Assembly: GCA_015075105.1 (NCBI GenBank)
Contig: JABTUZ010000001.1
Location: 248,001-312,000, forward strand
From: Leptospiraceae bacterium
Lineage (GTDB): Bacteria > Spirochaetota > Leptospiria > Leptospirales > Leptospiraceae
Reading direction: 5' to 3'
Length of the DNA: 64,000 bases
Of this stretch, positions 1 through 64,000 are shown piece after piece. The notes beneath the pieces were generated by a model. That model was given only the letters and a program-made list of their open reading frames with translations, had not been told where the DNA came from and did no database searches. Both the position numbers and the translations under genes were made by a program. Position 1 is the stretch's first letter, and each line of letters begins with the position of its first letter.

Positions 1-54
1 CTCATTAATCAGTTCTGGAAAATTTCCTATTTTCATATAGCCATGATCTTGCAT
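1..54 (-). CDS. Possible 5' end of a CDS cut by the window edge
   Basis: An ATG on the minus strand at 54-52 opens a reading frame of 18 codons that runs off the left edge without a stop. It lies in the same direction as the antiporter gene that ends at 111, and 56 bases separate the two. There is no clear ribosome binding site and too little protein to identify, so this may be an open frame by chance. Confidence 0.25.
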   Translation of the reverse strand, partial: MQDHGYMKIGNFPELINE

Positions 55-110
55 TTCTAAATAAAGTCAATATTTATCTTTTTGGATGATATAGAATTGA
101 ACTTCTTTGA

Positions 111-2363
111 TTATCTATAAAATTTTTTAGGTGGTTTTAGAAGTAGTATCGAAGAATTTAACTCTTTCATCCATTCATTGTTCAGATTTTTCATCACCCT
201 CCAGTATTCCATATCGACAAGGGTAAGGTCATAATATTGAATATAGGAAGAGCTAAGTATATTATTGTGAATAATTCGTATAGGATTTATTTTTTTTCTT
301 TTAGAGTTGTAATGAAAAAACTTTTTTAATTTTTCTTTAGAAAAATCTTCATCGGGATTTTCAACCAATATAGAGATTTCGCTTTCACAATTAATGTAAT
401 ACCTTCCGGCAATTTCAAGAAGTGCGTCATTTTTCGGGTTATAGTAATGGAGAAGTATTTTTTTGGTTGATATAAATCCTTGATCTATAAAAACTCCCAC
501 TCCACAGTTTAGCTCACGTATGATTTCTCCTACCTTTCCACCTGTAACACTATCACCAAAAATTGTTCTTGCTGCACCCAGAAAAAGGAAGTTAGGCGAA
601 ATCTGATTTACGTATTTTGTAATATCTTTTTGTACGTCGATAGAAATTGAAAAAACAGGTCGAACTTTCAGGTCGAGTTCATTTGCAAGAGAAAGAATAG
701 GCGAGAAAAATTTTTCTTCTCTTTCGTTTATATTCTCCGTGGGAATTGCAGAATCGGAAGGTGGAGAAAAATGAAGTGCAAAAGCCCATTCTTTCTTTTT
801 TCGGTTGATGAGTCCGCTTATAAGTTTTATAAAAGAAATTCCTGATTCGGATGGACCAAAAGTAAAGGTAATTTTGAATTTTTTCTTGATAGTTTTGAGT
901 TTGTCTTTTTTTCTTTCAGGGAATAAATTTCTTTTTTGAATCCATGTAAGTAGAGGTCCTGTCATAAAAGTTGTAACAATTGCCATAATCACCATCATTG
1001 TGAATATAGAAGGGCTTAGAACTCCGAGGTCGTAACCAATATTCAAAATTATAAGCTCCATGAGTCCTCTGGTATTCATTAAAGCACCAAGTGAAAGTGA
1101 ATCTTTCCAATTCATTCCAGAATATTTTGCAGCGATAGAACTCCCTCCGAATTTTCCAAGAACAGCAACTGAAATTATCAGTAAAAGTGTAATCCAGTGA
1201 TCGCTTTCATTCAATAAATTGATTTGTGTTCTTAGTCCTGTGAAAACAAAAAATAGAGGTAAAAGAAAAGTCATGCTAATGTCTTCTAAGCGATCCGACA
1301 GTATTTTTCGGAATTTTGTCGATGCAGGCATCACGACTCCCGCAAGAAATGCACCGAATAGAGCGTGGATTCCAATCATTTCTGTAAACAAAGCAGAGGA
1401 AAAAAGTAGGACCAGAACTGCCGACATGACTCCTTTTCCTAAAATTTCTCTGGAAGCATAAATAGACCCCATTCTACTCAAAAGTGGTTGAATAAAATAA
1501 ATCATTATACCGATATAGATCATGGAAAGGACGATAGTTGTCATCGCAGTAAGAATTGTTCCTGTCTGTACTACAGTTACAACAACAGCAAGTGCGCACC
1601 AAGCGGTGATGTCATCAACTGCAGCGCAAGTCAATGCCATCGTACCGAGCTTTGACTTAATAAGCCCTCTTTCTTGAATGATTCTTGCCAATACCGGGAA
1701 AGCAGTGATACTCATGGCAATTCCCATAAATAAAGAGAAAGACGAAAAATAAATATTTCTTGGTGCATACTTTTCAAACAAGAAGATTGAAGTGAATGAG
1801 CCTAAAAGAAATGGAATTACTACACTTGCATGACTTGTAAATATGGCAGCCTCTGTTTTTGCTTTGATTTGATGCAGGTCGAGCTCCATTCCGATGATGA
1901 ACATGAAAAAAATAAGACCTATTTGACTTAAAATTTGGAGTTGCTTTAATGATTCTGTAGAAAATACAATTGCACTCAATTCTGGAAAAACTAAACCGAA
2001 AAAAGAAGGACCTAATAAAATTCCGGCAAGAATTTCACCAATCACCATTGGTTGTCCGATTTTTCTGAAAAACATTCCGCAAAGTCTTGAAAATAGAATG
2101 ATCAAGATTACTTGAACAAGTAAAAGCGGAAGAGGGAGGTTGACTAAATTTTTTATTTCTTTAAATGAAAAGCTCTTACTTTTCTCGGATTGAACTTCAT
2201 TGATGGAATTTGAGTCTTGGTTGTTTGTTTTAGTGTTGAAATTTTGAGTGTTTTGTGACTCTAAATTTTTTCCATATTTTAATATAAAAAATATTCCAAA
2301 TCCAAAAACTACAAGCATGGTAATATACGCAAAATAGTTAGTTTTTAGATTTAGAATTCTCAT
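111..2363 (-). CDS. Kef/NapA-type cation:proton antiporter (CPA2 family)
   Basis: The 750-residue membrane protein probably exchanges Na+ or K+ for protons across the inner membrane. A first membrane segment lies near residues 13-29, followed by a polar Asn/Ser-rich stretch to about residue 70. The antiporter core follows at about 75-480, with the family-typical GEILAGILLGPSFFG segment, a long run of hydrophobic helices, and an AAVDDITAW motif carrying the paired aspartates expected in CPA2 exchangers. The C-terminal 270 residues are soluble and may be regulatory; they do not look like a standard TrkA-N domain. The N-terminal extra helix with its polar linker is longer than in most family members. 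A short TCTCTA/TAGAGA hairpin lies just upstream of the start. The transported ion cannot be read from the sequence. Confidence 0.85.
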   Translation of the reverse strand: MRILNLKTNYFAYITMLVVFGFGIFFILKYGKNLESQNTQNFNTKTNNQDSNSINEVQSEKSKSFSFKEIKNLVNLPLPLLLVQVILIILFSRLCGMFFRKIGQPMVIGEILAGILLGPSFFGLVFPELSAIVFSTESLKQLQILSQIGLIFFMFIIGMELDLHQIKAKTEAAIFTSHASVVIPFLLGSFTSIFLFEKYAPRNIYFSSFSLFMGIAMSITAFPVLARIIQERGLIKSKLGTMALTCAAVDDITAWCALAVVVTVVQTGTILTAMTTIVLSMIYIGIMIYFIQPLLSRMGSIYASREILGKGVMSAVLVLLFSSALFTEMIGIHALFGAFLAGVVMPASTKFRKILSDRLEDISMTFLLPLFFVFTGLRTQINLLNESDHWITLLLIISVAVLGKFGGSSIAAKYSGMNWKDSLSLGALMNTRGLMELIILNIGYDLGVLSPSIFTMMVIMAIVTTFMTGPLLTWIQKRNLFPERKKDKLKTIKKKFKITFTFGPSESGISFIKLISGLINRKKKEWAFALHFSPPSDSAIPTENINEREEKFFSPILSLANELDLKVRPVFSISIDVQKDITKYVNQISPNFLFLGAARTIFGDSVTGGKVGEIIRELNCGVGVFIDQGFISTKKILLHYYNPKNDALLEIAGRYYINCESEISILVENPDEDFSKEKLKKFFHYNSKRKKINPIRIIHNNILSSSYIQYYDLTLVDMEYWRVMKNLNNEWMKELNSSILLLKPPKKFYR

Positions 2364-2450
2364 ATATATTTTCTATCTCTATTTTTATAGAGAAGTAATA
2401 AATTTCTATTGTCTTAGAAAGTATTTTTCAATAAAGCTGTCTTTCTATAT

Positions 2451-3863
2451 TCAATAGGCTTCTACTTCAGATACTAATTTTGCTAAAGTTCCTTTTGCAT
2501 CCCCAAAAAGCATTTTAGTTTTTGCGTCATAAAACAATTCATTATCAATTCCTGCATACCCTGCGTTCATACTTCTTTTCATAACTATGATATTTTTTGC
2601 ATTGTCAACATCCAGAATAGGCATTCCATAAATTGGGCTTTGCGGGTTGTTTCTTGCAGCAGGGTTTACTACGTCGTTGGCTCCGATTACGAGAACTACA
2701 TCAGTTTGAGAAAACTGTGGATTGATTTCGTCCATCTCTAATAGTTTAGGATAAGGCACATCTGCCTCTGCAAGTAAAACATTCATGTGACCGGGCATCC
2801 TTCCAGCTACAGGATGAATCGCATAACTTACCTCTACTCCTTTTTCTTCGAGTAACTTATCCAATTGATGACAGGTGTGTTGTGCTTGTGCAACTGCAAG
2901 TCCATAACCCGGCACAATCACTACTTTTCTTGCGTTACTCATTAAAATTGCAGCATCCGTAATAGATACTTCTCTTACAGTAGTGTCTGTAGCCGAGCCA
3001 GAGCCTCCACCAGAAGAGCTTGCACCAAAACTGCCAAAAATCACATTGAATAGAGACCTATTCATCGCAGTGCACATCACAACTGTAAGGATTGTTCCGG
3101 CAGATCCGACAAGGATTCCACCTGTGAGCATTACCTTGCTGTTGTATAAAAACCCAGCAAATGCAGCAGCCATTCCTGTAAATGAATTCAATAGTGAAAT
3201 CACTACCGGCATGTCCGCTCCACCGATAGGGAGCACGAATAAGATTCCATAAAGAATAGATGCTCCAAACATATAGTAGAATAAATTCATGGCTTCTTGG
3301 GGGCTATTTTTAGCTAAAATAAAATACCCCAATACAAAGGTAGATACTAAAACGAGAAAGTTCACATATTTTTGTAAAGGGAAACCAACCGGTTTTTCTA
3401 TTGCCTTATACCCTTGTAGTTTTCCAAAAGCAATCATACTTCCTGAAAATGACACAGAGCCGATTAACATTCCGAGTAGAATTACGATTCCTGTGGTATT
3501 CATTAAACCGGATTGGATATCGGGGTGGTGGTTGAATTCCACTAAAGAAATTACAGCAGCACAGGCTCCCCCCATACCGTTAAACAAGCTAACCATCTGA
3601 GGCATAGCTTTCATGTTTACTTTTTTTGCAGAAACAGTGCCTAGGATTGTACCGATTGCAAGTGCAGAAATAATATAGATATAGTTTTCTGATTTTACGG
3701 TGCTTACGAACATGGTAAGTATTATTGCAAGCCCCATACCGAGTGCAGCCAGCCAGTTCCCTTTTCTTGCAGAATCCGGGTGTGAAAGCATTTTTAAACC
3801 AATTACAAAAGATACAGAAGCAAAAAGATAGGCTAATTCAATTAAAGGTGTGTTCATATTCAT
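2451..3863 (-). CDS. pntB: NAD(P) transhydrogenase subunit beta
   Basis: PntB is the membrane and NADP(H)-binding subunit of proton-translocating transhydrogenase, which uses the proton gradient to reduce NADP+ with NADH. The 470-residue length is normal. Residues 1-280 form about nine hydrophobic helices (the dII domain). A Ser/Gly-rich linker near 283-293 leads to the dIII NADP-binding domain, with VPGYGLAVAQAQH, AGRMPGHMNVLLAEA and a late GANDVVNPAA segment typical of the family. The start codon overlaps the pntAB stop by ATGA, so translation is probably coupled. It is the last gene of a pntAA-pntAB-pntB operon, the split-alpha arrangement known from Rhodospirillum-type enzymes. Confidence 0.96.
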   Translation of the reverse strand: MNMNTPLIELAYLFASVSFVIGLKMLSHPDSARKGNWLAALGMGLAIILTMFVSTVKSENYIYIISALAIGTILGTVSAKKVNMKAMPQMVSLFNGMGGACAAVISLVEFNHHPDIQSGLMNTTGIVILLGMLIGSVSFSGSMIAFGKLQGYKAIEKPVGFPLQKYVNFLVLVSTFVLGYFILAKNSPQEAMNLFYYMFGASILYGILFVLPIGGADMPVVISLLNSFTGMAAAFAGFLYNSKVMLTGGILVGSAGTILTVVMCTAMNRSLFNVIFGSFGASSSGGGSGSATDTTVREVSITDAAILMSNARKVVIVPGYGLAVAQAQHTCHQLDKLLEEKGVEVSYAIHPVAGRMPGHMNVLLAEADVPYPKLLEMDEINPQFSQTDVVLVIGANDVVNPAARNNPQSPIYGMPILDVDNAKNIIVMKRSMNAGYAGIDNELFYDAKTKMLFGDAKGTLAKLVSEVEAY

Positions 3864-4180
3864 TTCTTTACCTTGGATTTTTTCTTAAACATTTCGAGCA
3901 TTCTATCAGTAACTACAAAACCTCCAACAACGTTTAGAGTGCCGAGTATCACTGCTAAAAAACCGAGTACTATGGCAAAAGTATTGTCGCTCTCAGCACT
4001 TCCCATGACTAAAATGGCACCAACTATTACTACCCCGTGAATCGCATTGGCTCCACTCATTAAAGGAGTGTGAAGTACTGCGGGTACTTTTGAAATTACT
4101 TCTACTCCAACAAAAATAGACAGTATTACAAAATAAATCATGTTCAAATTGTCTAAAAAAAATTTTGATAGTTCTTCCAT
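3860..4180 (-). CDS. pntAB: NAD(P) transhydrogenase subunit alpha part 2 (membrane part)
   Basis: This 106-residue protein has three or four hydrophobic helices. It corresponds to the C-terminal membrane segment of the one-piece PntA of E. coli. The conserved HTPLMSGANAIHGVV segment and the GFVVTDRMLEMF ending are characteristic of the family. It lies 9 bases after pntAA and overlaps pntB by four bases (ATGA), which supports one transcript for all three subunits. The C-terminus is lysine-rich, as expected for a cytoplasmic tail. Confidence 0.96.
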   Translation of the reverse strand: MEELSKFFLDNLNMIYFVILSIFVGVEVISKVPAVLHTPLMSGANAIHGVVIVGAILVMGSAESDNTFAIVLGFLAVILGTLNVVGGFVVTDRMLEMFKKKSKVKK

Positions 4181-4189
4181 GTCTTCTCC

Positions 4190-5314
4190 TTATTTTTTGA
4201 GTGCTTCGAGAGTTGGCGCATGACGTATTTGACCGTTATGCGAAATACATGTTCCCGAAACAATTTCATCTTCTAAATTCAATTGAATCTTTCCGTCTTT
4301 AGTCATATTTTTCAAAAAATTCAAAATATTTTTTCCGAACATTTTACTTGCATCAATTGGCACTGTACCTTGCAAATTGGAATCCCCTACAATGGTTACA
4401 CCATTTTCAAGAATTGTTTTTTTATCTTGGGTGAGTTCACAGTTCCCACCCATCACAGATGCCAAATCAATTATGACTGATCCGGGTCTCATTTCTTTTA
4501 TCATTTCTTTTGTAATGAGCACCGGAGCTTTTTTCCCAGGTATCAGAGCAGTGGTAATAATAATATCTGACTTTATTGCAGATTTGTGGATTGCTTCTTT
4601 CTGGCGTTTTTTATAATCTTCGCTTTGCTCAACTGCATAACCACCGGCTTTAGTAGCGTCTGCTGCGCCCTCTACTTCTACAAATCTTCCTCCAAGACTT
4701 TGAACTTGCTCTTTCACTTCAGGTCTTGTGTCAAATACCTCTACAACTGCCCCAAGCCTTCTTGCAGTAGCGATTGCTTGTAAGCCTGCAACACCTGCTC
4801 CTATAATCAACATTTTCGCAGGCGCTATTGTTCCGGCAGCTGTGGTGAGCATCGGAAAAAATCTAGGATAAAGACCGGCTGCCAAAAGCACTGCTTTGTA
4901 TCCTGCAATTGTACTTTGAGAAGATAGTACATCCATACTCTGACCACGAGTGATTCTAGGAATTGCATCCAAACTAAATACAGTGACTTTTTTTTCTGAA
5001 AGCTCTTGAATCAGTGTTGAATTGATTACTGGTTGAAGGATCGACATAAAAAACTGCCCATTTTTTAAAAGAGAAGTTTCTTCTTTTGTCGGCAGATTTA
5101 TTTTTAATACAAATTCAGCACTGTCGAAAATTTCTTTTTTCCCGACAAGTTTTGCACCCACATCCGAGTATTTTTTATCAGGGTAATTGCACCCTTCTGA
5201 AGCCTTATTTTCTACAAGAACTGAATGACCAGATTTAATAAGAGTCTCAACTTCTTCGGGGAGCATGACGACTCTTCTTTCGTCTTCAGATTCTTTTAAT
5301 ATTCCAAAAATCAT
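4190..5314 (-). CDS. pntAA: NAD(P) transhydrogenase subunit alpha part 1 (NAD-binding)
   Basis: PntAA is the soluble dI subunit that binds NAD(H) and docks onto the PntB dIII domain. The 374-residue protein starts with the family signature FGILKESEDERRVVMLP. A Rossmann segment near residue 170 reads MLIIGAGVAGLQAIATARRLGA, and the mobile-loop region follows at about 225-250. It resembles alanine dehydrogenase in fold, but the operon partners and the DTRPEVKEQVQSLGG segment identify it as transhydrogenase. It is the first gene of the pnt operon. Two direct repeats with AGAATTCT palindromes lie 34-61 bases upstream and may be an operator. Confidence 0.96.
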   Translation of the reverse strand: MIFGILKESEDERRVVMLPEEVETLIKSGHSVLVENKASEGCNYPDKKYSDVGAKLVGKKEIFDSAEFVLKINLPTKEETSLLKNGQFFMSILQPVINSTLIQELSEKKVTVFSLDAIPRITRGQSMDVLSSQSTIAGYKAVLLAAGLYPRFFPMLTTAAGTIAPAKMLIIGAGVAGLQAIATARRLGAVVEVFDTRPEVKEQVQSLGGRFVEVEGAADATKAGGYAVEQSEDYKKRQKEAIHKSAIKSDIIITTALIPGKKAPVLITKEMIKEMRPGSVIIDLASVMGGNCELTQDKKTILENGVTIVGDSNLQGTVPIDASKMFGKNILNFLKNMTKDGKIQLNLEDEIVSGTCISHNGQIRHAPTLEALKK

Positions 5315-5347
5315 TTCTGTTATTCTCCCTTCTGTAACCTTTTTAAA

Positions 5348-5375
5348 ATAAGAATTCTAATCAATAAGAATTCTA
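5348..5375. promoter_or_regulatory. Two direct repeats ATAAGAATTCTA upstream of pntAA
   Basis: The identical 12-mer ATAAGAATTCTA occurs at 5348-5359 and 5364-5375, 16 bases apart start to start. Each copy holds the perfect palindrome AGAATTCT. The pair lies 34-61 bases before the pntAA start codon in the promoter region. Regular spacing and palindromic half-sites suggest a regulator binding site, but the regulator is unknown and AT-rich chance repetition cannot be excluded. Confidence 0.35.
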
Positions 5376-5517
5376 TTGTGTACTTACAAAAAAACTTGGA
5401 TGTTCTATATTTTTTAAATCTTTGATGCACCTATTTATATCTTTTTTCTTGGAAAGAATTTTCTCTATTTTGATATTTTGCTTTTATAAAAAAACTAAAG
5501 CACATGAGTCTTCGAGT

Positions 5518-5931
5518 TTAAGGAATCAAGTTGACTTTATATTTTTCAGCCATCTTCTTTAATTGCTCATCAGGTATGTCGTGAATATTTTTTCCATTGT
5601 GTCTATTTTCTACCGTAACTACAAAAATATTGTAATCGTATTTGGAAGCCAAATGGAAGTAAGCCACCATCTCCCGTTCGGTTATAAATGTGTTATCAAC
5701 AAAAATTTTTTTCATTTTGGATTGCAGGGCTGATTCAGTTTTATTTTCGCAATCTGAATAAGCTAAATGATTTTTCAAATAATCGAAAGAATACTCTTTT
5801 GTAACAGGGTTTGTAAAATAGTCATCAATAGAAAATACGGGGTATTTCCCGTTTTCGCTCAATATTCTTGAAAGCGTGGACTTACCGCAGCCAGGAAGTC
5901 CACGAAGTAGAATCAAGGAGTTTTTCTCCAA
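5518..5931 (-). CDS. Small P-loop kinase of the N4BP2/T4 PNK-like type
   Basis: The 137-residue protein has a Walker A motif GLPGCGKST at residues 11-19, then SIDDYF and a VDNTFIT segment. In NEDD4-binding-protein-2-like ATPases these correspond to the substrate-binding DDY/F region and the VDNT motif. The C-terminus reads NRHNGKNIHDIPDEQLKKM, a pattern seen in the same family. The predicted role is phosphorylation of a nucleic acid end or small molecule; the substrate is unknown. The start codon lies 5 bases after the stop of nrdJ, so both genes are almost certainly on one transcript. That pairing may be positional rather than functional. Confidence 0.7.
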   Translation of the reverse strand: MEKNSLILLRGLPGCGKSTLSRILSENGKYPVFSIDDYFTNPVTKEYSFDYLKNHLAYSDCENKTESALQSKMKKIFVDNTFITEREMVAYFHLASKYDYNIFVVTVENRHNGKNIHDIPDEQLKKMAEKYKVNLIP

Positions 5932-5936
5932 AAATT

Positions 5937-8900
5937 TTAACTACAGCCGGTTGTAGATCCGCAAGAAATACATTTCAAACAAGAGCCATTTCTAACCATT
6001 TGAAAAGATCCGCACTCCAAGCAAGAGTCTCCGGTGTAGCCCTTGATTCTTGCCTCTTCTTTTGAAGATGATTCTGAAGATACCGCAACTTTTGCAGTAA
6101 GAACCTCTGCTCTTGCGATTACCTCAGTTACAGAAAGTGGAGTTGGAGTAAATGTTTTCACGGAAGTCGGCGTGACCGTACTTTCATTAATTTCTTTTGT
6201 GATTACGGTAGATTGCAGAGAAGAGTCTGTGCCCACTGTTTGGGGCTTACTTCTTCCTATTTCATCTCCTCGCAGATCTTCTGGAGAGACTTGTGCAAGG
6301 TCGTATCTTCCGAGATAGGTAATTGCAAGCTCTCTGAAAATATAATCTATCACAGATGTGCCCATCTTTATATGTTGATTTCCAGAAACAATCCCATTAG
6401 GCTCAAATTTAAAGAAAGTGAATGCTTCTACAAATTCTTCTAAAGGAACCCCGTGTTGCAGTCCAAGCGAAATGGAAATTGCAAATGCGTTCATTAGGCT
6501 TCTAAACGCTGCACCTTCTTTGTGCATGTCTATAAAAATTTCTCCGAGCTGGCCGTCTTCGTATTCACCTGTTCTTAGGTAAACCTTGTGTCCTCCGACC
6601 ATTGCTTTTTGTGTGTAGCCTGCCCTTCTTGTAGGAAGTTTTCTTCTTTGAGATAAGTACCGATAAATAATTTTTTCGGTTACTTTTACAGCTTCTTCTT
6701 TTTTCTCTTCCGACTTTGGAATTTCAGAATCTTCAAAGTTTAAAATTTCCAATACAGAATTTAAAGGTTGAGAAAGTTTGGATCCGTCTCTATAGAGTGC
6801 ATTTGCTTTGATCATCAATTTCCAGCTTAAATTATACGCATCTTTTACGTGGTCTATGGTGGCGTTTTCTGGAAGATTGATCGTTTTAGAAATCGCTCCA
6901 CTGATGAATGGTTGGGCTGCTGCCATAATTTTTATATGGGATTCATAAGAGAGGTATCTTTTTCCATATCTTCCGCATTTGTTTGCACAATCAAAAACAG
7001 GGTAATCTTTTTCTTTTAAGAAAGGTGCATTCTCTACAGTCATAGTGCCGCAAACATAGTCATTCGCCTGACGTATTTCTTCTTTGGTAAATCCTATAAA
7101 TTCCAATAAGTTGAAACTTAAAGAATTCATTTCTTCTAAAGGAACTTTCAGAGTTTTTGTTAAAAATTCTTCACCAAGTAAAAATTTATTGAATGCAAAA
7201 TTCAGATCAAACACAAGAGGCAATTCTTTTTCTATTTTTCCTAATACCTCGTTTGTGAAACCTTTTTCTTTTAAGCTCTGAGTATTTATGAAAGGTGCTC
7301 CGTTTAGAGTAGCGTAGCCCTTGCAGTAGTTTACAATCGCTTCTATTTCTGATTGAGAATAACCCAATTTTTTTAAAGCGGGTGGGACGGATTGATTGAT
7401 AATTTTAAAATATCCTCCTCCAGCCAATTTTTTGTACTTCACTAATGCGTAATCAGGCTCAATCCCGGTAGTATCGCAGTCCATTACAAGACCGATTGTG
7501 CCTGTGGGTGCAATTACTGTGACTTGGGCATTTCTAAATCCGTATTTTTCACCGAGTTCGAGTGCCTTGTCAGAATCTTCTTTTGCTGCCTGTAGCAAGT
7601 AACCGGGGCAATTAGACGAATCAATTCCAACAGGAACAATAGTCAATCCTTCGTATTCTTCTGCGGATGCGTTATACGCTGCTCTTCTGTGGTTTCGGAT
7701 TACTTTTAACATCTGAGATTTATTTTTTTCGTATCCGCTAAAAGTCCCGAGCTTGGATGCTATTTCGGCAGAGGTGGAGTAGGCAGTCATGTGCATTATA
7801 CTCGTGATCGCACCTGTAATTCCCATAGCCTCTTTAGAGTCGTAAGGTACTCCAAGAACCATTAGGACTGATCCGAGGTTTGCGTAACCAAGTCCTAGTG
7901 TTCTAAATTTATAGGAAAGCTCTGCAATTTCTTTGGATGGAAACTGAGCCATAGTGACAGATATTTCTAAAATCAAAGTCCAGATTCTGCACAAGTATCT
8001 AAATGACTCTACATCGAATTGGTAGCTTTCAAAATTGATAAATTTCTGTAGGTTGGCAGAAGCTAAGTTGCATGCAGTATTGTCCAAGAACATATATTCC
8101 GAGCAAGGATTAGAGGCTTTTATTTCCCCATCTTCCGGGCAAGTGTGCCATTCGTTAATTGTTGTGTGGTATTGTGTGCCGGGGTCTGCACTCGACCAAG
8201 CTGCATAAGAAATTCTATCCCAAAGCTCTCTTGCCCTAAGCACTTTAATAGGCTTAGGCTCTCTTTTCTCTTTTTTAGATTTTTCTAATTCAGTTCTATT
8301 GTATAAATTCCAAGAAGTGTCTTTTTCTACTGCATCCATAAATTCATTTGTAACTCGAATAGAATTGTTGCTATTCTGACCGGATACAGTGTTGTAAGCA
8401 TCTGACTGCCAGTCGGTCGTCAATTCTTCAAAAAGTATTTCTGTAAAACCTTGCTCTGCAAGATCAATCACCCTTTTAATGTAGTTATCTGGTACAAATA
8501 CAGACCTTGCTTCTCGAATCGCTTCTCGTAAAATCGGGTTTTTATTTGGTAGAAATCTTTCTTTTTCGTTTTCTTTTGGAGTAAAATCAAAGCAAGATTT
8601 CATCACCTTGTTTAAGGCTCGATTGTTGTGGATAGAGCCTGTTACGAGTGATGCTACTTTTTTTTCTTCTTTTACTTTCCATTCTATAAATTCTTCGATG
8701 TCCGGGTGGTCCAAATCTAAACAAACCATTTTGGCTGCCCTTCTTGTAGTTCCACCGGATTTAATTGCACCTGCCGCTCTGTCCCCAATTTTTAAAAAAC
8801 TCATAAGACCAGAGCTTTTTCCCCCACCGGATAGAGGCTCATTTTCTCCCCTTAAATTGGAAAAATTAGTTCCTGTCCCGGAGCCATATTTGAAGAGTCT

Positions 8901-9566
8901 TGCTTCTCTCACCCATAAGTCCATTATCCCACCCTCGTTTACGAGGTCGTCGTCAACGCTTTGAATAAAACAAGCGTGTGGTTGAGGGTGCTCATAAGAA
9001 GAGTTAGACTTGGTTAGTTTACCTGATTTAGGATCTACGTAGTAGTGCCCTTGAGATTTGCCGTCGATTCCATAAGCCCAGTGAAGACCAGTGTTGAACC
9101 ACTGTGGAGAATTTGGAGCGGCCATCTGGCTTGCAAGAGTATAAATAGTTTCTTCGTAAAAAATACGTGCACTCTCTTCATTGGAAAAATACCCGTACTT
9201 ATACCCCCAATAGGTCCAACAACCGGCAAGCCTGTGAAACACCTGTCTTGAGTCATTTTCACCAATAGTCCTGTCTTCCGGGTTTAGGTTAGCCAACTTT
9301 TCTTCATCAGGGACAGACCTTTGCAGCCATTCAGGGATTCCTTTCTCCTCTATACGCTTTAAATACTTGGGAATTCCTCGCCTGCGAAAATATTTTTGGG
9401 CTAAAATATCGGTAGCCACCTGCGACCAAAAGGATGGAACTACAATGTCTTTGGCTTCAAACACTGTAGATCCGTCTGCATTTCCTATTTTTGAATTTTT
9501 AGTAGTCCATTCTATCCCCGGATATAAAGAATTAGAGTTTTTAGTAAAATGTTTGTTAAATTTCAT
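5937..9566 (-). CDS. nrdJ: Adenosylcobalamin-dependent (class II) ribonucleotide reductase
   Basis: NrdJ reduces ribonucleotides to deoxyribonucleotides using adenosylcobalamin as radical source, without a separate small subunit and independent of oxygen. The 1209-residue protein carries family segments throughout: [32 protein letters not shown], a catalytic-core NPCSEY motif with [11 protein letters not shown], and [22 protein letters not shown]. The C-terminal tail ends in a zinc-ribbon-like Cys set ([18 protein letters not shown], then SCGSTTGC) found in long NrdJ proteins. I see no cobalamin riboswitch and no NrdR box in the 527-base AT-rich region upstream. A GGTGG stretch about 12 bases before the ATG may be the ribosome binding site. 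Confidence 0.96.
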
Positions 9567-10093
9567 TATAAATCACACCACCTGCGTAAGAAAACATAAG
9601 AATTATGTCTCTCAGTCTTTGCAAGAGAAAAGTTTTAAAAAATTTTATAAATTTTTATTTTTTTTTAAATTTTTTTTAGTCAAATCCTCGCAAAAAAAGC
9701 CTATTTTTCAATCAATGCATTTTTCTCAATTTTTTGCATAAAAACAAATAGTAAAAAATAAACAATTTGTGAAACTATTTTCAATCGGAAAAATCATGAA
9801 AATTCCAACTAAAACAGAAATTTTTTCAACTAACCTTTTGCTTTAGAAACCAAAATTATTTAATCTATAGAAGTACAAAATTCCCGAACTGTCCTAACTC
9901 AAGCTTGTTATAGTATTTGACTAATGAAATTTTGTAAAATACTTTCTATCTTAAAATTACAAAAAAAAGATTCAGCTACCTAAACAATTGATTTAAAACA
10001 AATCTTCTTTGGATTGTTGAATAAACGATCCATTTCACCTACAGTAAAAAGAATTGACAGTAATCTATTTAAAAAAATCCTTGAAATTGATAC
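9567..10093. other. AT-rich intergenic region between nrdJ and tRNA-Asn
   Basis: This 527-base stretch lies between the divergent nrdJ gene and tRNA-Asn. I find no open frame with a credible ribosome binding site. It holds poly-A/T runs and a TTGACA hexamer at 10054-10059 that could be the -35 element for the tRNA, although the -10 region is not convincing. Nothing resembles a cobalamin riboswitch core. Confidence 0.5.
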
Positions 10094-10167
<74 letters not shown>

Positions 10168-10307
10168 GTATTTTTATACGCCCTCAAAATTAGATTCAAT
10201 TCTGTGCTTAAAACACAATTCTTAACAAATACGAAATACAAGTGACAGAAATTCAGCGTATTTTATGTATATTCAAGGCAACAGCTAAAGGGAAATTTAT
10301 TAAATAA

Positions 10308-11207
10308 ATGGTATTTCAATATTTAAAATTAATGAGGATCCACCAGTGGATAAAGAATTCGATTCTTTTTGCAGGTTTGATTTTTGGAAAAAAACTATCT
10401 GATTCATCTGCTATACTGAGTAGTGTATTGGCTTTTTTAATTTTTTCACTTGTTGCAAGCTGTCAATATGTGATAAACGACTATATTGACAGACATGAAG
10501 ACTCTCTTCACCCCGAAAAAAAGCACAGACCGCTCGCTTCGGGGAAATTGGATCCGGGCTTTGCACTAATCATTACTTGGATTATTTTACCCTTATGTTT
10601 GGTGTTTGCTTACAAATTAGACCCGATTTTCTTTTTCATACTTTTATTCTATTTTGTATTTAATTTAGCCTACAGTAAATATTTGAAGCATATAGTTATA
10701 TTGGACGTAATGAGTATTAGCATAGGATTTGTGCTTAGAGCGATAGCCGGTGCAATTGTAGTCAAGGTAAGCTTTTCTTCTTGGCTCATACTTTGTACTT
10801 TTATGCTCTCCCTATTTTGGGGTTTTAGCAAAAGAAGAGGGGAATTGACTTTTCTTGAAGATAACGCTAAATCTCACAGAAAAATTTTAGAAGAATATTC
10901 TACGAATTTTTTGGATCTTATGATGGGAATTGTCGCATCACTTACTTTAATGAGCTATGTAATGTACACCTTGAGTCCATCTACTGTCGCAAATCTCGGA
11001 ACAGATAAGTTAGTCTATACAATCCCTGTAGTAGTGTATGCAATATTTAGAAGTTTGTATATAATATACATAAAAAATATGGGACACAATCCGAGTAAGG
11101 CTATATTAACTGATGCAAGTGTACTCGTTTCCGGGCTTGTCTGGTTTATTATGGTTACTGTATTTATGTATTCAAATATAGATTTTAACTTTCACTTGCA
11201 CCAATGA
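10308..11207 (+). CDS. UbiA-family prenyltransferase (decaprenyl-phosphate phosphoribosyltransferase-like)
   Basis: The 299-residue protein has about eight or nine hydrophobic helices. The UbiA active-site motif NDxxDxxxD is at residues 57-65 (N57, D58, D61, D65), followed by KHRPLASGK. The N-terminal LMRIHQWIKNSILFAGLIFG pattern is typical of the branch that includes decaprenyl-phosphate 5-phosphoribosyltransferase, rather than the ubiquinone branch. The likely role is transfer involving a polyprenyl phosphate in cell-envelope synthesis; the exact donor and acceptor cannot be set from sequence. Its stop overlaps the next start by ATGA, so it is translationally coupled to a thioredoxin-like protein. 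Confidence 0.82.
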   Translation: MVFQYLKLMRIHQWIKNSILFAGLIFGKKLSDSSAILSSVLAFLIFSLVASCQYVINDYIDRHEDSLHPEKKHRPLASGKLDPGFALIITWIILPLCLVFAYKLDPIFFFILLFYFVFNLAYSKYLKHIVILDVMSISIGFVLRAIAGAIVVKVSFSSWLILCTFMLSLFWGFSKRRGELTFLEDNAKSHRKILEEYSTNFLDLMMGIVASLTLMSYVMYTLSPSTVANLGTDKLVYTIPVVVYAIFRSLYIIYIKNMGHNPSKAILTDASVLVSGLVWFIMVTVFMYSNIDFNFHLHQ

Positions 11208-11710
11208 AAAAAGAAAAAATCTTTAAAATTTTTGGCTATCTAATTGTATTTTTAACTATTTCTATTGTAATTTCTTTTTTTCGGGGAGGAGGAAAACCGA
11301 ATCTAGAAATCTTGGGTAAGCTAAGCGAAAATTCTATTTTACAAAATGACAATTCTCTAAAACAAGTGAAGGTTTGGTATTTTTGGGCTACATGGTGTGG
11401 GGTGTGCAAGCTAAACCAGCCTTTTATAAAATCAAATTATTCTTTTTTTAAAGATAAGATTTATTTTTTATCTATAGAAGAAGGTGAGTCTAAAGAAAAT
11501 TTAGAAGCCTACATTCAAAAGAATAATATTGATTTTCCCGTGTTTCAAGGTTCCCCCGAAATACTGAAAAGTTTTGAAATAAAAGGTTTTCCGACCACTC
11601 TGTTTTTAGACAAAAATAACCAGATTGTGTTTTCTGATTCTGGAATTTTAAATCCGGTGAGTTTTTATTTGAGAATTATTTGGATACAATTATCTTCATT
11701 TTTCCGATAA
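11204..11710 (+). CDS. Membrane-anchored thioredoxin-like protein (TlpA/ScsD type)
   Basis: The 168-residue protein has an uncleaved-looking hydrophobic N-terminus at residues 8-26 and a thioredoxin fold facing the periplasm. The active site is WATWCGVC with cysteines at 65 and 68. A cis-proline segment GFPTTLFLD appears near residue 128. It should act as a thiol-disulfide oxidoreductase for exported proteins; the direction (reductant or oxidant) is not clear. It overlaps the UbiA-type gene by four bases, so the two are probably made together. Confidence 0.85.
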   Translation: MKKEKIFKIFGYLIVFLTISIVISFFRGGGKPNLEILGKLSENSILQNDNSLKQVKVWYFWATWCGVCKLNQPFIKSNYSFFKDKIYFLSIEEGESKENLEAYIQKNNIDFPVFQGSPEILKSFEIKGFPTTLFLDKNNQIVFSDSGILNPVSFYLRIIWIQLSSFFR

Positions 11711-11730
11711 TTGAATTAGCCTAAGGGTGT

Positions 11731-12402
11731 ATGAGATTCTTATTTTTTTCTATCTTGATTTCGTTCAACATTTTTGCACAAAATGTAAAAAAATATACAG
11801 TATCTTTGAAAGATATTGAAACTGAGTTTGGTTTTCAAATTGAAGTCAGAAATGATTTGCAACACACTGTAGTCAGAAAGAAATTTTTTACGAATCAATT
11901 TGATTTAGAAATTCCTACAGGAGAGCATAAATATCGATTTGGAATAATCGGTAAAAATGGAGAAGTGTACCTCTGGTCGAGCTGGAGTTCTTTGGCTGAC
12001 AATCAGTTTACCGGATTGTTTCTCGTACCAAATCTTTTAGAGCCTACAAACAATCACTCATTGGATATTTCATATACAGATTCTATCCAGTTTAAATGGA
12101 CTAAAATTGATAAGGCGATTTTTTATATTTTTGAAATTTATCAAAATAGAACATTTGGAGAAACCTTAGTTTTTCAGACAGAAATTTCTAAAAATTTTAT
12201 AACTCTTGAACAATTTGATTCTTTGTCGGAAGGAAAATTTACGTGGCAGGTAAGGGCAGTTTTCCCCAAAGAAAGTGGGATTAAAAATGTTTTTAATTCA
12301 AATAGGAAGCATTTTTATTTGTATTTGTCTAAACCTGTTAAATTTTCTTCTCCAGAAGATTTAATTATCCTATCTCCTAAAAATCAATTTGTAGATCATT
12401 AA
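11731..12402 (+). CDS. Secreted protein with fibronectin-III-like segment, unknown function
   Basis: The 223-residue protein begins with a signal peptide (MRFLFFSILISFNIFA, cleavage likely before Gln-Asn). The mature part is rich in beta strands, and two segments (YRFGIIGKNGEVYLWSSWSS and FTWQVRAVF) resemble strands of fibronectin type III or Ig-like domains. I do not recognise a named family. It follows the thioredoxin gene by 20 bases and probably ends that transcript. The likely location is periplasm or outer membrane surface. Confidence 0.6.
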   Translation: MRFLFFSILISFNIFAQNVKKYTVSLKDIETEFGFQIEVRNDLQHTVVRKKFFTNQFDLEIPTGEHKYRFGIIGKNGEVYLWSSWSSLADNQFTGLFLVPNLLEPTNNHSLDISYTDSIQFKWTKIDKAIFYIFEIYQNRTFGETLVFQTEISKNFITLEQFDSLSEGKFTWQVRAVFPKESGIKNVFNSNRKHFYLYLSKPVKFSSPEDLIILSPKNQFVDH

Positions 12403-13034
12403 TTTTCAAATTGGTCGGGCGTTGCATTTATATGGGACTATTCTTTGGCTGATGAGGACTGAAATAGTGAAGTTGGTTATTTTTTTTAAATTAGTTTTAT
12501 CTTGTAGATAGAGTTTTTGAGCTTTCGCTTTTGGTGCAGATTTTGCACTTTTCGTGCAAAAATGTGGGATCTCCACTCTTTTCAGTAAAGTGTGTGCTTA
12601 ATACCAATTGTGAACCTTTTATGCAAAAATGTGGGAACTCCAATTCGGAGGACTGATGCTTGAAGTCTGAGGTCGGAAATAGTGGAGGTAGAATCTTTTC
12701 TAAATAGGTTTTATTTTTTAGGATGAGGTTTTGATCTTTAGTAGAGTTTTTGAAATTTCGCGTTTAGTGCAGATTTTGCACTTTTCGTGCAAAAATGTGG
12801 GATCTCCACTCTTTTCAGTAAAGTGCATGCTTTATACCAATTGTTCACCTTTCACGCAAAAATGTGGGAACTCCACTTTTTTAGGGGATTTCAAGAAATT
12901 ACGCCTTTAGTGCAGATTTGGGACTTTTTCTGTAAAAGCTAAAAATTTTCTAAAAATGCAAAAATTTTTTTTCTAAAGCAAACTTTTTTTACCTTATAAA
13001 GGAGAGCAGAAAAATTTACTTTAAGGAGAAATTT
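12403..13034. repeat. Intergenic region with two tandem copies of a two-hairpin repeat
   Basis: The 632-base gap holds a roughly 240-base tandem duplication, with copies around 12501-12643 and 12739-12878. Each copy contains TTTTGCAC/GTGCAAAA as a hairpin, then GTGGGATCTCCAC, then a second GTGGGAACTCCA block about 80 bases further on. The second copy continues into the leader of the DUF1564-type gene: an AAGGAG ribosome binding site is at 13023-13028, seven bases from the ATG. The same leader and repeats recur in inverted orientation at 36436-36702. No other gene is visible here. Confidence 0.8.
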
Positions 13035-13499
13035 ATGAACCCAGAAAAATATGTAGAAACACAATCGAGCTTGCTTGTTCCGGCAAAATACATGGACGAG
13101 TTCAATAGAAGAACAACGGGTTTTTCGAGACGAAAATATTTGCACGCATTGCTGAACAGATACAGAAATGTGATTCTTTGGGGTACTTTTGAGAAAATGG
13201 ATAGAGTAAAGAAAGCGTATCAAGAAGTCGGGCAAAATTTGCAGAAGAAGAATTTTACCCCGAATAACGATGACTGGATTGAATTGGGGATTCTTGCAGA
13301 CTGGCTTGGCACCACTAAGACCGCTCTTTTTACTCTTCTGTTAGTGCTTGACCTTGCTGAATGGGACATAATTCTCCCCAGCAGGTTCTTCGAGAATGGA
13401 GTTCCCACCCCGGTAACCATGATTGCGGGGGGTTCTTACCTCTCCAAGAGAAAAACAACTCGCTACAATAGACTAAAACGACACAAACCCGACGAATAG
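13035..13499 (+). CDS. DUF1564-type protein (Leptospira lineage family), intact copy
   Basis: The 154-residue protein is basic at both ends. The N-terminal segment LLVPAKYMDEFNRRTTGFSRRKYLHALLNRYR looks like a ribbon-helix-helix unit (short strand followed by two helices), which would fit DNA binding, but this is inference. The core DDWIELGILADWLGTTKTAL and DLAEWDIILPSRF matches my recollection of the Leptospira family DUF1564, whose function is unknown. It has a strong AAGGAG site and sits behind hairpin repeats. A second copy with many indels lies at 35961-36435 and shares the upstream leader and repeats. The longer frames on the opposite strand are shadows. Confidence 0.7.
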   Translation: MNPEKYVETQSSLLVPAKYMDEFNRRTTGFSRRKYLHALLNRYRNVILWGTFEKMDRVKKAYQEVGQNLQKKNFTPNNDDWIELGILADWLGTTKTALFTLLLVLDLAEWDIILPSRFFENGVPTPVTMIAGGSYLSKRKTTRYNRLKRHKPDE

Positions 13500-13525
13500 A
13501 AAAGAACCCTGCTAAAACAGGCAAT

Positions 13526-14677
13526 TCAAGAGCCGGGCTTTCTAATCGTATTTTTTAGGGCATTCAGGTTATCCAAGAATCTTTTTTTCTCTCCCTGTCT
13601 TGCTGAGTTTCCCATGAGGGCTATCCCAAGGTATATATTCCCGTCTATATCTTTTGAAACAGACCGGATTAGACCGAATGTAGTCAAAGGAGACTGCATT
13701 TTAAAAAATATATCAAATGTGAACCCGGCGTGTTTAGGTAACTCGTTTATTAATTCTTTGTTGTCAATTTTTACTTTAAGTCCACCGGAAGATAGGTCTG
13801 TGACCGGGAATTTTTCTGTATTGATAGAGGTGTTTGATTCTCTAATTCTATCAACCATCTCAAAAGTGAGAGTTTTGATTTCCATAACCTTCCCCAAATC
13901 AAATGGAGTACTTTTACTTTGCATCTGAATGTATCCAATTGGAATTGCAACTTGGTCATGGTTTACATAAATGACAGGAACGATCATTTCAGATACGATT
14001 TTCTTAGCTTTGTAGTCATTGATAACTTGTGAAATTTCATCGTCCAGCTCTTCAGCGTAATCTATAAAATCATCATTCAGAGCTTTATAAGAATCCTTAT
14101 CTGATGTATTTTCGATAAAGATAGTTTTGCCTGATCTTCGGACTAAGTTTAGCTTTTCGTCCACCCCCGAAAATACATCTACTTTTACGATATCGCAACT
14201 CGCTTTCAATTTTGTTTCATAATCTGCAAAATTAACTTTTACGAATGTTGGGATATTGTAAAGGCTTGCATCGATATTTGTTTTACTTGTACGAATATTA
14301 GTCACCCAGACTGTATTTGCTGGAGGTTGTATTCTTTTATCTTCTCTATCTTTTTTTGCAATAGTAATTGAGTCTATCTGCATAATATAGTGGCTTTGGG
14401 GCTTTTGAGCTAAAACAGTGCATTGAAGGCTAATGTACCTTGCTAGAACTTTGAAAAGAATGATTTTTTCACCTTCTTTTAGGTCGCGATTTTCGCTTAT
14501 CCAAACATGGATTTTTGATGAGTCAGCCGAAAGCTCTTTTATAATAGCTGTAGAGTTGCTATTTGCGCCTTTTATATTCATTTCTGCCTTTATTAAAAAT
14601 TTGGAAATGATATGCTTTTTTTTGGCAGTTTCTGAAACTAACTCAGATTCTCTTTTTTTCCTTTCAGATATATCCAA
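13526..14677 (-). CDS. DUF1577/PilZ-like protein, possible c-di-GMP or surface regulator
   Basis: The 383-residue soluble protein appears to have an N-terminal beta-rich domain (residues about 20-110). A middle helical segment rich in Asp/Glu follows near 190-230, and a C-terminal beta domain at about 280-370 includes [12 protein letters not shown], the DxSxxG pattern of PilZ domains. The RxxxR arginines that bind c-di-GMP in canonical PilZ domains are not evident in front of it, so binding is uncertain. I believe it belongs to the Leptospira family DUF1577. It is divergent from guaB with 86 bases between the starts. Confidence 0.6.
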
Positions 14678-14763
14678 AGAAATTCCCTCTTTTTTTAAAA
14701 AATTATAGCTTTAATTACTGTAATTTTAAACTATTTACTCATATTCAAATATTTGGTAGAATA

Positions 14764-16290
14764 ATGTCAAAAAAAGAAATATATGACAAGTCTATTTTAG
14801 ACGGACTTTCAGGCGAGCAGCTTTTTAATCATCAGATTGGGCTGACTTATAGGGATTTTTTGGTTCTTCCGGGGTTTATTGATTTTAACCCGTCGGATGT
14901 AGATTTAGAAACAAAATTAACCAAAAATATTACGATTAAGAGACCTTTGATCAGCTCTCCTATGGACACAGTAACAGAATCTTCGATGGCGATTGCTTTA
15001 GCCTTACAAGGGGGAATTGGAATTGTTCACTACAACAATACGGTTGAATCCCAAGTTGGGCATGTCCAGAAGGTGAAGAGATATGAAAATGGGTTTATCA
15101 CTGACCCTCAGGTGCTTGGCCCTAATAATACGATTCAGGACTTAGATGAGATCAAGGAAAAGTATGGGTTTTCCAGTATTCCTATTACAGAGGATGGGAC
15201 ATCAAATTCTAAACTAATTGGAATTGTTACAAACAGGGACGTAGATTTTGAGAATGATCGTACAATCATGTTAGGCAAAGTGATGACTACGAATCTGATT
15301 ACGGGCCCTGTTGGGTTGTCTTTGAGAGAAGCAAATGAAAAATTAAAGATCACAAAAATCGGAAAGTTACCTTTGACAGACAAACAAGGCAGGATTGTAT
15401 CTCTTGTAACTCGAAGTGATTTAAAGAAGAATAAAGAATTTCCAGATTCATCAAAGGATCAAAATAAACGATTACGAGTTGGAGCTGCAATTTCTACATT
15501 ACCGGAATCTAGAGAAAGAGCTGCTGCACTTGCTGAGGCTGGAGTAGATGTGATAGTAATAGATTCTGCTCAAGGTAATTCAGAGTATCAGATTGAGATG
15601 ATTCGATTTTTGAAAAATAGTTTTAAAGAGTTAGAGATCATTGGTGGGAATGTTGTAACCAAGAGTCAATGCAAAAGCCTTATAGATGCAGGTGCTGACG
15701 GACTTCGAGTAGGAATGGGACCAGGCTCGATATGTATTACACAAGATACTATGGCAGTGGGAAGAGCGCAAGCTACAGCAGTGTATATGACTGCAAGCTA
15801 TGCGTCTCGTTTTGGAGTGCCTGTAATTGCAGATGGAGGAATTTCTAATATTGGAGACATTGCAAATGCTTTAGCAATAGGTGCTTCGACTTGTATGATG
15901 GGGTCTATGTTTGCAGGAACAAACGAAGCGCCGGGTGAATACTTTTATGAAAATGGGGTTCGTCTAAAAAAATATAGAGGTATGGCAAGTCTTGAAGCAA
16001 TGCAGGCAGGTGGAGAGAAAAGATATTATAGCGAAAGCCCTAAGATAAAAGTAGCACAAGGCGTTAGTGGTGCAGTTGCAGATAAAGGCTCAGTGATTAA
16101 TTTTGTTCCGTATTTAGTTCAAGGTTTAAAACTTTCACTTCAAGATATGGGGTATAGAAATATTTCAGATCTTCACAATGCGTTAAAAGATGGGAGTCTT
16201 AGATTTGAAAGAAGATCAGAGTCTGCTCAAATGCAAGGATCTGTTCATGGGCTTTATTCCTATGTAAACCCTGTCATGCGTGTTGAGTAA
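14764..16290 (+). CDS. guaB: IMP dehydrogenase
   Basis: GuaB oxidises IMP to XMP with NAD+, the committed step of GTP synthesis. The 508-residue protein has the TIM-barrel core split by a pair of CBS domains (about residues 115-230, with the VTNRDVDF and VTRSDLKK segments). The catalytic loop [10 protein letters not shown] carries the active-site Cys, and the IMP-binding [19 protein letters not shown] segment and the flap [10 protein letters not shown] follow. The sequence is complete and of normal length. A short gap separates it from the LolA-like gene downstream. Confidence 0.97.
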
Positions 16291-16352
16291 AAAGGTATTT
16301 TGAATAGACAATGAAAGAAAATAGATTGTATTCGGCGAAATTTATGACGCTA

Positions 16353-16449
16353 CTGCAAAAACCCCTTTCAGGGCTTTTTACAACGCTAGAAAATGGCACT
16401 TTTATTGGCTTTTTGAACAATTGCTTTTTCAAAAAAAGACTTTTTGCAG
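16353..16449. repeat. 97-bp MITE-like element, copy 1
   Basis: The element is bounded by CTGCAAAAA (16353-16361) and its reverse complement TTTTTGCAG (16441-16449). It shares TTTATGAC just before the left end, a CAACGCT-GAAAATGGCA-type core and the right end with a second copy at 51089-51181. It lies immediately upstream of the signal-peptide ATG of the LolA-like gene and adds an in-frame leader to it. Confidence 0.55.
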
Positions 16450-16451
16450 GT

Positions 16452-17234
16452 ATGCCATTTATAAAAATATTATTTATAGCGAGTATGATTGTATTATCAG
16501 CTTTTTCTGATTCACTTTTTTCTGATCCGATTACCGGAAAAACCGCACAAGAAATGATCGCAAGGTTGGACCAAACTATCAATCTGGGTCAAGGTTTGGT
16601 TCGAGCCAATTTGACTCTTATTAAACGCTCTGGAGACAGCACTACTTGGAAAGTCAATATATTCAGAAATAAGGACGACTCATTGTATTTGTTTGAGAGG
16701 GGTGGGCGAGGGCTTGAAGCAAAAATTTTATTTAAAGATGAAGGCGATCGGGTATTTTTATACAATGCGAATTCTGCTAAAATTTTTCAAAAGAATGAAG
16801 AAGAAAAATTTGAGCCCCATTTTACGACTGGGTTTAGTTTTATTGATTTGTCTGGTTATTCTTATCAGGTGAATTACAACCCAATCATATTGGGGAATCA
16901 AGATATAAGTGGTAAAAGTTATTTGAGGGTGTCACTAAAGCCTATCCTTGGCTATAGTTATAAAAAATTAGTGTTACTGTTTGAGAATCCGATTTTACGA
17001 CCTACAAGAATTGATTTCCATGATAAAGATGGTGTCCTTTTTAAAACATTAAATTTTAAGTATTCTAAGTTACGCATAAAAAGTAAAAACATTACTTCAG
17101 AGGTAGAGTTCCCTTCGAGGTTGGAAATGCTTGATTTGAATACGGGAGGTATTTCTGTTTTGGAGTATTTGGATATAGACAGGGATGTAATCCCGGACAA
17201 GTCACTTTTTGAATCAGCCAATCTCAATAAATAG
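16452..17234 (+). CDS. Outer membrane lipoprotein-sorting (LolA-like) protein
   Basis: From the ATG at 16452 the protein has 260 residues and starts with a signal peptide (MPFIKILFIASMIVLSAFSDSLFS). The mature part resembles the LolA-like 'outer membrane lipoprotein-sorting' family: AQEMIARLDQTINLGQG, then a beta-rich half-barrel with FERGGRGLEAKILFKDEG and GFSFIDLSGYSYQ. An upstream ATG at 16311 gives a frame 47 codons longer, but that leader is encoded by a repeat element and would bury the signal peptide. No strong ribosome binding site decides the matter. A degenerate copy of its C-terminal third follows at 17286. Confidence 0.75.
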   Translation: MPFIKILFIASMIVLSAFSDSLFSDPITGKTAQEMIARLDQTINLGQGLVRANLTLIKRSGDSTTWKVNIFRNKDDSLYLFERGGRGLEAKILFKDEGDRVFLYNANSAKIFQKNEEEKFEPHFTTGFSFIDLSGYSYQVNYNPIILGNQDISGKSYLRVSLKPILGYSYKKLVLLFENPILRPTRIDFHDKDGVLFKTLNFKYSKLRIKSKNITSEVEFPSRLEMLDLNTGGISVLEYLDIDRDVIPDKSLFESANLNK

Positions 17235-17285
17235 AAGTATGCTCAATCGTTCAAAACGATATATAGAAATCATTGGAAGAAATAT

Positions 17286-17597
17286 ATGAAATTAATTTTG
17301 AATCTAATGATTTCTTATAATTTTAAAAAGCCGATTGTATATTTCAGAAGCGATGGAAAAAAAATCAAGATATTGGATTTTTATAATATAGAAAATCTCT
17401 TGTTTAGGATTTTTTACTCTATAAAAAGAATGATTCGGATTGGAAAAAATCGTCAAATTCTGGAAATGCCTTTTTTTACGAGTTTAAAAATGTTCGATGT
17501 TTCTACGGAAACTATTTCTATAATTGATTTCTATAAGGTTCTTAGGGATGCTATATCGAATAAGTCTTTATTCGATGTAGCCAATATCAATAAATAG
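17286..17597 (+). pseudogene. Degenerate tandem copy of the LolA-like protein C-terminus
   Basis: This 103-codon frame has a GGAAG site before its ATG but no signal peptide. It aligns with the last third of the preceding gene: ISIIDFYKVLRDAISNKSLF matches ISVLEYLDIDRDVIPDKSLF, and both end FDVANINK or FESANLNK directly before the stop. Upstream, YNFKKPIVYF matches YSYKKLVLLF. It is therefore a partial, diverged tandem duplication. Whether it is translated into anything useful is unknown; the lack of signal peptide and barrel core argues that it is a remnant. Confidence 0.65.
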
Positions 17598-17601
17598 GAA
17601 G

Positions 17602-18288
17602 ATGATTTTTTTTAGAGAGAATTCAGATTTGTTAAATGAGATTACTTTATTGCAGCCAGAAATAGAACATCTAAAAAGTTTTAGAATTTTTCACAAAGAT
17701 AAAGAAGTAGAATTTAGAGACGGAAGTGGGAATTCTTTTTTTTATTATGTTCAAGAGTCTTCAGAAAAAGGAATTTTACGAAATAAAAAAATCTTTCAAG
17801 AGAAAGAGTATGCTATTGAAATCGCAACTGCAATTCCAAAATCAGAAAGGTTGGATTTTTTGATTCAGAAAGGCACAGAAATCGGAGTGAGCCGATTTCT
17901 ATTTGTGAATTTCATGCAATCAGAAAGAAAAGATTTTAATTTAGATAGGTCACAAAAAATTATTAAAGAAGCTGCCTCTCAATCAAAAAGGCATTTCCTG
18001 CCTAAAATCCAAAAATATGAAAAATTAGAAAAGTTATTGGATTCCGGAAAAAAGTTTTTTTATTTGGACCCTTTGTCAGAAGAAAATATATCCGAAGAAA
18101 AAATAAAAAATCGTGTTCCGATTATTGGACCGGAAGGCGGGTTCAGAAAAGAAGAGATCGAGTTATTGAGCAAGAGAGGAGTCAGTGGGTATTGTATTGG
18201 TAAAAATATATTAAAAATTGAAACTGCTTTTTTGTATATTGCGTCTGTTATTCAGTATATTTCTTTTTTTTCGGAGAAGGATACATGA
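17602..18288 (+). CDS. rsmE: 16S rRNA (uracil-1498-N3)-methyltransferase
   Basis: RsmE methylates U1498 of 16S rRNA in the assembled small subunit using SAM. The 228-residue length is normal. The N-terminal PUA-like beta domain (MIFFRENSD, HLKSFR, EVEFRDGSG) is followed by the SPOUT knot with IPKSERLDFLIQKGTEIGV, then EAASQSKR, VPIIGPEGGFRKEEI and the knot loop ILKIETAFLYIASVI. These are hallmark motifs. The start lies 4 bases after the degenerate LolA copy, and the stop overlaps the sensor kinase start by ATGA. Confidence 0.95.
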   Translation: MIFFRENSDLLNEITLLQPEIEHLKSFRIFHKDKEVEFRDGSGNSFFYYVQESSEKGILRNKKIFQEKEYAIEIATAIPKSERLDFLIQKGTEIGVSRFLFVNFMQSERKDFNLDRSQKIIKEAASQSKRHFLPKIQKYEKLEKLLDSGKKFFYLDPLSEENISEEKIKNRVPIIGPEGGFRKEEIELLSKRGVSGYCIGKNILKIETAFLYIASVIQYISFFSEKDT

Positions 18289-21200
18289 AAACCTTGTTGA
18301 GTTGGGTTATTTTAACAGTAGGTATTTTTTCTTGTTCAAAATACGACAAGAATATAACTCCACCTAAAGCTATTCAAGGCGTTTTCGATGCAAGAGAATG
18401 GGCTTTTGAAAATAAAAATCCTATTTCTCTTTCAGGAGAATGGGAATTTTATTGGAATGAAATTGTTTATAGTGGAGATGAATTTACCAAAGAGAAAAAA
18501 ATGTTCATACAAGTTCCAGGAATTTGGAACAATACCGAGATTGCAGGAATGAAACTTGGTGGAGAAGGCTACGCTAGTTATCGCCTGATAGTGAAGACAA
18601 ATTCTAAAACTCCTCTCTCCCTAAAAAGAATACACAGTGATAGTGCTTTTGATTTTTTTGTGAATGGAAAAAAAATCATTCAACGAAATGATTTTGGAGT
18701 GAATGAAGACTCCTCTCACCCCAGCTACTATCCACAGATTGTTCACCTTCCGTTTCGCGAGGACGGGGCCTATGAAATTATTGTACACGTTTCTAATTTT
18801 CATCATGCGAAGGGAGGGATACGCGAAGCGATTCTTATTGGTGATGAGGATGAAATCGCCAATTTAAGAGAGAAGAATATTTTTCTTGATTCATTTTTGT
18901 TTGGTAGTCTTTTAATTATCGGGTTGTACCATTTCGGCTTGTATTCTTTAAGAAGAAACGATAGATCAACTTTGTACTTTGGATTTTTCTGTCTATTGAT
19001 GGGGATACGAACTTTGTTGACCGGAGAGGTTTTGTCTTCTCGTTTATTTCATTTTTTAACTTGGCCTGTGGGTTTAAAAATTGAGTATTTGACTTTTTAT
19101 CTTGGAACGCCTTTTTTTCTTTTCTTCTTAAACTCCATCTTCCCAAGAGAATCAAAAAAAATACTATATCGAATTTTATTAACTGTTAGTGTGCTTTTTA
19201 CCTTAATTGTTATATTAGCACCAGCTATAATTTATACAAAAACTTTAAATGCAATGATGGTCGTGACTCTTATTGCCATACTTTATATAACTTGGGTAAT
19301 GGTTCATGCCGTGAAAAGAAAAAGAGAAGGAGCAAAATCTTTTTTTACCGGATTACTAGTTTTTATAGGATGCGTCGTAAACGATATATTATACACAAGT
19401 CAAATAATTTATTCTTCCTACTTGGGTACTTACGGATTTTTCTTTTTCGTATTTTCACAGTCTTTTCTTTTATCTGTTCGGTTTTCCAAAGCATTTAAAA
19501 AAATTGAAGAGTTGTCTTATGACTTAGAGAAGCAAAATGAAAAGTTGGTAAACTTGGATCAATTAAAAGATGAGTTTCTTGCAAACACTTCCCATGAATT
19601 GAGAACACCTCTAAATGGAATAATAGGAATTGCAGATTCTATGATTCATGGAGCTACAGGAGAAATTAGCGATATTCAAAAGGAAAATCTTTCTCTCATC
19701 AAAGACAGTGGAAAGAAACTTTCAAATTTAGTTAATGACATTATGGATTTCTCTAAACTAAAAAATCATGATTTAGAGTTGAACCTTCACCCGCTAAACC
19801 TGAATCAAATTGTAGATGTAACTCTGACTATTTGCAAAAGTTTATTGAAGGGAAAAAATATTATTTTAGAAAATAAAATTCCTGAAAAATTTCCTTCGGT
19901 TATAGCAGATGAGAATCGACTTCAACAAATTTTATTTAATCTAATTGGCAATGCAATTAAATTTACAGATGCGGGTAGCGTGAAAGTAATTGTCGGTACA
20001 AACGGAGATCATGCAGAGGTATCAATTATAGATACAGGAATTGGGATTTCTAAAGAAAAACAAAAAGAGATTTTTAACGCTTTTGAACAAGTAGATTCTT
20101 CTATTTCCAGAATTTACGGGGGCACAGGTCTTGGACTTTCTATTTCAAAAAAACTTATAGAATTGCAAGGTGGGAATATTCGAGTTCAATCAGAAGAAAG
20201 TAAGGGATCTACGTTTACGTTTACAATACCTATTTCACGAGATACGCAAATATCAAAAAGTGAAACTCTATACGGAAGAAGTGATTTTTCAGAGGGAGAA
20301 GTTAATCCTTCAAATAAAAAAACTAACTTTGAAATACAAAAAGATCTGAATTCTAAAAAAATCTTGGTCGTTGACGATGAATCGATAAATATACGCGTTT
20401 TAGTTAATCAGTTGAATCTCGAAGGGTACGATATTCATTCTGCAAGCAGTGGGTTAGAAGCCTTGAAATTAATCGAAGACGGTCTATGCCCAGAATTGGC
20501 GATTCTTGATGTGATGATGCCGCGAATGAATGGTTATGAATTGTGTAGGCATATTCGGAAAAAATATTCAATGACTGAAATGCCGATTCTACTGCTAACA
20601 GCCAGAAAGCAGATACGAGATATAGTGGCAGGATTTGATGCAGGAGCAAACGATTTCTTGAGTAAGCCGTTTGAAAGAGAAGAGCTTTTAAAAAGAATAG
20701 AAACCTTGATAGAGTTGAAGCGTGCAGTGAGCAATAATGAAAAATTTATTTCTTATAGAAAGGAGTTGGAAATAGCTACGAAAATCCAGAAGTGGATTTT
20801 GCCGGATAGTTTTCCTGAGATTCCTAATATACGTTATGCGTCATTATATCTCCCTATGACAGAGATTGGTGGAGACTATTATGATTTCCATTGGATGGGA
20901 GATGAAGGGTTAGGAGTTTTTATAGGAGATGTTTCCGGGCACGGGATACCTGCAGCTATGATTTCTGCTATGACGAAGATTGCATTCTCCATGCAAAAGC
21001 ATAACGCAAAAGACCCTACTCTATTATTGAAAGGGATTAATGAAATATTGGTAGGAAAAACTGCAAGACAATTTCTAACGGCGGCTTACATGTATTATGA
21101 TACACAAACTCGAATTATGAAGTTGTCAGTTGCGGGTCATCCTGCACCGATTGTACTGAATCGAAATACGGGGGAAAAGTTTATACCAGAAATAAAAGGG

Positions 21201-21476
21201 AGGGTTGTAGGAGTTTTTCCAGACAGTGAATATAAACAAGTGGAATATACTCTTGAGAAAAATACCAGAGTGTTTTTATATACAGACGGGGTAATCGAAA
21301 TTTTAAATCGGCAAAATGATATTTTTGGTGAAAAAAGAGTTGAAGAAATTTTACAATCAAGCTTAAATTTAGACGCAAATGAAATTACTCTGCTTTTTGA
21401 AAAAGAGTTGTCTAAGTGGTCCGGACGTGAAGTCTTCAATGACGATGTTACGATTTTGGTGTTGGATTTTGCTTAG
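18285..21476 (+). CDS. 7TMR-DISM hybrid histidine kinase with receiver and SpoIIE/PP2C phosphatase
   Basis: The 1063-residue protein starts with a lipoprotein-like or signal-anchor segment ending in FSCSK. An extracellular 7TMR-DISM ligand domain (about 40-190, LSGEWEFYWNE) and seven hydrophobic helices (about 200-400) follow. The HisKA domain has TSHELRTPLNG with His437, and the HATPase has DTGIGISKEKQKEIF and GGTGLGLSISKKL. The receiver domain has the phospho-acceptor Asp742 in AILDVMMP. The C-terminal PP2C/SpoIIE domain begins with EIATKIQKWILP, then GGDYYDF, GDVSGHGIPAAM, YTDGV and NDDVTILVL. It probably senses an external signal, relays phosphate internally and switches a Ser/Thr phosphatase acting on an anti-sigma-factor antagonist. 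No such antagonist gene is adjacent. Confidence 0.92.
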   Translation: MKTLLSWVILTVGIFSCSKYDKNITPPKAIQGVFDAREWAFENKNPISLSGEWEFYWNEIVYSGDEFTKEKKMFIQVPGIWNNTEIAGMKLGGEGYASYRLIVKTNSKTPLSLKRIHSDSAFDFFVNGKKIIQRNDFGVNEDSSHPSYYPQIVHLPFREDGAYEIIVHVSNFHHAKGGIREAILIGDEDEIANLREKNIFLDSFLFGSLLIIGLYHFGLYSLRRNDRSTLYFGFFCLLMGIRTLLTGEVLSSRLFHFLTWPVGLKIEYLTFYLGTPFFLFFLNSIFPRESKKILYRILLTVSVLFTLIVILAPAIIYTKTLNAMMVVTLIAILYITWVMVHAVKRKREGAKSFFTGLLVFIGCVVNDILYTSQIIYSSYLGTYGFFFFVFSQSFLLSVRFSKAFKKIEELSYDLEKQNEKLVNLDQLKDEFLANTSHELRTPLNGIIGIADSMIHGATGEISDIQKENLSLIKDSGKKLSNLVNDIMDFSKLKNHDLELNLHPLNLNQIVDVTLTICKSLLKGKNIILENKIPEKFPSVIADENRLQQILFNLIGNAIKFTDAGSVKVIVGTNGDHAEVSIIDTGIGISKEKQKEIFNAFEQVDSSISRIYGGTGLGLSISKKLIELQGGNIRVQSEESKGSTFTFTIPISRDTQISKSETLYGRSDFSEGEVNPSNKKTNFEIQKDLNSKKILVVDDESINIRVLVNQLNLEGYDIHSASSGLEALKLIEDGLCPELAILDVMMPRMNGYELCRHIRKKYSMTEMPILLLTARKQIRDIVAGFDAGANDFLSKPFEREELLKRIETLIELKRAVSNNEKFISYRKELEIATKIQKWILPDSFPEIPNIRYASLYLPMTEIGGDYYDFHWMGDEGLGVFIGDVSGHGIPAAMISAMTKIAFSMQKHNAKDPTLLLKGINEILVGKTARQFLTAAYMYYDTQTRIMKLSVAGHPAPIVLNRNTGEKFIPEIKGRVVGVFPDSEYKQVEYTLEKNTRVFLYTDGVIEILNRQNDIFGEKRVEEILQSSLNLDANEITLLFEKELSKWSGREVFNDDVTILVLDFA

Positions 21477-22095
21477 AAAAATTGAAAGTATCATTTCTTT
21501 GGAATTTATTATTTTAGTACTGTGTTTTACTTTTTTTCAAATCGAATTATACGCCTGGGATATTTCCAAAAATAAAGACGGAATCAAAGTTTCTACAAGA
21601 TACACAAAAGAGTCCAATTTAAAAGAATTCAAAGCCGAGATGGAAGTCAATGCACCACTCAATAAATTTATTATTATAATGGAAGATGTATCAACTTACC
21701 CTACATGGATGCACAATTGCCAAGAAGCAAAAATTTTAAAAACAATTAATAAAAACGAAAGGATTACTTATCTCGTGAATGGTGCGTCTTGGATAACTCA
21801 ACAAAGAGATATGGTCATTCATTCTAAAATCATCAGGCAACCTGCCACAAAAGAAATATTAATCCAATTGGATGGGAAGCCGGACTTTATCCCTCCTCAG
21901 GAGGATTTTATTCGAGTTCCAAGGGTAAAGGGGTATTGGAGATTTATTTCCATAAATTCCAATAAGACTCGTGCTATTTATCAATTGATATTGGAGCCGG
22001 GAGGAAGTATTCCGAATTGGCTTGCAAATACCACTGTAGTGGACACACCTTTTAGTACTATGACGAATCTAAAAAAACTCGCCGAAGAAAAATAA
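21439..22095 (+). CDS. START-domain lipid-binding-like protein, exported
   Basis: The protein has a hydrophobic N-terminus (ISLEFIILVLCFTFFQIELYA) and then a START-like fold: WDISKNKDGIKVSTRYTKES, FKAEMEVNAPLNKFIIIMED, YPTWMHNCQEAK, and a C-terminal GGSIPNWLANTTVVDTPFSTM. The latter is the usual long helix of bacterial START proteins, which bind hydrophobic ligands. The frame opens at 21379 inside the preceding gene; the ATG at 21439 is the better start because it leaves a shorter basic region before the signal segment. Either way it overlaps the sensor kinase by 38 to 98 bases, so translational coupling is likely. Confidence 0.72.
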   Translation: MTMLRFWCWILLRKIESIISLEFIILVLCFTFFQIELYAWDISKNKDGIKVSTRYTKESNLKEFKAEMEVNAPLNKFIIIMEDVSTYPTWMHNCQEAKILKTINKNERITYLVNGASWITQQRDMVIHSKIIRQPATKEILIQLDGKPDFIPPQEDFIRVPRVKGYWRFISINSNKTRAIYQLILEPGGSIPNWLANTTVVDTPFSTMTNLKKLAEEK

Positions 22096-22177
22096 AATAA
22101 TCGTCTTAAATTTATACTTGCAAAAAAGTTTCCATTTATAGAAAAATTAATTGATACCCATGAAGAAAGGAAGTAAA

Positions 22178-23401
22178 ATGAAACAAGCCTATAAATATCT
22201 AATCGCAGCCTCAGTCGTTTTTATTGTACTACTTGCTATGTATGCGATATTTTCACCCGATAAACCCTCCGAAAAAAAATCAAAAACCTCCGAGTCCGAA
22301 TATATGAGCTTTAAGAAAGACCCGACTTTGGAGCAATTGGGGGATACGGGATTTGAAACTATTACAGATGATGCAGAGCAGATGCTGGAATTTTATAAAA
22401 AATGGTCTCAATACCCACCCTTTTCTCGCCCACTTCACAAAGGACAAGTTGACCTCACTGACCCTTATAACCCTGAGCGTCCGGCTATCGGAATTATTTC
22501 TGTTCCTGCGTCTCAATGTTCTCCAACTAAAGAAGGTGGAATTCGATGCGAAAAACCAGCTGTGTTTACAGATCACCAGTGCAAACTCACTCCAGAAAAA
22601 TCTATTTCAGTCGGGAAGAAAGATTTTCACGTATTCTTGAGTTGTAACGATCAAAAAGGACAACTGCTTCCGATCACTAAAATTGTACCAAAAGTTTATA
22701 CTATTCCTTTTAGAGAATCTATCCCTTCTCTTCCGGTAATTCATTTTGGGGACGATGGAACAAATGGAGACATAGCTAAGGGAGACAACCAATATACTTT
22801 TCTTCTTCGACCTACATCCAACGATTGGGGAGATATGTTTCTTGAAGTTGATATGGAAATTGGAGGGAAACCCCACAATCAGAGGGCAACTTGGTATAGC
22901 ACACCAATCCCTGTTGCTGAATTCAAATCAGGTATTCGAGATAGCATAAAAGACGGTAGCCTTGTAGTGACAGTTCCAGTGAATATCTTAAAAAAAGGGT
23001 ACTACCATTTTGACGCAAATATCCAAGGATCCGGTGAGGATAAGGATTTTGTAGCTACAAGTTCTTGGGAAGGAGATATTGACTCAGGAGCACAAAAAAT
23101 TGACTTTCAGTTTTTCGGGAAAATTATCAAAGATTCAAGAATTGATGGTCCCTATCTTGTAAGAGAAATAAGAGGAAAGCGAAACAATTCTCCCGTAACC
23201 CCTTCTATGGTGAATAAGGCGATGACTGAGGGAAAGGAAATTTCCGGAACTCACAAAGAGCCTCTTTGGGAATATTTAGAGCCTCCTCCTAACTACACTA
23301 CCTCTGCATACCAATACAAAGAATTTTCAGGGGAAGAATGGAATTCTAAAGAAAAAGAAGAAAGGCTTCAATTTTTAGAAAAGCAAGTAAAATCAAAATA
23401 A
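22178..23401 (+). CDS. Membrane-anchored beta-rich protein, choice-of-anchor-X-like, unknown role
   Basis: From the ATG at 22178 (AAAGGAAG site just upstream) the protein has 407 residues. One membrane helix lies near residues 7-25, then a Ser/Lys/Glu linker and a long periplasmic part. The central segment IHFGDDGTNGDIAKGDNQYTF recalls the Asp/Gly-rich 'choice-of-anchor X' region of bacterial surface proteins. Four Cys near residues 115-155 could form two disulfides. The C-terminus is charged and coiled (KEKEERLQFLEKQVKSK). An upstream in-frame TTG at 22151 is less likely. I cannot assign a function. Confidence 0.65.
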   Translation: MKQAYKYLIAASVVFIVLLAMYAIFSPDKPSEKKSKTSESEYMSFKKDPTLEQLGDTGFETITDDAEQMLEFYKKWSQYPPFSRPLHKGQVDLTDPYNPERPAIGIISVPASQCSPTKEGGIRCEKPAVFTDHQCKLTPEKSISVGKKDFHVFLSCNDQKGQLLPITKIVPKVYTIPFRESIPSLPVIHFGDDGTNGDIAKGDNQYTFLLRPTSNDWGDMFLEVDMEIGGKPHNQRATWYSTPIPVAEFKSGIRDSIKDGSLVVTVPVNILKKGYYHFDANIQGSGEDKDFVATSSWEGDIDSGAQKIDFQFFGKIIKDSRIDGPYLVREIRGKRNNSPVTPSMVNKAMTEGKEISGTHKEPLWEYLEPPPNYTTSAYQYKEFSGEEWNSKEKEERLQFLEKQVKSK

Positions 23402-23709
23402 CAAAAAAAGGTAAAATTTTTTAAAAAAACACTATACAAAATTCTACTAAAAATTTACTATGTTTATATATATTCTACTTAAGGACGAGCTTGGTGCAGA
23501 GAATTTGATTTTAGTAGATTTTTTTTGGAAAAATTGCATAGATTTTAAAAATTTTGTAGTTTTTTAGCAAAATTTGTCTGTGTGGTATTATAGAATGAAA
23601 TTATTCCAAAAGTGAAAAATTTGAGGAAAAGACGAAAATAGTAGAAAATTTTTTTTACCAAACTTTAAAAAATTTACCTATATATAGAAACGAGTAAGGA
23701 ACAGGAAAA
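23402..23709. promoter_or_regulatory. recA upstream region
   Basis: This 308-base AT-rich gap precedes recA. It holds an inverted repeat TCTACTAAAA (23443-23452) and TTTTAGTAGA (23509-23518), 56 bases apart. A GAAACGAGTAAGGAACAGG stretch provides the ribosome binding site of recA. I looked for the Leptospira-type LexA box TTTGN5CAAA and for a Gram-positive-type SOS box and found neither in clear form. Confidence 0.4.
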
Positions 23710-24879
23710 ATGAAGAAAGCAAAAGAAGAAAAAACTGAAGAATTTCAAAACGCAAAGAATGACGAAAAAAAACAAGCTATCGACGCAGCGGTAAGTCAGA
23801 TAGAGAAACAATTCGGGAAAGGCTCGATAATGAGGCTTGGAGGAAATACAGAATCTACTGTGATTCCTGTGATTTCTACAGGCTCTTTGGATTTAGACAT
23901 AGCTCTTGGGATCGGTGGGCTTCCTATAGGCAGGATAGTTGAAATATACGGACCTGAATCTTCTGGAAAGACCACACTGATGCTTTCGGCTATTGCCGAA
24001 GCACAGAAAAAAGGGGGGATCGCTGCTTTTATAGACGCAGAGCATGCCTTGGATCCTTCTTACGCTAAGAAACTTGGCGTAAGCGTTGAAGATTTGCTCA
24101 TAGCTCAACCGGATACAGGTGAAGAAGCCTTAGAAATCTGTGAATCTTTGGTTAGGAGTAATGCAATCGATATAATCGTGATAGATTCGGTTGCGGCTCT
24201 TGTACCTAAGGCAGAAATAGAAGGGGATATGGGGGATTCCCACATGGGCTTGCAAGCCAGACTAATGTCGCAAGCTCTCAGGAAATTGACTGGTACTATA
24301 TCAAAGTCCAATACTACTGTGGTTTTTATTAACCAAATTCGGATGAAGATAGGGGTAATGTTTGGTTCTCCCGAGACTACAACTGGTGGAAATGCGCTAA
24401 AATTCTATGCAAGCGTAAGGATGGATATTCGTAAGATAGAGACTTTGAAAGATAAGGAAGACCCCTACGGTAACAGGGTAAGAGTCAAAGTAGTAAAAAA
24501 TAAGTGCGCTCCTCCGTTTAGGCAGGCTGAGTTTGACATTTTATTCAATTCCGGCATATCGAGAGAGGGGTCATTAATAGATTTAGCAGTAAAGCACGAC
24601 TTGATTGTGAAGGGTGGCTCTTGGTATTCTTACAATTCCGAGAAAATCGGGCAAGGAAAGGAAGCTGCAAAGACTTTCCTATTAGAAAACCCAGAAATTG
24701 CTGCGAAAATAGAGGATCAGATAAGAGATTTAAACGATCTTCCTAAATCGGCACCTAAAACGCCTGCAAATTCTGTCAAGACCATAAATTCGGAAAAATC
24801 TGACAAAAGTGAAAAAAATTCGCAAAAAAAGAACTCCGGACTAGAAGAAGAGCTTGAAGCAATTGAAGCCACCGGATAG
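23710..24879 (+). CDS. recA: Recombinase A
   Basis: RecA forms filaments on single-stranded DNA, drives strand exchange and triggers LexA cleavage. The 389-residue protein has Walker A GPESSGKT at 81-88, the [19 protein letters not shown] segment, Walker [11 protein letters not shown] and the L2 region with [21 protein letters not shown]. The N-terminus is about 15-20 residues longer than E. coli RecA and Lys/Glu-rich. The C-terminal tail is rich in Lys, Ser and Asn before an acidic end. The gene stands alone and is followed by a strong terminator. Confidence 0.98.
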
Positions 24880-24915
24880 AATAGACAAAAGGCTTTCTTT
24901 TTAGAAACTATGAAC

Positions 24916-24945
24916 GCCGAGCCTTAAAAAGCTCGGCTTTTTTTT
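24916..24945 (+). terminator. Rho-independent terminator of recA
   Basis: A perfect 7-bp GC-rich stem GCCGAGC/GCTCGGC with an 8-base loop is followed directly by eight T residues. It lies 37 bases after the recA stop and before argC. Confidence 0.93.
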
Positions 24946-24973
24946 AAACAGTTTGCAGTAGGACTCTTAAAAA

Positions 24974-25990
24974 ATGAACGTATCTATCATCGGTGCCGGA
25001 GGGCTTACCGGTAAAGAACTGATTTCTCTATTAACTCACCACCCAAATATTGAAATTTCCCATATCACAAGCAATAAAACTCCGGGATTAAAACTCTCGG
25101 AGGTATTTCCTGCTACTCGATATAAGAAAGATCTTGTGTTTAAGAAGCACGAAGACGAAATCCCAAAAGATTCTTTGGTTGTGCTTGCAGTCCCAAACGA
25201 TGTCTCCTTGCAGATTACCCCTAAATTATTGGATAAGGGTTACAAACTGATTGATTTATCAGGAGCATACAGGCTACACAATCGGGAAATCTTTGAAAAA
25301 TACTACAAGTTGCAGCACGATTCTTTTTCATTAATGAAAGATGTAGTGTTCGGGCTACCTGAAATTTTTAGAAAACAAATTCAAAACTCCAGATTTGTAT
25401 CTAACCCGGGTTGTTATTCCACTTCTGTGATCCTACCCTTGTTTTTTTTAGGGGAGTTACGAAAAAAAATTCACTGCCCTGTAGTGGTTGACTCTAAGTC
25501 GGGGGTAAGCGGTGCAGGGGGTAGGACTGAAGATATAGGATTCACTTTTACCAATACCTATGAAAATTTTCGAGCCTACAAGATTTTCCATCACCAACAT
25601 TTTCCAGAGATGGAAGAATACTCAAGAGCTGGAAGCGATAAACAGATTAAGATAATTTTTACTCCTCATTTGTTGCCAATTTATAGAGGAATCTTGACTA
25701 CAATTGTAATTCAATTTGAAGAAAGTGTCTCAAAAGAAGAGATTGAGAAAGAACTGAATCAGTATAGAAACGAGCCTTTTGTCAGATTTTATAATTCTCC
25801 CGAAGAAATTGAGTTGAAAAATGTGCAAAATACGAATTTTTTAGATATTGGTTTTAAAGTAGAGGAAAATATCCTAATTCTAGTTTCTGCGTTAGACAAT
25901 TTAGTAAAAGGTGCGGCAGGTCAGGCTTTGCAAAATATTAATCTAATGTTTGGTTTTGACGAAAGAAAAGGATTGATAGATTTTCAGTAG
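24974..25990 (+). CDS. argC: N-acetyl-gamma-glutamyl-phosphate reductase
   Basis: ArgC catalyses the third step of arginine synthesis, NADPH-dependent reduction of N-acetylglutamyl phosphate to the semialdehyde. The 338-residue protein starts with the Rossmann motif [15 protein letters not shown]. The catalytic Cys147 lies in SNPGCYST, followed by [20 protein letters not shown], and [18 protein letters not shown] at the C-terminus. All are family hallmarks. No other arg gene is adjacent. The next gene starts 48 bases downstream on the same strand. Confidence 0.96.
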
Positions 25991-26038
25991 TTTCGTATTT
26001 TTCTTTTTAGACCACCCTAAACTTAACGGAAAAAGAAA

Positions 26039-27979
26039 ATGGAAAAAGAAAGTGTTTATCACCTGATTCGAGACGTTGCAACTACTTACGCAGAAAGGCC
26101 CATGTATTGGGTGAAGGATGAATCCGGGGAGTATAACGGAATTCGCTATGCAGAATGGTATGAGGATTTAAAAAAACTCTCTTGCTATTTAATTTCTGAA
26201 GGTGTTAAAAAAGGAGATAAGGTCGGCTACCTCTGTGATAACAGATATGAATGGTTGCTTTGCAGCTTAGGAGTTGTAACTATTGGAGCAGTAGATGTTC
26301 CAAGAGGGTGTGATGCTACTCCAGAAGATATAAAATATATCTTAAATCACACTGAGGCAGGAGTTGTAATTTTAGAAAATGAAAAAGTACTAAAAAAAAT
26401 TACAAACTTCGGAGACGAATACCCACATATCAAAACAGTAATTTTAATCGAGAACGAAGATAAGTTTAAAAATTTAGATGAGCACAAAAAGAAACTCTCC
26501 AAAGCAAAATTTATTTTTTTAAGAGAAGCAATCGCACTCGGAGAAAGTTTTATTAAAAAGAAGGGTGCAAAAGAATACGAAAAAAGAGGGGAAGCCTGTG
26601 AGTTAATGGATCTGGCTACTATAATTTATACTTCAGGAACGACAGGTGCACCTAAAGGTGTAATGCTTACTCACAGAGCTTTTACTTGGGAAATTCATCA
26701 ATTGCAGAATTATTTACCGATTTCCTATTTAGATAGAACCTTGATTTTTTTGCCTCCTTGGCATATCGCAGAAAGATTACTCGAGACCGCTCTAATTTCT
26801 TGGGGTGCTTCTATGGCTACAAGCTCGATTCCGACTATACCGCAAGATATTCAAAAAGTGAAACCTACTGTTCTTGTATCTGTTCCAAGACTTTGGGAAG
26901 GTATGTACAAGAAAATTTTCGACAACGTGAAAAAAGCTCCACCTATAAATCAAAAATTATTCAACTTTGCTCATTTTGTAGTAATGAAATACAGAAATCT
27001 TTTAGACACAGCTCTGGACAATTATGTAAGCACAATCCCTGAAAATGAATCTGAAAAAATGATTAATAGAATAGTTGCCGCAATTCTTTTGATACCATTT
27101 TTTCCTTTGAATAAAATTGCACAGATAATTATGAAAAAAGTTAGAAATGTATTGGGCGGACAGATGAGATTTGCGTTATGCGGTGCAGGGGCCATGCCTG
27201 AAAATGTATCTGTATTTTTTCGATCGATTGGAATTCCAATTATTGAAACGTATGGAATGACTGAGACCACGGGTGTTTCGTGTTTAGGTGCTGCGATATG
27301 GCCTAAGATTGGAGCCATAGGGAAGGTTATGCCTGGAGTTCAAGTGAAATTATTAGACGAAAAAAATCGAGTGGTGACTAAGCCTGGAGATAAAGGAGTC
27401 GCTTGGCACAAAGGTCCTCATATAACAATCGGGTATTATAAAAATGAAGAAAAGACTAAGGCTACACTAATAGACGGTTGGCTCGATTCAGGAGATATAT
27501 TGACTTGGACTACTACAGGAGAGTTAAAATTTGCAGGTAGAGCAAAAGATACAATAGTTTTATCGGGTGGAGAAAACTTAGAGCCGGGACCTATCGAAGG
27601 GAAATTGGCTGAGTCGAATTTTGTCAATCAAGTAATCGTAGTAGGTCAAGACAGGAAAAACCTTGGAGCAATTATTGTTCCAGCATGGGATGCAGTCAAA
27701 GAGCATTTTAAAACAATGGGCAAGGATATAAAAACAGATCCAAAAGATTGGAATAAAGATCCTGCAATTGTAAAATTTTATAAGGACATCATAAAAGAAA
27801 AAGTTAACAATGACCCCGGATTTAAAGTATTTGAAAAAGTTTCTAATTTACATATTCTTCACAAAGAATTTGAAAAAGGTATAGAAATGACTGAAACGAT
27901 GAAATTAAAGAGAAACGTTATCTTTGATATGTATGCGAAAGAAATAGACGACATGTACAGATCTTCTAAGGATGACTGA
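26039..27979 (+). CDS. Long-chain acyl-CoA synthetase (AMP-forming, COG1022 type)
   Basis: The 646-residue enzyme should activate fatty acids to acyl-CoA via acyl-AMP. The P-loop-like signature is TIIYTSGTTGAPKGVMLTHRA. Other motifs are ETYGMTETTGVSCLG, the hinge SGDILTW with KFAGRAKDTIVLSGGENLEPGPIE, and a C-terminal METMKLKRNVI segment. The N-terminal design and the insertion near residues 300-360 fit the FAA1-like branch rather than classical FadD. The stop overlaps the start of the nucleosidase-like gene by 8 bases, suggesting one transcript. Chain-length preference is not readable. Confidence 0.9.
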   Translation: MEKESVYHLIRDVATTYAERPMYWVKDESGEYNGIRYAEWYEDLKKLSCYLISEGVKKGDKVGYLCDNRYEWLLCSLGVVTIGAVDVPRGCDATPEDIKYILNHTEAGVVILENEKVLKKITNFGDEYPHIKTVILIENEDKFKNLDEHKKKLSKAKFIFLREAIALGESFIKKKGAKEYEKRGEACELMDLATIIYTSGTTGAPKGVMLTHRAFTWEIHQLQNYLPISYLDRTLIFLPPWHIAERLLETALISWGASMATSSIPTIPQDIQKVKPTVLVSVPRLWEGMYKKIFDNVKKAPPINQKLFNFAHFVVMKYRNLLDTALDNYVSTIPENESEKMINRIVAAILLIPFFPLNKIAQIIMKKVRNVLGGQMRFALCGAGAMPENVSVFFRSIGIPIIETYGMTETTGVSCLGAAIWPKIGAIGKVMPGVQVKLLDEKNRVVTKPGDKGVAWHKGPHITIGYYKNEEKTKATLIDGWLDSGDILTWTTTGELKFAGRAKDTIVLSGGENLEPGPIEGKLAESNFVNQVIVVGQDRKNLGAIIVPAWDAVKEHFKTMGKDIKTDPKDWNKDPAIVKFYKDIIKEKVNNDPGFKVFEKVSNLHILHKEFEKGIEMTETMKLKRNVIFDMYAKEIDDMYRSSKDD

Positions 27980-28586
27980 TACAAAGAATTTACTTTTTTG
28001 TGGTGCATTTGAAGGAGAAGTTGACTTACTTATAAGAAATAATTTTCCGGTATTAGTGAGTGGGGTTGGAATATCGGAATCTATTTTTCAACTGCAAAAA
28101 TATATCTACGACAAAAAGAGTACTCCGGAAATAATTTTTTGTGGTTCTTGTGGTAGTTATGATATAGAAAAGCATACGATCGGGGAAATCGTTTATTCAA
28201 ATACTTTTATCTATCAAGAAATTGCTGAGAGCTATGGGATTGTAAAAGTACCTGATCTAATTCAAAAAAATATTCAAACAGATTCTTCTATTAAAATCAA
28301 AAATTTTATAAAATCACAAAACCTAAAAGCAGGTATTACAAATTCTACGAATTCTATAACCATTCAAACCATTGAAAAAAAATATATTTCTAATTTAGAG
28401 AATTTGAATTTTGAAAACATGGAATCATTTGGACTCGCATTTGTTGCCAAAAAACTGGACTTGAAGTTTACCGCTTTTTTTTCAGTTACAAATTTTGTAG
28501 GTGAGAATGGCAGCTTTGAGTGGCATAAAAATTGGAGAGTATCCTCAAATACTCTCCAATCTCTGATTCTGGAAAATTTTTACTGA
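27972..28586 (+). CDS. Nucleosidase/phosphorylase-fold protein, MqnB (futalosine hydrolase)-like
   Basis: The 204-residue protein has the purine nucleoside phosphorylase-1 fold: an early acidic EGEVD, then VSGVGISESIFQL and IIFCGSCGSYD. The ENMESFGLAFVAKKL segment corresponds to the MEgaA motif whose Glu binds the ribose, and FSVTNFVGENGSFEW ends the domain with the SN-like motif. The length and C-terminus fit futalosine hydrolase of the alternative menaquinone route better than the slightly longer MTA/SAH nucleosidase, but no mqn gene is adjacent. The final codons contain a perfect 12-bp inverted repeat. Confidence 0.6.
   Translation: MTDTKNLLFCGAFEGEVDLLIRNNFPVLVSGVGISESIFQLQKYIYDKKSTPEIIFCGSCGSYDIEKHTIGEIVYSNTFIYQEIAESYGIVKVPDLIQKNIQTDSSIKIKNFIKSQNLKAGITNSTNSITIQTIEKKYISNLENLNFENMESFGLAFVAKKLDLKFTAFFSVTNFVGENGSFEWHKNWRVSSNTLQSLILENFY
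28531..28560 (+). other. Perfect 12-bp hairpin inside the 3' end of the nucleosidase gene
   Basis: ATTGGAGAGTAT (28531-28542) is followed by the 6-base loop CCTCAA and its exact reverse complement ATACTCTCCAAT (28549-28560). It lies within the coding region, 26 bases before its end. There is no direct T tract, though a short TTTTT occurs 15 bases further on. It could act as a terminator, RNA-stability element or protein site. Confidence 0.6.
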
Positions 28587-28637
28587 TTTTAGTTAGGATT
28601 TTTTAAATGCGACATAATTCCCGAATTCGGCTTTTTA

Positions 28638-28668
28638 GGTTGGAGTTCCCACATTTTTGCATAAAAAG
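28638..28668 (+). repeat. Single copy of the dispersed hairpin repeat
   Basis: The block GGAGTTCCCACATTTTTGCA, flanked by ATAAAAAG, matches the core of the 67-bp array units at 42078-42400 in the same orientation. It lies between the convergent nucleosidase-like and DUF4269 genes. A preceding TTAAATGCGACATAATTCCCG segment recalls the GCGTAATCC part of the array unit. Confidence 0.65.
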
Positions 28669-28791
28669 TTTCGAATTAATATAAAGTGTGTAATACCATA
28701 AATTATGCTCAAAATAAAAAATTCCATAGGGAAGGAAATCTATCTGAACAAGATATTTAATTTCTCTACTTCCATCCTCAGGCCTCCATCA

Positions 28792-29340
28792 TCAATCTTC
28801 TGGATCCCCACATTTCAAGAGCTCAATATAAGGATCGCCTATCAAACCAAGTGCTTTAGTGAAAGCAGGCTCTGTCTTACATCCTTGATTTTTTAAATCA
28901 ATAATTTCTTGTCTGAATTTTTCTCCGTTTTCTTTCAGTAATTTGTATTCGACCAAGAGATGTCTGTAAGCGAGCTGGTCTTTCGTAGGGATATTCTGCC
29001 CAAAAATCTCAATTGGAAAATCTTCTAATACAAAGTTGACTACAACTGTCGATACGTTTAAATCCTGCTTCTCCCTGATTGTAAAATCTTTTTTATCTTT
29101 GAAATTTTCTGTGATCAACTTTTTAAATTCATCCTTGTTGGTAAAACAACAAATAATATCAAGGTCGCTATTTTCGACATCAATACCTATTGGAATTGTT
29201 CCAACCAGCATGGGATCAAATAGTTTGAGTTTTATTAGTACTTGATGATTTGTTAAAATAGAATAAGCTTTCTGTTGTTGGCTCCTACCGCTTAGCAAAT
29301 ATTCTATATTAGTAAAATCCAAGTTCCATTTTTGCTTCAT
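28792..29340 (-). CDS. DUF4269 nucleotidyltransferase-like protein
   Basis: The likely start is the ATG at 29340, which gives MKQKWNLDFTNIEYLLSGRSQQQKAY and matches the usual N-terminus of DUF4269 proteins. A longer frame opens at 29382. The motif VGTIPIGIDVENSDLDIICC resembles the GS-x9-D-x-D core of the nucleotidyltransferase fold, with D-x-D intact. Conserved IEIFGQNIPTKDQLAYRHLLVE follows. The function is unknown. The gene overlaps the 3' end of the sufT-like gene by about 32 bases and may be the last gene of the suf transcript, without an obvious link to it. Confidence 0.75.
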   Translation of the reverse strand: MKQKWNLDFTNIEYLLSGRSQQQKAYSILTNHQVLIKLKLFDPMLVGTIPIGIDVENSDLDIICCFTNKDEFKKLITENFKDKKDFTIREKQDLNVSTVVVNFVLEDFPIEIFGQNIPTKDQLAYRHLLVEYKLLKENGEKFRQEIIDLKNQGCKTEPAFTKALGLIGDPYIELLKCGDPED

Positions 29341-29632
29341 CGGAAGCCATTTCTCTTGGATCCCATCTAGGACTCCAAACAATGTTCACTTCTGCATCCT
29401 CGATCCCATCGACCCGGAGACATGCGTTATACACCTCGGATTGAAGCTGAGGACCTAGGGGGCAGGCCAAACTGGTAAGAGTCATCTCTACAAAAACCTT
29501 ATTGCCTTCTATTCTAATATCATAGATTAGACCAAGCTCCATAAGAGAAATCCCAATTTCTGGGTCGTCAACTAATCGAATAGATTCATATAAAGTTTTT
29601 TCTAAATCGGTTATCGGTTCTTTTAATATCAT
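29309..29632 (-). CDS. sufT: SufT/MIP18-type Fe-S assembly factor (DUF59)
   Basis: The 107-residue protein has the DUF59 fold: DLEKTLYESIRLVDDPEIGISLMELGLIYDI, then VEMTLTSLACPLGPQLQSEV, which carries the conserved Cys, and VNIVWSPRWDPREMASDEAKMELG. This family helps mature Fe-S proteins. The ATG at 29632 overlaps the sufU stop by ATGA and is preferred over a frame opening at 29677 inside sufU. Its position in a suf operon supports the assignment. Confidence 0.9.
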   Translation of the reverse strand: MILKEPITDLEKTLYESIRLVDDPEIGISLMELGLIYDIRIEGNKVFVEMTLTSLACPLGPQLQSEVYNACLRVDGIEDAEVNIVWSPRWDPREMASDEAKMELGFY

Positions 29633-30060
29633 GATTGAAACGCCTTTTCTAAAGTATTCCACGGAAGTACAGCACACTTTACTCTAACAGGATATTTCTT
29701 TACTCCTTTTAGTGAGCTAAGGTCTTCCAACTCTTCATTAAAGTCAGGTTCTTGATCTTCAAGAATCATTCCCTTAAATTTTTTAATCAGATTCATAGCT
29801 TCTTCTTTTGTTTTACCTTCAATTGCATCTACCATCATTGATGCAGAAGATTGAGAAATCGAGCATCCTTTGCCTTGAAATTTTACCTCTTTTACAATTC
29901 CATTTTCGATATTCATAAAAATTTCTAATTCATCCCCGCAAAGTGGGTTCACTCCTTTTTCATGAATATGGGCATTTGCAATGGAGCCGTAATTCCTTGG
30001 GTGTTCAAAATGATCCATGATCACTTCTTTATATAAATCGTTACTTAAGGACACGTCCAA
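29629..30060 (-). CDS. sufU: Fe-S cluster assembly scaffold/sulfur acceptor SufU
   Basis: The 143-residue protein shows [19 protein letters not shown], then [25 protein letters not shown] and [17 protein letters not shown]. These are the three conserved Cys and the Asp (in CGDE) that bind Zn in SufU and accept sulfur from SufS. The [11 protein letters not shown] spacing and the insertion before the third Cys are typical of SufU rather than IscU. The start lies inside the last 20 bases of sufS, so the two are coupled. Confidence 0.94.
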
Positions 30061-31279
30061 AAATCTCCTTTACCTTATACAGTGACTTGATGAAATTGTC
30101 TATATCCTCTTTTGTATTGTAAAGATAAAAACTTGCTCTGCAAGTTCCTGGAATAGAAAGTAGTTTCATATAAGGTTGGCAACAATGGTGGCCAACTCTA
30201 ATTGCGACTCCTTCTTCATCCAAAATACTTCCTACATCATGAGGATGAACTCCTGGAAAATTAAACGATACAACCCCACCACAATTTTCAGGGTCGCTCG
30301 TCCCGTAAATTGTAAGTCCTCCAAAAGTTTTAAGCCTCTCTAAGGCATAAGAAGTAATTTCTTTTTCGTGTAGTCTTATCTCATTCATACCGATATTTTC
30401 TAAATATTCAAGAGCATGAAAGAATCCAATCACGCCTGAAATATTTGGGGTACCAGCTTCAAATTTAGCAGGAAGGTCTGCATAAGTGGAAAAGTCTTTT
30501 TGAACTTCGGCAATCATATCTCCACCACCTAACCAAACCGGCATTTGTTCCAAAATTTCTTCTTTTCCGTAAAGAACTCCCACACCTGTAGGCCCAAGCA
30601 TTTTATGGGCAGAGAAAGCATAGAAGTCAACATCTAACTCTTCAACATTTGTAGGGAGATGGCTTGCACCTTGTGCCCCATCCAATAGAACTAACGCACC
30701 CACTTGCCTTGCTCTTTTTACAATGGGCTGAATATCATGAATAGTCCCTGTTACATTAGACATCTGTGAGATTGCAATGAGTTTTGTTTTCATTGTAATT
30801 ATTTTATCTAAGCAGTCTAAATTCAGAGTGGAGTCCTCGTTTAAAGGAATAAATTTCAGAGTAGCTTGTTTTTCTTTTGCGAGCAGATGCCAAGGAACTA
30901 GATTGGAATGGTGGTCTAACTCAGTTAAGACTATTTCATCTCCTTTTTGAATATTCGCTCTGCCCCAGCTTTGGCTCACTAAATTAATACTTTCAGTAGC
31001 GTTTCTTGTAAATATAATAACTTTTGCGCATTTTGCTCCAATAAACCTTGCAACTTTCATTCTGGTTTTTTCAAATAGCTCTGTAGCCTTCTGTGAAAGT
31101 TGATAGACTCCTCTGTGGATATTTGCATTTTCTTCTTTGTAGTATTTATCAATTGCGTCAATAACTTGAAATGGCTTTTGAGAACTGGCAGCACTATCCA
31201 AAAATACGAGAGGCTTTCCATTCATAGTAGTCGAAAGAATCGGAAAGTCTGTTCTGATTCTGTGCGGGTCAAACTGCAT
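30041..31279 (-). CDS. sufS: Cysteine desulfurase SufS
   Basis: SufS is a PLP enzyme that takes sulfur from cysteine for Fe-S clusters. The 412-residue protein has [11 protein letters not shown] at the start, [23 protein letters not shown], and the PLP-lysine segment [17 protein letters not shown]. The catalytic Cys lies in [11 protein letters not shown] near residue 365. This is the group II (SufS) form. It lies between sufD and sufU, as expected for the SufS-SufU pair. Confidence 0.96.
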
Positions 31280-31310
31280 TCTTCATCCTTCGAATCTTTG
31301 GAGAGATTCT

Positions 31311-32528
31311 TTATTTTTCTTTATCATTTCCAAACAACTTTTCGTGAATATAATTTTTCATGCTCTCTTTTTCTGATTCGATTGGAAGCCTATCCAAGAC
31401 CTCTGATAAAAATCCTTCAACAATTAAAGACCTCGCCTCGTCTTCTTTCAATCCTCTCGACAATAGATAAAACAATTCTTCTTCTTGAATCTCTCCCACA
31501 GTTGCTCCATGAGAGCATTTTACATCGTGCGCAAAAACCTCGAGTTTAGGTATAGACTCTGCACGGGAGGTTCTATGTAAAATAAGATTTTTATTCATCT
31601 GGGTGGCAATAGCTTTTGCGGAAGATTTTGGAATATTTAAGTTTCCAGTAAATACATGGTGAGATTTATCTTTTGTTACTATTTTAACAAGTAAATTGCT
31701 GCTGGTATTGTTTGCATTATGGTTGATTCGTATGTCAGTATCTAAAAATTCATTTCCTGTGAGTGCGTTTGCGCCTAACGTCTCTACAAAACTTCCACTT
31801 CCATTTATATCGGATTCAATTACTGTTTTGCCTTTAAAGCCTCCTTTGTTAAAATAAAAATTTGTAAAATTTGAATCTTTCCCTATTTTCGCGTAGATGT
31901 TTCGGAAATGAATAGCAGTAGAGTGAAAATTTTCTGTAGCTATATAAGTTACATTAGAAGAATCTTTCTGAAGAATATAAGTAAAAGAATTTATAAAAAT
32001 TTGAGATTTTTCATGTTTTGTGGATATATCTTCAACAATTTTGGTATTAGAATAAGTATTTGCATTTACAACTGTAAGAGGGAAAATAGAATTGCTATCT
32101 TTTGATAGACTGTATCTTAACATAATTGGTTGTGAAATTTCTTTGCCTTCAATTTCCAGATAATAAGCAGATGAAAAAAAAGCCAAGTTGAACATCTTAA
32201 AAAAATCTCCAGAAGACTGGAGAAGAATCTCTTCTAATATTTTTTTTAATGTGTTACTTTTCTCACCCGTTGTGTTCGAGAAGGTATTTAGTATAACGCC
32301 TTCTTCTTTTGATTCAATATTTACGAGATCGTGGAAAAACGCAAAATCAGAAGGATGAAAATTTTCAAAGGGAAACTTTCTCCAAACTTCCATTTTTGAA
32401 TTTGGAAATTCTGAATTTAGTAATTTTTCGTAAGCTCTTTTTCTAAAATCTCTTAACCATTCCGTTTTCTCGGAAAGTATAAAGATTTTGGAGTGGGTGT
32501 CTTGGGAATTAGAGATTTGAAAACTCAA
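31311..32528 (-). CDS. sufD: Fe-S assembly protein SufD
   Basis: The 405-residue protein is a SufB/SufD-family beta-helix protein. MEVWRKFPF near the N-terminus recalls the WRyt motif. The C-terminal half has [62 protein letters not shown], and [30 protein letters not shown], all typical. The N-terminal architecture fits SufD, not SufB. The start overlaps the sufC stop by ATGA. Its usual partner SufB is not encoded in this window. Confidence 0.93.
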
Positions 32529-33292
32529 TTCTGTGATTCCTTCGTATTCACGAAATCTCCCAAAACGTGCTCATACCCTTTTTCTTCCAATTCCATTGCC
32601 AGCTCTTTTCCACCTGTTCTGACAATCTTCCCATCAATAAATATATGAATATAATCAGGCACAACATAAGAAAGCATTCTCTGGTAGTGGGTTATCAAAA
32701 GAATTGCATTTTCCTTTGTATGAAATTTGTTGATTCCTTCACAAACAATTTTTAGCGCGTCTATATCTAAACCAGAATCGGTTTCATCCAGTATCGCAAA
32801 TATAGGATTCATTAAATTCATCTGCAAGATTTCATGGCGTTTTTTTTCTCCACCTGAAAAACCTTCATTCACATATCTTGTAATAAAAGCCTCATCTATT
32901 TGCAAGAGTCCCATTTTCTCTTTCAGCTCTTTGCGAAATTCTTTAACCGGGATATCTTTTCCACGGATAGATTTTAAAATAGTCCGCAAAAAATTGACTA
33001 CCGTTACACCTGAGATGGAAGTTGGGTATTGAAACGAAAGAAAAATTCCTTTTCTTGCACGCTCATCAACTGAAAGTGAAAGTATCGACTCTCCATTTAG
33101 AAAAATGTCACCGGATGTAACCTTATACGAGGGATGACCCATTAAGACATTAGATAGGGTACTTTTTCCTGAACCATTTTTTCCCATGATCGCGTGTACT
33201 TCACCTTTTTGTATTTTCAGGTTTACGCCTTTTAGAATTTCTTTTCCGTTTATAGATGCACTAAGATTAGAAATATTGAGTAGTTCTGCCAA
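32525..33292 (-). CDS. sufC: Fe-S assembly ATPase SufC
   Basis: SufC is the ABC-type ATPase of the SufBCD scaffold. The 255-residue protein has Walker [11 protein letters not shown], the [14 protein letters not shown]-loop, signature [15 protein letters not shown], Walker [17 protein letters not shown] and a [10 protein letters not shown] switch. The normal operon order is sufB-C-D; here sufC is the first gene, and 202 bases of non-coding DNA lie upstream. A 7-1-7 palindrome in that gap is a candidate operator. Confidence 0.96.
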
Positions 33293-33403
33293 ATAAAAGT
33301 CTCCATTACCAGTTTTTTCGATTACACTACCGTGAAAACACCTTTCAGAAAATCAGGGCTTTGAAGAGCAGAAAAAACTTTTGATGCTATTTGTTAGACT
33401 ATT

Positions 33404-33418
33404 TTAGAATTATTCTGA
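33404..33418. promoter_or_regulatory. Fur/PerR-like 7-1-7 palindrome upstream of sufC
   Basis: TTAGAATTATTCTGA is a 15-base near-perfect palindrome of the 7-1-7 form; six of seven half-site positions match. It lies 112-126 bases upstream of the sufC start. The layout resembles PerR/Fur-family boxes (TTATAATNATTATAA), and regulation of suf by iron or peroxide sensors is known in other bacteria. The assignment to a regulator is inference. Confidence 0.4.
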
Positions 33419-33494
33419 TATAGTTTTTATGTGTGAGACATAGAAAAAAAACATAGAAGCAAAGTTTGAATACATTTTCACTAAATACGATACA

Positions 33495-34748
33495 TTATGT
33501 GTCTAAAATTACCTTAGCAATTAGGATAACTGATTCAGTAATGGAAAATGTAAATATGACATATTGCTTTCTGGTCTGTAGATCGTATAAAGGCTCGGTG
33601 ACTCCCCATTTTTTATTGAAGTGGTAAACCTCTGCTTTGTGTTGGGCAAAATACGGCTTCCAAGCAAAATTATTCCCTATGTCACTTATAATTTCTTTCC
33701 ATTCAGAGTTCTCTTTTCTTTCATAAGTCGGGGTGATTTGATACCCGTGTAGATCACAAAAAAATATGTGGCTAATATCTGTTGGAAATGTTCTCAAAAC
33801 CTCCGAGACATAACGGAAAAGTTCGTCTCCTTCCTTTTTTTCGATATCTTTGAGTATATTGGAAAGTTTATCTACAATTTCTTGTTGTCTTTGGAAATCC
33901 TGTGCAATTTCAAGAAACCGAAGACCACTAAATTTTTCTAAGATAGTTTTTAAATTTTTCGAGAAATGGGAGGTGACTTGAAATTCCTTTGTGGCTTTAG
34001 AAAAATAAAATCCCTGAAGTAAGTTTGCTCCCATCGAAAGAGCCAAAATTAACTCTTCTTCGGTTTCAACTCCTTCAAACAACAGGTCAGATCCTAATTT
34101 TATAGACATCTTAGAAATCGCATTCAAGACTTGTCGAAAAGAGGCTTTGTTTAAACTCTCTCTCATAATCTTTATATCAACTTTTATTATATCTGGGTGG
34201 ATATAGCCGATTCTTTCCAAACTGGATGAACCCACTCCCATGTCATCTATGGCTATTTTAAACCCATAATTTCTAAACACATTGACTAAGCGAATTAGCT
34301 TTTCTATTTCCCCTTGAAACTCTTCTTCTGTAATCTCGATTACAATATTTTTTTTATTTATACCATATTTTTCAGCCAATTGAATGATATGGAATCTTTC
34401 AGGATTCATAAAATCTTCTGTGTGAATGACTGAGAGTTGGTTTGGCATCATATTAAAAAAAAGCTGGGTGTTTGACCCGGATTCTTTTAGCTGCTTGACC
34501 GCTTTTTCTCTTATGATTCTGTCAATATTGATGTTTTCGACAATATTTTCTTTGGGGTTGTGGAACTTCGGGCCTAAAGATTTATACTCGTTTGGCGGTA
34601 CGAATTGTCTGCCCAACACCTCATAGCCTATAATATTTCTTGTAGATGTTTGAATAATAGGTTGAAAGTGAGGAACGATACTGTCCTCTCCTATAAATTC
34701 TGGAATTTGTTCATTTTTATTCATTTTTAGCATTTTTGATCTTATCAT
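33495..34748 (-). CDS. EAL-domain protein with YkuI-like C-terminal sensor domain
   Basis: The 417-residue soluble protein has an EAL domain at about 25-255. GYEVLGR stands for the EAL motif (Glu43-Val-Leu). IVIEITEEEF, IAIDDMGVGSSSLERI, IIKVDIKIM and LFEGVETEEELILALSMGANLLQGFYF follow. The metal-binding Glu, the DD pair, the Lys and the second Glu are all visible, so c-di-GMP hydrolysis is possible. The C-terminal part (about 280-417: ISHIFFCDLHGYQITPTYE, NFAWKPYFAQH, LYDLQTRKQYVIFTF) matches the YkuI C-terminal PAS/Cache-like domain. No GGDEF domain is present. Several Met codons near the N-terminus leave the start uncertain by up to 8 residues. Confidence 0.86.
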   Translation of the reverse strand: MIRSKMLKMNKNEQIPEFIGEDSIVPHFQPIIQTSTRNIIGYEVLGRQFVPPNEYKSLGPKFHNPKENIVENINIDRIIREKAVKQLKESGSNTQLFFNMMPNQLSVIHTEDFMNPERFHIIQLAEKYGINKKNIVIEITEEEFQGEIEKLIRLVNVFRNYGFKIAIDDMGVGSSSLERIGYIHPDIIKVDIKIMRESLNKASFRQVLNAISKMSIKLGSDLLFEGVETEEELILALSMGANLLQGFYFSKATKEFQVTSHFSKNLKTILEKFSGLRFLEIAQDFQRQQEIVDKLSNILKDIEKKEGDELFRYVSEVLRTFPTDISHIFFCDLHGYQITPTYERKENSEWKEIISDIGNNFAWKPYFAQHKAEVYHFNKKWGVTEPLYDLQTRKQYVIFTFSITESVILIAKVILDT

Positions 34749-34889
34749 TTCATATTTTATTTAATTATTAGAATGTCTATCTTTTAACTCGAATTTTACC
34801 AGAAAAATACACAAAATTACACATTTTTGACTTTATTTATTCTAACTTTTTTGATTGAATTATATTAAGCATTCTATAATTTATTGCTT

Positions 34890-35855
34890 ATGGCTATTAG
34901 ACTAAAAAAAAATGAAAATTTTCGCTTAAACTTTAAATTATTTGAAAACGAATTAAAATTAAAAACAAAAAATTTTTTAGAAAATCCCGGGTTGTATCAA
35001 AAATTAAACCTGTCTGAAAATATCATTATTGCAGAAGAAGTGCTGATCGGAATGTCATTAGTGGCTTGCGGTTTCTATTTTCTGGGTAATGTGTTTTTAT
35101 ACGATAGAAGAAAAAAGCAATTTTTACACAGAAATTATCAAAGTTTTTTGCAGAGAGGTTTTTCATTCCAAGGATATCCAGAAAATGGATTTTGGACTTT
35201 CGATAAAAATCCAATTCGATTTAGTTATCGATCCGATTTAACGTTAGAGCATGGATACTTACATTCTTCGATCATCGACCCATCTATTAACCTACAGTTA
35301 GACACACTGGTCAATCTTTCAGAAAAAAATGTAAATAAGGTTAGCTCAATCTTAGAATTTCCTTCAGGAAAAATTTTTTCTGAAAGGGCAATAGGTTATC
35401 CTTGCCAAGGGGTTGTAAGCTGGAACGACAAGGTTTATGATTTTTCACCCAAGACAGACAAACTGATTAGTTTTTTCTCCGCAGGGAATTGTCCAGATCT
35501 ACAATACATCAGCCTATATTTTCTTGGTTCTCAAAAAAAATCTCAAACTATAGCAGGCTTTTTTTCTAATAGATTGGATGAGAAAAATCATTCAGAAAAT
35601 ATTGTTTGGAAGAATGGAAAACCTATACGGTTTCAGTCACTTGATTTTAATTTGAATAAGTCGCAGAAAACTTGTACTATGAAAAATTCAAATTGTGAAT
35701 TGCGATTTATTCCTGAGAATTATATCGTTCAAAAAATACCTGGAAAATTTTTTCCAATTGAAAAATTTAAAATCTTTGGAAAGGTATCTGGAAAAATTCG
35801 TCTTGGAAATATTTCAGAATCTATAAAAGAAGTAGATGCTTTTTTTGAGTTTTAG
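34890..35855 (+). CDS. Unknown protein, possibly DUF2804-like
   Basis: The ATG at 34890 gives 321 residues; an in-frame TTG at 34884 adds two. The protein has no clear signal peptide. A hydrophobic stretch near residues 48-67 (LIGMSLVACGFYFLGNVFLY) precedes a beta-rich region with YDRRKKQFLHRN, GYPCQGVVSWNDKVYDF and IAGFFSNRLDEKNHSENIVWKNGKPIRF. The alternation of strands and the late LRFIPEN segment vaguely recall DUF2804 proteins, but I cannot confirm this. The gene is divergent from the EAL gene, with about 140 bases between the starts. Confidence 0.45.
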   Translation: MAIRLKKNENFRLNFKLFENELKLKTKNFLENPGLYQKLNLSENIIIAEEVLIGMSLVACGFYFLGNVFLYDRRKKQFLHRNYQSFLQRGFSFQGYPENGFWTFDKNPIRFSYRSDLTLEHGYLHSSIIDPSINLQLDTLVNLSEKNVNKVSSILEFPSGKIFSERAIGYPCQGVVSWNDKVYDFSPKTDKLISFFSAGNCPDLQYISLYFLGSQKKSQTIAGFFSNRLDEKNHSENIVWKNGKPIRFQSLDFNLNKSQKTCTMKNSNCELRFIPENYIVQKIPGKFFPIEKFKIFGKVSGKIRLGNISESIKEVDAFFEF

Positions 35856-35960
35856 AGTATTCTAAAATTTTTATTTTTATTCTAAAAGAAAGTTTTTGCA
35901 AGATTTGTAAATTTATGACTATGCCCTATTGTTTTTTGCTTTTTAAGGTTTGCTCTGTTT

Positions 35961-36435
35961 TTATTTCGTTTTTCTTCTTTTCTTTTCGTCAGGTTTGTGT
36001 CGTTTTAGTCTGTTGTAGCGAGTTGCTTTTCTCTTGGAAAGGTAAGCTCCCCCCGCAATCGTGGTCACCGGGGTGGGAACTCCATTCTCGAAGAATCTGC
36101 TGGGGAGAATTATGTCCCATTCGGCAAGGTCAACCAACAAAAGAGTAAAAGAGCGGTCTTTGTATGCCAAGCCAGTCTGCAAGAACCCAAGCTCAATCCA
36201 GTCTTCGTTATTCGGGAATAAAAATTTTCTGCAAATTCTGTCCGACTTCAAACCTAAGCTTTTGACACTTCTCCATCTTCTCAAAAGTCCCCAAAGAATC
36301 ACATTTCTGTATCTATTCAACAGTGCGTGCAAATATTTTCGTCTCTGAAAACCCGTTGTTCTCCTATTAAACTGTCCATATATTTTGCTTGAACAAACAA
36401 GCTCGATTGTGTTTATGTAAATTTTGTGGGTTCAT
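35961..36435 (-). pseudogene. Frameshifted second copy of the DUF1564-type gene
   Basis: The region aligns end to end with the intact gene at 13035-13499 and keeps the AAGGAG site (complement of 36442-36447) and the ATG. By eye it carries at least seven short deletions: three single-base losses before the GACTTTTGAGAA region, then losses of two, one, one and four bases. The frame reaches a stop after 22 codons. The 3' third, including DLAEWDIILPSRF and ATRYNRLKRHKPDE, is nearly identical to the intact copy, so decay is recent or conversion occurred. An apparent 123-codon frame here is only the patched 3' part. Confidence 0.85.
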
Positions 36436-36702
36436 AAATTTCTCCTTAAAAAGCAAATTTTCTGCTCTCCTTTATAAGGTAAAAAAAGTTTGCTTTAGAA
36501 AAAAAAATTTTGCAATTTTTGAAAATTTTTTTAGCTTTTACAGAAAAAGTCCCAAATCTGCACTAAAGGCGTAATCCACCTAAAACGATGGAGTTCCCAC
36601 ATTTTTGCGTGAAAGGTGAACAATTGGTATAAAGCATGCACTTAACAGAAAAGAGTGGAGATCCCACATTTTTGCAGAAAATCTCTACTATTAGTATAAA
36701 AC
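36436..36702 (-). repeat. Leader and two-hairpin repeats of the second DUF1564 cassette
   Basis: Read on the minus strand, this segment repeats the leader of the intact DUF1564-type gene, including the GGAGAGCAGAAAA stretch. It also has two copies of the hairpin repeat: GTGGGATCTCCAC at about 36657-36669 and GTGGGAACTCCA at about 36592-36603, separated by TATACCAATTGTTCACCTTT as at 12834-12853. The similarity fades just beyond 36690. The remaining bases up to 36863 hold only a hairpin at 36790-36822. Confidence 0.8.
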
Positions 36703-36789
36703 ACGAACTCAATAAATGGATCACCTGCAAAAAGTCATTCTTGAAAAAAAACACCCTCAAATATTTAAGATAAATCATTATTTACTAGA

Positions 36790-36822
36790 TAGCCCGCCTC
36801 TTGCAACGCAAGGGCTGGGCTA
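36790..36822. terminator. Imperfect 15-bp hairpin downstream of the MFS gene
   Basis: TAGCCCGCCTCTTGC pairs with GCAAGGGCTGGGCTA at 12 of 15 positions around the loop AAC. It lies about 40 bases after the MFS gene (minus strand). There is no T tract after it in the minus direction; in the plus direction AAAATAAAAAA follows. It may be a weak terminator or a processing site. Confidence 0.35.
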
Positions 36823-36863
36823 AAATAAAAAACTTCCCTAAAATGGAATTTGTTGGAAAAAAA

Positions 36864-38252
36864 TTAAGTTGCTTTTCTCAATCGCTCGGCTTCAATTTTA
36901 TTGTATTCGTGCACAGCCTCTTCGTCTTTTTCTACATTATTTATTACAAGAAACCATGCGAGACCACAAGGTATCCAGAATAAGATAGAAATACTTAGAG
37001 CATTTCCCCTGTCTGGAATCAACCCAAGAATAATTGCGCTAATGGCCGGACCAAGTCCTTTCCCCAGGTCATCAGTCAGGTTGTATAATGAAAAGATCGC
37101 ACTGCGTGTTTTTGCAGTATTGGTGCTTATAAGGATTGCACGTACATTGGCACCTGTGAGAGAGATGAAAAAACCTGCAACGATATTCATAAAGATAAAT
37201 GATGGAGATTTGACTAATTCACCTGCGTGGAGTAAATACAAACAGGGGATAATTCCCACAAAAACCATTGCCATAGAAAAAATAGATTGTAGAATTTTCT
37301 TCTTATTGTATAACCACTGCCCGATAAGACCTCCTGAAAAAGTTCCAAGAAATACTCCTATTGCAGCAAATGTCAAAAGACCTGTTGCTTCCGTCTTTCC
37401 CATCCTATATACAGATTCATAATAATCTACTAAAAATACAAAAAACACTCCCCAAGGAATACATCCTGGAATACCTTGCAAAAAAATTCCAATATTTGTT
37501 TTATTGGAAAATAATAATTTCACGTCTTGCCAGCTAAGTTTGTGGCTAAGTTCATCTTGTTCTACACCTTGAAGCTCTTTTTCTGCACCACCTCTAGTTG
37601 GCTCTTTGCAAAAAATAGCATAGACTGCTGCAAATAGAAATGAAGGAAGCGCCATCACTACAAAGCTTGTTCTCCAACCATCGATTGGGTCTCTTTCCCC
37701 CAGAATTCCTCCGGCTAATTGACCAACCCCTATTCCAAGGCCCATCGCAAGAGAAATCCAAGCGGATGCGGTAGCCCTCGATTTTGGTGAAAAATAGTCT
37801 CCTATGACAGAAAATAATAATGGGAACATTCCTCCAAGACCAAAGCCGCACAATGTACGATAGACTACAAATTCTGTATAGGAACTTGAATAAGCTGTCA
37901 ATAGGCAAGGAATTTCTCCCATTAAAACTGAAGTTAAGAGTAGATTTTTTCTACTGAATTTTTGAGCTAAATAGCCCATGCTTAAAGAAACTGCCCCCCC
38001 AAGGATGAAAAATAAGATTGGGATTAGCCCCCCCATATACCAATCAATATCTTTTTGCTCGGTAATCATAAAAGAGTGAGCGATATTTTTTAAATTAGGT
38101 GCGATTAAGTTTTGGTCTCCAAATAGAAAAAAGGCCATTCCGATAATCATCCAAAAGGCAAGAATTGCCCTCCACCCGTGGTTGGCAAGTTCACCCAATC
38201 CGAGAAAACGAAGTAAAGAAGTATTGGATTTATCCATTGCGGTTGCTGTCAT
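36864..38252 (-). CDS. MFS transporter
   Basis: The 462-residue protein has twelve predicted membrane helices with a cytoplasmic loop between helices 6 and 7 (GGAEKELQGVEQDELSHKLSWQDV). The A-motif-like segment GYLAQKFSRKNLLLTSVLMG follows helix 2, and YRTLCGFGLGGMFPLLFSVIGDYFSPKSRATASAW matches helix 4 of major facilitator proteins. The layout is reminiscent of the Spns/hexuronate-type branch, but the substrate cannot be named. It stands alone between the second DUF1564 cassette and a divergent hydrolase gene. Confidence 0.88.
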   Translation of the reverse strand: MTATAMDKSNTSLLRFLGLGELANHGWRAILAFWMIIGMAFFLFGDQNLIAPNLKNIAHSFMITEQKDIDWYMGGLIPILFFILGGAVSLSMGYLAQKFSRKNLLLTSVLMGEIPCLLTAYSSSYTEFVVYRTLCGFGLGGMFPLLFSVIGDYFSPKSRATASAWISLAMGLGIGVGQLAGGILGERDPIDGWRTSFVVMALPSFLFAAVYAIFCKEPTRGGAEKELQGVEQDELSHKLSWQDVKLLFSNKTNIGIFLQGIPGCIPWGVFFVFLVDYYESVYRMGKTEATGLLTFAAIGVFLGTFSGGLIGQWLYNKKKILQSIFSMAMVFVGIIPCLYLLHAGELVKSPSFIFMNIVAGFFISLTGANVRAILISTNTAKTRSAIFSLYNLTDDLGKGLGPAISAIILGLIPDRGNALSISILFWIPCGLAWFLVINNVEKDEEAVHEYNKIEAERLRKAT

Positions 38253-38385
38253 ATTTTTCCCTCAGTTTCGCTAAAATGATTCTTATCATAAATTACTCAA
38301 GTGAAAATTAAAAATCACAATTTTTAGAAATCACTTGACCTGTTTTCTAATTTCTCATTTTTTATGTTTAGATTTGGAAAATACT

Positions 38386-39261
38386 ATGGCATACAATAAC
38401 ACTCAAGACTTTTTTCATTCATCTATTGATGGAACTAAATTATTCTACCAATCTTGGCAGAAAGTAAAACCGGGCACTGGCAGGGTCATGGTATTTCAGC
38501 ATGGTTTTGGGGAGCATAGCGACAGGTACGGTAACTTATTAGACAAATTCCAAAATAGCGATATGAATTTTTATGCCTTAGATTCAAGAGGTCATGGTCG
38601 CTCTGAAGGAAAAAGGGGACACGTCGATCAATTTCAACTATACATAGATGATTTAAGCGATCTTATCAAGATTGTAAAAGAAAAAGAAAAAGTGCAGAAA
38701 GTTTTCTTACTTGGTCATTCTCTTGGTGGAGTGATTGTTTTACAATATGCGATTCAGGGGATCAATCAGGAAAGTTTAATTGCCCTGTTAGTTTGTTCTC
38801 CCGCAATCAAAGTAAAAATGAATTTAGACAAGCAGATTAAGAAAAAAATAGCCGGGTTTTTAGCAAACTTTTTTCCTGCTGTTACATTGGATGCAGGATT
38901 GGATTTAAAATATCTTAGCAACGACCCATCTACTATTGATGCATACAAAGCAGACCCTTTAGTTCACGGTAAGGTATCTTTTCAGATGGCTACGAATCTT
39001 TTCAATCTCTCCAGATCCATTCGAGAAAAAGCGGGAATTATCAAGGTTCCGGTCTATTTAATTCATGGAAGTGAAGACGGTATCGTTGATATAGAAGGCT
39101 CAAAAGAATTGTACCAACACTTGATCTATAAAAATAAACAATTTAAGATTTATCAAGGGCTATACCATGAACTTATGAATGAAACACCTGAAGAAAGAGA
39201 GAAGGTTTTAAGTGATTTAAAAAACTATGTTGATTCTATCATGCCTGAAAAGTTGAAATAA
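38386..39261 (+). CDS. Alpha/beta hydrolase, monoacylglycerol-lipase-like
   Basis: From the ATG at 38386 the enzyme has 291 residues. Family motifs are VFQHGFGEHSDRYGNL (oxyanion hole HG), DSRGHGRSEGKRGHVD, the nucleophile elbow LGHSLGGVI with Ser, the acidic residue in VYLIHGSEDGIVD and the catalytic His in GLYHELMNE. This set is typical of lysophospholipase/monoglyceride lipase proteins (Hydrolase_4). An upstream in-frame Met at 38335 would add 17 hydrophobic residues and has no better ribosome binding site. The triple-fusion gene begins 13 bases downstream, so they may be co-transcribed. Confidence 0.88.
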   Translation: MAYNNTQDFFHSSIDGTKLFYQSWQKVKPGTGRVMVFQHGFGEHSDRYGNLLDKFQNSDMNFYALDSRGHGRSEGKRGHVDQFQLYIDDLSDLIKIVKEKEKVQKVFLLGHSLGGVIVLQYAIQGINQESLIALLVCSPAIKVKMNLDKQIKKKIAGFLANFFPAVTLDAGLDLKYLSNDPSTIDAYKADPLVHGKVSFQMATNLFNLSRSIREKAGIIKVPVYLIHGSEDGIVDIEGSKELYQHLIYKNKQFKIYQGLYHELMNETPEEREKVLSDLKNYVDSIMPEKLK

Positions 39262-39274
39262 TCTAAAATCAGTA

Positions 39275-41638
39275 ATGCCTAAGTCTATCCTTATCACGCA
39301 ATGCTTACAAAATGATTTTGTAGAATTATTACAAAAATATGATCCAATCCCCAACCTTCTTCATGTCGGATTTGAAGAAGCAAAAAGACTGTTAAGTGAA
39401 AAAGCAGAGGAAGGCCCGATAGATTCTGTTATGGAGTGGGCCTACCTTTGTTCGGAAGAAGATTTAGAAATCATTCATATTCGAGATTGGCACGATCCTA
39501 AAGATCAAGATCAGAAACAACACTTGAAGTATTTTGGTGATCATTGTTTGAAAAACACAAAAGGTGCAGAATTTGTATTTGAAAAAAAAATTCTTCCAAG
39601 TAGAAAGCATAGCATTGTAAACGCAAGCGGGTTAAACGATTTTTTAAATACGAATCTTGAAAGAATTTTAACTCCATTCAAAAATGAAAAAATAAAAGTA
39701 GGAATCATCGGAGTATGGACTGAAGCAAAAATATTTTTCTTGGCATATGATTTAATTACACGCTATCCGAATTTTGAGGTTGTTACTTGTAGTGCACTGA
39801 CAGCAAGTTCTTCAAGGGCAATGCACTTTATAGCTTTGGATCAACTTCATGATATACTCGGTGTAAAAATATTTTCATCTATTGGTGCTTTTACTCACCA
39901 CCTGACAAATTCAATGCCAAAACTTACTGGGAATATTCATGGTGATAAAAGTTTAGAAAAACTATTGTTTGAGCCCGGGTATGAAATAAAAGACACTGAT
40001 AAGAAAATACTATCCTATTTGTTTCGAGATTGCAAGACAGTAGAGTTAGAATGTTTAGATGGTGGGTTTTCCGGAAATCTTGTTTTGAAAGCGAAGGGAC
40101 ATGATGTACTTGGACATATTCAAGTTCCCACAGTAGTGAAAGTTGGGGAGAGAAATTCAATCGCAAGAGAAAGAAATTCATTTGAGAGAATCCAAGAAGT
40201 GCTGGGGAATAACGCCCCCAATATTGTAGATTTTGCTGAGCTTGAAGACAGGGGTGGGATTAAATATCGATACGCAGCTATGCTCGACGGAGATGTAAAA
40301 ACTTTTCAAAAATTATACGCAAAATCTGAAGATATCGAGAAAATTCATAAAATTTTAGAAATAGTATTTTTAAATCAACTCGGAAGGCTTTATGAAGCTG
40401 CAAGATCAGAAAAATTAAATCTTCTGCATTACTATGATTTTCAAAATAAATATGCATCTTCTATCCGTAAAAATATCGAATCTTTGATAGGAAAAAAAGC
40501 TAATGGAGAAAAAATAGAAATATTAAAAGGAGAGTTTATTCCCAATATATGCAATTTTTATGAAAGAGATTTGGATTCTCTAAGGGAGTATAACTCTGTA
40601 TCTCATTACATGTCCTACGTACACGGAGATTTAAATGGAGCGAACATTATAATTGATTCACAAGAGAATGTGTGGATCATTGATTATTTTCATACTCATA
40701 GAGGTCATATTTTAAAAGATTTAGTGAAGTTAGAAAATGATATTTTATATATATTTACTAAAATTGAAAATGAAGAAGATTTAAAAGAAGGGTTTCGCTT
40801 AACGGATATATTGATTAATTGTCCTGACTTAGGGATTCCTGTTACAAATGAAAGAGTGTCTGAATTTAAAAATCCTTTCATTATCAAAGCGCTAAACACT
40901 ATCGTAAAGCTAAGGCAGTTCTATCCTTCGCTCATTCAATCCGATAGAGACCCTTATCAGCTATATGTTCCTATAGTGCGTTATGCGATGCACACCCTTT
41001 CATTTGATGAGTCGAGTGACTTGCAAAAGCAGTGGGCATTGTACACCGGCTCTTTGTGCTCTAAAAAAATTCAAGAATATTTAAAAAAATCTAAAGAGTT
41101 AAGAGTGGATTTTTTAAATTTGTCTAAATTAGAGCCGAACAAAATAGGGATTACAATTCTTCCCGGAAGAAAAGATCGCAATAGAAATTTAAAAGATGAT
41201 ATTCAAACAATACGCGAGAATAATATTCAAAGTGTTCTCTGTTTGATGACGATGAATGAGTTCACTGAATATGGCGTAGAAAATCTGCTATCGTCTTATA
41301 AAGATTCTGGACTCATCTCGATGCATATTCCCATAAAAGATCAAGGAATTCCTTCAAAAGAAGTAATGGATCAAATCATAATTTGGGTCAATCAAGAGTT
41401 AGAAAATCGTCGTAATGTATTAATCCATTGTGTAGGTGGGCTTGGCAGATCAGGTACGATCGCTGCGACTTTTATAAAAGGTAAATTTAATCTATCGGGA
41501 GATGATGCAATTGCAATCGTGAGAGAATCGAGAAGTGAGAGGGCAATTGAAACTAAGGAACAAGAAGAATTTATTCAAAATTACCACACCCCGGAAAAAA
41601 CAGTGCGGGGTCTAAATCAAATAGCCACATTTCTGTAA
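39275..41638 (+). CDS. Three-module fusion: isochorismatase fold, phosphotransferase, dual-specificity phosphatase
   Basis: The 787-residue protein joins three modules. Residues 1-210 look like a cysteine-hydrolase (isochorismatase) fold: SILITQCLQNDF keeps the catalytic Asp, a Lys lies in KNTKGAEF, but the nucleophile segment GVWTEAKIF has Lys where Cys is expected. Residues about 240-620 are APH/choline-kinase-like: VVKVG, then YVHGDLNGANIIID with His450 and Asp452, and WIIDYFHTHRGH. Residues about 625-787 are a dual-specificity or Tyr phosphatase with HCVGGLGRSG (Cys719). Kinase-like and phosphatase motifs are intact, so the protein may add and remove phosphate on one target. The target is unknown. 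Confidence 0.82.
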   Translation: MPKSILITQCLQNDFVELLQKYDPIPNLLHVGFEEAKRLLSEKAEEGPIDSVMEWAYLCSEEDLEIIHIRDWHDPKDQDQKQHLKYFGDHCLKNTKGAEFVFEKKILPSRKHSIVNASGLNDFLNTNLERILTPFKNEKIKVGIIGVWTEAKIFFLAYDLITRYPNFEVVTCSALTASSSRAMHFIALDQLHDILGVKIFSSIGAFTHHLTNSMPKLTGNIHGDKSLEKLLFEPGYEIKDTDKKILSYLFRDCKTVELECLDGGFSGNLVLKAKGHDVLGHIQVPTVVKVGERNSIARERNSFERIQEVLGNNAPNIVDFAELEDRGGIKYRYAAMLDGDVKTFQKLYAKSEDIEKIHKILEIVFLNQLGRLYEAARSEKLNLLHYYDFQNKYASSIRKNIESLIGKKANGEKIEILKGEFIPNICNFYERDLDSLREYNSVSHYMSYVHGDLNGANIIIDSQENVWIIDYFHTHRGHILKDLVKLENDILYIFTKIENEEDLKEGFRLTDILINCPDLGIPVTNERVSEFKNPFIIKALNTIVKLRQFYPSLIQSDRDPYQLYVPIVRYAMHTLSFDESSDLQKQWALYTGSLCSKKIQEYLKKSKELRVDFLNLSKLEPNKIGITILPGRKDRNRNLKDDIQTIRENNIQSVLCLMTMNEFTEYGVENLLSSYKDSGLISMHIPIKDQGIPSKEVMDQIIIWVNQELENRRNVLIHCVGGLGRSGTIAATFIKGKFNLSGDDAIAIVRESRSERAIETKEQEEFIQNYHTPEKTVRGLNQIATFL

Positions 41639-41679
41639 GAATAGAGTTTTTAGAATTTGTGGCTTACTTGAGATCTCAC

Positions 41680-41940
41680 TTACTTCTCTTTTTTATTAAA
41701 ATATTTTTCAATATTTTCTTTTAGCTCATCAAATCTTACCAGACTCCAAGCTAAATTGACTTTCAGTTTTACCGCATTATCGCTAAAGTTTGTCTCTCCA
41801 CTTTTTCTAAAACCTTCAAAAGCTCCTTGCATTGAATCTTTTTTCTTTGAGAGATTGTTTACCATTTTTTCCCAAACCTCTTTAGAAGTCTGAAGTGCCC
41901 CAATTCCAACATTTACTATATCCTGTAATTTCGTTTCCAT
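41680..41940 (-). CDS. Phasin-like small helical protein
   Basis: The ATG at 41940 gives 86 residues (METKLQDIVNVGIGALQTSKEVW). The protein is almost entirely amphipathic helix with a basic middle (NNLSKKKDSMQGAFEGF) and a Lys-rich end. This pattern fits the short phasin-related proteins that coat or regulate polyhydroxyalkanoate granules. A frame opening at 41973 adds eleven residues with poor fit. An AT-rich palindrome (42023-42036) lies upstream. The acetoacetyl-CoA synthetase gene 1 kb away gives weak metabolic support. Confidence 0.5.
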   Translation of the reverse strand: METKLQDIVNVGIGALQTSKEVWEKMVNNLSKKKDSMQGAFEGFRKSGETNFSDNAVKLKVNLAWSLVRFDELKENIEKYFNKKEK

Positions 41941-42077
41941 TGTACAGTCCTTTGAATAACTAACTATAATCATTCAATCTCCATTATTTTGCACTGCACT
42001 ATAAAGTCAAGAAGATTTTACTTAATAATATTATTATGTCATTTATTTTTTTACTTTTTGCAATAATTTATACAAGC

Positions 42078-42400
42078 CTTGTATTAAATGCGTAATCCTC
42101 CGAAATAAGTGGAGTTCCCACATTTTTGCACAAAAAGTGCAAAACTTATATTAAACGCGTAATTCGCCGAAATAGGTGGAGTTCCCACATTTTTACACAA
42201 AAAGTGCAAAACTTGTATTAAACGCGTAATCCTCCGAAATAAGTGGAGTTCCCACATTTTTGCACAAAAAGTGCAAGACTTGTATTAAATGCGTAATCCT
42301 CCGAAATAGGTGGAGTTCCCACATTTTTACATAAAAAGTGCAAAACTTATATTAAACGCGTAATTCGCTGAAATAGGTGGAGTTCCCACATTTTTACACG
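42078..42400 (+). repeat. Tandem array of five 67-bp two-hairpin units
   Basis: Units start at 42078, 42145, 42212, 42279 and 42346, giving an exact period of 67 bases; the last unit is cut short at about 42400. Each unit reads roughly CTTGTATTAAACGCGTAATC, CTCCGAAATA, GTGGAGTTCCCAC, ATTTTTGCACAAAAAGTGCA. Hairpin one is GTGG/CCAC around AGTTC. Hairpin two is TTTTGCAC/GTGCAAAA around AAAAA. Units differ at a few positions, for example TTTTACAC for TTTTGCAC, so some copies have a damaged second hairpin. There are no unique spacers. Single units of the same family occur at three other intergenic sites. Confidence 0.92.
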
Positions 42401-42403
42401 GAT

Positions 42404-42432
42404 AAAAAGGAGGGAGTATGCACACCCTCCTT
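42404..42432 (-). terminator. Rho-independent terminator of the Cys-rich protein gene
   Basis: AAGGAGGG (42407-42414) pairs perfectly with CCCTCCTT (42425-42432). On the minus strand the stem is followed by TTTAT. It lies 13 bases after the Cys-rich gene stop and abuts the end of the 67-bp array. Confidence 0.85.
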
Positions 42433-42444
42433 ATTTGCTTTTCA

Positions 42445-42687
42445 TCAGAAGTTGTGAGCTTTTCTACACCCTTCACTCAATTTGTCTTTATTTTTTTCTA
42501 GACAATCTCTCATTCTACCTTCTCCCGGTTTAGTGCTTGAGCAGAATTTAGAAATATTGTCTTTGCAGGCTTTGTGGCGTTCATTCCGATCGTTCTGGTG
42601 GTGTCTTTTTCCTCTTGGGGGTCTTGCCCAAATAGAAATCGAAGCAATTACAAAAAATACTACAACGAATTTAAATATAGTTTTCAT
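42445..42687 (-). CDS. Small secreted Cys-rich repeat protein (GLG1/Cys_rich_FGFR type)
   Basis: The 80-residue protein has a signal peptide (MKTIFKFVVVFFVIASISIWA) and a basic, His/Arg-rich linker. One cysteine-rich unit follows: ACKDNISKFCSSTKPGEGRM, then DCLEKNKDKLSEGC. The C-x7-C...C-x11-C spacing and the FC/PGEGR/CL pattern match the Golgi-apparatus-protein-1 repeat, which is also found in short periplasmic bacterial proteins. The four Cys probably form two disulfides. The function is unknown; a metal or thiol stress role is speculative. Confidence 0.8.
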   Translation of the reverse strand: MKTIFKFVVVFFVIASISIWARPPRGKRHHQNDRNERHKACKDNISKFCSSTKPGEGRMRDCLEKNKDKLSEGCRKAHNF

Positions 42688-42771
42688 GGATTAGTCTCCT
42701 AAAACTTATTTTTTGAATTTCAAATAGATTTGTCAATTTAAGTTTTTCTAAAATTCAATATTTAGAGTTTT

Positions 42772-44727
42772 TCAGGTTTGTAACTCGGGAATATTTTTGT
42801 AAAACTCTAAGCACTCGGGATTAAGGAGTGCATCTAAATTTGTAATAGGCTCACCTGCAACAGCTCTTTTTACGCTAATCTCAACTTTTTTCATATTTAG
42901 AGTATAAGGTATGTCCGGGACTTCGATGATTTTTGCAGGGACGTGCCTTGGAGAAATTTCTTTTTTAATTTTGTTTTCGATTTTTTTCATGAGTTCTCTG
43001 TCCAAATAAAAATCTTTTTTCATTTTTACAAAAAGTAAAATTCTTTCATCGTTTTGAAAATTTTGTCCAATCACTACACTATCGTCAATTTCAGAAAATT
43101 CTTCTAGTTGTCTGTAAATATCTGAGGTACCGATTCTTACTCCACCGGGATTTAAGGTCGCATCAGACCTACCATAAATAATGACTCCCTCAGTATCCGT
43201 AATTTCTGCAAAATCGCCGTGTCTCCAAATATTAGGGTAAACGTCAAAGTAAGCCTTATGGTACTTAGAGCCATCTGGATCATTCCAAAAGAAAATAGGC
43301 ATAGAAGGGAATGGAGACTTGCAGACTAACTCGCCTTTTTCATTTCTTACACTCTTTCCTTCCAAGTTAAAAATATCTACGTCCATTCCAAGCCCTCTAC
43401 ACTGCAATTCACCTTTGTAAACCGGAAGAGTAGGGGAGCCAAGTGCAAAGCATCCGTTAAGATCAGTCCCACCTGAAATTGAAGATAGCCTAAGGTCTTG
43501 TTTGATTTCTTTATAAACAAATTCAAAATTTTCTTTTGATAGAACCGAGCCTGTGGAAAGAATGGATTTAAGGTTATGCAATGAAAATTTTTCTTTAGGG
43601 TGAAATTTTTCTGATTCGAGGGAAGTTAGGTACCTTGCACTTGTTCCGAATATTTGAAAATTTTCTTTGTCAGCGTATTCCCAGAGCACTTCCGGCCCCG
43701 GGTAAAATGGGTTTCCATCAAAAAGTACGATAGTTGCACCTACTGCAAGAGAAGAAACAAGCCAATTCCACATCATCCAGCCACAAGTAGTAAAGTAAAA
43801 AATTCTATCCCCTCTTTTTAAATTTGTGTGAAGTACCAATTCTTTCAAATGGTTGATTAAAACTCCAGCACCTTGAACCATGCACTTAGGAAGACCTGTA
43901 GTCCCGGAAGAATACATGATATAAACTGGATGGTTTACGGTGAGCTCTTCAAATTGAATTTCTTTATTTTTCTTACTTAGAAAATCATCGTAAGAAACAG
44001 AGTTTGGAATTTGTGAAAAATCATCTAGCCCTTCTACAAAAGGAATAATGACTACCTTTTCGATAGAAGGAATTTGTTTATTGATTTCAGAAATCTTCTC
44101 AATGCAGCTGATTTTTTTTCCTTTGAAATAATATCCGTTTGCGGCAAATAAAACCTTAGGAGAAATTTGCCCAAACCTATCGACTACTCCACTTGTTCCA
44201 AAGTCAGGAGAAGAGCTTGACCATAGCGCCCCAATACTTGTAGTAGATAGCATGGCAATTACGGTTTCCGGTATATTTGGTAAAAATGCAGCAACCCTGT
44301 CTCCAGATTTTACTCCTATTTCTCTTAAAGAAAAAGATAGTTTTCCTACAGACTCGTTTAATTCTTTGAAGCTGATTCTACGAATTTCTTTATCTTCTGA
44401 TTTAGATAGAATTGCGATTTTCTCATCATTAAATTTTAATAAGTTTTCTGCAAAATTGAGTCTTCCGTCTAAAAACCAATTTGAATTAGGCATTTTTTTT
44501 CTATCGTCGATAACTTTCGTGTAGTTTTTGGTGAATTTTACATCTGTGAATTTACAAACTAAATCCCAAAAAGTTTCCATTTCGTTAATAGAAAAGTTAT
44601 AGAGATCTTTATAGCTTTGAAATTGGTTATTTGTATTTGAGTTTACAAATTGGGTAAACATAGCCATATTCGATTCTTCTAATTCTTTGTGTCCTGGTAC
44701 CCAAAGAGGTTTTTTCTTATCTTCCAA
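42772..44727 (-). CDS. Acetoacetyl-CoA synthetase
   Basis: The 651-residue ligase activates acetoacetate with ATP and CoA, feeding ketone-body or polyhydroxybutyrate breakdown products back into metabolism. Family marks are the N-terminal PLWVPGHKELEESNMAMF, IMYSSGTTGLPKCMVQGAGVLINHLKE, FFYTTCGWMMWNW-like FTTCGWMMWNWLVSSLA, SGGTDLNGCFALGSPTLPVY, and YGRSDATLNPGGVRIGTSDIY. The length and the AACS-specific N-terminus separate it from acetyl-CoA synthetase. The C-terminal catalytic Lys lies in NMKKVEISVKR. The likely symbol would be acsA/aacS. Confidence 0.94.
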   Translation of the reverse strand: MEDKKKPLWVPGHKELEESNMAMFTQFVNSNTNNQFQSYKDLYNFSINEMETFWDLVCKFTDVKFTKNYTKVIDDRKKMPNSNWFLDGRLNFAENLLKFNDEKIAILSKSEDKEIRRISFKELNESVGKLSFSLREIGVKSGDRVAAFLPNIPETVIAMLSTTSIGALWSSSSPDFGTSGVVDRFGQISPKVLFAANGYYFKGKKISCIEKISEINKQIPSIEKVVIIPFVEGLDDFSQIPNSVSYDDFLSKKNKEIQFEELTVNHPVYIMYSSGTTGLPKCMVQGAGVLINHLKELVLHTNLKRGDRIFYFTTCGWMMWNWLVSSLAVGATIVLFDGNPFYPGPEVLWEYADKENFQIFGTSARYLTSLESEKFHPKEKFSLHNLKSILSTGSVLSKENFEFVYKEIKQDLRLSSISGGTDLNGCFALGSPTLPVYKGELQCRGLGMDVDIFNLEGKSVRNEKGELVCKSPFPSMPIFFWNDPDGSKYHKAYFDVYPNIWRHGDFAEITDTEGVIIYGRSDATLNPGGVRIGTSDIYRQLEEFSEIDDSVVIGQNFQNDERILLFVKMKKDFYLDRELMKKIENKIKKEISPRHVPAKIIEVPDIPYTLNMKKVEISVKRAVAGEPITNLDALLNPECLEFYKNIPELQT

Positions 44728-44829
44728 TTTTTTTTCCTTTTACTCTACCTTTATAGAATTCCAATAAAAAATTTCAACTAAAAGTACTTTCTAAAAAATT
44801 TAGTTTTTTTAAGAATGCTTTTAAGATTC

Positions 44830-44901
44830 GTGCCTGTAGCTCAATGGATAGATCGCAGGTCTCCGGAACCTGATGTCCGGGTTCGATTCCCGGCAGGCAC
44901 A
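44830..44901 (+). tRNA. tRNA-Arg(CCG)
   Basis: The acceptor stem is GTGCCTG (44830-44836) with CAGGCAC (44894-44900) and discriminator A. The D stem is GCTC/GATC with one G-T pair or mismatch, the anticodon stem CAGGT/ACCTG with loop CTCCGGA, and the T arm CCGGGTTCGATTCCCGG. The anticodon CCG reads the Arg codon CGG. CCA is not encoded as a full triplet. Confidence 0.96.
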
Positions 44902-44996
44902 ATTTCCATTTTAGAAAGGAAGTATTGATTTTTATTTTTTTAAAATACTATCTTATTAAAAGAATAGAAAAATTTTGTAATTAAGAGAGGTATAAT

Positions 44997-45401
44997 TTGA
45001 GTGTTTCGGTTTTAGAAATTCTAATGATTTCAGTAGGAGTGGTACTTGGTTTATGGGGAATCATCCACCAGCTAATAGTAGGTGGAATAGTCAGTTTATT
45101 TTTACAAGGTACAAAATTGCAATTGAGGCTCGTTGTATTGGGATGGGTGGGGTACGGTGCGTTTATATCTTTTGTGGGAATTTTAACCGCAGTCATGGTA
45201 GGAATGTATGGATTAAATTCTCCGGCAACAAGAACAGTTTTATTTATTACAGTTGGTGCGATGACTTTATTCACGGGACATACTCTAATTAGTGGATTAA
45301 AAATTTTTCCTAAACCGATTCGGATTAGTTTTGCAATCGAGTCTTTGTATATTTTAGTTTGTGGTATTTCATTTGCTATCTATTGGCTCAAAATAGGCTA
45401 A
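44997..45401 (+). CDS. Small integral membrane protein, unknown function
   Basis: The 134-residue protein appears to have four hydrophobic helices (about 7-35, 42-70, 78-98 and 108-130) with few charges. It starts with TTG at 44997; AGAGAGG lies 8-14 bases upstream. I do not recognise a family. Its last 33 bases overlap the 3' end of the convergent pterin-synthase-like gene. It may share a transcript with the tRNA-Arg 95 bases upstream. Confidence 0.65.
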   Translation: MSVSVLEILMISVGVVLGLWGIIHQLIVGGIVSLFLQGTKLQLRLVVLGWVGYGAFISFVGILTAVMVGMYGLNSPATRTVLFITVGAMTLFTGHTLISGLKIFPKPIRISFAIESLYILVCGISFAIYWLKIG

Positions 45402-45779
45402 ATTGCTTTGACCTTCGTGTATGACAATTCTCATAATTTTTCCGTTTGAGTCATGCACTTCTTTTTTTAAGTGATAGTAAAACCATCTTGCTATATTTTC
45501 AGAGGTTGGGTTTATTTTCGAAAAGTCAGGGTGGTCGTTGATGGTTATATGGTCAATCGAGTCTATAAGCTTATTTAGCATTTTTCTAATTTTTAAAAAG
45601 TCAAAGCTGATTCCATCGGACGAAATATTATCGTTACTTTTTAGATAAATTTCTACTTTCCAAGAATGCCCATGGCAGGCTTCATCTTTCCCCTCTGGAA
45701 AATAATTGTATAAGTAATGGGACGATTCAAAAAAAGATTCGATTCGAATATAAAAATTTCCTTTTTCTTCTAAAAACAT
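45369..45779 (-). CDS. 6-pyruvoyl-tetrahydropterin synthase family protein, PTPS-III-like
   Basis: The 136-residue protein has the T-fold signature: FFESSHYLYNYF with the first Zn His, CHGHSWKVEIYL with the other two, LIDSIDHITIND, NPTSENIARWFYYHL, and a late Glu in VIHEGQSN. The catalytic Cys of QueD/PTPS normally lies four residues before HGH (CxxxHGH). Here that position is Asp and the next residue is Glu, giving ExxHGH (EACHGH). That pattern is described for PTPS-III enzymes that can replace dihydroneopterin aldolase FolB in folate synthesis. The assignment to folate is inference; queuosine synthesis is the alternative. Confidence 0.78.
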   Translation of the reverse strand: MFLEEKGNFYIRIESFFESSHYLYNYFPEGKDEACHGHSWKVEIYLKSNDNISSDGISFDFLKIRKMLNKLIDSIDHITINDHPDFSKINPTSENIARWFYYHLKKEVHDSNGKIMRIVIHEGQSNLAYFEPIDSK

Positions 45780-45870
45780 GAAAAAATACTTTCCTTTTTT
45801 TTATTCTTCTTGCATGGATGGTATTGATACTGTCTAAATAAAGTATAGCAATAATTTTTTGGAGAAATCA

Positions 45871-46092
45871 ATGACTAGTGCCACTGCACCAAAATTTCAT
45901 AAAAATATGACCATTGGAGAAGCTATTGCACTTCACCCCGATACTGCCTTGGTTCTCTCCAGTTATCATCTTGGGGGTTGTTCCAGTTGTTCAATCAGTG
46001 AATTTGAAACTATTGAACAGGCCTGTATAGGGTATGGAGTTGAAATCAACAATTTAATTGATAGCTTGAACAATCTACTGGATGCCGAATAA
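45871..46092 (+). CDS. DUF1858 / hybrid-cluster-associated disulfide protein
   Basis: From the ATG at 45871 (TTGGAGA site just upstream) the protein has 73 residues. It contains MTIGEAIALHPDTALVLSSYHLGGCSSCSISEFETIEQACIGYG, the DUF1858 fold with a CxxC pair and one further Cys. This small domain accompanies hybrid-cluster proteins and ScdA/YtfE-type proteins and probably has a redox or Fe-S repair role. The gene stands alone, and its function here is inferred only from the family. A TTG frame 12 bases upstream uses the ribosome binding site as codons and is rejected. Confidence 0.85.
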   Translation: MTSATAPKFHKNMTIGEAIALHPDTALVLSSYHLGGCSSCSISEFETIEQACIGYGVEINNLIDSLNNLLDAE

Positions 46093-46184
46093 TTTTTTTT
46101 CTTTGGTCTAAGCGAGTCTCTATTCTATTTTTCGATTGAGTAAAATGACAATCAATCCATTGTAGTTTTTTAGTATCTCTGATT

Positions 46185-47207
46185 TTGAAAGTTACACAAA
46201 GAAACATCGTTCCAGAAATTGCCGACATAGGCAATCACATCTTTAAGGTTGTACTTCCTCAACCTTTTTATGCACCTAATAATATTTATATTCTTCCGGG
46301 AAAAGAGCTTACGATAATTGATTCCGGCTACATAGAATCTTTACCAATACTTCAAGCCTCTTTAAAAAAAATTGGCTATTCCTTAAAGGATATAAGAAAA
46401 GTAATTTACACTCACAACCATATTGACCATATCTCTGCCTCTCTTGTCTTAAAATCGTATTCTCCTAAAGCTATTTTTTATGGATTGAAAGGGATGCAGG
46501 AAGGAATAGGAAATTATATAGAAAGTGTAGATTTGTTTAGAATTGCATCCAACGATTTATTTGTCAGAGCTTTTGAAAAAATAGAAGAAAGAAATTCTAT
46601 AATTGAGTCCACTGAAAAATATTGGAATGAATTTTTTTCCAGATTCAAAGAGACTAAAAAAGGAAATCCGATTTTAAAAATTGATGTCGGATTGGAACAA
46701 GGAGATTCAGTATTTGTAGAAGAAAGGGAAATAAAAATTTTATATACTCCGGGGCACAATATCTACCATATAACTCCCTATTTAAGAAAAGAGGGTATTT
46801 ATTTTTCGGGGGATCTTATTATTTCCAATCTAACTGCGATCTATTCTGAGTTTGATGGAGATTTAAGAGATTATAGAATCACATTGGATAAATTATTAGA
46901 AGAGCCTATTGTTAGAATGTTGCCGGCACATGGAGATGAAATCGCTGACCCGAAACGCTCTATTCACCTTGTAAAAAAAACCCTCGATATTTTAGAAAGA
47001 GGAATTTTGAGAAGGCTTACCGAATCCTCTCCTTCCGATTTATTAAATTTAATGGAAGCTGCAATCGGGAAAAAAGTGTATTCAGGCGGACATCTTCCAA
47101 CTGCGCTTGCGTTGGTGTATTCTCTTGTAAAAAGTTTGGAAAGGAAAAAAAAACTTACAATTGAGAAGCGTGAAGACGGATACGAAAAATTTTACATAGT
47201 AAATTAG
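46185..47207 (+). CDS. Metallo-beta-lactamase-fold hydrolase
   Basis: The 340-residue protein has NIYILPGKELTIIDSGY, the metal motif THNHIDHISA (HxHxDH), TPGHNIYHI for the next His, YFSGDLIISNLTA with the bridging Asp and MLPAHGDEIADP for the last His. All ligands for a two-metal site are visible. The C-terminal helical extension (about 260-330) fits the lactonase-like 'MBL fold' group with a LACTB2-like end. The substrate is unknown. The start is a TTG without a good ribosome binding site and so uncertain. Confidence 0.85.
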   Translation: MKVTQRNIVPEIADIGNHIFKVVLPQPFYAPNNIYILPGKELTIIDSGYIESLPILQASLKKIGYSLKDIRKVIYTHNHIDHISASLVLKSYSPKAIFYGLKGMQEGIGNYIESVDLFRIASNDLFVRAFEKIEERNSIIESTEKYWNEFFSRFKETKKGNPILKIDVGLEQGDSVFVEEREIKILYTPGHNIYHITPYLRKEGIYFSGDLIISNLTAIYSEFDGDLRDYRITLDKLLEEPIVRMLPAHGDEIADPKRSIHLVKKTLDILERGILRRLTESSPSDLLNLMEAAIGKKVYSGGHLPTALALVYSLVKSLERKKKLTIEKREDGYEKFYIVN

Positions 47208-47331
47208 AAAAAATTCTTTTTCTTTTATGAAAAGGCATAAGATTTTTGCAATTTTTTTATAAAAGTTATATTTCCTGCTTGAAAAGTCGATAATAAAAAT
47301 AGTAGCATTGATTATCGGAAGGTTTTTGAAT

Positions 47332-47964
47332 ATGGCAAAGAAAATTATCTTATGTGTTTTATTTGTTAGCGCTTTTTACCCTATTATGTCTCAACAGAAA
47401 AGTGATGATGCAGCGTCTAAAGAGAATGATATTTTTCAAGACAAGCAGAGCGCTTATACCCGGTCTCTTACTCGGATTATTGCTGAATTAGAGAAATCCA
47501 TAGAAATTCGTTTAAAAGATTTAGAAGCCAAACACGATCAATTAGTTGTGCTTAGACCCGAATTAAAAAACAAGCAAACCATTGTAACTGAGGATATTCC
47601 TTATGTAATCGACGAAGGTTATGAGAGTAATCTTTACAAATATATTTCTTTTGTTTTTGAAGAAGGCGGAAAAGTTAAAGAGATTCGACTTGGCTCAAAA
47701 AAGAAGAGAATCCACTACGAGTATGCTTATGAAAATAAAACTATGATTTTTGTTCCTCCAAGGGTTATAGATACAAAAATTGTGCTAGAGAGAGCAGATA
47801 GAATTGAAACAACAGTATTAAACCACATATCTTATGATAATCAGATTCGTGCGCTTAGATATATTGAGGCAAGCCTTCGCTCTTCTATTTATCGTATGGA
47901 TGTGATGATGGTTCTCTACAAAGAAACAAAAGACAGAAGAAATCTCTACCAAATCAGTATTTGA
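47332..47964 (+). CDS. Exported coiled-coil protein of unknown function
   Basis: The ATG at 47332 gives 210 residues with a signal peptide (MAKKIILCVLFVSAFYPIMS). A frame opening at 47308 only lengthens the basic end. Residues about 35-75 form a helix (TRSLTRIIAELEKSIEIRLKDLEAKHDQLVVL), then a beta-rich stretch with ISFVFEEGGKVKEIRLGSKKKRIHYEYAYEN, then a C-terminal helical part. It probably acts in the periplasm. I know no family for it. Confidence 0.65.
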   Translation: MAKKIILCVLFVSAFYPIMSQQKSDDAASKENDIFQDKQSAYTRSLTRIIAELEKSIEIRLKDLEAKHDQLVVLRPELKNKQTIVTEDIPYVIDEGYESNLYKYISFVFEEGGKVKEIRLGSKKKRIHYEYAYENKTMIFVPPRVIDTKIVLERADRIETTVLNHISYDNQIRALRYIEASLRSSIYRMDVMMVLYKETKDRRNLYQISI

Positions 47965-48027
47965 TTTACAAATATAATTTTGGTAGAGATATAGATTTGT
48001 GATTTAGGAAAAAATAATTCAATTTGA

Positions 48028-48597
48028 TTATTTTTTCCAAATTACTGAAAATGCACCTCTCAAGTCTCCCATCTTGTAACCTGTCGCTTTGTCCAAAGGA
48101 TATAGCTTTGCAATTTTTTCCTTAGTTTGTGAATCAATTTCTTTGTCACCGTGGCATTTCAAGCAAGTTTCGTTTATTATAAAAATCGGTTTTAGAAATC
48201 GAACTTCTGTATCTGTTTCTTCTAAGAAAATATTGACTGTTTGTTTTTCAGAGATTTGTTTTTCCCAGTTTTCTATTGCCTTTTTTTCCCAATCATTTGG
48301 AAAGTGATCTGGGTTTCGATTTTTTAGGGACACTCTTCTGAACTTAGCTTTATCGAGTTTTGAAAAGTTTTCTTCCATTTTAGGTGATGCGTCTTTACAG
48401 ACTTCTATTGCACCTGATGTCCCACTTTTTTGAATGGAAGTCTGTAGTGTGCCCAACAATTCTTTTTGAAATTCAGCGAGATACCGGTTGGTTTTCTCCT
48501 GAATCATTTCAAGTCTTGCTTTTTTTTGGTTACAACTACATAAACCAAAAAGCAAAATCAGAATACCGATGGTTGTTTGAAGTATTTTCTTTTTCAT
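48028..48597 (-). CDS. DUF3365 (Tll0287-like) c-type haem lipoprotein
   Basis: The 189-residue protein has a lipoprotein signal (ILILLFGLCSC, Cys22). The helical DUF3365 domain contains GAIEVCKDASPKMEENFSK, RRVSLKNRNPDHFPNDWEKKAI, and one haem-binding site CLKCHG (Cys145, Cys148, His149). The C-terminus YKMGDLRGAFSVIWKK is typical. Such proteins are periplasmic, single-haem sensors or electron carriers. It stands between a convergent exported protein and the co-directional glycolipid operon, so its partner is not evident. Confidence 0.86.
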   Translation of the reverse strand: MKKKILQTTIGILILLFGLCSCNQKKARLEMIQEKTNRYLAEFQKELLGTLQTSIQKSGTSGAIEVCKDASPKMEENFSKLDKAKFRRVSLKNRNPDHFPNDWEKKAIENWEKQISEKQTVNIFLEETDTEVRFLKPIFIINETCLKCHGDKEIDSQTKEKIAKLYPLDKATGYKMGDLRGAFSVIWKK

Positions 48598-48618
48598 TAT
48601 ATTTCCTTTTATAGAAAT

Positions 48619-50019
48619 TTACTTCATGGAGAGTGCCATGTCAAGAGCAAATTTAGCTCCATTGTAAATCTGATTTTGACTATTTCGAATAATACACTCG
48701 TTCATTCTTAGGCTCAAATTTTTTTCTTCGCAAAGTAGATTGATCATATCCATTGAGTGAGATACTTCCCTGCACTCAGTAGTCCCTTCTCCTAATTCTA
48801 TGGAGCGAAAAACAGATTGAGCTTCGTGCTCCCCAACTCTTCGAATAAATATTTTAGGAATAGGGTAGAAGGCAAGCTCCGATGGTTTTGTAATAAGTAT
48901 ATCTGAAATACGGATGAGTTTGTCTGTAGTACTAAATGCTTCAAAATAGTTTTCAAAGTAGAATAAGGTTACCGGCTTTAGATTTTTTTCATTTTCGCTT
49001 AGGTCATTTTTTTTGCAAAATTGAAAAAGCGAATCTGTGTCAGAAATTATTTCTGTTTCAATATTTGATTTTTCAAAAAAATCTTTTAGTGTATCGAAGA
49101 AGCCTTTATGATTTCCTGCATTTAGAAATAAATACAATTCTTTATCTCGTAGTTTATTTCCCAGATTTTTTAAAAGCTCTAAGATATATTTCTTTTGTGC
49201 CCCTGCCCCTCCGATTGGGAGTAAGAGTCTTTTTGGGCATCTCTTTTGGATTCTTTTTATTCTTTTTTCTGAATCTTTTATAGAATTTGTAGCGACATCA
49301 AAAGATACCCAGTGACCTGCCACAGCCAAATTTTCTTTTGGGATTCCCATATCAATAAATTTCATATAGGAAGATGGGCTTTGCACTAAATTCATTGCCT
49401 TGGGTACAAGTAAAAAGTATTGGGGAAGATTGTCCGGTACAAGATGGACTATTTTTTCAAATCCACATGAAGCTGCTATTTGCCCGTTTATCGGGTAGGT
49501 AGATATATAGGGAAGGTGAAAGGATACGTCTTTTAGTAGATTTTTTAGATCGTTTGCAAGCATGGTAGAAAATTGCAGCGAATATACATTGCCTTGAGAA
49601 GTGACAAGTCCAAGCGCCCATTCTAAGCCCCCTCCAAGCTCAGATGCGTATCTGCTAAGAGAGCTGTAAACCCCATCGACCTCTTTTACTATGTTTGCTT
49701 CTTTAGATTCAATTTCTACTAAGTCGTGAAGGTGGACTTCCTTTTTTTTATCTATAGCATGGGAATAAACAGAATACGCCATTCTATGATGACCATAACC
49801 CATTCTAACAGTACCTACAACGATACCGGAATTAATTTTTGGTCCTTCTCCATTTTTTATTAGCTTTAGATATTTTGAATATTTTGTGGAAGTGGAAGTT
49901 AGGGGAATTGTTGCGGATAAGTCCGGTCTGTGTTTTACCAATAGACCTTGTTTCAAGAGAAGTAGAGATGAGTTGATCAGTAAATTTGAGGGCAGTCCAA
50001 ATAACTCTTCTTTATTCAT
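48619..50019 (-). CDS. GT-B glycosyltransferase of the MGDG-synthase/MurG-like type
   Basis: The 466-residue protein has an N-terminal glycine-rich segment IVVGTVRMGYGHHRMAYSVY, the place where MGDG synthases and UgtP carry GxGH, and a C-terminal donor half with LLLPIGGAGAQKKYILELL and ILITKPSELAFYP. It may therefore glycosylate diacylglycerol or a related lipid. The two-domain layout and length are right, but overall similarity to classical MGD1 is low. It directly follows an acyltransferase of the PlsC type with one base between stop and start, which supports a membrane-lipid role. Confidence 0.65.
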   Translation of the reverse strand: MNKEELFGLPSNLLINSSLLLLKQGLLVKHRPDLSATIPLTSTSTKYSKYLKLIKNGEGPKINSGIVVGTVRMGYGHHRMAYSVYSHAIDKKKEVHLHDLVEIESKEANIVKEVDGVYSSLSRYASELGGGLEWALGLVTSQGNVYSLQFSTMLANDLKNLLKDVSFHLPYISTYPINGQIAASCGFEKIVHLVPDNLPQYFLLVPKAMNLVQSPSSYMKFIDMGIPKENLAVAGHWVSFDVATNSIKDSEKRIKRIQKRCPKRLLLPIGGAGAQKKYILELLKNLGNKLRDKELYLFLNAGNHKGFFDTLKDFFEKSNIETEIISDTDSLFQFCKKNDLSENEKNLKPVTLFYFENYFEAFSTTDKLIRISDILITKPSELAFYPIPKIFIRRVGEHEAQSVFRSIELGEGTTECREVSHSMDMINLLCEEKNLSLRMNECIIRNSQNQIYNGAKFALDMALSMK

Positions 50020-50020
50020 T

Positions 50021-50737
50021 TTATGCTCCGGCTAAAAGTTTTGCTTGTGCTTGAAGTTCCAACATCTGCTCTTTTGTATCATTAGAAATTTTCTTCATTC
50101 CTTCTTCCAGAGAATAATTCAGATAATCTCTGTGATCAATTTTTTTACCGTAAGAGACTAAAACTTTTTTATAGGTCACTCTTTTTTTAATAGAGCAAAC
50201 TTCTTCGGGTAGTCCCATGAATGCTCTTAGAATTGGCGCGATTGGAATATCTGAAATTGTTTCTTCAATCGGGGTGATGATAAATGGGGTAATATCAACC
50301 TTGTTTCGGATAGAAAACGCAGAGAATCCTTCGTGGAAGTCAACCATTCCTTTAGTAAAATCATTTCTAACCATATAGTCGTGACCCTCTGGAAAAATAC
50401 CAAGTACTTCTCCTCTTTTGAATACTTGCTGGATCATTTTAATACTCGACATGGAAACTTTACTGTCTATTGCCATTGGAATACATCCTGCTTTAGAAAT
50501 TAAATCCTTAAAAAGAGGAATTCTAAAAGTATAATCTGCCGCTACCCAAGAGATAAATCTAGGAAAAGTTGCAGATACTACAAAAGGATCCATGTCGCTT
50601 CTATGATTTCCTACTATGATGAGTTTTCCTGATGGTGGGACATTGTGAATCCCGTGTACCACAGTATTCACAGCCATATTAAAAAAAGGGGTTACAATAC
50701 TTTTTAGTTGATTGAAGGTCTTGACCGGATCGTTCAT
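50021..50737 (-). CDS. 1-acyl-sn-glycerol-3-phosphate acyltransferase (PlsC family)
   Basis: The likely start is the ATG at 50737, which overlaps the stop of the upstream small gene as ATGA, giving 238 residues. The acyltransferase motifs are GNHRSDMDPF (HxxxxD) and FPEGHDYM, with a later TPFIITPIEETIS block. The enzyme should acylate lysophosphatidic acid or a related lipid at the inner membrane. It lies in an operon with a glycosyltransferase downstream and a small acidic protein upstream. A frame opening at 50761 lies inside the upstream gene. Confidence 0.85.
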   Translation of the reverse strand: MNDPVKTFNQLKSIVTPFFNMAVNTVVHGIHNVPPSGKLIIVGNHRSDMDPFVVSATFPRFISWVAADYTFRIPLFKDLISKAGCIPMAIDSKVSMSSIKMIQQVFKRGEVLGIFPEGHDYMVRNDFTKGMVDFHEGFSAFSIRNKVDITPFIITPIEETISDIPIAPILRAFMGLPEEVCSIKKRVTYKKVLVSYGKKIDHRDYLNYSLEEGMKKISNDTKEQMLELQAQAKLLAGA

Positions 50738-51015
50738 TCGCCCCCAAGAAGGGAAGACCACCAGCCTTTTTTTTGTTCTTCTGGTAAATTTGCCTTAGAA
50801 TCGGTAGAATCTTCAGTGGACAGGCTCGGCCGTCTTTCAGGAATAAAATCTCTTTTTCTTTTGGTGGCGGCAGGAAGATTTTTCCTCAACTCTTCTAATT
50901 CTTTTTGAGCAGAAATATTCGACTTGATGTAGACGCGAATATCTTCCCACTCTTCATCGTAATCATTTCCATAGGTGGCATAATTTAAGAGATCAATGCT
51001 ATCGAACTCGGTCAT
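50734..51015 (-). CDS. Small hydrophilic protein, first gene of the lipid operon
   Basis: The 93-residue protein begins MTEFDSIDLLNYATYGNDYDEEWEDIRVY, an acidic N-terminal part, and ends with a basic and then Glu/Lys-rich tail (GWWSSLLGGE). It has no signal peptide. It is coupled to the PlsC-type gene by ATGA. I recognise no family. Conserved-looking aromatic and acidic residues suggest a partner-binding role. Confidence 0.6.
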   Translation of the reverse strand: MTEFDSIDLLNYATYGNDYDEEWEDIRVYIKSNISAQKELEELRKNLPAATKRKRDFIPERRPSLSTEDSTDSKANLPEEQKKGWWSSLLGGE

Positions 51016-51088
51016 AAAGGTAAATGTTTTCTATAATATAGGAATGTCAAGTTGAATAGTTTCACATTCTTTAGAATTTATGACTCTT

Positions 51089-51181
51089 CTGCAAAAATTC
51101 TAAGGAGGGTTTTTCAACGCTGGGAATGGCATTTTCTCTGAAATTTTAAGTTTATTTATTTCCGTAAATGGCTTTTTGCAG
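51089..51181. repeat. 93-bp MITE-like element, copy 2
   Basis: CTGCAAAAA (51089-51097) and TTTTTGCAG (51173-51181) form the ends, as at 16353-16449. TTTATGAC precedes the left end in both copies, and the inner CAACGCTGGGAATGGCA matches the core of copy 1. The right end continues as ACTCGCCGAA, which mirrors the TTCGGCGA just left of copy 1. Confidence 0.55.
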
Positions 51182-51239
51182 ACTCGCCGAAGATAAATTT
51201 TTCTTGACCTGTGTTTTACAATTTGTTTTTTTTAAGCAA

Positions 51240-53339
51240 ATGGATTCCCATGAAAATTTAAACCCCCTTTTATCCATACACGAAGTATCTATTGCAATGA
51301 ATTCCACTTTGGATCCGGACGGACTTCTTGAACTGATTTTAGACAGGTGTATTCAATTTTGTAGAGTAGAATCCGGTTCTTTAATGCTTGTCAACCAAAA
51401 AGAAGGTATTTTAGACATAGTAACTTCCAGAGGGTTAAACCCTGAGGTAAAAAAAGAAGTAAGACTGAAAATCGGTCAAGGTGTTACGGGAATAGTTGCC
51501 TCAACAGGAAAAGGAAAATTGGTAAACGACGTAACCAAGGATCCGTGTTATATTTCCATTAAGAAGGAAATTCAATCCGAGTTAGCAGTCCCTATGATTG
51601 TAGAAGATGTTGTGATTGGGGTGATCTCACTGGATTCGAATAGGGTTGGGGCATTTACTCAAGAGCATCTGACAATACTTTCTATCCTTGCCAATCAAGC
51701 TGCACAGATTTTTAAAAATCTTCAGACCTTTCGTAGTTTGGAGCAAAAAAATAAAATCCAGCAAGTGTTAATCGAAATATCAAAAGTAGTTACATCTTCA
51801 CTCGACATGGAAGAAATCTTTCATTCTATTTTGATGGTCATGGAAAAATCTTTGAAACTTGAAAAGGGAAGTCTTGTATTATACAATCCGACTGAAGAAA
51901 ATTTAAAAATAGTTGCAGCCGTTGGATTAAGCTCTGACGAAATGGAAAGAGGAATTTACCACACGGGAGAAGGAGTTACCGGAAAAGTTTTTGAATCCGG
52001 TGAGCCGATAATTATCCAATCGGTAGCAAGAGAGTCGTTGTTTTTGAATAGAGTAGGTTATCTTTCTCATTTTGATTTGAATCCTGAAAATATTAGCTTT
52101 CTCGCTGTTCCTGTAAAAAGCGATCACGCCATTATCGGAGTGTTGAGTGTTTTTTTTGCTCAATCGAAAAATACAGATTTCCCTACGCTCTTGGATTTTT
52201 TGCAGGTGGTTGCATCAATTATTTTTCAAGTAATTAAAATTCAGCATTTGGTCGAAGAAGCAAAAAAAGAAATCTCCAGAGAAAATATTCTTTTAAAAAG
52301 AGAGCTAAAGAAAAAATATAAATTTGGTTCTTTAATCGGAAAATCAAAGTCTATGGAAAAATTATTTGAAAAAGTTCAGATTGTTGCAGATTCAAGGGCT
52401 TCTGTTTTGATTACTGGAGAGTCTGGAACTGGGAAGGAAATGCTTGCGTCTGCGATTCATTACAACAGCAATCGTGCAGACAAACCTTTTGTAAAAATTA
52501 ATTGCGCAGCGATTCCTGAAAATCTTTTGGAAAGCGAGCTATTCGGTCACAAAAAAGGTTCGTTTACCGGAGCGGTTGCAGACAAAAAAGGAAAGTTTGA
52601 AATGGCAGACGGGGGGACGATTTTTTTGGACGAGATTGGAGAGTTGGATTTGAATCTTCAGTCCAAGCTGTTAAGAGTTTTACAAGAAAGAGAGATCGAA
52701 GCAATTGGATCTATAAAGCCGAAACAAATCGATATTCGAATTCTTGCTGCTACAAATAATGATTTAGAAAGACAAGTCGCAGAAAAAAAATTTAGGTCAG
52801 ACTTGTTTTATAGATTGAACGTAATCAATTTTCAGCCTCCACCTTTGAGAGAAAGGACAGAGGATATACCACTTCTCATTTCTCATTTTATAGAGAAATA
52901 TTCTAAAGAGAATAGTAAGGGTGTAAAAGGGATATCAAGAGAAGCCAATAAAATCTTAAGGGAGTATTCTTGGCCGGGAAATGTCAGGGAGCTGGAAAAT
53001 ATTATAGAGCGAGCAATCGTTCTTACTCAAAATGAAATTTTAGATGAGACTGATTTTTATGAAGTAAGTGAAAAGTTGATAAAGCCGCCAGATTTTAAAA
53101 AAGAAATAAGTCAAGGGAAGTTAAGTGAAACAGATGAATCTATTTCTTTATACTCACCTGTAAATTTAGATGCGATAGACGGAAGAGCTATGGAGGTTGT
53201 GGTGGGAGAGGTTGAGTCTAGGCTAATTCAATTTGCATTAAAAAAATTCAAATACACAAAAACTCGTGTAGCAAAATATTTAGGAATAAACAGAAATACC
53301 TTAGACAAAAGAATTAAAGAGTTAAAGATAGAATACTAA
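51240..53339 (+). CDS. GAF-GAF-AAA+-Fis sigma-54-dependent transcription activator
   Basis: From the ATG at 51240 the protein has 699 residues: two GAF domains (about 10-165 and 185-345), an AAA+ domain (about 365-600) and a C-terminal Fis-type helix-turn-helix ([21 protein letters not shown]). The AAA+ part has Walker [10 protein letters not shown], the sigma-54-contact loop as GSFTGA in place of GAFTGA, Walker [13 protein letters not shown] and [16 protein letters not shown]. No receiver domain is present, so the signal is probably a small molecule bound by a GAF domain. A frame opening at 51168 begins inside a repeat element and is rejected. No target operon is evident nearby. Confidence 0.92.
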
Positions 53340-54154
53340 GGTTTTTTTTCTGGGCTGGGTATGGGTGGATCTCTTCTCTGGTAGGCACGATCAATATTTT
53401 CAAGTGGAGTTGCAAGTTCATGGATTTCCGGTTTGTCCCAAATATCTCTTAACATATTTTCTCCACTAAGAGTTAAGAAATTGTTATCGTGGTGGATTTT
53501 GTTGAATTTTTCTTTTTTAGAAAACATAGCTCGATTGATTTCGTGTTTTATTTCTTCAAATTTAGTTAATTCTGCATCAACAGGATAATCAGACTCATAC
53601 ATCAGAGCCAAGAGCACAATATATTTTCCGGATTGCTTTAGAGACTTCAGCGCCTCTACCATGTCTTTGATCTTCAATAAGTATAAATAGGGTCTTGTAT
53701 TTTTAGCAGAAAGAATTTTTTGTTCTCCTACTGCAAGGTCTCTCATCCCGAGACGCATATAAAAAAGAGCTTTTTTGTTTCCGGTTTGAACTGCGTATTT
53801 TCCAAGTCTGGAAAATTCTTCTTTTAGAAATTCAATATTTTTATTCAATAAAGATTGATAAAGCACAATGATCAACTCTTGCGTATGACGCACTTCAGTG
53901 TATGATTTGCCCACTTCAAATTGCAGATAGAGGATACTCGATTCTATATGATGTTGGATACACCTTTTAAATAATTTTTTATCGTTTTCATCTCCAAGAT
54001 TAGAAACAGAAGAATTGATCGCTGTCAGAAAATATTCATTTTCCTTGATCCCATTTGCAGATTTTACTAATTGAGTGGCTTTCGTGCTATCCTGATTTGC
54101 AAAAATATTTATATGGATAATACAAAGTAGTAATACAATAATTGTCTTCTGCAC
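53336..54154 (-). CDS. Exported helical protein of unknown function
   Basis: The 272-residue protein has a signal peptide ([19 protein letters not shown]) and is largely helical, with TPR-like spacing around [47 protein letters not shown]. The C-terminus is Pro-rich ([11 protein letters not shown]). It is convergent with the sigma-54 activator and overlaps it by four bases. The 156 bases upstream separate it from the macroglobulin gene. I cannot name a family. Confidence 0.65.
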
Positions 54155-54310
54155 AATTTTATTTTCGGAGACAATAGTGCTATTTCTCTATAAATTTCCA
54201 TTTTTAAAAAAATATATTTATTAAAATAGGTCAATAAATTCTAAATGGTTTTCTTTTTTGTAAATATGTCTTATTTTTTTTAGTTGCCTATATGTATTTT
54301 CACTTTTTAT

Positions 54311-57300
54311 TTATTCACCTACTATAAATTTTTGGTTAGGAAGTTCTCCAAACATTTCAGGAAAATATAGAGCTTCAATTCTTGTAGAAGGTAAAATAAA
54401 CAAACCTTCCTGATTGAGTCTAAGAGTGTATTCTATCGTTGACTCTCCTTCTGAAAGATATTGATAATAAGCTCGATAGGTTTCAAAACTTTTTTCCTCG
54501 TAAGCGAGCCATCCCCCTTTTCTATTTTCTTCCGAAAAAAGTACGGAGTCTTTTCCGGGAATAGAGCCTAAAATAGAAGAGCCGGAAGGAATCGGATCCG
54601 AAATCACGACCCAAGTTTTTGGAGAGTCTGCCTGAATCTTTAATTTGATTCTGATAATATCTCCCTTGGACCAAACATCTGGTTTTTTTCTTTCGATAGC
54701 AACGATAGTTTTTTCAAGTCTATACCCTGCAAACAGTGGAGACTTTAAGGGAATCGCGGCTTTTGACTGAATCGTAACCCATGGACTTCCTTGACCTTTG
54801 TGTTTTATAGATAATTCCTTTTGTCCTGTAGAGTGTGGGAAAAAAACTTGATTCGTATTTTTATTAGAATTCCATTCAACACTTTCTTTTTTGTCGGATA
54901 GAATCAAATCAGTTGTTCCTTGAATTTCAACACTTTCAAATTCTTTGGAAAATTTTTCCATTGCAAGAATTCCAAGTGCGTTAGCTGTTGTGGTGTCCCA
55001 GATTCCACTCTGTTGGCGAGACAAAACCCCCTGCACAATTCTTGGAATATCTTCTTTCCATTTTTTTTGTTCTATGAGAGTGGAAAGTAGTCTTAGCGTA
55101 TTGCCATCAGGGCTAACCATAAGCCACCAGAGATAGTCTTGTCTATCGGAAGAAAAGCTCATCACTGTCCCTTGTAGATTCATTCTTGTTCGTAAAATAT
55201 CTTCGACTTGTTTTAATTTTATTTCTCTTTGCGGAATATCTTTTATTCTATAATGAATATTCCATAAATCGAGTAGGGCAGAGCCAGGCAATAGATTGGG
55301 ATCCATTGAAATTGTAGAAAGTTGGCTTGGGTTTGCTTTTCCGTATTTGGTTAGTGCTTCGATTGCGATCAATTTTCTGATATTCAAATCTGCTGTTTGA
55401 AGTTCGTTTCTTCTGTAAAGAGAGCCATCTACAAATCTTTCAAGGGCTGAGAGCATCCTTAGTTTATTTATTTCGGGAATCTCCCAACCTGCGTCATGAG
55501 AAATTGTGAGTATATAAGCTGTTAAAACTTCACTCCCCATAGTACTGGAAGGAAAATATTTTGCAAGACCATCAGAATCTAAATAGGTTGAAAGGCTTCC
55601 TATAATTCTTGTCCAACTACCATGGTCTCTTAGTGCAATAGATTTAGAAATAGTCTGCTCTAAGCACGTATAGGGGTACTTTTGCATATAGTCTCTTACA
55701 CTTTGAAGTCCTTCGGAAAGATTTTTTTTCAGTGTAATGTCTATACCACCTCTATTCGAAATAGAATCTTTCGGCATTTCTATTTTCTTGGAAAATTCTT
55801 TATCCAACTTGGTAATTGTAGCTTGGTAGGCTCTTACAGGAATTGATTCTGTAATTTTTTGTTTGACTTGCAATAGATCGGATTTCCCTGAATCTTCCTT
55901 GGCTTCTATTTTGTAAGTGAGAAATTGAAGTCCTGTGGGGGCTTTGAGCTTCCAACGAATAATTTTTGCCTCACCGGATTGGAGTGCATGATTTTCAGTT
56001 AATTGTAGGTTTGGAATTTCTTGGATAGAAGCGTGAACCGTTACATTCATATTTCTATCGGTTGCGTTTCGGACAGTAAATTCTGAGGTATAGTTATCGT
56101 CCTCTCGTGCGACAGGCGAAATCCCTGACAATACCATCAAGTCTTGAGAAGTTTGAATTGTGGTATTTCCATTTCCAAACAAATCGGCTTTAGAAGTTGC
56201 TATAGCAACAATTCTGAATTTGGTTAGAGAATCGTTGAGAGGAATTTCTACCTCTGCCTCACCTTTGGAATTGAGCAGAACTTTAGTTTTCCAAAATAAA
56301 AGAGTATCAAATAATTCTCTTGTAGTGTTTTCTCCACCTCCACCACCGGGTGGGGCTGCTTTGAGTCCGAAGTGCCTTCTTCCTACGATTTGCATTTGAG
56401 CGGTCGCTGTGCTTACATCGTACCCTCTTTCTTTCATTATCGCCGGAAGAATATCCCATGTTTGGTTTGGAGATAATTCTAAAAGTCCTTCATCCACAGC
56501 GGCGACTACTACTTCACCTTCTGAAACCGGGTTTCCATTGGGCATTGTGACTTGAATTTTTGTTTTAACTTTTTCTCTAACTCCGTAAACTTTTTGTGGG
56601 GTTGTTACATTGACTTTTAATTCAAAAGGTTTCCAGCCTACTTTAATTTTGGATATTCCCAAGCGGTACGAAGGTTTTCCAAGATCGACCATTGCCGTAG
56701 GTTTGATCTCTCCTATCCTTCCTCGAATAGCAAATACAGAAACATATACGTTAGGCGCATGGATTTTCTTGATTGGGATTTCTATAATTGGAGATTTTGA
56801 GCTAAGGTTTCTAACATAACTTTCCATAACTCCTTCTCTTTCGATAGTAACTAAAGCGGTTGCATTTTTAAAAGGAGTTCTAATCTGGAATTTAGCAGTT
56901 TCTCCTATCTCATAAAAATTTTTTTCGGGCAATACATCCATTCTATCGTTGTCTTCTGCGTGGAACCAGAGGTCTTTTTCAGACTCTATCCACACCTCTT
57001 GATTGCTAAAGCTAATCTTTCCTTCGCTATCGGTAGTACTCGCTTGAAAAATAATACTCCCGCTTACGGACAATTTTCCTGAGCATGTCAGAATTCCGCT
57101 TGAATTAGTATTCCCTTTGCAGAATTCTCCAACTTTTTTTATTTCATCAAAATGCTCATAAGCATAAAAGCCGCCCACTAATTTTTTTCTATGAGAGTAG
57201 ATCTTTCGCTCAAAAATTTCTATCTGAACTTCGGCATTTTTTACAGGTTTATTTTTTAGATCAATAACTGCAGCCGATATTTTGGTAGATTCTTTTGACA

Positions 57301-57328
57301 GAGTCCATGAATTTGGTTTAATTCCCAC
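54311..57328 (-). CDS. Alpha-2-macroglobulin family protein, C-terminal part (split by in-frame stop)
   Basis: This 1005-codon frame opens at a GTG at 57328 but is really open from 57397. It encodes the rest of a bacterial alpha-2-macroglobulin. It contains the A2M domain (FDTLLFWKTKVLLNSKGEAEVEIPLNDSLTKFRIVAIATS), a bait-like Pro/Gly-rich stretch (APPGGGGGEN), the thioester motif CLEQ with Cys555 of this part (YPYTCLEQTISKSIAL), and the receptor-binding-like C-terminal domain. Cys and Gln of the thioester are intact. In other bacteria such proteins trap proteases in the periplasm. The 23 codons between the TAA at 57400-57398 and this GTG are in frame and conserved-looking (YRDPNGEVQTTF). Confidence 0.88.
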   Translation of the reverse strand: MGIKPNSWTLSKESTKISAAVIDLKNKPVKNAEVQIEIFERKIYSHRKKLVGGFYAYEHFDEIKKVGEFCKGNTNSSGILTCSGKLSVSGSIIFQASTTDSEGKISFSNQEVWIESEKDLWFHAEDNDRMDVLPEKNFYEIGETAKFQIRTPFKNATALVTIEREGVMESYVRNLSSKSPIIEIPIKKIHAPNVYVSVFAIRGRIGEIKPTAMVDLGKPSYRLGISKIKVGWKPFELKVNVTTPQKVYGVREKVKTKIQVTMPNGNPVSEGEVVVAAVDEGLLELSPNQTWDILPAIMKERGYDVSTATAQMQIVGRRHFGLKAAPPGGGGGENTTRELFDTLLFWKTKVLLNSKGEAEVEIPLNDSLTKFRIVAIATSKADLFGNGNTTIQTSQDLMVLSGISPVAREDDNYTSEFTVRNATDRNMNVTVHASIQEIPNLQLTENHALQSGEAKIIRWKLKAPTGLQFLTYKIEAKEDSGKSDLLQVKQKITESIPVRAYQATITKLDKEFSKKIEMPKDSISNRGGIDITLKKNLSEGLQSVRDYMQKYPYTCLEQTISKSIALRDHGSWTRIIGSLSTYLDSDGLAKYFPSSTMGSEVLTAYILTISHDAGWEIPEINKLRMLSALERFVDGSLYRRNELQTADLNIRKLIAIEALTKYGKANPSQLSTISMDPNLLPGSALLDLWNIHYRIKDIPQREIKLKQVEDILRTRMNLQGTVMSFSSDRQDYLWWLMVSPDGNTLRLLSTLIEQKKWKEDIPRIVQGVLSRQQSGIWDTTTANALGILAMEKFSKEFESVEIQGTTDLILSDKKESVEWNSNKNTNQVFFPHSTGQKELSIKHKGQGSPWVTIQSKAAIPLKSPLFAGYRLEKTIVAIERKKPDVWSKGDIIRIKLKIQADSPKTWVVISDPIPSGSSILGSIPGKDSVLFSEENRKGGWLAYEEKSFETYRAYYQYLSEGESTIEYTLRLNQEGLFILPSTRIEALYFPEMFGELPNQKFIVGE

Positions 57329-57397
57329 AACTCTCTTAGATGGGTAAACAGATGCTTGAGAGAAAGTAGTTTGTACTTCTCCATTTGGGTCTCTGTA

Positions 57398-59902
57398 TTA
57401 CATCTCTAAATATACGTTAGCCGGAACAGTAAATTTCGGAAGGCTATCAATCTTTATTCTTGCACTACCTGAATTGTCGAGAACCAATTCTTTCGTTCTC
57501 AGGTTGGATATACCATTTCTAGGAATTTCTGAATCTTCTTCCGAATTCGAGTATTGTGAATTTCGAGTTTTCTTTTCTTTGACAGGTCTTTTTCCAAAAT
57601 GGAATTCTTCAAAACCCTTGATTTCTCCAAAGTAGAGGCTAGAGACGTAGTGCCTGATTTTTATAGGAAGATTCCCAGATCCCCCACCAGACAAGTATTG
57701 TACAAATACATCTATGTTGAATTCTTTTGGATTGACAAGAATTTCTTTAGGAGGTTGAATAGACCCTTTCATTAAAGGTACTTTAAATTCTTCAACTCTA
57801 AACTCTGCTGTTTCCCAACCACTGTAATCAGTTTTATTTTTTAATAAAGAGATTGTATAAGTCCCGAGTTTGGCTTCTTTTGGAATATTCCATTTTGTTT
57901 CAGAATCTCCAAAATTAGTCCAATTCAAATCGAAGAAAAATTTTTCGTTACTGCCTTCGTGCTTGATTCTTAGAAATTTCGGACGAAGAGTATCAGACAA
58001 GTGAGAAATTCCCTGCATACTTGTTTTACGAATTATATTTTTCATGTAGACAGTTTCGCCGGCACGAAAAAGAGTTCTGTCTAAAATTGTATGTGAAGTG
58101 GTTGAGTTCGTGATACTTGGGTAGGAATAAACATTGAATCTCCAGTTTTCGATTCCTTTGTCCCAAGAAGAGTGAACAAAAGAAAGGTCATCAGAAGTTT
58201 CGGCTGTTACCAATACCCCGCTATCGTAACTATTGTATGAGCACCGAGAAACCTTGTCTTTCCACACACTTTGAGGAAGTCTGGAAATTCCGTTTAAGTC
58301 TGTTTTTGATTCGGAGAGGATATTGTTCTTGCAATCGCGTATTGTAATTGTAGCATCAGGAACCGGAAGTCCCTTGTCCAAAGAAGTTACCCAAACTATA
58401 GAGCCTTCTTTGCCCCATTTTAAATGTACTGCCATATTTGTAACAAGAGCTGATGTGGGAACATACATTGGAGTTTTTTCGGGAATTAGAGAAGCTCCAA
58501 GAATTGCACTTTCTATTTCTACTACATAGAACCCGCTTTCTTTTAGAGGAATACCGATTACTTCAAATGCTTCCTTACCGTTTGGTTTAGGAAATTGAAA
58601 ATATTCCGGGTTGCTTCCCTCAGCAAAAATTGACCTATCCCGATTGGACTGTGAAATTCTTTTTAGCCAGTGTAATATTTCATTGTTTGAAATTCTAAAT
58701 TTTTTACCTGTAATATCTTTAGCTGTATTGGAATTCTTAGTTTCTGTTTGTAGTATTTTTGCTTGGATTTCTTTTTCTATATTTCTGACTGTAACAGGCA
58801 GTACGGGGTCTGCATTTTTTTCTATGATTCCGAATTTCCCGGAAAATTTTGCAAGAGGTGGACTTTGGTCTATTTTGATTTCATAAGAAAAGGAAGTTCT
58901 ATTTTCTAAATGCCTACCGGAATCGTCTTTGATTTCTGCCGGCAACTCAATTTTTATTTTTGAATTTGGAGGAAAGGGTGGTGTAAATTTGATGCTATTC
59001 ACAAATTCAGAATTTTCATTGTCTTCATAACTTTTCTTTGCGAGCCAAACATTGTCACCCGACCTTAAAAGTATTTGCCTTGCGGTTTTCCAAGATATAG
59101 GAGAAGTAAAACGTAAATACATCGATGAAATAGGAATGCAACCTGACTTAGGATTTTCTCTTTCACAGGAAAACTGAATAAAAAAAGGGCTTCTAACCGA
59201 AAAATTTAAAATCTGATTTTCTGTAGTCTGTACTCCTGTTTTTGATGTGATCCCTTTTCCCCAGACTAAGCTGACATTTGAGCTGTTCGGAAAATTGGTT
59301 CTGGGTTGAACAAGAATTAATTTAGAGTGATTCGATAGGTATTGGCTTTGTAGTATTTTTTCTCTTAAACTTCCAGTAACGATTTTTGCTTTTACTTTTT
59401 GTTTTAATCCTTGCACCGAGAAAAAAAGATTCTTTTCAATGGATTCTTCCTTAGTTTCTGCATCTATATTTAAAATAAAAATCTGGTCTTCATGAACTTC
59501 TGATCCTTCATAAGGAGTAGAATATCCAACAGAAGGTCCTCCTGTAGAAAAAAAGAATTTCTTTTCACCAGTGATTTCTTTTCCGGAAAGCGTTTTTATT
59601 TCTGGCTTTAGGGTAAAATTGCAATTGATTCCTGCAGGTAGATTTGTATTGAATTCATAAACAAAGTTCAATGTGTCTATCCATCTGGAAATTCCCTTCA
59701 CGGGGCAATTGATCTGAAAAGGCTCGTTCAGTGATCGAGGATCGCCAAAGGGAACCATCTCTTCACTAAAACGAACCTTTACTTGCTTAATTCCCTTCAC
59801 TATTCCTGTTGGAGAAAATGAAATAATTTTAGCTTCTTTTTCTGCAAAAATAGGATTCACAAAAAAAAGAAATAAGAAGAAAATAAAAAGCAAACTTTTC
59901 AT
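57398..59902 (-). CDS. Alpha-2-macroglobulin family protein, N-terminal part (split by in-frame stop)
   Basis: The 834-residue part starts with a signal peptide (MKSLLFIFFLFLFFVNPIFA) and contains the early MG domains. An Ig-like IISFSPTGIVKGIKQVKVRFSEEMVPF lies at the start, and ILDRTLFRAGETVYMKNIIR matches the MG2-type (DRPxYRPGE) signature; then VEEFKVPLMKGS follows. It stops at a TAA after ANVYLEM, in the middle of a domain that continues in the same frame as YRDPNGE. Without that stop, the two frames form one protein of about 1863 residues, the usual length for this family. No pbpC gene, a common neighbour in other bacteria, is nearby. Confidence 0.88.
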   Translation of the reverse strand: MKSLLFIFFLFLFFVNPIFAEKEAKIISFSPTGIVKGIKQVKVRFSEEMVPFGDPRSLNEPFQINCPVKGISRWIDTLNFVYEFNTNLPAGINCNFTLKPEIKTLSGKEITGEKKFFFSTGGPSVGYSTPYEGSEVHEDQIFILNIDAETKEESIEKNLFFSVQGLKQKVKAKIVTGSLREKILQSQYLSNHSKLILVQPRTNFPNSSNVSLVWGKGITSKTGVQTTENQILNFSVRSPFFIQFSCERENPKSGCIPISSMYLRFTSPISWKTARQILLRSGDNVWLAKKSYEDNENSEFVNSIKFTPPFPPNSKIKIELPAEIKDDSGRHLENRTSFSYEIKIDQSPPLAKFSGKFGIIEKNADPVLPVTVRNIEKEIQAKILQTETKNSNTAKDITGKKFRISNNEILHWLKRISQSNRDRSIFAEGSNPEYFQFPKPNGKEAFEVIGIPLKESGFYVVEIESAILGASLIPEKTPMYVPTSALVTNMAVHLKWGKEGSIVWVTSLDKGLPVPDATITIRDCKNNILSESKTDLNGISRLPQSVWKDKVSRCSYNSYDSGVLVTAETSDDLSFVHSSWDKGIENWRFNVYSYPSITNSTTSHTILDRTLFRAGETVYMKNIIRKTSMQGISHLSDTLRPKFLRIKHEGSNEKFFFDLNWTNFGDSETKWNIPKEAKLGTYTISLLKNKTDYSGWETAEFRVEEFKVPLMKGSIQPPKEILVNPKEFNIDVFVQYLSGGGSGNLPIKIRHYVSSLYFGEIKGFEEFHFGKRPVKEKKTRNSQYSNSEEDSEIPRNGISNLRTKELVLDNSGSARIKIDSLPKFTVPANVYLEM

Positions 59903-59990
59903 AGATAGATTCCTTGCAAAACAGGAAATTTTTATTTCCGGTAATTTTTAGAAATATAAATATTTATTGTTTTTATGTAAACTCTGTTTT

Positions 59991-60380
59991 TTAACGAGTT
60001 TGAACCATTACACAGCTATGAGCGAGGTAATTTTTTTTATTAGCTTCTAATAGTGAAATAATTTCTTCACTTTCTGCTCCGGGTTGGATCCAAAAGTTAT
60101 CAAATCCAGAATTGATTGCGTCTCGGATAATTTCTATTCCGATTTTTGGAGGAACTACAAAGTTTAATATATCCGGTTTTACATTAGGTTCATGGATCGT
60201 ATGGTAGGCTTTGTCATTTTCTATAGTAGTGGCTTTTGGGTTGATTCCATAGACTTCTATATTTTTTGATTTCAGATCCCGGTAAATTGTATTGCCATAC
60301 TTAGTTTTATCGTTTGTGGCACCGATTAAAAAAATTTTTAAGTCTTTCTTTTTTAGTTTTTCTAAAACAACATTTTCCAT
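59991..60380 (-). CDS. CoA-binding domain protein (YccU-like)
   Basis: The 129-residue protein is a single CoA-binding Rossmann domain: LIGATNDKTKYGNTIYRDLKSKN near the N-terminus, then EVYGINPKAT, LNFVVPPKIGIEIIRDAI and FWIQPGAESEEII, ending with a short tail with a CVMV segment. Such proteins are common and lack a defined reaction. It lies 3 bases after the methyltransferase gene on the same strand and is probably co-transcribed. Confidence 0.88.
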   Translation of the reverse strand: MENVVLEKLKKKDLKIFLIGATNDKTKYGNTIYRDLKSKNIEVYGINPKATTIENDKAYHTIHEPNVKPDILNFVVPPKIGIEIIRDAINSGFDNFWIQPGAESEEIISLLEANKKNYLAHSCVMVQTR

Positions 60381-60383
60381 TTT

Positions 60384-61013
60384 TCAATCCCTCATTTCAT
60401 AGATTCCGTAAATAAATTCTTTGTTGGCAACTACTTCGAGTGCATAAACAAATTCACTCACTCTTAATGCTTTGACTATATCCAATTTGTAATCTTCTGC
60501 TAAAAATTTCATTTTATCAAAAGAAATTTTATCTTTCATAGGAGGGCCATGCGCAAATTCTGTTTTTATCCAGTCAACGACTATAAGTCTTCCTCCCTGT
60601 TTCATGGAGCGAATGAGTCCATCCATAGCAAGCCCGGGGTCTGCAAATGTAGAAAGACACATAGATGAAAAAATACAGTCCGGTGTAGGTGTCCATTCCG
60701 GTAGAATAGGGTGGTCGGATTTGTCTAAGTAGAATGGAGTGAATCTTTCTATTTCATCATTAATTTTTTTTTGAAGGAGCATATCCAATAAGTCTTGCTG
60801 GTAGTCGATTCCCCAAACCCAAGCGTCTTTAGGAAGGTACTTGAAATAGTAAGGAATAAAAAAACCAAGACCAATTCCGAAGTCAACTAAATTTCTAACC
60901 TTGTCAATTTTAAAATTTTCAAATATTACAGACGGCTCACAAATTTCTTTTCTCTTACTCGATACTAGAAACTCTTGGTACTTCATACTTTCATAGTATT
61001 CAAGATCGCTCAT
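60384..61013 (-). CDS. Class I SAM-dependent methyltransferase
   Basis: The 209-residue protein has the SAM-binding motif VDFGIGLGFFIPYYFKYL, then WGIDYQQDLLDML, CIFSSMCLSTFADPGLAMDGLIRSMKQGGRLIVVDW. These are motifs I, II and III of the class I fold. The substrate is not evident. It is followed after three bases by the CoA-binding protein gene and preceded by the GH57 gene with 74 bases between them. Confidence 0.8.
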   Translation of the reverse strand: MSDLEYYESMKYQEFLVSSKRKEICEPSVIFENFKIDKVRNLVDFGIGLGFFIPYYFKYLPKDAWVWGIDYQQDLLDMLLQKKINDEIERFTPFYLDKSDHPILPEWTPTPDCIFSSMCLSTFADPGLAMDGLIRSMKQGGRLIVVDWIKTEFAHGPPMKDKISFDKMKFLAEDYKLDIVKALRVSEFVYALEVVANKEFIYGIYEMRD

Positions 61014-61087
61014 TTTGATCCTTGGATTGAATTAAGTTTCACAAAATCAAAAATCTTATTTTTCAAAATTTGATTCAAATATATATA

Positions 61088-62680
61088 TTAAGTGTAGTCT
61101 TCAAACTTTATATCAGGAAATATAGGGTGCTCTTTTTCAATCTCAGAAAGTCTTTCTTCATCAATTTTTTCTTCTTTTATCATATTGGCAAGCTCGTTGA
61201 ATAGATTGATATGAACCTTAGTTCTTTTTACTGCATAGTCAACCATGGTTTTTGTTTTCATAATAAAAGCCCAGTCTGAACTTTGCCCAAGCAAAAGCTC
61301 TCTTGCCATCTGGTTTAACACTCTTCTGAATATTTCATTCGCAGTGCCTTTGTATTTATGAGAATATTCATTCATTAGAACCGAAGAGGTTAGCAGATAC
61401 CTGTAGATCCAGTCATTGGTTGAGTTTAACCATACGTCAGAATATCCGTCTTCTCCCCAACTGGAATAGTCCATTTTTACACTCTGGACTCTTGGAAGAA
61501 GTGCGATCACATTCATCGGATGGATTGTATCAATTTCATTTTGATCGAAGTGGATTTTCTTAAATAAAAATTCTAAAAATTTTGGTCCCTCATACCACCA
61601 ATGCCCGTAAAGCTCTGCATCGTAAGGGGATACAATGATTGCAGGTTGACCATTTTTATTTTTTAGATTTCTGCATTGCTCTATTCTTCTTTTAAGAAAA
61701 TCTTCTGCATGGCTACCACAAGCCTCTGTTGCCCAATCTGGGTGGTAGTAATCCTTATAATCTGTTTTGCCTGTAATCCTATGGTATTTGATTCCGGTAT
61801 TGGATCGAATCGTCTCGACATGAAGATGGGGCTTGATGTATTCATAGTCCAAGTCAAACCCAATATCTCTGTAGTATTCCCTGTATCGAAAATCCCCCGG
61901 GTAACCTTCTTTTGCACTCCAAACCTGAGAAGAGCTTTCTTCGTCTCGTCCAAAACTAAATACACCGTTTCCGATTTCTACGGGCGCATACACTCCAAAT
62001 TTAGGACGAGGTACAGAGTGATCGATAGCGTGGCTGTCAGAAAAAAAATACCTGAATCCTTCACCGGATAAGATTTTTTCGAGTCCCGGGTAATAACCGC
62101 ATTCAGATAGCCAAATCCCTCTTGGATCGTGCCCCCAAGTTCTTTTATAAACTTTCCGACCGATTCTGATTTGAGCAAGTACACTGGAAGGCTCACTTTC
62201 CATTAGAGGTAAAAAACCGTGTGTTGCCGGGCTTGTTATCGTCTCCAAATACCCTTCTTGATGAAATTCTCTAAAACCATTGATAATATTTTTATCTAAT
62301 TCCAAAAAAACTTTTTTTACTTCTTCAAAATTGGCTAAGTAAACTTGAGAAAGATAGTTTAGATGAGGATCATAGACAGTTCTTTTCACTTCTTTGTTCG
62401 CAAGTAAAATGAGCATGTCAATTTTTTTGATAAAATTTTCTTGCAGGTATTCGTCCTCTAACATAGAAATCAGTGGTGGAGTAAAAGACATTGTAATCTT
62501 AAATCGAACACCTTCTCTCTTCAAGTTTCTGAATGTATTGATGAGGGGAATGTAGGTTTCAAGGATTGCTTCATTCAGCCAGTTTTCTTCTAAAAAAGGC
62601 GTGGAATAACCAGGGTGCCTCACATAAGGAAGGTGAGAGTGTAAGACTGGAATTAAATACCCTAACTTTTCATTGCCCAT
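61088..62680 (-). CDS. GH57 1,4-alpha-glucan branching enzyme (DUF1957 type)
   Basis: From the ATG at 62680 the enzyme has 530 residues. Family marks are LIPVLHSHLPYVRHPGY at the N-terminus, TSPATHGFLPLM, IWLSECGYYPGLEKIL with the catalytic Glu, SPYDAELYGHWWYEGPKFLEF with the second catalytic Asp, and the C-terminal DUF1957-like helical part (WAFIMKTKTMVDYAVKRTKVH). It should introduce alpha-1,6 branches in glycogen or a similar glucan. The start overlaps the DUF4912 gene stop by 11 bases, so the two are coupled. Confidence 0.92.
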   Translation of the reverse strand: MGNEKLGYLIPVLHSHLPYVRHPGYSTPFLEENWLNEAILETYIPLINTFRNLKREGVRFKITMSFTPPLISMLEDEYLQENFIKKIDMLILLANKEVKRTVYDPHLNYLSQVYLANFEEVKKVFLELDKNIINGFREFHQEGYLETITSPATHGFLPLMESEPSSVLAQIRIGRKVYKRTWGHDPRGIWLSECGYYPGLEKILSGEGFRYFFSDSHAIDHSVPRPKFGVYAPVEIGNGVFSFGRDEESSSQVWSAKEGYPGDFRYREYYRDIGFDLDYEYIKPHLHVETIRSNTGIKYHRITGKTDYKDYYHPDWATEACGSHAEDFLKRRIEQCRNLKNKNGQPAIIVSPYDAELYGHWWYEGPKFLEFLFKKIHFDQNEIDTIHPMNVIALLPRVQSVKMDYSSWGEDGYSDVWLNSTNDWIYRYLLTSSVLMNEYSHKYKGTANEIFRRVLNQMARELLLGQSSDWAFIMKTKTMVDYAVKRTKVHINLFNELANMIKEEKIDEERLSEIEKEHPIFPDIKFEDYT

Positions 62681-63350
62681 GTTTAGACGACCCAAAGGAT
62701 GAGCCTAAAAAGGCTCGATTTTCTTTTTCTTCTTTAAAATTTTCACTAAACTTCCACAGTCCTTCTATATTTTTGATCCAGCCCTCACTGATCCACTTCT
62801 GATGAACCCAGTCCAAGTCAATTTCAGTGGAAGGAGAATTTGCAGGAAGGTTGAGAATCGCCGATTTGAGTATCGAAATATACCTTCCATCCGGACCTAC
62901 TACGCACACTTCCACTACTAAATTTTTCACAGGAAAATCAAATTTCATATACCAGTTGTTTGTAAATGGTGGAAGGGAAATCTGATAATTGTGAGTTTTT
63001 GCATTTTTAAATCCTACGCACAATTTAATATAGGAATTATCCGAAATTGTATTTAAAGAAAATAGAGCTTTTTCTAAGGTAGAGTTGGAAATTTCCCAGA
63101 ATATAAAAACTTCTTTTGGATTCTTTTGAAGAATTTTAACAATGTCCCTGTCTATAATTTTTGGCAAATCATTCATTGCAGGGTCTTCATAAATTCTAAG
63201 ACGTGTCGGTTGGAGCTTTATGGTAGATTTCTCGGATGGAACTCTTTTTTTTCGTGGCTTTTTTTCTACCGGAGCTTTTTTCGCTTTTGGAATCTTCGGA
63301 GTAGGGCTTTTTTTCTTTGTTGCTGTTTGTTTCTTTTTGGGAGTAACCAT
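62670..63350 (-). CDS. DUF4912 protein with Lys-rich N-terminus
   Basis: The 226-residue protein begins with about 40 residues rich in Lys, Pro and Thr (ATKKKSPTPKIPKAKKAPVE), then a DUF4912 domain: IVKILQKNPKEVFIFWEIS, IKLCVGFKNAK, FTNNWYMKFDFPVKNLVVEVCVVGPDGRYISILKSA. DUF4912 is an unexplained domain often found next to GH57 branching enzymes; here the stop overlaps the GH57 start. The basic tail suggests binding to nucleic acid or to anionic polymer. The function is unknown. Confidence 0.86.
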   Translation of the reverse strand: MVTPKKKQTATKKKSPTPKIPKAKKAPVEKKPRKKRVPSEKSTIKLQPTRLRIYEDPAMNDLPKIIDRDIVKILQKNPKEVFIFWEISNSTLEKALFSLNTISDNSYIKLCVGFKNAKTHNYQISLPPFTNNWYMKFDFPVKNLVVEVCVVGPDGRYISILKSAILNLPANSPSTEIDLDWVHQKWISEGWIKNIEGLWKFSENFKEEKENRAFLGSSFGSSKHGQ

Positions 63351-63538
63351 TTTTGACTCCTCGAGCCGATTAGTAATTTCAATTTAGGAATCACTAATAG
63401 AGAGTCAAGAGTTTTATTCTTAGAAATTTTATGATATTCTACAATTTTCTAATACTTTATTTTTTAGAATTATGATTTTTTATTTGACTAAGATTTTAGT
63501 ATTCTATCAGGATAAAAGAAAACAATAAGGCAGTGTTT

Positions 63539-63826
63539 ATGAAAATAAATTATACATGGAAGCATGTAGATCGTTCAGAATCAGCAGAAGAATACGCAGA
63601 TAAAAAATTTCAAGTAATTACTAAGTTTACTCATAAAATCATTTCATGCGATGTTTCGTTTGAATTGAGCCATGGAACTATTCATGCCAATTTAAAACTA
63701 CATTCCGATGGAACGGTATTCAACGCCCAGAATTCTGAAAAGGATATCTACGCATGTATTGATGGTTTAGAGTCCAAAATCCACAGGCAGTTAGAAAAAT
63801 TTCATGATAAGAAATCAAGTCATTAA
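63539..63826 (+). CDS. hpf: Ribosome hibernation promoting factor (short HPF/RaiA type)
   Basis: The ATG at 63539 has AAGG eight bases upstream and is preferred to a GTG at 63533. The 95-residue protein has the HPF fold (MKINYTWKHVDRSESAEEYADKKFQVITKF, then VSFELSHGTIHANLKLHSDGTVFNAQ and DIYACIDGLESKIHRQLEKF). It is the short form, without the C-terminal dimerisation domain of long HPF. It should bind the 30S subunit and put ribosomes to rest in stationary phase. It stands 12 bases before a TPR-like gene. Confidence 0.92.
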   Translation: MKINYTWKHVDRSESAEEYADKKFQVITKFTHKIISCDVSFELSHGTIHANLKLHSDGTVFNAQNSEKDIYACIDGLESKIHRQLEKFHDKKSSH

Positions 63827-63838
63827 ATTTTAAAGTAA

Positions 63839-64000
63839 ATGAATCCTCCCGATCTCAGTTTTCACAATGCAAGGGAAATTGAAGAGGCAAGCGAGTATCT
63901 AAAAGAAGGGGAATTCGAAAAAGCAAAAACTATTTTTTCTAATCTTCTTGATAAAGAACCTGAAAATCCTGATTTTATTTCAGGATTTTTTATTTCTGGG
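63839..64000 (+). CDS. TPR-like protein, 5' part only (cut by window edge)
   Basis: The ATG at 63839 opens a frame of 54 codons that runs off the right edge. The visible sequence contains IEEASEYLKEGEFEKAKTIF and SNLLDKEPENPDF, the helix pairs of a tetratricopeptide repeat. It has no signal peptide in the visible part. It lies 12 bases after hpf and is probably co-transcribed. Confidence 0.7.
   Translation, partial: MNPPDLSFHNAREIEEASEYLKEGEFEKAKTIFSNLLDKEPENPDFISGFFISG

Follow-up and report, generated by a model that had tools for sequence, protein, structure and literature searches.

A three-module spirochaete protein joining an altered nicotinamidase-like fold, a TCAD9 kinase module and a dual-specificity phosphatase

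A three-module protein and its distribution

Within a 64,000-nt stretch of a Leptospiraceae bacterium genome (GCA_015075105.1, 3.42 Mb in 4 contigs; contig JABTUZ010000001.1, positions 248,001-312,000, forward strand; "the window"), we identified a gene whose product joins an isochorismatase-like module, a kinase module and a dual-specificity phosphatase (DSP). Four FlaA matches over the cut-off, with none in 14 control genomes, mark the genome as that of a spirochaete. The protein is a new combination of already known domains and, to judge from its sequence, is probably a regulatory kinase/phosphatase. The gene and its modules are as follows.

39275..41638, plus strand: three-module protein gene, ATG to stop, 787 aa, with 25 full-length homologues
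39275..39940, plus strand: module 1, isochorismatase/nicotinamidase-like, about residues 1-222 (PF00857, PDB profile matches, conservation, paralogue alignment)
39980..41074, plus strand: module 2, TCAD9 kinase, APH/RIO-like, about residues 236-600 (PF19974, APH, RIO1, conservation)
41090..41584, plus strand: module 3, CDKN3/DSP-type phosphatase, about residues 606-770 (PF05706, PF22785, PF22784, PF00782, 1fpz match, conservation)

Translation of 39275-41638 reproduced the open reading frame of a preliminary description of this DNA, with the motifs GVWTEAKIF at residues 146-154, HGDLNGAN at 450-457, IIDY at 468-471 and HCVGGLGRSG at 718-727, and its numbering of D452 and C719 is correct. The three modules that it had placed in a single chain were borne out by a Pfam domain search of the window's protein. 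Isochorismatase was matched at residues 52-193 (30.7 bits, cut-off 27), TCAD9 in two stretches, the best at 414-575 (189.8 bits, cut-off 40), and the CDKN3/DSP phosphatase at 608-770 (CDKN3 73.5 bits, cut-off 20.7; DSPc 43.7 bits, cut-off 33.5). No NCBIfam model reached its cut-off. The description knew of no characterised protein in this module order, and we found no described protein with the order isochorismatase-like, TCAD9, DSP in the literature searched.

We surveyed whole genomes of the window's own phylum. Long matches were detected in 24 of the 100 relative genomes searched (the window's own not counted), all except one from the same class, and a TCAD9 profile search added two further carriers in other families of the phylum. 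The 25 full-length homologues extracted are ~49-60% identical and covered over the whole length. Together with the window's protein they make 26 sequences, all of which have the same module order and match all three modules; thus the architecture is not due to chance, and its retention in many relatives indicates that the protein is real. The gene is absent from many genomes of the class, absence being weak evidence in incomplete drafts. In a tree of the 26 proteins the genera are well grouped and the deep forks are weak. Module 1, with a mean pairwise distance of 0.42, is better conserved than the kinase (0.46) and the phosphatase (0.55), which indicates that it is under selection. Distances correlate between modules (r 0.84-0.87), as expected of any vertically inherited protein.

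Viral contigs yielded no relative. Phages and plasmids yielded matches to single modules only, and plasmids searched with a divergent kinase module yielded none. The sole match in a search of genome contigs, 22 residues long and in Vibrio, lies in a 235-aa kinase-like ORF, by our own reading Kdo-kinase-like, and this is not a three-module protein.

A re-wired pocket in the nicotinamidase-like module

PF00857 was matched in all 26 members, and PDB profile matches identify nicotinamidases and cysteine hydrolases as the closest solved relatives of module 1. With the nicotinamidase/isochorismatase superfamily (P. horikoshii nicotinamidase, 1im5/1ilw; also 3hb7) it shares, besides the profile match, the DWH...HC metal motif and the GVxT loop that precedes the nucleophile position. 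Canonical nicotinamidases have an Asp-Lys-Cys catalytic triad and coordinate their metal with an Asp, two His and a fourth residue that varies (PMC5531466). The window's protein differs from this superfamily in its fused kinase and phosphatase and in the triad itself. The nucleophile Cys position is occupied by Lys152 (26/26) and the catalytic Lys position by Ala117 (Ser in one of the 26), and an invariant Cys10 (26/26) lies at the canonical catalytic Asp position. The last assignment comes from a profile-profile alignment against a few canonical relatives, in which SILITQCLQNDF was aligned to SILIVVDIQEKL of the genome's own paralogue (E 1.6e-9), with Cys10 on the catalytic Asp; in a MAFFT alignment with other relatives the Cys10 turn is ambiguous by at least one residue. 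No Asp occurs in the stretch T8-Q12 in any of the 26 sequences.

The predicted metal site is retained. Asp71, His73 and His90, at the metal-ligand positions, are invariant in the 26 sequences, as is His83, a candidate fourth ligand; the conserved His-Cys motif has Cys91 as its cysteine. Module 1 looks incapable of the canonical D-K-C chemistry, and its pocket, as read from the alignment, is strictly conserved and re-wired, not decayed. The preliminary description had called this module a cysteine-lacking, dead hydrolase. The first term is right for the nucleophile position and wrong elsewhere, given Cys10 and Cys91; the second is right in that the canonical triad is gone and too simple in that Cys10, Lys152, Asp71, His73, His83 and His90 are strictly conserved. 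That reading had counted on there being no alternative cysteine in the active site, and at the sequence level Cys10 is one. A single-sequence AlphaFold2 model of module 1 had a mean pLDDT of 41, and a fold search with this poor model returned no match at E <= 0.001.

Kinase and phosphatase modules with invariant catalytic residues

Module 2 is placed by its Pfam match in the existing family TCAD9 (PF19974, ternary complex associated domain 9). PF19974, APH and RIO1 were matched in the kinase modules of all 26 proteins, APH and RIO1 falling below cut-off in the window's protein. Lys289, Glu299, the HGDLNGxN loop (with D452 and N457) and Asp470 are invariant in the 26 sequences, and they include the predicted ATP lysine (K289), the HGDxxxxN loop and the predicted metal-binding Asp (D470) of a kinase. 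The family match and these residues support the phosphotransferase or kinase-like module originally proposed. Protein-kinase profile matches in the PDB were weak, and a single-sequence AlphaFold2 model of the module had a mean pLDDT of 37, too low to judge the fold. TCAD9 has been described as associated with vWA-MoxR-VMAP systems (PMC10910872). Here we saw no such system adjoining the gene, and the kinase is flanked by the isochorismatase-like module and the DSP.

TCAD9 also occurs in other contexts. Three ORFs over its cut-off (G007:C403, G004:C56 and G059:C147) are 1531, 1296 and 913 aa long, unlike members of the three-module family; TCAD9 stands in them by itself or with other matches in the same frame. 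A Rhizobium plasmid encodes a 530-aa TCAD9 ORF (L080, 4437-6029) in which Pfam detected TCAD9, APH and Choline_kinase only. By our own reading its N-terminal segment, where Pfam detected no receiver domain, resembles a response-regulator receiver, which would fit a signalling role.

Module 3 was matched by CDKN3 (PF05706), Tc-R-P and PTP-SAK (PF22785, PF22784) and DSPc (PF00782) models in 26 of 26 proteins, and its best PDB match is 1fpz, CDKN3 (E 1e-19). Asp689, His718, Cys719 and Arg725 are invariant in the 26 sequences and correspond to the HCx5R loop and the putative general-acid Asp of dual-specificity phosphatases. An intact DSP, as first suggested, is thus supported by both the family searches and the catalytic residues. 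The module resembles CDKN3/KAP and the Tc-R-P / PTP-SAK phosphatases in its HCxxGxxR[ST]G loop and upstream Asp, and differs from them in being the C-terminal part of a three-part bacterial protein. Since the catalytic residues of the kinase and of the phosphatase are invariant in 26/26, both modules look active.

Gene neighbourhood

The gene directly upstream of the three-module gene is a possible operon partner.

38335..39261, plus strand: alpha/beta hydrolase (Hydrolase_4), ending 13 bp upstream of the three-module gene start

This hydrolase is not conserved beside the gene in relatives. Across the carrier genomes we detected no conserved operon or neighbourhood, the neighbours varying from genome to genome, and therefore no partner gene indicates a pathway. 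A MoxR-type gene lies downstream on the same strand in four genomes of one genus (L055-L058), and another about 4 kb downstream in one distant genome. Pfam identified MoxR in one of the four same-genus loci and in the distant locus, and DUF58 in another of the four.

Proposed function and alternatives

Reversible phosphorylation by the kinase and phosphatase modules is plausible. Our tentative reading, held with less than even confidence, is that the protein is bifunctional, kinase and phosphatase in one, with ligand or metal/redox sensing in module 1 setting the balance between the two; catalysis, a shared substrate and the gating are steps that we infer. The TCAD9 kinase would phosphorylate a protein or small-molecule target, and the DSP at the C terminus would dephosphorylate either this target or one linked to it. 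Module 1, no longer performing cysteine-hydrolase chemistry, would employ its metal site and Cys10/Lys152 pocket for ligand binding or for sensing of metal or redox state, and its state would set the balance between the two activities. The identical module order in 26/26, the invariant kinase and phosphatase residues and the invariant C10 and K152 would fit such a switch. Against it, the kinase and phosphatase could have different substrates, and module 1 may yet have enzymatic activity. PFK-2/FBPase-2, AceK and HprK/P are bifunctional kinase/phosphatases, and a ligand-controlled pair of opposed activities in one chain would offer a parallel to them; we claim no homology, and the folds or their combination differ. 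A stronger form, in which a nicotinamidase fold has acquired a new site (Cys10/Lys152/metal) for catalysis or sensing that controls the opposed kinase and phosphatase as a new one-protein phosphorylation switch, seems to us unlikely.

In the leading alternative, module 1 would have catalytic activity of its own with an altered chemistry, based either on metal-bound water or on Cys10, in its new position, together with Lys152, and the kinase and phosphatase would perform further steps of one small-molecule pathway. We consider this possible, if doubtful. The invariance of D71, H73, H83, H90, C10 and K152 exceeds the needs of a mere scaffold, and plasmid relatives of the module 3 phosphatase include fusions to ADP-ribosylglycohydrolase; phosphatases paired with that enzyme have been proposed to process released ADP-ribose (PMC9503650). 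However, all three canonical catalytic residues have been lost, and neither ADP-ribosylglycohydrolase nor KptA has a phyletic pattern that matches that of the three-module gene. The carrier genomes tested also lack a nicotinate/nicotinamide phosphoribosyltransferase gene (PF04095), and this speaks against nicotinamide salvage of the usual kind. We give almost no credence to the reading of module 1 as a normal NAD-salvage nicotinamidase: the nearest solved relatives and the retained DWH...HC motif speak for it, but it is contradicted at the sequence level by replacement of Asp, Lys and Cys in 26/26, and the tested carriers have no PncB/NAMPT-family gene. Three genomes of the class with a PF04095 gene have no three-module protein, and in each an isochorismatase-family ORF adjoins that gene.

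G008:C23:2453-4007: isochorismatase-family gene beside nicotinate phosphoribosyltransferase-family gene
G010:C2:67517-69094: the same pair
G020:C2:491268-492870: the same pair

On a Leisingera plasmid (L079, 3999-10546), a DSP-ADP-ribosylglycohydrolase fusion adjoins genes for WYL, PD-(D/E)XK nuclease and UvrD-helicase proteins, in an arrangement resembling the ARG-centred systems described in PMC9503650.

A role in conflict (defence) of the vWA-MoxR kind is improbable for this protein. The name TCAD9 comes from vWA-MoxR ternary conflict systems (PMC10910872; background in PMC7159879), and the downstream MoxR-type genes of the four same-genus genomes and the distant one point the same way. PADLOC, however, had no match for the three-module protein, the architecture is always the same, and most genomes have no conserved neighbours. 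MoxR-DUF58 gene pairs are, moreover, ordinary chromosomal operons in many bacteria. Among the neighbours scanned with Pfam, vWA, MoxR and a third component were not found linked, and a vWA-like DUF58 occurred in one locus.

It is unusual for a nicotinamidase fold to have exchanged D-K-C for Cys10/Ala117/Lys152 and kept the metal motif beside them. If the kinase and phosphatase do oppose each other under module 1, the protein would be a self-contained phosphorylation switch in many spirochaetes of one class. Such a switch would come with a clear set of testable residues, and the TCAD9 family, named from conflict systems, would gain a tractable member that carries its own phosphatase.
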